Assembly (NCBI GenBank): GCA_040757115.1
Contig: JBFLYA010000207.1
Location: 1 to 6,654, forward strand
Origin: a bacterium
GTDB taxonomy: Bacteria > UBA9089 > CG2-30-40-21 > SBAY01
Reading direction: 5' to 3'
Length of the DNA stretch: 6,654 nucleotides
Shown: positions 1 to 6,654 of the stretch, in pieces
Numbering within the stretch: the stretch's first letter is position 1
Layout of the letters: every line of letters starts with the position of its first letter
Notes under the pieces: generated by a model
The model's input: the letters and a program-made list of their open reading frames with translations, nothing else
Told to the model about the DNA's origin: nothing
The model's database searches: none
Made by a program: the position numbers and the translations under genes

Positions 1-400
1 TAATAATCATGAAATCTCTCAGGATGGCGGTAACCCCATCTGGTCACCCAGAGGCGACTTGATTGCCTTTGTCTGCAAAGGCTGGATATATACCATGAAA
101 CCAGATGGAAGCGAGAGGAGGAAGGTGATTGATGGAAATTATATAGGTGATTGGATACCAGATGGAAAAGCATTTACAGCATCTATATCAGGTGGTACTC
201 ATATAGTTGACTTAAATGGGAATGTTGTTAAATATACTGGATTATGTGGACAGTGGTCTCCTGATGGTAAAATGATACTTTGTGGATTTGATGTTTATGA
301 TTCTATTGATGGTAAAAAGATAGGAGAGCCATTATCAGTAGGAATTCCAAAATCTACAAGCAAATATTTCGTCTATAAAAGACCAAATAATATTTGGTAA
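1..400 (+). CDS. TolB/PD40-like beta-propeller protein, copy 1 (5' end outside window)
   Basis: This is the C-terminal part (133 codons, in frame from base 2) of a propeller protein. The first 127 bases are identical to 2269-2395 of copy 2, so the reading frame certainly continues upstream of the window and the apparent TTG start at 59 is not real. Visible PD40-type motifs are IWSPRGDLIAF, IYTMKPDGSERRKV, DWIPDGK and QWSPDGKMIL, the W-[ST/I]-P-D-G signature of TolB-like blades. The protein ends in FVYKRPNNIW, a tail shared by all three copies. Downstream of base 127 it diverges from copies 2 and 3. The hydrolase gene follows after 15 nt, with its ribosome-binding site starting on the last base of this stop codon, so the two are likely one operon. 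By analogy with copies 2 and 3 the missing N-terminus should hold membrane segments. Role unknown; PD40 propellers commonly mediate protein or ligand binding. Confidence 0.85.
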   Translation, partial: NNHEISQDGGNPIWSPRGDLIAFVCKGWIYTMKPDGSERRKVIDGNYIGDWIPDGKAFTASISGGTHIVDLNGNVVKYTGLCGQWSPDGKMILCGFDVYDSIDGKKIGEPLSVGIPKSTSKYFVYKRPNNIW

Positions 401-407
401 AGGAGGG
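400..407 (+). promoter_or_regulatory. Shine-Dalgarno site of hydrolase copy 1, touching the upstream stop
   Basis: AAGGAGGG begins on the last base of the propeller stop codon and lies 8 nt before the ATG at 416. The near-perfect match and the overlap suggest translational coupling of the two genes. Confidence 0.75.
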
Positions 408-415
408 TAAAAGTC

Positions 416-1474
416 ATGAAAAAAATTGCTATTTGTTTGGTAATGTTATGTATATTCAGCAATGAAGTAAGAGCAGAAGAAATTAATTGGGGGAGTTGCA
501 CCACTTATGCACCAATGCCTGTATTGTTCATTCATGGCATTAACGCTAATGCAACCACTTGGGATACAGCTACTAAAGAACTGGAGAAATATTTTGGATA
601 TAAATGGATGCGGTACGACGGAAAATATATAACTCCTGACCCTCATTTTTACCCTGTTACTTACGATGAAAAGAACCCCAACGCCCCGCAGAACAAGGTC
701 GTGAAGCATTATTTAGAGGCGTTTGATTATGGTGGGGAGGATGCGGGTAAGAGTTTTAACCATCTTGATACATATAGTGATGTTTTAAAAAGACTCATTG
801 AAGGAGATGATAAATCACCTGGTATATTAAAATCTTACTATGGCGATAACTATAATCCTACTACTGACAAACTCATTATCGTTGCTCATTCTCAAGGAGG
901 ACTAATTGCCAGACATTATATTCAAGAAAAGGATGGCTGGAAACATGTAAAGCGATTGATTACTATTGGAACTGCTCATACTGGAAGTTGGCTAGCAGAT
1001 AAATTGATAAGAAGGACACGCGAGGTGCCTGAATCTGAATTTATATGGATACTTCAAGAAATGGCTATTCGTGGCCTGGCAAAGATATTAAAGGTAGAGA
1101 AGATAGAAGATATAGAAAAAGGTGCAATACAAGACCAACAAACAGAGTTGTATCAGTCTCCCATATCTATACTTGGGCATGCATATAATACTTTCCTTTG
1201 GCATCTTAACAATGGTTCAGGATTACGAAATTTACAGGATAATGTGGAAGTTGTATGCATAGTAGGGAAAATTGGGAAATTATTTTATAAAGATAGTGAT
1301 GCAATAGTTAGTGGAAATAGTCAAAGAGGAGAAAGTGAAATTCTTCCTGTAAAATACTTTGAGCCAATCTCTATAATTGATATAAAAGATGGTTTAAAAG
1401 GAATGCATACTAATCGCTCCTACGGAGCTGAATTCTTTAAGGATTATCATAGTCTACAAATATATCACTCCTAA
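416..1474 (+). CDS. Secreted alpha/beta-hydrolase (lipase/PGAP1-like), copy 1, C-terminally truncated
   Basis: This is a 352-aa predicted exported esterase or lipase. The N-terminus is a Sec signal peptide: MKK, a hydrophobic core, and a likely cleavage after VRA (residue 20). There is no lipobox, so it is probably released. FIHGIN (38-43) is the HG oxyanion motif of lipases. AHSQGG (157-162) is the nucleophile elbow with Ser159. GTAHTGS (185-191) resembles the TPHxGS motif. SDAIVSGNSQ (294-303) fits the acid loop with Asp295, and His331 in GMH is the best candidate for the catalytic His. The triad is inferred from family patterns. Residues from about 334 to the end are encoded by a REP-like repeat, and the stop lies inside a repeat hairpin. 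Copy 3 instead continues for at least 400 residues. The truncation falls just after the His codon, so a minimal catalytic domain may survive. The substrate (lipid, ester or other) cannot be told. Confidence 0.85.
   Translation: MKKIAICLVMLCIFSNEVRAEEINWGSCTTYAPMPVLFIHGINANATTWDTATKELEKYFGYKWMRYDGKYITPDPHFYPVTYDEKNPNAPQNKVVKHYLEAFDYGGEDAGKSFNHLDTYSDVLKRLIEGDDKSPGILKSYYGDNYNPTTDKLIIVAHSQGGLIARHYIQEKDGWKHVKRLITIGTAHTGSWLADKLIRRTREVPESEFIWILQEMAIRGLAKILKVEKIEDIEKGAIQDQQTELYQSPISILGHAYNTFLWHLNNGSGLRNLQDNVEVVCIVGKIGKLFYKDSDAIVSGNSQRGESEILPVKYFEPISIIDIKDGLKGMHTNRSYGAEFFKDYHSLQIYHS
710..1402 (+). repeat. Near-identical hydrolase block, copy in cassette 1
   Basis: These 693 bp match 4739-5431 with a single difference seen by eye (G at 745, A at 4774). 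Sequence on both sides of the block differs strongly between the two genes. Such sharp edges suggest recent gene conversion or unequal recombination. The part from 677 to 976 also matches copy 2 (2953-3252). Confidence 0.85.
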
Positions 1475-1572
1475 CGGAGTTTAGAAAATATATTCAGCCC
1501 TGTAAGGGCGAGATGTTTATAGCTTTATCGTCTCAACATCAAATTAGCTCCATAGGAGCGATATGTTTATTG
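1415..1572. repeat. Cluster of four REP-like palindromic units
   Basis: Four short hairpins follow each other. They are GCTCC/GGAGC (1416-1428), ACTCC/GGAGT (1467-1480), GCCCT/AGGGC (1497-1509) and GCTCC/GGAGC (1547-1559), with 3-4 nt loops. The last two carry the same 3' flank, GCGAKATGTTTAT, on the plus strand. The second has the matching flank on the minus strand, and the first also appears inverted, so the order is minus, minus, plus, plus. Stem changes are compensatory between units. This is the organisation of REP/BIME-type elements, which in other bacteria are spread by RAYT transposases; none is in this window. The first unit abuts the truncated hydrolase coding sequence and supplies its last codons. 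The cluster fills most of the gap up to the next propeller gene. Confidence 0.75.
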
Positions 1573-1624
1573 AGAAAGTTATAAATATTTTCGTGCAAAA
1601 GTTTGTTGTCATGAGGTAGGTATG

Positions 1625-2677
1625 ATGATAAGGGTAATAGAAAACTTATGTATTTTAGTTTTGCTTATTCTTTTAGTAGTAATTATCTTCAAGAAGAAGG
1701 CGATAAAAATAATCATTATCAGTGGGATAATCATAGGAGCAATAATAGGTGGTTGTAAATGGTTAGAATATAAGTTTGGTGCCAGAGAGAGTGATAGGAT
1801 TTCTTATTGTGCACCGTGTTGGGGACCAAACAACAAGATATTTTTTATTAAACATGTAATGTATGGAAATTATTCTCCATTGCTTGGGTCGATAGGATAT
1901 TACTATAAGAAGAGTGAGATTTATCTTTGTTCTATGAATGCAGATGGGACAGATAAGAAAGAGATTGTAATGCTTGAGGATACAAGCAAGAAACCTGATT
2001 TTATTCCTGTGCCTGGGGATACAAGCAAAAAAGCTGATTTAATATTTCCTCGCTATCTTGATTATTGCTCAAAGAATGGTTTAATTCTCATGTCAGGAGG
2101 AGATATTCCCAGTGGTGGCTGGACTAATGGAATATGGATTATTACACCAGATGGAAGTAATCTGACAAAGGTATCAAATATAGGGATGCACGCCTCCTGG
2201 TCACCCAATGGAAAAAGGATGGTGTATGACGGAGAGAAAGGGATTTGGGTGATGAATATAGATGGAACTAATAATCATGAAATCTCTCAGGATGGCGGTA
2301 ACCCCATCTGGTCACCCAGAGGCGACTTGATTGCCTTTGTCTGCAAAGGCTGGATATATACCATGAAACCAGATGGAAGCGAGAGGAGGAAGGTGTGTGA
2401 TAATTATCTAGGCGATTGGTCTCCTGATGGAACAATGCTTATGACAGCGTCACCACGAGGTATTATCGACTTAAATGGTAAGAGTGTTAGAGAATTCCCC
2501 GTAGAAGAATCTACCAATGGAAAGTGGTCACCTGATGGAAAAATGTTTCTGGGGAAAAGGGACTTTATTTTATACGATAGTGTGACTGGTAAAAAGATAG
2601 GGTATCCATTATCAGTAGGGGTATTAAGATCTGAAGGCAAATATTTCGTCTATAAAAAACCAAATAATATTTGGTAA
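1625..2677 (+). CDS. Membrane-anchored TolB/PD40-like beta-propeller protein, copy 2
   Basis: This is a 350-aa protein if started at 1625. That ATG sits 7 nt from GAGGT (1613-1617) and aligns with the copy 3 start; the adjacent ATG at 1622 is possible but only 4 nt from the site. The N-terminus has two hydrophobic segments (about 9-22 and 29-43) separated by a KKKAIK loop. The positive-inside rule would put the loop in the cytoplasm and the rest outside. The second segment ends in IGGC (Cys44), a lipobox-like sequence. PD40-type motifs follow: CWGPNNK (W66), SWSPNGKRMVY (W192), IWSPRGDLIAF (W229), DWSPDGT (W265) and KWSPDGKM (W301), the last four spaced 36-37 residues. A 13-residue tandem repeat (DTSKKxD...) lies at 119-144. 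The protein ends FVYKKPNNIW. It is a likely extracytoplasmic binding or scaffold protein paired with the hydrolase that starts 14 nt downstream. Function unknown. Confidence 0.88.
   Translation: MIRVIENLCILVLLILLVVIIFKKKAIKIIIISGIIIGAIIGGCKWLEYKFGARESDRISYCAPCWGPNNKIFFIKHVMYGNYSPLLGSIGYYYKKSEIYLCSMNADGTDKKEIVMLEDTSKKPDFIPVPGDTSKKADLIFPRYLDYCSKNGLILMSGGDIPSGGWTNGIWIITPDGSNLTKVSNIGMHASWSPNGKRMVYDGEKGIWVMNIDGTNNHEISQDGGNPIWSPRGDLIAFVCKGWIYTMKPDGSERRKVCDNYLGDWSPDGTMLMTASPRGIIDLNGKSVREFPVEESTNGKWSPDGKMFLGKRDFILYDSVTGKKIGYPLSVGVLRSEGKYFVYKKPNNIW
1647..2338 (+). repeat. Near-identical propeller block, copy in cassette 2
   Basis: These 692 bp match 3397-4088 at a constant offset of 1750 with five differences seen by eye. 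Three change the protein (A/T, D/A, M/I). The block covers the membrane segments and first blades. Identity ends sharply at 2338, after which the two genes diverge. Confidence 0.85.
1979..2056 (+). repeat. 39-bp imperfect tandem duplication inside propeller copy 2
   Basis: Two units start at 1979 and 2018, both opening with GATACAAGCAA and encoding 13 residues each (DTSKKPDFIPVPG, then DTSKKADLIFPRY). The same duplication is in copy 3 at 3729-3806, so it predates the cassette duplication. It probably extends a loop between blades. Confidence 0.7.
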
Positions 2678-2683
2678 GGAGGG
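2676..2683 (+). promoter_or_regulatory. Shine-Dalgarno site of hydrolase copy 2, overlapping the upstream stop
   Basis: AAGGAGGG uses the last two bases of the propeller TAA stop and lies 8 nt before the ATG at 2692. This decides the start: an upstream in-frame TTG at 2671 lies inside the propeller gene and lacks such a site. Confidence 0.75.
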
Positions 2684-2691
2684 TAAAAGTC

Positions 2692-3294
2692 ATGAAAAAA
2701 ATTGCTATTTGTGTGGTGATATTGTGTATATTCAGCAATAAAGTAAGAGCAGAAGAAATTAGTTGGGGGAGTTGCACCACTTATGCACCGATGCCTGTAT
2801 TATTTATCCATGGCATCAACGCTAATGCAGAAACATGGGATACTGCTACCAAAGAATTGGAGAAGTATTTTGGGTATAGATGGTTACTGTTTAATCGTTC
2901 TGATAAAAAAATAACAGAGGATGAGAAACCAGTTACTGTGGACCGAGATAATCCCAACGCCCCGCAGAACAAGGTCGTGAAGCATTATTTAGAGGCGTTT
3001 GATTATGGTGGGGAGGATGCAGGTAAGAGTTTTAACCATCTTGATACATATAGTGATGTTTTAAAAAGACTCATTGAAGGAGATGATAAATCACCTGGTA
3101 TATTAAAATCTTACTATGGCGATAACTATAATCCTACTACTGACAAACTCATTATCGTTGCTCATTCTCAAGGAGGACTAATTGCCAGACATTATATTCA
3201 AGAAAAGGATGGCTGGAAACATGTAAAGCGATTGATTACTATTGGAACTGCTTTAGGGTCATTGGATTATAGTTTAGAGGAAATTGTTTTATAG
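2692..3294 (+). CDS. Truncated secreted alpha/beta-hydrolase, copy 2 (probable pseudogene)
   Basis: This 200-aa product has the same start context and signal peptide (cleavage after VRA, residue 20) as copy 1. It retains FIHGIN and the nucleophile elbow AHSQGG with Ser159. From 2953 to 3252 it is nearly identical to copy 1 (one difference in 300 bp). After Ala187, in the middle of the GTAHTGS motif, homology stops. A 13-residue unrelated tail (LGSLDYSLEEIVL) then leads to TAG at 3292-3294. The acid and His of the presumed triad are lost, together with the rest of the fold, so it is unlikely to be an active enzyme. A palindromic repeat follows 4 nt later. The region between residues 63 and 87 differs from both other copies. 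It could be a remnant of a deletion, or a secreted decoy or binding fragment; the first is more likely. Confidence 0.75.
   Translation: MKKIAICVVILCIFSNKVRAEEISWGSCTTYAPMPVLFIHGINANAETWDTATKELEKYFGYRWLLFNRSDKKITEDEKPVTVDRDNPNAPQNKVVKHYLEAFDYGGEDAGKSFNHLDTYSDVLKRLIEGDDKSPGILKSYYGDNYNPTTDKLIIVAHSQGGLIARHYIQEKDGWKHVKRLITIGTALGSLDYSLEEIVL
2953..3252 (+). repeat. Near-identical hydrolase block, copy in cassette 2
   Basis: These 300 bp match 677-976 of copy 1 with one difference (A at 3021, G at 745). From 2986 they also match 4739-5005 of copy 3. The block ends abruptly at the truncation point of this gene. Confidence 0.85.
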
Positions 3295-3298
3295 GGTC

Positions 3299-3358
3299 GG
3301 TTTACGAACCAGCGGTTATCAGCTACCAGACAACGCATGCTAAAGCCTGCGGCTACCA
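3299..3358. repeat. Second type of palindromic (REP-like) repeat after hydrolase copy 2
   Basis: CGCATGC (3334-3340) and GCCTGCG (3345-3351) form a 7-bp stem with one mismatch around a TAAA loop, flanked by GCTACCA at 3322-3328 and 3352-3358. Just upstream, GGTT-TACG-AACC (3299-3310) and AACC-AGC-GGTT (3307-3317) are mutually exclusive small hairpins sharing one arm. The stem-TAAA-stem plus GGCTACC pattern is typical of dispersed intergenic palindromes and is unrelated in sequence to the cluster at 1415-1572. No T-tract follows, so this is not a standard terminator. Confidence 0.6.
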
Positions 3359-3362
3359 ACTT

Positions 3363-3370
3363 AAGGTGGA
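3363..3370 (+). promoter_or_regulatory. Shine-Dalgarno site deciding the start of propeller copy 3
   Basis: AAGGTGGA lies 7 nt before the ATG at 3378. An upstream in-frame GTG at 3366 lies inside this site and is therefore unlikely to be the start. Confidence 0.6.
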
Positions 3371-3377
3371 AAAGATA

Positions 3378-4418
3378 ATGAAGACAATTGAAAATATATG
3401 TATTTTAGTTTTGCTTATTCTTTTAGTAGTAATTATCTTCAAGAAGAAGGCGATAAAAATAATCATTATCAGTGGGATAATCATAGGAGCAATAATAGGT
3501 GGTTGTAAATGGTTAGAATATAAGTTTGGTGCCAGAGAGAGTGATAGGATTTCTTATTGTGCACCGTGTTGGGGACCAAACAACAAGATATTTTTTATTA
3601 AACATGTAATGTATGGAAATTATTCTCCATTGCTTGGGTCGATAGGATATTACTATAAGAAGAGTGAGATTTATCTTTGTTCTATGAATACAGATGGGAC
3701 AGATAAGAAAGAGATTGTAATGCTTGAGGATACAAGCAAGAAACCTGATTTTATTCCTGTCCCTGGGGATACAAGCAAAAAAGCTGATTTAATATTTCCT
3801 CGTTATCTTGATTATTGCTCAAAGAATGGTTTAATTCTCATGTCAGGAGGAGCTATTCCCAGTGGTGGCTGGACTAATGGAATATGGATTATTACACCAG
3901 ATGGAAGTAATCTGACAAAGGTATCAAATATAGGGATGCACGCCTCCTGGTCACCCAATGGAAAAAGGATAGTGTATGACGGAGAGAAAGGGATTTGGGT
4001 GATGAATATAGATGGAACTAATAATCATGAAATCTCTCAGGATGGCGGTAACCCCATCTGGTCACCCAGAGGCGACTTGATTGCCTTTACCTGTAAAGGC
4101 TGGATTTGGGTGATGAAACCTGATGGGAGTGAGAGGAGGATGGTACATAAAGGAATGTATCTTTTTGATTGGATACCTGATGGAAACGGAATTATTAAAG
4201 ATGGAGCACCTGGAACTGGATGGGGTATTTTTGATATAAATGGGAATGTGATAAAAAGGTTAAAATGGGGAGGATATGTTTCATCAGATGGCAAGTTAAT
4301 ATTATCTCTTGATTTTACTGTGTTTGATATTAATAAAGAGGTAGAAATAGAACCTTTCGCTGATATTAAACAAACTGAAAAACATTTTGTATATAAAAAA
4401 CCAAATAACATTTGGTAA
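3378..4418 (+). CDS. Membrane-anchored TolB/PD40-like beta-propeller protein, copy 3
   Basis: This is a 346-aa protein with the same architecture as copy 2: two hydrophobic segments around a KKKAIK loop, a lipobox-like IGGC (Cys43), the 13-residue tandem repeat, then PD40-type blades. Positions 3397-4088 are nearly identical to copy 2. After IAF (about residue 237) the sequence diverges, and the last third has its own blades (IWVMKPDGSERR, DWIPDGN, IFDINGNVIKRL, YVSSDGKLIL) before the shared FVYKKPNNIW end. Some divergent blades have lost the WSPDG signature, for example VSSDGK. The first seven codons also differ from copy 2, because the region upstream is a different repeat. The long hydrolase starts 17 nt downstream. 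The divergent C-terminal third together with the divergent N-terminus of its partner hints at matched pairs, which is inference. Confidence 0.88.
   Translation: MKTIENICILVLLILLVVIIFKKKAIKIIIISGIIIGAIIGGCKWLEYKFGARESDRISYCAPCWGPNNKIFFIKHVMYGNYSPLLGSIGYYYKKSEIYLCSMNTDGTDKKEIVMLEDTSKKPDFIPVPGDTSKKADLIFPRYLDYCSKNGLILMSGGAIPSGGWTNGIWIITPDGSNLTKVSNIGMHASWSPNGKRIVYDGEKGIWVMNIDGTNNHEISQDGGNPIWSPRGDLIAFTCKGWIWVMKPDGSERRMVHKGMYLFDWIPDGNGIIKDGAPGTGWGIFDINGNVIKRLKWGGYVSSDGKLILSLDFTVFDINKEVEIEPFADIKQTEKHFVYKKPNNIW
3397..4088 (+). repeat. Near-identical propeller block, copy in cassette 3
   Basis: This is the partner of 1647-2338 (offset 1750, five differences in 692 bp). The first 70 bases of the window also match its end (4019-4088). 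The sharp edges are compatible with gene conversion. Confidence 0.85.
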
Positions 4419-4419
4419 A

Positions 4420-4426
4420 AAGGGGG
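4420..4426 (+). promoter_or_regulatory. Shine-Dalgarno site of hydrolase copy 3
   Basis: AAGGGGG lies 9 nt before the ATG at 4436 and 1 nt after the propeller stop codon. The spacing resembles that of the other two cassettes, supporting this start. Confidence 0.65.
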
Positions 4427-4435
4427 TATATCATC

Positions 4436-6654
4436 ATGAAAAGGATAATCTTATGTATTTTATTATTGCTTTGTGGATGGAGCAGTAAAGTAAGTAGTGA
4501 GGAACTTACCTGGGGTAGTTGTACTACTTACGCACCTATGCCTGTATTGTTTATCCACGGGATTAACTCTAATTGTAAAACATGGGATACTGCTATTCCT
4601 GAGTTAGAGAAGTATTTCCAGTATAGACAGGAAAGATTTAATGAACCTAATTACTTTATTTCTCCTTTTCACCCCACTCGAAAAGGCGTCACCTACTTCA
4701 AAGATGAGAAAACCAATTACGAATCCCCCGCCAAGCTCTATTTAGAGGCGTTTGATTATGGTGGGGAGGATGCAGGTAAGAGTTTTAACCATCTTGATAC
4801 ATATAGTGATGTTTTAAAAAGACTCATTGAAGGAGATGATAAATCACCTGGTATATTAAAATCTTACTATGGCGATAACTATAATCCTACTACTGACAAA
4901 CTCATTATCGTTGCTCATTCTCAAGGAGGACTAATTGCCAGACATTATATTCAAGAAAAGGATGGCTGGAAACATGTAAAGCGATTGATTACTATTGGAA
5001 CTGCTCATACTGGAAGTTGGCTAGCAGATAAATTGATAAGAAGGACACGCGAGGTGCCTGAATCTGAATTTATATGGATACTTCAAGAAATGGCTATTCG
5101 TGGCCTGGCAAAGATATTAAAGGTAGAGAAGATAGAAGATATAGAAAAAGGTGCAATACAAGACCAACAAACAGAGTTGTATCAGTCTCCCATATCTATA
5201 CTTGGGCATGCATATAATACTTTCCTTTGGCATCTTAACAATGGTTCAGGATTACGAAATTTACAGGATAATGTGGAAGTTGTATGCATAGTAGGGAAAA
5301 TTGGGAAATTATTTTATAAAGATAGTGATGCAATAGTTAGTGGAAATAGTCAAAGAGGAGAAAGTGAAATTCTTCCTGTAAAATACTTTGAGCCAATCTC
5401 TATAATTGATATAAAAGATGGTTTAAAAGGATTTCATGGTAACCAAACTAATCAATGGGATAAAATCCGCCAATCCCTTGACGGTATTCCCGATAAAGGG
5501 ACAAAGACTTATGATACGCCTTGTGTAACACTTGGGACATCTACCGTTACGCCAGGCACTTATAGTTTATACTACCTTGGCTCAAGCGATAATTTCTATA
5601 TCACTGGCAAGATTCAGGATTACATCCCCGCTTCTTGCAGTATTACGGTAGAGATAGACTCTGAAGGCAATTATGCCTCAGATAAAGATGGGCAAATAAA
5701 AGAGCGACAGGATTTAATCCAGCCAATTGATATGAATACTGAATCTCAGGAGTTGCCACAAAAGCCGGCAAAACTCAATGCCAGCTTTAACTTCCATCCC
5801 ACTAACTTACTTACCCAGGGCAGTCACACCTTCCGGGTGACGATAAAAAACCCTGCCGGGCTTATCGGCACTTCGACGACAAAGGAAGGCTTTGACTGGA
5901 TACCGTTTATGATTGTGGGATTACCCGTAGTTGAAGTGCCGATTCAGAAGTCTGCCTCGCCGGCGACTCCTATTGCTGGCGGGTTTCAGGCGGCTTCATC
6001 CTTGTTTTTCTGGGATAATCAAAATAATTACTGGGAGCGATGGATTAATTCTAATCTACGCGTGGATTCGGATAATATCATCCGCTATAATGCCGGCACC
6101 TCTAACCTCGATAACCCTAACCTCCGACATCGTGTCTATCTGGAAAGTAGAATCTATCCGGCTGGCTCAATATATCCTAAAGCCTCTTGCGTCAATAAAA
6201 AGGAGACTCAGGCGATTACCTATACCTACGCCTCGCCACCTTTTAAACTACTCCCATTTACTAAAGCCGATAACACGGTAGTATATCGGCCTGATGTAGA
6301 TGACAACGGCACAATTACCTATCCAGAAGATATGGTTACCTTTACTAATAACGAGGTTATCTTCACCCCAAAGAAAGATGCCTTACCCAATCTTAATTTT
6401 GGACCAATCATCCCGGGTAATCCGATGTATACTTACCCACTACACATAATTATCCCACCAGAATATCAAGGTGTTTCTTCTCATGAGCTGGATATTTATA
6501 TCAATCAGGTCGGAGGATTGTATGCCTTAGAATCGCTACAGAAGGCGTTCGATTATAGTCAGGCTTTATCCAGCCAACAGGGTTTTAACCCCACGATAAA
6601 TATTGCCTGGGCACAAAATGCAGATTTAACCAATGACGGGATTACAGGGTTTGG
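4436..6654 (+). CDS. Long secreted alpha/beta-hydrolase with beta-rich C-terminal region, copy 3 (3' end outside window)
   Basis: The frame opens at ATG 4436 and stays open for 739 codons to the last bases of the window, with no stop. An N-terminal signal peptide (MKR, hydrophobic core, likely cleavage near residues 20-21) precedes WGSCTTYAPMPVLFIHGIN, a stretch shared by all copies. The hydrolase domain shows HGIN (41-44), AHSQGG with Ser162, GTAHTGS, SDAIVSGNSQ with Asp298, and His334 in GFHGNQ as the likely triad. After about residue 350 comes a long region rich in beta-strand-like segments (for example TPGTYSLYYLGSS and HTFRVTIKNPAG), suggestive of Ig-like or other surface modules, but no family is recognised. 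DVDDNGTITYPE (620-631) is a perfect EF-hand-type calcium loop. DLTNDGIT (730-737), at the window edge, resembles a dockerin-like calcium repeat. It is probably a secreted or surface enzyme, and represents the full-length form from which copies 1 and 2 were shortened. Confidence 0.85.
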   Translation, partial: MKRIILCILLLLCGWSSKVSSEELTWGSCTTYAPMPVLFIHGINSNCKTWDTAIPELEKYFQYRQERFNEPNYFISPFHPTRKGVTYFKDEKTNYESPAKLYLEAFDYGGEDAGKSFNHLDTYSDVLKRLIEGDDKSPGILKSYYGDNYNPTTDKLIIVAHSQGGLIARHYIQEKDGWKHVKRLITIGTAHTGSWLADKLIRRTREVPESEFIWILQEMAIRGLAKILKVEKIEDIEKGAIQDQQTELYQSPISILGHAYNTFLWHLNNGSGLRNLQDNVEVVCIVGKIGKLFYKDSDAIVSGNSQRGESEILPVKYFEPISIIDIKDGLKGFHGNQTNQWDKIRQSLDGIPDKGTKTYDTPCVTLGTSTVTPGTYSLYYLGSSDNFYITGKIQDYIPASCSITVEIDSEGNYASDKDGQIKERQDLIQPIDMNTESQELPQKPAKLNASFNFHPTNLLTQGSHTFRVTIKNPAGLIGTSTTKEGFDWIPFMIVGLPVVEVPIQKSASPATPIAGGFQAASSLFFWDNQNNYWERWINSNLRVDSDNIIRYNAGTSNLDNPNLRHRVYLESRIYPAGSIYPKASCVNKKETQAITYTYASPPFKLLPFTKADNTVVYRPDVDDNGTITYPEDMVTFTNNEVIFTPKKDALPNLNFGPIIPGNPMYTYPLHIIIPPEYQGVSSHELDIYINQVGGLYALESLQKAFDYSQALSSQQGFNPTINIAWAQNADLTNDGITGF
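4739..5431 (+). repeat. Near-identical hydrolase block, copy in cassette 3
   Basis: These 693 bp match 710-1402 with one difference. The sequences on both sides (about 4620-4738 and after 5440) use visibly more C-ending codons such as GCC, CCC, TAC and ATC than the block itself. This supports the block having been copied into an older gene. Confidence 0.85.
6293..6328 (+). other. EF-hand-type calcium loop coding segment in hydrolase copy 3
   Basis: The encoded 12-mer DVDDNGTITYPE has D at 1, D at 3, N at 5, G at 6, I at 8 and E at 12, matching the canonical DxDxDGxIxxxE loop. It lies in the C-terminal region of a predicted exported protein, so calcium would be extracellular. Whether flanking helices form a true EF-hand is unclear. 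Confidence 0.6.

Follow-up and report, generated by a model that had tools for sequence, protein, structure and literature searches.

A variable core across the gene junction of tandem propeller-hydrolase cassettes as a possible two-protein specificity module

Results

Gene content and organization of the cassette array

The window analyzed here is the complete contig C207 (6,654 nucleotides) of a draft genome of 4.3 Mb in 462 contigs, and it contains three cassettes (D, E, and F), each consisting of a propeller gene followed 14-17 nt downstream by a hydrolase gene (Table 1). The first-pass annotation of this DNA can be refined in that the propeller gene of cassette D lies only partly in the window, starting at base 2, and in that the hydrolases of D and E are truncated. 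The start of cassette D that is missing from C207 is probably located at the end of contig C216 (L041), which together with contig C255 (L042), likewise short, carries three further cassettes of the source genome (A, B, and C). The ends of C255 and C216 share an 8-nt overlap across which cassette B continues in frame, and on the basis of the sequence cassettes B and D are both predicted to be joined across contig ends.

The genome of a sister species (G001) contains four cassettes, and the comparison set comprised the ten cassettes of these two species (A to F of the source genome and G to J of the sister species). More distant relatives (G003, G005, and G007) carry single or few pairs, in which the order of propeller and then hydrolase is kept. 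No relative of the cassettes was found in the viral contigs that were searched, which therefore gave no link to phages, and the search of genome contigs yielded matches to three distant hydrolases of Bacteroidota only. In a draft genome of short contigs, fully identical cassettes may have been collapsed, which would hide copies with a common core.

A dispersed element of approximately 198 bp (window 1414-1611) has about 12 full or partial copies elsewhere in the genome, at 95-100% identity. Upstream of propeller D lies what reads as the 3'-end remnant of a REP-associated (Y1-type) transposase (L041 5850-6230). The last part of this putative remnant recurs upstream of propeller F (window 3252-3360), where it forms a fusion with truncated hydrolase E. 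In three genomes (L080 1612-1989, L086 1408-1842, and a remnant near L042 1800-1850), an open reading frame of the GxxExxY family separates a LolA-like tail from the propeller; the TIGR04256 profile was tested for the L080 frame, and the other two were assigned by eye.

Table 1. Features of the propeller-hydrolase cassettes in the window
Feature	Coordinates	Strand	Basis
Cassette D propeller gene, 3' part	2..400	+	Open frame; same family as E/F propellers
Left edge (LE), propeller blade 4, cassette D	38..127	+	Codon-level conservation
Variable core D: propeller blades 5-6, gene junction, hydrolase residues 1 to about 98	128..709	+	Identity runs, segment identity, maximum chi-square
Hydrolase D, 352 aa, truncated by dispersed repeat after about 1402-1414	416..1474	+	Open frame; Pfam PGAP1
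Right edge (RE), YLEAFDYGGED, cassette D	710..742	+	Sequence search
Cassette E propeller gene: N-terminal membrane segments, six PD40-like blades	1622..2677	+	Open frame; PD40 match
Left edge (LE), cassette E	2306..2395	+	Codon-level conservation
Variable core E (start 2339 if compared with F)	2396..2985	+	Identity runs, segment identity, maximum chi-square
Gene junction J, cassette E: YKKPNNIW, stop, AGGAGG ribosome-binding site, hydrolase ATG at 2692	2651..2694	+	Alignment
Hydrolase E, truncated at 3252 before catalytic Asp/His region	2692..3294	+	Open frame; alignment
Right edge (RE), cassette E	2986..3018	+	Sequence search
Cassette F propeller gene	3378..4418	+	Open frame; family comparison
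Left edge (LE), cassette F	4056..4145	+	Sequence search
Variable core F, core type that of sister-species cassette G	4089..4738	+	Segment identity, trees
Hydrolase F, long form (alpha/beta hydrolase, then C-terminal region), runs off contig	4436..6652	+	Open frame; Pfam
Right edge (RE), cassette F	4739..4771	+	Sequence search
Hydrolase middle part of scaffold, cassette F	4772..5431	+	Exact-identity run with D

Predicted properties of the propeller and hydrolase proteins

The propeller scores above the Pfam threshold for PD40 (PF07676, 33.1 bits with a cut-off of 20.9) and matches DPPIV_N weakly, below the cut-off. TolB proper was ruled out (equivalog TIGR02800, 39.3 bits with a cut-off of 343.15), and TolB and an S9 peptidase chain are among the solved structures nearest to it in sequence. 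The protein is predicted to be a TolB-like, six-bladed propeller, the blades being numbered according to our own reading of the WSPxG repeats, and an N-terminal membrane segment, signal peptide, or possible lipobox suggests that it is exported or membrane-anchored. AlphaFold2 models from alignments based on the window were of low confidence, with pLDDT values of 55 for the propeller and 34 for the hydrolase.

The hydrolase passes the Pfam PGAP1 threshold (38.4 bits with a cut-off of 24.3), the hydrolases also match the palmitoyl thioesterase family of Pfam, and a nucleophile elbow (AHSQGG or GHSQGG) is present in their alignment. These features, together with a signal peptide, point to a lipase-like and exported enzyme. 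A Peptidase_S9 domain was not among the Pfam matches of the hydrolase, and propeller and hydrolase are encoded by separate genes. The tight gene spacing and the AGGAGG sequence ahead of the hydrolase start suggest that the two proteins of a cassette are made from one transcript. The catalytic domain is incomplete in hydrolases A, B, E, and G, and therefore some of the pairs may be remnants or donors, as has been proposed for orphan CdiA-CT/CdiI modules (PMC3150448).

A LolA-like domain forms the C-terminus of the full-length cassette C hydrolase. Hydrolases A and B have internal deletions, yet they are followed by a remnant of the same LolA-like C-terminus (L042 4170-4310 and L041 1080-1196). 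The C-terminal regions of hydrolases F and C share 95% DNA identity (window 5972-6654 and L041 3890-4572), whereas their bodies share only about 53%, which makes this region a further mosaic block. Genome G007 holds two copies of the hydrolase N part (L086 2-235 and L084 905-3208; 88% amino acid identity), in one of which SG replaces HG at the presumed oxyanion position.

A divergent core between near-identical flanks

Comparison of the cassettes revealed a core of roughly 550-650 bases that covers the end of the propeller gene and the start of the hydrolase gene, encoding the last two propeller blades and the first ~100 hydrolase residues, and that differs between cassettes with otherwise very similar sequences. 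Cassettes D and E are identical from 1-127 (2269-2395 in E) and, past the core, over 681-744 (2957-3020) and 746-976 (3022-3252). Cassettes E and F are identical or nearly so until 2338 (4088 in F) and again without a mismatch over 2986-3252 (4739-5005), and the hydrolase genes of D and F agree at every position of a 657-nt stretch (746-1402 and 4775-5431). For the E/F pair, the propeller 5' part is 99% identical at the nucleotide level and 98% at the amino acid level, as compared with 50% and 34% for the propeller core, 61% and 57% for the hydrolase N part, and 100% across the 267 nt of the hydrolase middle that both possess. The cores of D and E are closer to each other, with nucleotide identities of 64% (propeller) and 81% (hydrolase N). 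These exact-identity runs and segment identities confirmed the near-identical flanks around a divergent junction core that had been described in the first-pass annotation, of which the core borders (128-676, 2339-2952 or 2985, and 4089-4738) proved right within a few bases.

The same design recurs in three scaffold groups, as the scaffolds are nearly identical within {D,E,F} and {B,C}, and less so within {G,H}, and the core differs in each such pair. Maximum-chi-square scores of the inner segments amounted to 302 for E/F, 229 for D/F, 91 for D/E, 399 for B/C, and 92 for G/H, while the best of 30 column shuffles scored 11.5-17.7; the core pattern is therefore not due to chance in any pair with similar flanks. 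That repeats in the draft genome were collapsed or wrongly chained during assembly might be suspected, since the three short contigs end inside shared repeats and the 657-nt exact repeat is longer than short reads. Such an artefact is nonetheless highly improbable, as the near-identical flanks still carry a few differences, the independently obtained sister genome has the same design, and the propeller end and hydrolase start are contiguous within each core.

Covariation and conflicting genealogies of core and scaffold

For analysis of covariation the cassettes were divided into P5 (the propeller up to blade 3), LE (blade 4, 90 nt), PC (blades 5-6), HN (hydrolase residues 22 to about 98), RE (YLEAFDYGGED, 33 nt), and HM (the remaining hydrolase domain). 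Identities in the two core segments, PC and HN, covaried with a Mantel r of 0.70-0.76 (p 0.0005 or lower; ten cassettes of two species, relatedness ignored), and those in the two scaffold segments, P5 and HM, with an r of 0.81-0.87, whereas covariation of core with scaffold was about zero (r -0.24 to 0.22). The expectation of the first-pass annotation that the two sides of the junction change together thus held for both core halves, while the associated view of divergence in place under selection did not (see below).

The flanks thus behave as one unit, which is at odds with the alternative offered by the same annotation, namely that independent conversion tracts homogenized both flanks and happened to miss the middle. 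Conversion is clearly active in the array, as the mismatch-free stretch between D and F testifies, but the middle left untouched is the same one, with almost coincident borders, in all three scaffold groups ({D,E,F}, {B,C}, and {G,H}), and because of this recurrence we consider such a coincidence very unlikely.

Phylogenetic trees of P5 and HM grouped {E,F} or {D,E,F}, {B,C}, and {G,H}, and rejected a grouping of F with G (p 1e-66 and 1e-10, respectively). In the trees of PC (supports 95/99) and HN (100/99) alike, {B,C,D,E} stood apart from {A,F,G,H,I,J}. These two trees also joined F with G of the other species (supports 90/93 and 86/88) and rejected {D,E,F} (p 1e-4 and 9e-5). Hence one core type is common to the two species, and the genealogies of core and scaffold are in conflict (AU test, p about 1e-4 or lower). 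The concordance of the core trees with each other and of the scaffold trees with each other implies that the genes recombined with their facing ends together and their outer parts together. The likeliest cause of the conflict is recombination that swapped the core as a unit, and we are confident that the junction-spanning core has been exchanged between scaffolds in this manner.

Substitution rates in core and flanks

Synonymous divergence (dS) of the core was 0.6-1.6, approaching saturation, as compared with 0-0.1 for the flanks in the window pairs and in B/C; for example, the P5 flank of E/F has a dS of 0.016. The flanks of B/C are of equal age (dS 0.098 for P5 and 0.080 for HM) and enclose a core with a dS of 1.5, which fits one duplication followed by one replacement of the core. 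The lone exception among recent pairs is HM of G/H, which is itself a mosaic (dS 0.44). The gap in synonymous divergence between core and flank is too great to be explained by rate alone, and the core therefore has a different genealogy.

Diversification in place, in which the core would mutate faster or be positively selected for change, as in antigenic variation, could account for an E/F propeller core that is so divergent between such similar flanks. However, outside the core synonymous sites are nearly unchanged, positive selection on the core was not detectable (dN/dS 0.33-0.54), and the core of F is closest to that of another species, so that this explanation, implied in the idea of a segment diverging under selection for change, had to be abandoned as scarcely credible. 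Intrinsic hypervariability of the core was ruled out by the relatives that lack such an array (G005, G007, and G003), in which divergence of the core does not exceed that of the scaffold, with amino acid identities of 53% for PC and 74% for HN versus 46% for P5 and 42-56% for HM. The core is old and exchanged rather than hypermutated. The high dS of the core relative to its flanks, combined with its dN/dS, therefore indicates exchange of a block, which linkage alone could bring about.

Conservation of the core edges at the codon level

Between different scaffolds of the source genome, positions with the same residue also kept the same codon in 84% of cases in LE and 96% in RE, as compared with 58% elsewhere (p 1.5e-4 for LE and 1e-4 for RE). 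Between the two species these values were 70% and 94% versus 57% (p 0.025 and 5e-5). The gene junction J forms a third, weaker island of codon conservation of about 50 nt (p 0.03-0.06). Conservation of this kind is what recombination tracts ending in LE and RE would leave, and selection acting on the edge DNA itself may also be behind it. LE and RE were ruled out as a general DNA element, both being confined to these cassettes.

Discussion

Linkage or contact between the two core halves

Adjacent segments co-segregate for free, and therefore co-segregation of the core halves by itself does not show contact between the two proteins. Linkage may be all that is involved: the core would move as a block through LE and RE, the longest homologous stretches between diverged cassettes, and its halves would stay together as neighbors that do not touch. 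LE and RE are the best-matching stretches between scaffolds, where homologous crossovers would fall, physical linkage accounts for most of the co-segregation, and the lack of detectable positive selection on the core agrees with this explanation as well. Moreover, partial conversion of the hydrolase start within a genome shows that the core can contain tract ends. On the other hand, junction J offers a further conserved stretch for crossovers, yet no cassette clearly splits the halves, and the covariation of the last propeller blade with the hydrolase insertion exceeds that between adjacent segments of the same protein. Taken together, we regard linkage without contact as a serious alternative, of lower probability than a core with matched halves.

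Across the gene border, the last propeller blade covaried with hydrolase residues 61-98 (the insertion) with an r of 0.66, as compared with 0.33 for the intervening hydrolase residues 1-60 versus residues 61-98 and 0.27 for the preceding propeller half versus the last blade; in column bootstraps the difference was zero or less in 2.1% (hydrolase) and 0.9% (propeller) of draws, both divisions, of the hydrolase part at residue 60 and of the propeller core into halves, having been chosen after the data were seen. None of the recent pairs (E/F, D/E, B/C, and G/H) has one core half identical and the other changed. Cassette G combines an H-like hydrolase start with a last blade and an insertion that both belong to the F type. 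In view of the post hoc split points and the ten cassettes, these patterns are suggestive of cognate contact, and a matched contact between propeller and hydrolase appears plausible, the case for and against it being about evenly balanced.

In the general alpha/beta hydrolase fold, the loop that connects helix A to the following strand faces away from the active site. With such a position, docking would be a more fitting role for the hydrolase insertion than forming a substrate pocket.

Proposed model of module exchange

The model that we propose, with about equal chances of being right or wrong, is that the core of the tandem array is a junction-spanning, two-protein specificity module with matched halves that is swapped by homologous recombination. 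The core would move between scaffolds as one module. The conserved edges LE and RE would be the places where crossovers or conversion tracts terminate, and duplication and conversion would keep the scaffolds alike. The last propeller blade would dock on the variable insertion of the hydrolase, between helix A and the YLEAFDYGG strand, and the propeller might serve as an anchor, chaperone, or restraint for its cognate hydrolase. The halves would have to match, and recombinants that separate the propeller half from the hydrolase half would be lost. The more specific proposal, that blade and insertion act as lock and key, are exchanged as one segment with the edges kept as exchange sites, and thereby generate a repertoire of cognate pairs, is put forward more tentatively, as somewhat less probable than the general model.

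Comparison with known systems

Arrays of orphan CdiA-CT/CdiI and Rhs-CT/RhsI modules contain tandem full-length and truncated copies of which the cognate pairs bind, and their variable module is bounded by a conserved motif through which exchange has been proposed (PMC3150448). The present array resembles them in having a variable module that spans two genes, conserved borders, and a tandem arrangement with truncated copies. The CDI and Rhs modules, however, consist of a toxin C-terminus and the entire immunity gene, whereas here only the propeller end and the hydrolase start are involved and the hydrolase body belongs to the scaffold. No Pfam match to two-partner secretion, Rhs, or known toxin domains was found in the full-length protein of cassette C or in that of cassette F as far as the contig reaches, and a PADLOC search for defense systems gave a single weak match (DUF626_VIII, 16.9 bits). 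The analogy is thus one of architecture.

In meningococcal tpsA, domains at the 3' end of a gene for a secreted protein are reported to be exchanged, and some family members to inhibit related bacteria (PMC3848433). The likeness lies in the exchanged 3' end of a secreted-protein gene; the proteins are different ones, and the exchange is described for the 3' end of one gene and not for a junction of two. Prolyl oligopeptidases of the S9 family (DPPIV type) also have a beta-propeller that works with an alpha/beta hydrolase, but these are parts of one polypeptide, whereas the cassettes encode them in two genes, with a hydrolase of the PGAP1/palmitoyl thioesterase type. With TolB the propeller shares, as judged from its sequence, export and six blades, while it differs in its score (39 bits versus the equivalog cut-off of 343), its hydrolase partner, and its occurrence in arrays. 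The literature searched for propeller-lipase immunity pairs or junction-spanning exchange held nothing closer than CDI/Rhs and TpsA.

To our knowledge, most known exchange modules that extend across a gene border belong to toxin-immunity pairs, in which the second gene is carried whole. In the cassettes described here only the facing ends of two neighboring genes travel, and both outer parts are scaffold. If these ends indeed touch, the array would represent a naturally occurring collection of matched interface pairs that could also be mismatched, and from which protein-protein specificity could be read.
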